Source: Acidobacteriota bacterium
Lineage (GTDB): Bacteria > Acidobacteriota > Blastocatellia > Pyrinomonadales > Pyrinomonadaceae
Assembly: GCA_029777145.1 (NCBI GenBank)
Contig: JAKOSS010000911.1
Location: 1-10,439, forward strand
Direction: 5' to 3'
Length of the DNA: 10,439 bases
Of the stretch, positions 1 through 10,439 are shown in pieces; the stretch's first letter is position 1, and every line of letters starts with the position of its first letter. The notes beneath the pieces were generated by a model. It was not told the origin of the DNA and ran no database searches. It was given only the letters and a program-made list of their open reading frames with translations. Position numbers and translations under genes: made by a program.

Positions 1-750
1 ACCGCGGTCCCCGCAGTTCGCGGGACTCGCAAGCGAATAAAACTGGGCGAGGTAAACTTTGTTGGGATTCGCGGGGTCGACCACTATTCTCGTGGTGGTT
101 CCCTTCTCGGGCAGTCCGGAAGTATTTACGCGGTTCCAGGTCGCACCGGCGTCGGTCGATTTCAAAACGCCGCTTCCGAAGTAATTGTTGTCGCGGTCAC
201 CCATTCCGGCATAGACCGTGTTTGCGTCGCTCGGGGCGAAAGCGATCGCGCCGACCGAAAGGTCAACCTGATTGTCGGTCACCGGTGTGAAGTTCGCTCC
301 GCCGTCGGTCGAGCGCCAGATACCTCCGGTCGCCCCGGCAACGAGGATGATCTGCGCGTCGGCCGGTGAGATCGCGATCTCGTTGATTCGGCCCGAAACA
401 TTGCCGCCCGGACCGGCTCCGGCAGTCGGCGTCGGACCGATCGAATTCCATGTCCCTCCGGAGCCGAGGTTCCCGGTAAACAATCCGCGGGCAATCGCAT
501 CGTCCCATGCTGCCTTGCGAGCGTTATCGGGGACGCGGTCGAACGGATACATGCGTTGGTACATGAACCAGTTTTCGCGGCCCTCGGGATCGTCGGCTTC
601 GCGGCGTTCGCCGACGTCGCCAGATCGATCGTCGATGTCAGCGGAGCGTTTGACCGAACTCCAACCGAAATAACCTGCAAGCGCGACGCTCAGGCAAACA
701 CCGACGACAGCGAGTTGCCTTGCGCTGATAGAAAGAATTGATTTTTTCAT
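1..750 (-). CDS. Exported BNR/sortilin-type beta-propeller protein, N-terminal part
   Basis: The reading frame is open from the ATG at 750 to the window edge, giving 250 residues of a longer protein. A GAGG Shine-Dalgarno lies about 8 nt before the ATG. The N-terminus has basic residues (KK, then R11) followed by a hydrophobic stretch at about 13-30 with ALA at 23-25, so it is a probable signal peptide or membrane anchor. Two BNR/Asp-box motifs follow: WRSTDGGANF at 145-154 and KSTDAGATW at 197-205. Each is followed by a strand pattern such as NTVYAG or NKVYLA. These are typical of VPS10/sortilin-like and sialidase-type beta-propellers found in large secreted bacterial proteins. The substrate cannot be told from this part. 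It is divergent in function from the enzyme genes upstream and separated from them by 405 bp, so it is probably a separate transcription unit. Confidence 0.85.
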   Translation of the reverse strand, partial: MKKSILSISARQLAVVGVCLSVALAGYFGWSSVKRSADIDDRSGDVGERREADDPEGRENWFMYQRMYPFDRVPDNARKAAWDDAIARGLFTGNLGSGGTWNSIGPTPTAGAGPGGNVSGRINEIAISPADAQIILVAGATGGIWRSTDGGANFTPVTDNQVDLSVGAIAFAPSDANTVYAGMGDRDNNYFGSGVLKSTDAGATWNRVNTSGLPEKGTTTRIVVDPANPNKVYLAQFYSLASPANCGDRG

Positions 751-1155
751 AGTTTTTCCTCGACTCTGTGTGAATCGCCGGGACATTTGACCCTTGACGC
801 CGTCACCCGGAATATTCGCGGTCTTAATAAATCAAACGGATTTTTAACGCGGTTTGGGTAACCGACCGCAAAATTGAGGCGATCTTAGGCAGGCAATTGC
901 CGCCCGAGTCGATAGGAGGTTGTTTGTGAATGCTTTACAGTGTGGGCGCTTTCCGGGTTTCGACTGCCCGAATGGGCTAAGGATCGTTGGACCGGTCCTC
1001 GCCGAGGATCGACGCGTCGCTCCGACCAATAACGCCAATTTCTGTGTTGGCTGAACCCCAGAAAGATTCTCGCCCGGAATGCGTCAATAATCGCGCCGTT
1101 GTGTTTGGAGGAAAAGAGTATCAATACCTAATACGAGGTTAGGATCGGTTAGGGA
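751..1155. other. Gap of 405 bp with no convincing gene
   Basis: Minus-strand frames here give only arginine/serine-rich translations without family resemblance, and I do not accept them as genes. The plus strand carries a 42-codon GTG frame (926-1054) behind a perfect AGGAGG; it is described as a finding because its codon use is not persuasive. A short inverted repeat CCTAA (1127-1131) / TTAGG (1139-1143) and a direct repeat of GGTTAGG(G)ATC lie just past the stop codon at 1156. They may belong to the 3' end of the reductase transcript, but there is no U-tract, so I do not call a terminator. The promoter of the beta-propeller gene should lie in the low-coordinate half; I could not fix its boxes. 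Confidence 0.5.
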
Positions 1156-2070
1156 TCACCTGTTGGCCAGTCCGTGGTAAACACGATCGTAGGTCGGCAC
1201 GTCGATCCCGAATTTTGCGGCTTCCCTAACGACGTACCCGGTCAGCGTCTCGAGTTCGTTCCGGCCACCTCTTATGAAATCGCTGTGCATTGACGAGGTC
1301 GAGTCAGGCGGAGCTTTTTCTAGTTTTGCGATTGTTGAATCGACGATGTCGTCGCCAAGTGCGACGCCCTTTGCGCGGCCGAGCGCGACGACCTCGGCGA
1401 TCATCGTTTTAAGCTCATCGCGGTGATCGCGGATCAATCCGCCGTTGTTCGTGTCGTGAAACGAAGTCAGCGACGCGAGCGGCGAAATGAAGACGTATTT
1501 TCTCCAAACCGTCGTTTCGATGTCGTTCGAAATATGCGCATCGATGCCTGAATCTTCGAGAATCGCGAGAAATCGTTGCATCGTAGCCGTGTCCGCTCCG
1601 CCGCCAAACTGAAAGATCCGCATCTCGCTTCCGACCCAAACCGTTCCGGGCGATTCGAGCCGCGCGACGATAAAGACACAGCCGTTCCAAACATCTGCAT
1701 CGGGAAAGACCGTCCGGATCGTCTCAGCGTGGTCGACGCCGTTCAGCAATGGCAGGATCGCGGTTCTCGGACCGATGATCTCGTAGTATTTTGTGATGCT
1801 TTCGCCGAGATCGAATGCCTTGGTCGCGACGATCAGAAGATCGACGACGACGATCGTCGCCGGATCATCGGAAACAAAATCGGGACGCGCGACCGATTCG
1901 CCCTGCGCTGTTTTGATCATCAGACCGTTCGCGCGGATCGCGTCGGCGTTGGCACCGCGCGCGATGAAAATCGTCTCGACCTCGTCCGATCCGGCGAACC
2001 GCCGGGCGATCTGTCCGCCGAAGTAACCGCCGACGCCGCCGACTCCCAAAACTGCAATTCTGAATTTCAT
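1156..2070 (-). CDS. Ketopantoate reductase family protein (2-dehydropantoate 2-reductase)
   Basis: The product has 304 residues, the usual length of the family. In pantothenate synthesis this enzyme reduces 2-dehydropantoate to pantoate with NADPH in the cytoplasm. The N-terminal Rossmann motif is GVGGVGGYFG (9-18). The catalytic-type residues are present: K84 in VATKAFD, N110 in LLNG, K191 in WRKYVF, and the C-terminal SSMHSD (259-264) with E272 in GRNELE. I start at 2070 because MKFRIAVLGVGG is the classic family N-terminus; the frame stays open to 2136, but that extension does not resemble the family. No strong Shine-Dalgarno precedes 2070. No panB or panC is nearby, and many genomes carry PanE-like paralogs of unknown substrate, so the family is secure and the exact reaction is not. 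Confidence 0.85.
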   Translation of the reverse strand: MKFRIAVLGVGGVGGYFGGQIARRFAGSDEVETIFIARGANADAIRANGLMIKTAQGESVARPDFVSDDPATIVVVDLLIVATKAFDLGESITKYYEIIGPRTAILPLLNGVDHAETIRTVFPDADVWNGCVFIVARLESPGTVWVGSEMRIFQFGGGADTATMQRFLAILEDSGIDAHISNDIETTVWRKYVFISPLASLTSFHDTNNGGLIRDHRDELKTMIAEVVALGRAKGVALGDDIVDSTIAKLEKAPPDSTSSMHSDFIRGGRNELETLTGYVVREAAKFGIDVPTYDRVYHGLANR

Positions 2071-2126
2071 GATATTTTTCGCGGACTTCGGATCAGTTGC
2101 GCCTTCAGGCATAACCAAGATCGACG

Positions 2127-2233
2127 CACTGACCACTGACCACCGAACTCTGACCGCTGCTGCGGCCGACTGCTTACGGCTTACTGCTCACTGCTCACTG
2201 CTTACTGCTTACTGCTTACTGCTCACTGCTCAC
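2127..2233. repeat. Heptanucleotide tandem repeat tract
   Basis: Seven consecutive 7-nt units (TTACTGC or TCACTGC) run from 2181 to 2229 plus a partial unit. Degenerate units extend back to 2127, including a perfect pair CACTGAC-CACTGAC at 2127-2140. The tract lies between the aldo/keto reductase and the ketopantoate-reductase-like gene. Read on the minus strand, each unit contains TGA or TAA, and the stop codon of the aldo/keto reductase (2230-2232) is supplied by the terminal unit. Because 7 is not a multiple of 3, the tract places stops in all three minus-strand frames. Confidence 0.9.
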
Positions 2234-3126
2234 GTTTTCCCAATCCAGTCATCGCCGGCGACGTCTTTCCAGCGGCCGCGGATCTCCTCAAATTCCGCCG
2301 CACCGAGACTTCCCTCGCCGACGTTCTTCACGTTCGCGCGAAGATTGCGTTCGCTCGTCGTGCCGACGATCGCCGTCGCGACGCCTTCGATCGAGAGCGT
2401 AAACCGGAGCGCGGTCGCGACCGATTCCTCAACCGTGCGCTTCAGAAACGGATAATCGAGCTTTTTCAGTCTTTCCCAATACTCGTGAAAATAGCTGTCG
2501 TCGGGTTTTTCGTCGAACCGCCAGACGGCGTTCGCCGCCGGACGCTTCGCGATCACACCGATGCCTTTATCATGTGCACGATGGATGTTTGAATCGATCG
2601 CCGCCTGATCGGCAATCGAAACCGAGGTCTGCAAGGTATCGAAAAAGTTTTGTCCGAGCGCGAATGCGGCGTCTTCATTGTCGCCCGAATAGCCGACAAA
2701 CCGGCACATTCCGCGTTCCTGAGCGCGGATCAGACCTTCGATGCAGTCGGCCTGGCGCAAGATCTCGGCCGAACACGAATGAAGCTGTGCGATGTCCAGA
2801 TAGTCCGTCTTGAGCAGTTTGAGCGAGCGTTCGATGGTCTCGATCACGCCTTTTTTCGACCAGTCCTCGCGGGTGAATCCGTCGAGCGCGCCGCATTTGC
2901 TGATCAGAACAAACTCATTTCGACGCGACGAGATCGCGTTGCCGATGAGCTCCTCGCTTCGGAAATACGCCGCCGCGGTGTCGATCAGGTTGATCCCCGA
3001 GTCGAGCACCGCGTTAAGGAGCGAACCGATCTCCGGATCCGGCAATCCGCACGAGCCGATCTCCCAACCGCCGAATCCGAGGGCGGAAACTTCGAGACCG
3101 GTGTTTCCAAGGCGACGCCTTTCCAT
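2230..3126 (-). CDS. Aldo/keto reductase family oxidoreductase
   Basis: This 298-residue protein is a cytoplasmic TIM-barrel NADPH-dependent carbonyl reductase. The opening MERRRLGNTGLEVSALGFGG is the standard N-terminus of the family. The full catalytic tetrad can be seen: D49 (LIDTA), Y54 (AAAYF), K77 (LISKCG) and H116 (IAQLHS). The C-terminal cofactor region reads IVGTTSERNLRANV (253-266). I chose the ATG at 3126; a TTG at 3138 would add four residues. Neither has a Shine-Dalgarno, and a 66-bp tandem repeat begins only 14 bp upstream, so promoter and translation signals must lie in or beyond repeat DNA. The physiological aldehyde or ketone is unknown; this family often clears reactive carbonyls, which would suit the neighbouring redox genes. 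Confidence 0.9.
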   Translation of the reverse strand: MERRRLGNTGLEVSALGFGGWEIGSCGLPDPEIGSLLNAVLDSGINLIDTAAAYFRSEELIGNAISSRRNEFVLISKCGALDGFTREDWSKKGVIETIERSLKLLKTDYLDIAQLHSCSAEILRQADCIEGLIRAQERGMCRFVGYSGDNEDAAFALGQNFFDTLQTSVSIADQAAIDSNIHRAHDKGIGVIAKRPAANAVWRFDEKPDDSYFHEYWERLKKLDYPFLKRTVEESVATALRFTLSIEGVATAIVGTTSERNLRANVKNVGEGSLGAAEFEEIRGRWKDVAGDDWIGKT

Positions 3127-3140
3127 GTGCGACCACAAAA

Positions 3141-3403
3141 ACCGATATCAGCTATGAACTACCAGTTTTTACAAATTCCGAAATAGCTGAGAACGGATAG
3201 CTGCGAACTGATAACTTCAGCTATGTTCTGTCAGTTTTTACCTATTCCGATAGCTGAAAACGGATAGCTGGGAACCGATATCAGCTATCAACTATCAGTT
3301 ATCACCTATTCCGAAATAGCTGAAAACGGATAGCTGGGAACCGATATCAGCTATGAACTCTCAGTTATCATCTATTCCGAAATACCAGAGCGGATATCTG
3401 CGA
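3141..3403. repeat. Four tandem copies of a 66-bp repeat
   Basis: Copies span 3141-3206 (66 bp), 3207-3273 (67), 3274-3339 (66) and 3340-3403 (64). Copies 3 and 4 are nearly identical for most of their length; copy 2 is the most diverged. Inside a copy there is a finer 7-nt rhythm (TATCAGC, TATCAAC, TATCAGT, TATCACC, TATTCCG) and self-complementary words such as GATAGCTG (3263-3270) with CAGCTATC (3282-3289). The array fills nearly all of the 314-bp gap between the aldo/keto reductase start and the peroxidase stop. I see no gene in this gap. Confidence 0.92.
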
Positions 3404-3440
3404 ATGATTGACGCGGTCGGCTATCCGAAATCCTGGAAGC

Positions 3441-3989
3441 TTAGCGCGCCAACTCTTCATCGATCTTCGCCAACAGCCGTTCATCGTCAGGCTTGACGTC
3501 GGGCGCGAAGCGCGCGGCGATCGAGCCGTTCTTGGCGATCAGGAATTTCTCAAAATTCCAGAGAACTTCGCTCGGCGTCGAACGCACCGAACCGAATCCC
3601 TTCAGTTTTTCTTCAAACGCGCCGTCGTTGACGTCAGAATCCGGCTTGTTCGTCGTCAAATACGAATACAACGGATGCTGGTCGTCGCCCTTGACCGAAA
3701 CCTTCGAGAACAGCGGGAACGTGACGTTGTAGTTGGTCGAGCAGAAATCCTTGATCTCGTCCTCGGTTCCGGGCTCCTGGCCCATGAAGTTGTTCGCCGG
3801 GAATCCGAGGATCTCGAATCCCTTGCCGCTGTAATCGCCGTAGAGTTTCTGAAGCCCTTCGTATTGGGGAGTCAGGCCGCATTTCGACGCGACGTTGACG
3901 ACGAGCAGCACTTTGCCGCCGAATTCACCGAGGTTTGTCTCCGCCCCGTCGATCGTCTTGACGGGGATCTCGTAAAGTCCGTTTGCCAT
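3441..3989 (-). CDS. gpx: Glutathione peroxidase family protein (Cys type, probably thioredoxin-dependent)
   Basis: This 182-residue protein, slightly longer than typical bacterial members of about 160, reduces hydrogen peroxide and organic hydroperoxides. The active-site tetrad is complete: C37 in VNVASKCGLTPQY, Q71 in GFPANNFMGQEPGT, and W144/N145 in WNFEKFL. The peroxidatic residue is cysteine and not selenocysteine. C83, in DFCSTNYNVTFP, sits where the resolving cysteine of thioredoxin-dependent members lies, so thioredoxin is the likelier electron donor than glutathione; that is inferred from the family. No signal peptide is visible. A good AGGAG Shine-Dalgarno lies about 7 nt before the ATG at 3989. 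It follows the O-methyltransferase by 91 bp and could be co-transcribed with it. Confidence 0.93.
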   Translation of the reverse strand: MANGLYEIPVKTIDGAETNLGEFGGKVLLVVNVASKCGLTPQYEGLQKLYGDYSGKGFEILGFPANNFMGQEPGTEDEIKDFCSTNYNVTFPLFSKVSVKGDDQHPLYSYLTTNKPDSDVNDGAFEEKLKGFGSVRSTPSEVLWNFEKFLIAKNGSIAARFAPDVKPDDERLLAKIDEELAR

Positions 3990-4080
3990 TTTGTTCTCCT
4001 AGATTTTTTTCGTTGACTGCGCACAACAGCGCGTTGAATCACCAAACCCAGCGCTCCCGCAAAGACGCGAACGCGCGAAG

Positions 4081-4731
4081 CTAATTCTTGACTATCATCA
4101 TCAACCCGTCGCGAACCGCGAGCAGAATGTTGCTGACGCGCGGATCGGACGTGATCTTACGATTGAATTCATGCAACGCCTGCGTGCTCTCGTCGACTTC
4201 CGCACCACCCGCCGCATCCACTACCCGACCGCTCCAAAGAACATTGTCCGCGAGGATCGTTCCGCCGGTCCGCACCTTCGGCAGCACAAGATCGAAGTAG
4301 TTGGAATAATTGGGTTTATCGGCGTCGATGAAAACAAGATCGAAGTTCTCGTCAAGCGTCGGAATGATCTCCGTCGCGAATCCGAGCCGACCGTCGATCT
4401 TCGATCCGAGCGGTGATCGCGACCAATAATTCTTCGCGATCTCGTGAGTTTCGGGCTCGATGTCAAGCGTGATCAGTTTTCCGTCATCGGTCAGTCCTTC
4501 CGCCAGACAAAGCGCCGAAAATCCCATGTACGTGCCGATCTCGAGGATTCGCCGCGGCCGGATCTGCCGGCTGAAAAGCGACAAAAGCCGGCCCTGATAA
4601 AACCCCGAGAGCATCGATTTGTCCGATCGCTCCGAGTACGTCCGCTGCAAAATTTCTTCGAGCAGAGCGTCGTGCGCCGACGTCATCGCGTCGGCGTATC
4701 GCTGAATAGTCGTGTTGATTACTTCAATCAT
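4081..4731 (-). CDS. SAM-dependent catechol-type O-methyltransferase
   Basis: This 216-residue cytoplasmic enzyme belongs to the metal-dependent CCoAOMT/COMT family (Methyltransf_3), which methylates one hydroxyl of catechols. The sequence shows the SAM-binding motif ILEIGTYMGFSALCLA (62-77), the acidic LDIEPE (89-94), and the metal/catalytic residues D136 and K139 in VFIDADK plus D162/N163 in DNVLWSG. These match the known metal and base positions of rat COMT by motif. The frame is open to 4830, but I start at 4731: homologs begin close to the MIEVINTTIQRYA segment, a GGA lies 3 nt upstream, and the extension is encoded by an inverted repeat. Methylating catechols prevents their oxidation to quinones, which fits the quinone-reductase and dioxygenase genes upstream. 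The actual substrate is unknown. Confidence 0.9.
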   Translation of the reverse strand: MIEVINTTIQRYADAMTSAHDALLEEILQRTYSERSDKSMLSGFYQGRLLSLFSRQIRPRRILEIGTYMGFSALCLAEGLTDDGKLITLDIEPETHEIAKNYWSRSPLGSKIDGRLGFATEIIPTLDENFDLVFIDADKPNYSNYFDLVLPKVRTGGTILADNVLWSGRVVDAAGGAEVDESTQALHEFNRKITSDPRVSNILLAVRDGLMMIVKN

Positions 4732-4737
4732 TATTCC

Positions 4738-4846
4738 ATTTTTGATTTTCAATTTTCGATTTGCGATTGTCCTCATTGGAGACGTTTCGATGCCGGAATT
4801 GCTTGGACCGAGCGCAATCGCAAATCGCAAATTGAAAATCGAAAAT
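4738..4846. repeat. 32-bp inverted repeat with 7-nt internal period
   Basis: Arm 4738-4769 is the reverse complement of arm 4815-4846 with two mismatches, separated by 45 bp. Each arm is itself a run of heptamers: AATCGCA, AATCGCA, AATTGAA, AATCGAA. It fills the space between the DUF3303 stop (4852) and the O-methyltransferase ATG (4731). A transcript from the left-running genes could fold into a long stem only 6 nt before the methyltransferase start, so it could act as a barrier or processing site. It has no U-tract typical of an intrinsic terminator. Confidence 0.88.
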
Positions 4847-4851
4847 CCCTT

Positions 4852-5121
4852 TCACGGCTCACGGCCCACAGCCAGCCGTCTCGCCTCGGCCGAGGACACG
4901 ACCGGAACGATCTCGAAATCCATCAGGTCGTCCCAGCTCGAGGTCCACAGTTCGAACAACGCCGGGTCGTCGGTCTCCATCAGCTGGTAGCAGCGTTCGA
5001 GATCTCGTTCGATCCAGCTCGAAACGTAGTTCAGCCCGTCCGGCATCATCCGTCCTTTCTCGTCAAGACGTTTGTAGATCCCGGCCGGATCCTTGAATGT
5101 TTCGATGACCATGAACAGCAT
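4852..5121 (-). CDS. DUF3303 family protein
   Basis: This is a small protein of 89 residues from the first conserved methionine. The pattern MLFMVIETFK at the start, RMMPDGLNYVSSWIE (24-38), CYQLMETDD (44-52) and FEIVPV (69-74) is that of DUF3303, a compact ferredoxin-like or dimeric alpha+beta domain of unknown function seen in many soil bacteria. No catalytic residues are assigned in the family. The frame is open to an ATG at 5238 that overlaps the preceding gene's stop as ATGA, but those 39 extra residues are encoded by octamer repeats (one stretch reads ESWNLGILKSWNL) and do not resemble the family. I therefore prefer 5121, which has only a weak GGAA Shine-Dalgarno, or 5112 two codons inside it. 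Confidence 0.8.
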   Translation of the reverse strand: MLFMVIETFKDPAGIYKRLDEKGRMMPDGLNYVSSWIERDLERCYQLMETDDPALFELWTSSWDDLMDFEIVPVVSSAEARRLAVGREP

Positions 5122-5122
5122 A

Positions 5123-5246
5123 AGATTCCAAGATTTCAAAATTCCAAGATTCCAAGATTCCATAAATGGAGACGACGATGGCCCGTCAATTTCGAACCCG
5201 GAGTCTTGGAATTTGGAATTCCGCAGGATTGGAATCATGGAATCCT
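5123..5246. repeat. Octanucleotide tandem repeat with an inverted partner
   Basis: Five tandem 8-nt units occupy 5123-5162 (AGATTCCA, AGATTTCA, AAATTCCA, AGATTCCA, AGATTCCA). About 41 bp further on, 5204-5246 holds the inverse words (TCTTGGAA, TTTGGAA, TTGGAATC, ATGGAATC). The two blocks are therefore imperfectly complementary and could form a stem. The second block runs into the 3' end of the MDR gene and supplies its last codons and its TGA stop (5235-5237). Confidence 0.85.
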
Positions 5247-6242
5247 GATCCCTATCTTCCCAAAATGCCGCGCGGATTCCATCAGTCTCAGCGCTTCGCG
5301 GGCTTCGTCGAACTCGAATACGCGATCGACGACCGGCACGATCCGATGCGTTTCGAAGAACGCGTTCATGTCCTCGAACATCTTGCGCGACCCGACAAAA
5401 AGTCCCTGAAGGCGGATCGATTTCATGAACAACGGGATCCAGTTGACCGGAGCGTCGCCGGCGAGAACGCCGATCAGCGCGATATGACCTCCCATCTTCA
5501 CGGCGGCGATCGATTTTGAAAGCGTTCCGGCGCCGCCGACCTCAAGGACGTGATCGACACCGCGCCGGTCAGTCAGTTCCGAAACTCGCTTTTCCCAATC
5601 CGGTGTCTCGCGATAGTTTATCAAATCGTCCGCGCCCAACTCTCTGGCGCGAGCGAGTTTCTCGTCGCTTCCGGAAGTGATGATCACCCGCGCGCCGACC
5701 GCCTTCGCGATCTGGAGCGCGAAGATCGAAACCCCGCCGGTTCCCTGCAGCAGGACCGAATCGCCGGCTTTGATCCCGCCCGAAACGACGAGGCAGTGCC
5801 ACGCCGTCACAGCCGCGCACGGCAGTGTCGACGCCTGCTCGAAATCGAGATGGCCCGGAATGCGGACGACCGCCGATTCATCAAAACAGCCGAACTCGCG
5901 GAGAACGCCGTCACGGTCGCCGCCAAGCGACGTGCGCGCCTTCTCGAACGAGATCTCGCCGTCGATCCAACCTTGAATGAAGATCGGACTGACACGGTCG
6001 CCGACTTTCCATTTCGTGACTTCCGATCCGACGGCGACGACCTCGCCGGCGCCGTCCGAGAGCGGCACGATCGGCATCTTCAGCCGCGGATTGTAAAGCC
6101 CTTCGACCATCCGCAGGTCACGGAAGTTGATCGAGGCGGCGTGGAATTTCGCGAGCACTTCGGTCGGTCCCGGCGACGGGACGTCGCGCTCGACGTATCC
6201 GAGGTTATCGATACCGAATTCGCTGATCTCGTAGGATTTCAT
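5235..6242 (-). CDS. Zinc-less MDR oxidoreductase, quinone-reductase-like
   Basis: This 335-residue protein belongs to the medium-chain dehydrogenase/reductase superfamily. Domains: N-terminal GroES-like fold (about 1-125) with ASINFRDLRMVEG (36-48) and PLSDGAGEVVAVG (60-72), then a Rossmann domain with QGTGGVSIFALQIAKA (166-181). The usual zinc ligands are missing: FRDL stands where zinc enzymes have a catalytic Cys, and LSDGAG replaces GHE. It is therefore of the zeta-crystallin/quinone oxidoreductase or enoyl-reductase kind and not a classical alcohol dehydrogenase. It would use NAD(P)H to reduce quinones or activated double bonds. Its ATG overlaps the stop of the dioxygenase gene as ATGA, pointing to coupled translation. 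It has no separate Shine-Dalgarno. Confidence 0.92.
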   Translation of the reverse strand: MKSYEISEFGIDNLGYVERDVPSPGPTEVLAKFHAASINFRDLRMVEGLYNPRLKMPIVPLSDGAGEVVAVGSEVTKWKVGDRVSPIFIQGWIDGEISFEKARTSLGGDRDGVLREFGCFDESAVVRIPGHLDFEQASTLPCAAVTAWHCLVVSGGIKAGDSVLLQGTGGVSIFALQIAKAVGARVIITSGSDEKLARARELGADDLINYRETPDWEKRVSELTDRRGVDHVLEVGGAGTLSKSIAAVKMGGHIALIGVLAGDAPVNWIPLFMKSIRLQGLFVGSRKMFEDMNAFFETHRIVPVVDRVFEFDEAREALRLMESARHFGKIGIRIP

Positions 6243-7003
6243 TTAGTTAGCTCGAATGACGTCATCGAGATCGATCCCAGTTCGACGACATCGTTGAAGA
6301 TCTCGATCCGGTCATCCTTCTCCCGCATCGCCATGAAATACAGGAGCGGCAGAAAGTGTTCCGGCGTCGGAATCGCCAACCGTATATCGTCGCCGAGTTC
6401 ACCGTAATTCGAAAGGCTTTCGACGTCGGATGCGCCGACCAATGCTTTCAGCTTCCCGTTCGCCGCAATTGCCCAATCCGCGCCGTTCGAATTTCGAAAG
6501 TTGACCATGCGCAGGTTGTGGACGATGTTCCCGCTGCCGATAAACAGGATACCGCGTTCGCGCAAAACACCGAGCCCCCGCGCGAACTCATAGTGTTCAG
6601 CCGGCGATTTCCGCCGGTCGAGAGAGATCTGAAGCACGGGAACGTCCGCCTCAGGGTAAATGTGTTTGAGCACCGACCAGGTTCCATGATCAAGACCCCA
6701 GGATTCATCGGGCAGGATCGTATCCTTGCCAAGTTCAGCGACGAGTTCGCGCGCGAGTTCCGGATCACCGGGCGCATCGTATTCGACGTCGAACAGTTCT
6801 TGCGGAAAGCCGTAAAAGTCATGGATCGTCCGTGGTCGTTCCATTGCCGTGACGAAGGTTCCGTCGGTTTCCCAATGCGCCGAGACGCAAACGATGGCTT
6901 TCGGCTTGCCGATCCGCGCTCCGATCGCGCGCCACGTCTCGGTAAACGCGTTATCCGCGATCGCGTGCATCGGATTTCCGTGACCGATGAATAGGCTCTT
7001 CAT
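6239..7003 (-). CDS. ygiD: Class III extradiol ring-cleavage dioxygenase (DODA/YgiD type)
   Basis: This 254-residue cytoplasmic protein belongs to the LigB-like extradiol dioxygenase superfamily. It closely resembles E. coli YgiD, a zinc or iron enzyme that opens L-DOPA and related catechols. Conserved histidines can be seen: H8 in FIGHGNP, H43 in VSAHWE, H106 in GLDHGTW, H162 in NIVHNL and H216 in PTPEHFLPL. The TIHDFYGFP block (59-67) and the closing ELGSISMTSF (241-250) are also typical. It starts at 7003, directly next to a degenerate heptamer tract and without a visible Shine-Dalgarno. The stop overlaps the next gene by ATGA. With DoxX upstream and a quinone reductase downstream it fits catechol or quinone clearance, though the natural substrate is unproven. 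Confidence 0.92.
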   Translation of the reverse strand: MKSLFIGHGNPMHAIADNAFTETWRAIGARIGKPKAIVCVSAHWETDGTFVTAMERPRTIHDFYGFPQELFDVEYDAPGDPELARELVAELGKDTILPDESWGLDHGTWSVLKHIYPEADVPVLQISLDRRKSPAEHYEFARGLGVLRERGILFIGSGNIVHNLRMVNFRNSNGADWAIAANGKLKALVGASDVESLSNYGELGDDIRLAIPTPEHFLPLLYFMAMREKDDRIEIFNDVVELGSISMTSFELTK

Positions 7004-7010
7004 GAATCAG

Positions 7011-7121
7011 TAGTCGAGAGTCAGTGGTCGGGTGTCGAGAGTTGACGCTTGGACAAGAACCAGAGAATTTCAGTCATCATAATCCGTCCCATTGACCCAC
7101 GCCCGACCCCCGACTCCTGAC
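7011..7121. repeat. Degenerate heptamer tracts in inverted orientation
   Basis: From 7011 the sequence reads in 7-nt steps sharing GTC: AGTCGAG, AGTCAGT, GGTCGGG, TGTCGAG, AGTTGAC. Near 7100-7120 the opposite words appear with the same period (CCCGACC, CCCGACT, CCTGACT). The two blocks are imperfectly complementary, so the gap between DoxX and the dioxygenase could fold on itself. GTCAGTG is also the core word of the minus strand at 2127-2140, linking the two gaps. The gap is 118 bp and holds no gene. Confidence 0.7.
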
Positions 7122-7523
7122 TCATTTCTCCCCTGCTTTCGAGAGCAGGCTGTCGACCGAAATCGAACCGCCGCCGGCAAAGAACAAATAAAAGAAGACG
7201 AAGCTGTAAAGCACCGCCAATTCGCCTTTGTTGACGATCGGCAGGAACGCATTCGTCCCGTGCGCCATGAAGTAAGCGACCGCCATCATCCCGCTCAGGA
7301 TGAACGCGGTCCAGCGGGTGAACAAACCGATCAGGATCAGAATTCCGCCGCCAAGTTCGAGAATGCCGCCGAAGGTCATCAGCGGTGAAAGGCCGGCGCC
7401 CGCATTCTGCGACGCCGGAAAGCCCAGCAATTTCTGCGAACCGTGCCACATAAACAGGAATCCCGTGATAAATCGCAGCAAACTCAAGATGCGCGGCTGC
7501 CACGCCGCAAAAAAGTCGTTCAT
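7122..7523 (-). CDS. DoxX family membrane protein
   Basis: This 133-residue protein has four hydrophobic segments at about 10-29, 46-66, 71-88 and 101-118, placing it in the inner membrane. Family hallmarks are FMWHGSQKLLGF (24-35) and FGGILELGGGILILIGLFTRWTA (51-73). DoxX proteins are small four-helix membrane proteins linked to quinone or thiol redox chemistry; B. subtilis MhqP and CatD belong to this group. The frame is open to 7571, but I start at 7523, where the family N-terminus begins and a G-rich Shine-Dalgarno (GGGGGGAG) lies close upstream. It follows the thioredoxin-like gene by 37 bp, so co-transcription is likely. Confidence 0.92.
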   Translation of the reverse strand: MNDFFAAWQPRILSLLRFITGFLFMWHGSQKLLGFPASQNAGAGLSPLMTFGGILELGGGILILIGLFTRWTAFILSGMMAVAYFMAHGTNAFLPIVNKGELAVLYSFVFFYLFFAGGGSISVDSLLSKAGEK

Positions 7524-7560
7524 ATTTCTCCCCCCAAAATAAGTAATGATTGCCGAAGCC

Positions 7561-8169
7561 TCATGCCGCAACGGCCTGATTCCCGCCCCGGAACTTCAGA
7601 AGTTCTTCAAGATCCGATTGGATCGAGCGATGTCGGTCGTCGTTGTACCAACGCTGCATCTTCTCATTGATCGCCGATTTTTCAAGCCCCGCCCGCTTCA
7701 ACTCCTCGAAATAGGCCTGGCCCGCGCGCGGTCTCGGCCCCCACGTCCCAAGAATCGTCAACTCTTCGGCGTCGAGCGCGATTAGCTTCGGGATCGATCG
7801 CGCGCCGTTCGTCAAGAATCGGTCCATCAGTTCCGGATTCTCGTCGCGCAGAACGTACCGCGTCTCGATAAGTTCGGTTTCGCGGGCGATGCGCTCGATC
7901 GCCGGAACCGATTGTGCCGCATCGCCGCACCAGCCTTCGGTCAGAATCAGCCAGATCATTGGTTTGGCAATTATACGCAGTTGTTCGCGCAATGATTCAT
8001 CGAGGACGAAAGTCTTCTCGATCCGACGCATGCGATGCAGATTGAGTTTGGAAAATTCAGTCCGTGACTCCGATTGCTCGGGTCCGGTCGATTTTCCCGT
8101 CTTCAATAATTTCGCGATCAGTGCCGTATATTCGGCGTAGTTCATCGATTTTTCCAAATATCCTTTCAT
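7561..8169 (-). CDS. Thioredoxin-fold family protein with WCGDA active site
   Basis: This 202-residue cytoplasmic protein has a thioredoxin-like core: WLILTEGWCGDAAQSVP (73-89) and the cis-proline strand SIPKLI (125-130), followed by TILGTWGPRP (138-147). The second active-site cysteine is replaced by alanine (CGDA), leaving C81 as the only cysteine in the motif. From memory, WCGDA is the norm in this family, which is common in Bacteroidota and Acidobacteriota, so it is not a defect here. A single-cysteine site would suit a mixed-disulfide or non-reductase role; the function is not established. The ATG at 8169 overlaps the previous stop as ATGA. An internal ATG at 8145, with GGA upstream, is a possible alternative start. 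Confidence 0.85.
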   Translation of the reverse strand: MKGYLEKSMNYAEYTALIAKLLKTGKSTGPEQSESRTEFSKLNLHRMRRIEKTFVLDESLREQLRIIAKPMIWLILTEGWCGDAAQSVPAIERIARETELIETRYVLRDENPELMDRFLTNGARSIPKLIALDAEELTILGTWGPRPRAGQAYFEELKRAGLEKSAINEKMQRWYNDDRHRSIQSDLEELLKFRGGNQAVAA

Positions 8170-8774
8170 TTGCGGTTCTGTTTGAGATTCGCGATCTCTT
8201 TTTCAAGTTCGTCGATCCGCTCGTAAAGCGAACTCGCCATTAGTTTTATTTCATCGACCGTGTATCGCGGCGTGATGTGCTGCGGACAGTTCCAATCGAA
8301 CGCTTCGACCTCGAAGACGATCGCCCGTTCGATCTTCGCCGTGTTCTCATCGTGCTTGAGAGCAGCGATCACTTCCGGATCGGTTGCGATCCTCGCCCGC
8401 GCCATGATCTTCAGCCGTCGCCGCCGAGCGTAATCCATCAGGAACAGCGACGCCTTGTCGTTTCCCTTTAGATTGCCGACGCTGATGTACTGCCGGTTGC
8501 CACGGAAATCCGCATATCCGATCGTCCGCGGACCGAGAACTTTCAGAAATCCGACCGGACCTCCGCGATACTGGACGTACGGCCAGCCTGTTTCGCCGGC
8601 CGTCGCCAGATAAAAACCATCCCTTTGCTCGATAAAGTCGATCTCGGCCCCGGTCAGTTCGACCTCGGCCTCGCTCGATGCTCCCGACCGCGAATACAGG
8701 TCCCGCGATCCAAATTCCGTTTGGACCGCCTTCACGTCGGGCGTGAAGGCGATCTTGTGATAACGCGCTGACAT
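8166..8774 (-). CDS. Pyridoxamine 5'-phosphate oxidase-like FMN-binding split-barrel protein
   Basis: The product has 202 residues from the methionine at 8774. The core shows FYLATAGETGWPYVQYRGGPVGFLKV (54-79), FRGNRQYISVGNL (90-102) and LFLMDYARRRRLKIMARA (110-127), typical of the PNPOx-like split barrel that binds FMN, F420 or haem. It is not PdxH itself: these members lack the pyridoxal substrate signature and act as poorly characterised flavin oxidoreductases. The C-terminus (about 173-200) is rich in Leu/Ile/Glu/Lys at heptad spacing and looks like a short coiled coil. The frame extends to 8825 in the 34-residue ORF's region, but homologs start at MSARYHKIAFTP. Its ATG lies 2 nt after the stop of that small ORF and lacks its own Shine-Dalgarno, so it may be translated by re-initiation. 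Confidence 0.88.
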   Translation of the reverse strand: MSARYHKIAFTPDVKAVQTEFGSRDLYSRSGASSEAEVELTGAEIDFIEQRDGFYLATAGETGWPYVQYRGGPVGFLKVLGPRTIGYADFRGNRQYISVGNLKGNDKASLFLMDYARRRRLKIMARARIATDPEVIAALKHDENTAKIERAIVFEVEAFDWNCPQHITPRYTVDEIKLMASSLYERIDELEKEIANLKQNRK

Positions 8775-8776
8775 AT

Positions 8777-8881
8777 TTATTGGAGCAGGCGCTGCCAGAA
8801 TCCGCTGTGGCCGATCAGCCACCAATAACCATCGATCGCGGCTGCGCCAAGTCTTGCGATGATCGTTCCGAATGAATTCAT
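8777..8881 (-). CDS. Small ORF, 34 residues, unknown function
   Basis: The frame runs from an ATG at 8881 to TAA at 8777-8779. The leader reads TGAGGTGATC before the ATG, so a strong GAGGTG Shine-Dalgarno overlaps the stop codon of the nitroreductase gene. The product starts MNSFGTIIARLGAAAIDGYW and continues with WLIGHSGFWQRLLQ. It is hydrophobic with three tryptophans and few charges, so it could be a short membrane-associated or amphipathic peptide. It sits 7 nt after the nitroreductase and 2 nt before the split-barrel gene. That placement fits a real operon member or a leader that couples translation of the next gene. I do not recognise a family. Confidence 0.6.
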   Translation of the reverse strand: MNSFGTIIARLGAAAIDGYWWLIGHSGFWQRLLQ

Positions 8882-8888
8882 GATCACC

Positions 8889-9539
8889 TCACACTCTGAC
8901 GACGAGATCGTCGCGTCGCGCCCGGACTTTCGGTAGCGGCGCCAGCCAGTCGTTTTCGTCACGGTATCCGACCGCCGCGACGACCACAGCCGAATGCCCG
9001 TCGAGTCCAAGTATCTCGTTGAACCGAGCCGCGTCGAATCCTTCCATCGGCGTCGCGTCGATGCCGAGCATCGCGGCGGTCTCGAGCAGAAATCCGAGCG
9101 CGATGTACGCTTGGCGCGAATTCCAGGCCTCGATGTAACCCCCGTCGATCGCACGCTTGGCGGAACCGTTGATCACATTCTCGAGCTCGTTCAGCGAATG
9201 CCGTTCAACGCCTCGAACCTCGGCGATCCGATCGACGTACGCCGCGACGTCGTTCTGATCGAGGACGCGTTTATAGGCGAACACCGCCAGATGCGAACTG
9301 TCCGTGATCTGCGGCTGGCCGTATGCAGCTTCGCGAAGGCGTTCACGCACTGCCGGATCGGTGACGACGATCAGTTTGAATGGCTGCAGACCGAAACTCG
9401 TCGGCGCGAGGATCACCGAATCCTCGAGCACCTGCCAATCCTCTTCGGAAACGCTCCGCGTCGGATCATATTTCTTGACCGCGTAACGCCAGTTAAGCCG
9501 TTCCATCAGTTCAGTTTGCGATATCGTTGCTGTTGACAT
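8889..9539 (-). CDS. NfsB-like NAD(P)H nitroreductase
   Basis: The product has 216 residues. This FMN flavoenzyme family reduces nitroaromatics, quinones or dihydropteridines with NAD(P)H in the cytoplasm. FMN-site segments are RLNWRYAVKKYD (14-25) and APTSFGLQPFKLIVV (45-59). The C-terminal half, with QAYIALGFLLETAAMLGIDATPMEGFD (143-169) and VGYRDENDWLAPLPKVR (190-206), matches the E. coli NfsB pattern closely. I start at 9539, which has a good purine-rich Shine-Dalgarno (GGGAAGGGAAATT before ATG); the ATG at 9560 has none. A TGTATC-N7-GTTACA palindrome 26 bp upstream nearly matches the one in the rrf2 promoter, so the Rrf2 protein probably controls it directly. B. subtilis MhqN is a functional parallel. 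Confidence 0.93.
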   Translation of the reverse strand: MSTATISQTELMERLNWRYAVKKYDPTRSVSEEDWQVLEDSVILAPTSFGLQPFKLIVVTDPAVRERLREAAYGQPQITDSSHLAVFAYKRVLDQNDVAAYVDRIAEVRGVERHSLNELENVINGSAKRAIDGGYIEAWNSRQAYIALGFLLETAAMLGIDATPMEGFDAARFNEILGLDGHSAVVVAAVGYRDENDWLAPLPKVRARRDDLVVRV

Positions 9540-9565
9540 AATTTCCCTTCCCTTGTTCATATATT

Positions 9566-9584
9566 TGTAACTGTGCTTGATACA
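9566..9584 (-). promoter_or_regulatory. Predicted Rrf2-family operator before the nitroreductase gene
   Basis: Read on the minus strand this is TGTATC-N7-GTTACA, one base from a perfect inverted repeat and matching 11 of 12 arm bases of the palindrome at 10048-10066 with the same spacing. It lies 26 bp before the nitroreductase ATG, within the 67-bp gap after rrf2. A TTGACC that could serve as a -35 box lies just upstream, but I cannot place a convincing -10. Confidence 0.7.
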
Positions 9585-9589
9585 GAAGT

Positions 9590-9607
9590 GGTCAAATTTT
9601 TTTGACC
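9590..9607. promoter_or_regulatory. Perfect palindrome GGTCAAA-N4-TTTGACC next to the rrf2 stop
   Basis: Seven-base arms flank TTTT (plus strand). It begins at the last base of the rrf2 stop codon and precedes the predicted nitroreductase operator. As an rrf2 terminator it is weak: the stem is AT-rich and the minus strand lacks a following T-run. It also contributes TTGACC, a possible -35 box for the nitroreductase promoter. It may be a second protein-binding site. Confidence 0.5.
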
Positions 9608-10044
9608 TAAGATGTCGGCACCGCGACCGATCCTTCGACCGACTCGATCACGTCGCGCAGAGTATAGGACGCAAGTTTCTCCTGCACCGCGAGATCGATC
9701 TCGGCTTGAAGCCCGCCAAGCACCCGTTGGATGTTACGGCCGATCGGGCAATCCTGGTTTGGCGTGTTCGGATGCAGCGAAAACACTTCACTTGTCGAAA
9801 CCGCGTTGAAAATATCGAGCAGCGGGATCTCTTCCGGCTTTCGCGCGAGGCAGGTTCCGCCGCACGCTCCTGTCTGCGAGACTACCAAATTCGCCTCGTG
9901 CAGGCTGCACATCAGCCGCCGGATCACCACCGGATTCGTGTTCACGCTCCGAGCCAAATAGTCAGACTTCACACGCTCGTCACAACTCCGGGCAAGCATC
10001 GCCAGGACGTGGACCGCGATCGAAAATTGACTGTTTGACGCCAT
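9607..10044 (-). CDS. Rrf2 family transcriptional regulator, YwnA-like
   Basis: This 145-residue DNA-binding repressor has an N-terminal winged helix (FSIAVHVLAMLAR at 7-19; SVNTNPVVIRRLMCSLHEANLV at 33-54) and a dimerisation helix in the C-terminal third. It resembles B. subtilis YwnA along its length, including the NTNPVV recognition helix and the DCPIGRNIQ segment (98-106). It lacks the three-cysteine iron-sulfur signature of IscR/NsrR: the cysteines are C21, C46, C61 and C65 (in the wing) and C99. A thiol switch is therefore more likely than a cluster. The Staphylococcus aureus Rrf2 member HypR is a known HOCl-sensing thiol-switch repressor. The promoter is overlapped by a palindrome, pointing to autoregulation. 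No Shine-Dalgarno precedes the ATG. Confidence 0.9.
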   Translation of the reverse strand: MASNSQFSIAVHVLAMLARSCDERVKSDYLARSVNTNPVVIRRLMCSLHEANLVVSQTGACGGTCLARKPEEIPLLDIFNAVSTSEVFSLHPNTPNQDCPIGRNIQRVLGGLQAEIDLAVQEKLASYTLRDVIESVEGSVAVPTS

Positions 10045-10047
10045 AAC

Positions 10048-10066
10048 TGTAACAAGTATAGTTACA
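10048..10066 (-). promoter_or_regulatory. Predicted autoregulatory operator TGTAAC-N7-GTTACA
   Basis: This is a perfect 6-base inverted repeat with a 7-nt spacer, 3 nt upstream of the rrf2 ATG. The -10 hexamer lies inside the spacer, so a bound dimer would block RNA polymerase. The near-identical copy before the nitroreductase gene supports its being the Rrf2 protein's site. Confidence 0.72.
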
Positions 10067-10084
10067 AAACTTTGATCGTGTCAA
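10055..10084 (-). promoter_or_regulatory. Sigma-70-type promoter of the rrf2 gene
   Basis: On the minus strand a consensus -35 TTGACA (10079-10084) is followed by an 18-bp spacer and TATACT (10055-10060), one base from the -10 consensus. The start point should fall near 10047-10049, only about 3-5 nt before the ATG at 10044. The mRNA is therefore probably leaderless or nearly so, consistent with the missing Shine-Dalgarno. Confidence 0.75.
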
Positions 10085-10182
10085 GAGGTCTTTTCTGATC
10101 GGAAGAAATCCGTAAGACCCATTTAAGGACTGATGCCGGTCTAACACTTACAATCTGTGTTGGCGGAGAGTTCGAAGCTGAT

Positions 10183-10198
10183 TCCAAATCGATTTGGA
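10183..10198. promoter_or_regulatory. 16-bp perfect palindrome TCCAAATCGATTTGGA
   Basis: This perfectly self-complementary 16-mer lies in the 239-bp gap between the partial gene and rrf2, about 100 bp upstream of the rrf2 -35 box. It has the form of a dimeric regulator site, but nothing else in the window repeats it. Its role is unknown. Confidence 0.35.
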
Positions 10199-10216
10199 GC
10201 AATGGAATGGATTTCG

Positions 10217-10272
10217 CCGCGGATCAACGCGGAAATCGCGGATATTATCCGCGCGCTCTTCCTGATCCGCGG
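10217..10272. repeat. Nested palindromes after the partial gene, possible 3' hairpin
   Basis: CCGCGGATCA (10217-10226) pairs exactly with TGATCCGCGG (10263-10272), and between them CGCGGATATTATCCGCG (10237-10253) is a perfect palindrome. The whole block lies 11 bp past the stop codon at 10284, where a transcript end is expected. It is GC-rich but lacks a U-tract, so it is either a Rho-dependent or processing hairpin, or a short repeat element of the CGCGGAT type. Confidence 0.6.
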
Positions 10273-10283
10273 CTTGTTTAAGA

Positions 10284-10439
10284 TTACCTGCCGGCGAGAA
10301 TTTGCCGGAGTTCATCGATCGAATCGTCGGCGATCAAACGGAAGGTCCGGACACGCGGGTCGCCGTCAAAATGAACCGCCGTCGGTGCGTCGCAGATTAT
10401 CAAAGTCGCCGCGTCGAGACCTTTGCGCCAACCGGGCTC
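10284..10439 (-). CDS. C-terminal 51 residues of an unidentified protein
   Basis: The frame is open from the window edge to TAA at 10284-10286. Visible segments are WRKGLDAATLIICDAPTA and VRTFRLIADDSIDELRQILA near the end. Codon use is like that of the neighbours (mostly G/C third positions) and no competing frame is as convincing. The alternating hydrophobic strand and short helix at the end resemble the C-terminal sensing domain of some GntR-type regulators, but this is a weak impression and I assign no function. It is separated from rrf2 by 239 bp and is transcribed in the same direction. Confidence 0.7.
   Translation of the reverse strand, partial: EPGWRKGLDAATLIICDAPTAVHFDGDPRVRTFRLIADDSIDELRQILAGR

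Follow-up and report, generated by a model that had tools for sequence, protein, structure and literature searches.

Two unequal palindromes flanking an acidobacterial rrf2 gene are candidate operators of its YwnA/SifR-type repressor

The window, the whole stretch of 10,439 nucleotides of DNA analysed here, carries two palindromes built on TGTAAC-N7-GTTACA, one perfect and one imperfect, which we regard with good confidence as operators of a YwnA/SifR-type Rrf2 repressor whose gene lies between them: this protein would repress its own gene from the perfect site, occupy a weaker site before the adjacent operon and be released from DNA by electrophiles. The elements on which this reading rests are the following.

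10055-10084, minus strand: rrf2 promoter, with TTGACA (10084-10079), 18 bp and TATACT (10060-10055); promoter match 11/12.
10048-10066, no strand assigned: site 1, putative perfect operator, TGTAACAAGTATAGTTACA; TGTAAC-N7-GTTACA, 12/12, 3 bp upstream of the rrf2 ATG (10044).
9607-10044, minus strand: rrf2, 145 aa, predicted Rrf2-family repressor, YwnA/SifR-like, with the putative sensor Cys99 in CPIG.
9566-9584, no strand assigned: site 2, putative imperfect operator, TGTAACTGTGCTTGATACA on the plus strand and TGTATCAAGCACAGTTACA in gene direction; 11/12.

Read on the minus strand, in gene direction, site 1 (10066-10048) consists of the arms TGTAAC and GTTACA around the spacer TATACTT, and site 2 (9584-9566) of TGTATC and GTTACA around AAGCACA. 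A scan located both palindromes where the original prediction had placed them, with equal N7 spacing and arms alike at 11 of 12 bases; the 26 bp that it had given between site 2 and the nitroreductase ATG agree with the coordinates (9566 versus 9539), and an alternative, longer ORF start (9560) stands 5 bp away. As candidate sites of the form TGTAA-N9-TTACA, site 1 matches at 10/10 bases and site 2 at 9/10. No third copy of TGTAAC-N7-GTTACA was found when the window was scanned with up to two mismatches allowed, shuffled windows yielded a mean of 0.04 matches, with two matches in 0/200 shuffles, and a repeat search recovered the site 1/site 2 pair as a 29-nt inverted repeat of 79% complementarity.

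The protein encoded between the sites belongs to the Rrf2 family (Pfam PF02082, 103.7 bits against a gathering score of 30), and its best sequence matches of known structure are 1ylf, an RRF2 family protein, and Bacillus subtilis YwnA (1xd7), the latter a near full-length match (phmmer E 8.5e-26) that shares the SVNTNPVV-RR stretch and the C-P-x-G cysteine. In an alignment of 91 rows, comprising the window, 74 relatives of the order and 16 others, Cys99 of the CPIG motif is conserved in 91/91, and the window protein's other four cysteines are found in 12, 26, 5 and 10 of the 91 rows. The protein therefore has the single conserved cysteine of the SifR/YwnA monothiol quinone sensors (C102 in SifR; the CPV stretch in YwnA). 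Two other identities were ruled out. The closest NCBIfam model, HypR (NF041852), gives 66.7 bits, under its cut-off of 180, so the protein is no HypR equivalog; and the Cys-X5-Cys-X5-Cys-X2-His pattern of Fe-S Rrf2 regulators, as quoted in PMC9218516, is absent, Cys99 being the only cysteine in that region and the IscR model reaching 20.3 bits against a cut-off of 207.55, which excludes an IscR-type Fe-S sensor. Additional cysteines occur at window residues 84 and 110, where the window has Thr and Gly, in 47/91 and 49/91 homologues respectively, and sensing chemistry may vary between clades.

The closest described system is SifR of Streptococcus pneumoniae, an Rrf2 protein and one-cysteine quinone sensor related to YwnA, whose own function is called unknown in the same paper (PMC9218516). 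There, SifR is reported to bind a 19-bp TGTAA-N9-TTACA operator, with binding measured and affinity roughly tracking operator symmetry; the operator was found by its likeness to the core operator of Staphylococcus aureus HypR, quoted as TGTAA-x9-TTACA. The window system has in common with SifR both this operator and one conserved cysteine, and the SifR targets named in that paper, NAD(P)H/FMN reductases, a catechol dioxygenase and possibly trxB, can be likened to the operon behind site 2. The two differ in that the window rrf2 has a perfect site of its own that encloses the -10 box, in that the putative targets form the adjacent operon, in that the dioxygenase is of the LigB type rather than CatE and in that electrophile sensing is putative in the window protein. 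The HypR likeness lies in the operator core and in the NCBIfam match, where HypR ranks best; HypR is, however, an HOCl sensor and is called a dithiol regulator in PMC9218516, whereas the window protein has one conserved cysteine.

To gauge how closely the palindrome follows the gene, we searched the best 80 of 489 confirmed relatives from 250 bp upstream to 30 bp into rrf2 and found a site matching at least 10/12 bases in 66/80 loci, against 36/4000 shuffled regions (0.9%); it is present in 27/30 Acidobacteriota-titled and 39/50 other loci of this set. The 14 loci lacking it are 7 from Haloferax, 3 from Geothrix, 2 Verrucomicrobia-titled, 1 Deltaproteobacteria-titled and 1 from Paenibacillus, so the protein is not always accompanied by the box; the seven archaeal Haloferax homologues (L029, L033, L034, L037, L039, L040 and L044; ~50% identity) all lack TGTAAC-N7-GTTACA upstream. 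A second set covered the order of relative G001, with 119 genomes, 82 of which hold a homologue at E <= 1e-20, in 91 places. Every one of the first 74 places has a site of 10-12 of 12; of the remaining 17, a site is present in 13 and missing from 3, and 1 is truncated by its contig. In the rows of the order set, site 1 is a full 12/12 in 64/74. The total is 87/90 assessable places with a site of at least 10/12 upstream of rrf2, and the three without it are all paralogues of 35-38% identity. Pyrinomonas methylaliphatogenes, a cultured relative, carries a homologue (L051) preceded by a perfect site, and a second site was not seen at that locus. L017, nearly a copy of L157 and having site 1 perfect and site 2 imperfect, was omitted from the counts of 74, 59 and 45 used here; L194, whose site 2 is imperfect and whose upstream region is off the contig, was counted neither among the 90 nor among the 45. 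The original prediction had taken the palindromes for a likely Rrf2 operator and noted that Rrf2 proteins usually repress themselves. Such constancy across the order and the wider set suggests that the first is very probably so and that rrf2 is probably self-regulated; counted against self-repression is that the terms 'autoregul' and 'autorepress' are absent from the SifR paper (PMC9218516).

Site 1 also overlaps the rrf2 promoter, as had been predicted: the -10 hexamer TATACT falls inside its spacer. Counting the window, 59 loci have site 1 at a distance of 18-24 bp upstream of the start codon, and in 59/59 the start codon, placed by alignment to the window protein, comes 0-4 bp after the site. 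Site positions 7-12 hold the hexamer; 17 bp from it, 53/59 loci have a TTGACA-like box (at least 5/6), and the remaining 6/59, the window among these, have a perfect TTGACA at 18 bp, which gives a -35 box in 59/59. Positions 7-12 themselves match TATAAT at no fewer than 4/6 bases in 73/74 rows of the order set. As transcription of rrf2 is expected to start within a few bp of the ATG and the start codon lies 0-4 bp past site 1, the rrf2 mRNA is probably leaderless. Among loci without an Acidobacteriota title in the best 80 of 489 relatives, a -10-like spacer (at least 4/6) occurs in only 19/39 loci having the site, and a -35-like box (at least 4/6) likewise in 19/39. Site 1 is thus a putative promoter-embedded operator in the relatives' order, and the pattern does not appear to be general beyond Acidobacteriota-titled loci. 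A repressor dimer bound to site 1 would cover the -10 box and thereby turn off its own, probably leaderless, transcript.

Site 2 precedes a run of genes on one strand, nitroreductase to zinc-binding dehydrogenase, with overlaps or gaps of up to ~120 bp and no further box between them.

8889-9539, minus strand: NAD(P)H nitroreductase (PF00881), first gene behind site 2; alternative start at 9560.
8166-8825, minus strand: PNPOx_N/PPOX-type flavoprotein, putative operon member; its start may be further downstream.
7561-8169, minus strand: Thioredoxin_9 protein, putative operon member.
7122-7571, minus strand: DoxX family membrane protein, putative operon member.
6239-7003, minus strand: 4,5-DOPA-extradiol dioxygenase of the LigB type, above the NF007914 cut-off, putative operon member.
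5235-6242, minus strand: zinc-binding dehydrogenase, quinone-oxidoreductase-like, putative operon member.

Taken together, these genes would serve redox or aromatic detoxification, and quinones or other electrophiles may modify the invariant Cys99, upon which the repressor would leave the DNA and the operon be induced. Past the operon, on the same strand (1156-5238), the window encodes a DUF3303 protein, an O-methyltransferase, a glutathione peroxidase, an aldo-keto reductase and a ketopantoate reductase; the O-methyltransferase, peroxidase and aldo-keto reductase recur in some relatives.

Which gene comes first behind rrf2 varies. A second site of at least 10/12 is found behind the rrf2 stop in 45 of the 59 loci with an ATG-adjoining site 1 (L155, L160 and L161 are outside the 45, having site 1 further upstream and an 11/12 second site with a different mismatch). 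With the first downstream gene called by tblastn with the window proteins within 1.1 kb, it is the nitroreductase in 16 of these loci, a thioredoxin-like protein in 15, the Zn-dehydrogenase in 6, DoxX in 3, PPOX in 2 and none in 3; at the 14 loci without site 2 the figures are 6 for Zn-dehydrogenase, 5 for nitroreductase and 3 for thioredoxin-like. Site 2 is hence more plausibly a putative operator of a redox operon of variable gene order than one specific to the nitroreductase, and the 'two-gene regulon core' of the original prediction does not hold up, the nitroreductase being first in only 16/45. At 11/14 loci without site 2, the first gene overlaps rrf2 or begins within ~75 nt of its stop, and a second promoter may therefore be unnecessary. 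These loci include the case named beforehand as damaging, in which rrf2 and nitroreductase are kept and the palindrome is lost: it exists for site 2 (L103, L104, L109, L115 and L118, where the nitroreductase gene shares bases with rrf2 or begins no more than ~70 nt past its stop, L103 retaining a 9/12 remnant), not for site 1, which is perfect in all five.

Where site 2 is present, it is never perfect: 0/45 rows show 12/12, 43 show 11/12 and 2 show 10/12. In the closest relative, G039 (92% identity), its arms are identical to those of the window and its spacer has diverged. Position 5 is T in 26 rows, G in 15, C in 2 and A in 2, with T/G preferred over C, and the two rows with A mismatch elsewhere, L116 at the mirror position and L144 at position 6. 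The base at position 5 must have changed at least 14 times on the best rrf2 tree of the 45 rows (mean of 16.3 with shuffled labels, 17/200 shuffles being as low); with a number so near that of shuffled labels, it hardly follows kinship and does not go back to a single frozen ancestral mismatch, on a single-gene tree whose well-supported inner branches (16/42) by themselves require at least 8 T-label changes. Site 2 is furthermore paired with a second element:

9594-9603, minus strand: A-T tract, 10 bp, AAAAAAATTT on the minus strand, ending 9 bp before site 2.

In 41/45 loci, an A-T tract of at least 8 bp precedes site 2 with its end at exactly 9 bp from the site; such a tract was found in 0/14 loci without site 2, over a 60-nt search region around and beyond the rrf2 stop, and in 58/2672 control windows. 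In the window, the tract is extended into a perfect palindrome, GGTCAAAAAAATTTGACC, at the rrf2 stop codon (9590-9607), terminator-like by pattern. As a general terminator or operator this palindrome was rejected, since it occurs in 3/209 loci only, all from genome G039; most other relatives with site 2 have the A-T tract in its place, and it probably belongs to that conserved tract. Also discarded was the idea that the left arm of site 2 conceals an inverted repeat, YTG-TAK-CAR, since positions -1 and 7 show no covariation. Eleven bp past the right arm of site 2, at offset +24 counted from the first base of the site, 18/45 loci match GTTACA at no fewer than 4/6 bases, more than at neighbouring offsets; this degenerate third half-site, GTTA(C/A), is absent from the window.

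By analogy with SifR, whose affinity follows symmetry (PMC9218516), the imperfect site 2 should bind the repressor more weakly, and together with the 10-bp A-T tract it would control the downstream operon. To the further proposal that site 2 is a selected low-affinity, 'second-tier' operator, in which one half-site defect frees the operon earlier or at lower stress than rrf2, we give close to an even chance. It fits a site 1 that is 12/12 in 64/74 rows beside a site 2 that is so in 0/45, the repeated changes at position 5, the mismatch elsewhere in both rows with A (L116 and L144) and the loss of SifR affinity with lost symmetry (PMC9218516); the large excess of T and G over C, however, suggests that T/G is required rather than that A is simply avoided, and the changes were counted on the single-gene tree, whose well-supported branches secure at least 8 changes of the T label. 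That same bias would suit another explanation, in which T/G at position 5 and the A-T tract are promoter parts of the operon, such as an UP-like element and a non-canonical core, and the overlap makes the operator imperfect; we think this possible, if somewhat doubtful. The exact 9-bp placement of the tract in 41/45 loci, its absence from all 14 loci without site 2 and its low frequency in controls speak for it, but position counts yield no convincing or canonical -35/-10 pair around site 2, and a -10-like TACARA over the right arm would stand 20 bp from the TTGA ending the tract. That the palindromes are due to chance, serve another transcription factor or form a transcript hairpin is very improbable: the Haloferax homologues without a box would agree with an unrelated regulator and, with G at position 5, a G-U pair would still allow a stem at site 2, but that stem is broken in the 26/45 rows with T, window included, site 1 stays with rrf2 in 66/80 of the best 80 of 489 relatives and 87/90 order places, and the box is identical to the measured SifR operator (PMC9218516).

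Returning to the two palindromes as operators of the Rrf2 protein between them, we tentatively extend this reading to a pair of deliberately unequal operators in Pyrinomonadaceae-type Acidobacteriota: a perfect one within a leaderless promoter, and an obligately half-defective one that, with its A-T tract, would form a portable promoter-operator module before whichever redox gene comes next, the defect being kept by selection through repeated base changes and setting the order of induction. The original prediction knew of no described operator for YwnA-like members in Acidobacteriota; the operator type is in fact known from SifR and HypR (PMC9218516), and its occurrence in this phylum may be new. 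A search of open-licence literature returned no paper on an Rrf2 operator in Acidobacteriota, and the SifR paper was the only match for the Rrf2 family with TGTAA/TTACA. New here are the -10 box in site 1, the imperfection of site 2 in 45/45 rows and the pairing of the A-T tract with site 2. Judged from the DNA, the SifR/HypR operator code appears to reach past the Gram-positive hosts named in the SifR paper, to Acidobacteriota and, among the best 80 of 489 relatives, to loci titled Corallococcus, Archangium, Chloroflexi, Azospirillum and others, whereby the regulons of a large, mostly uncharacterised Rrf2 group would become predictable from DNA. The always-imperfect second operator would also offer a natural case in which evolution keeps a repressor's binding to its own gene and to its targets unequal.

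A scan of the genomes of 13 relatives finds the perfect box at 27 distinct places and the reversed control pattern at 1; 13 of the 27 are at rrf2 or an rrf2 paralogue. The original prediction had proposed looking for the box near redox genes in related genomes, and six of the 27 places do lie at or before the starts of redox or stress ORFs: thioredoxin plus Zn-dehydrogenase, an HtrA-like protease, Zn-dehydrogenase, thioredoxin and an SDR (two sites), one Zn-dehydrogenase box overlapping the first bases of that gene's longest ORF. As for the other eight, six are inside ORFs, G002 C73 is letter-identical to one of these, and G002 C28, which is intergenic, lies between two ORFs where a small Fis-type HTH ORF begins and has no clear target. 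Searched for in 12 genomes, the site-2 form, TGTABC-N7-GTTACA, turns up at 22 places, 12 of which are the copy adjoining rrf2; the other 10 are no more than in the control (16, both strands counted). With site-2-form places away from rrf2 at control level and perfect boxes few, the regulon would be small and mostly local. Genome G003 (L094) has eight perfect boxes, one before the thioredoxin and Zn-dehydrogenase pair and another just before the longest ORF of the HtrA-like protease. Finally, the Rrf2 paralogues L200 and L206 have differing upstream palindrome-like sites (TGTGTT...AGTAACA and TGTATT...AGTAACA, respectively), which suggests an altered operator code.
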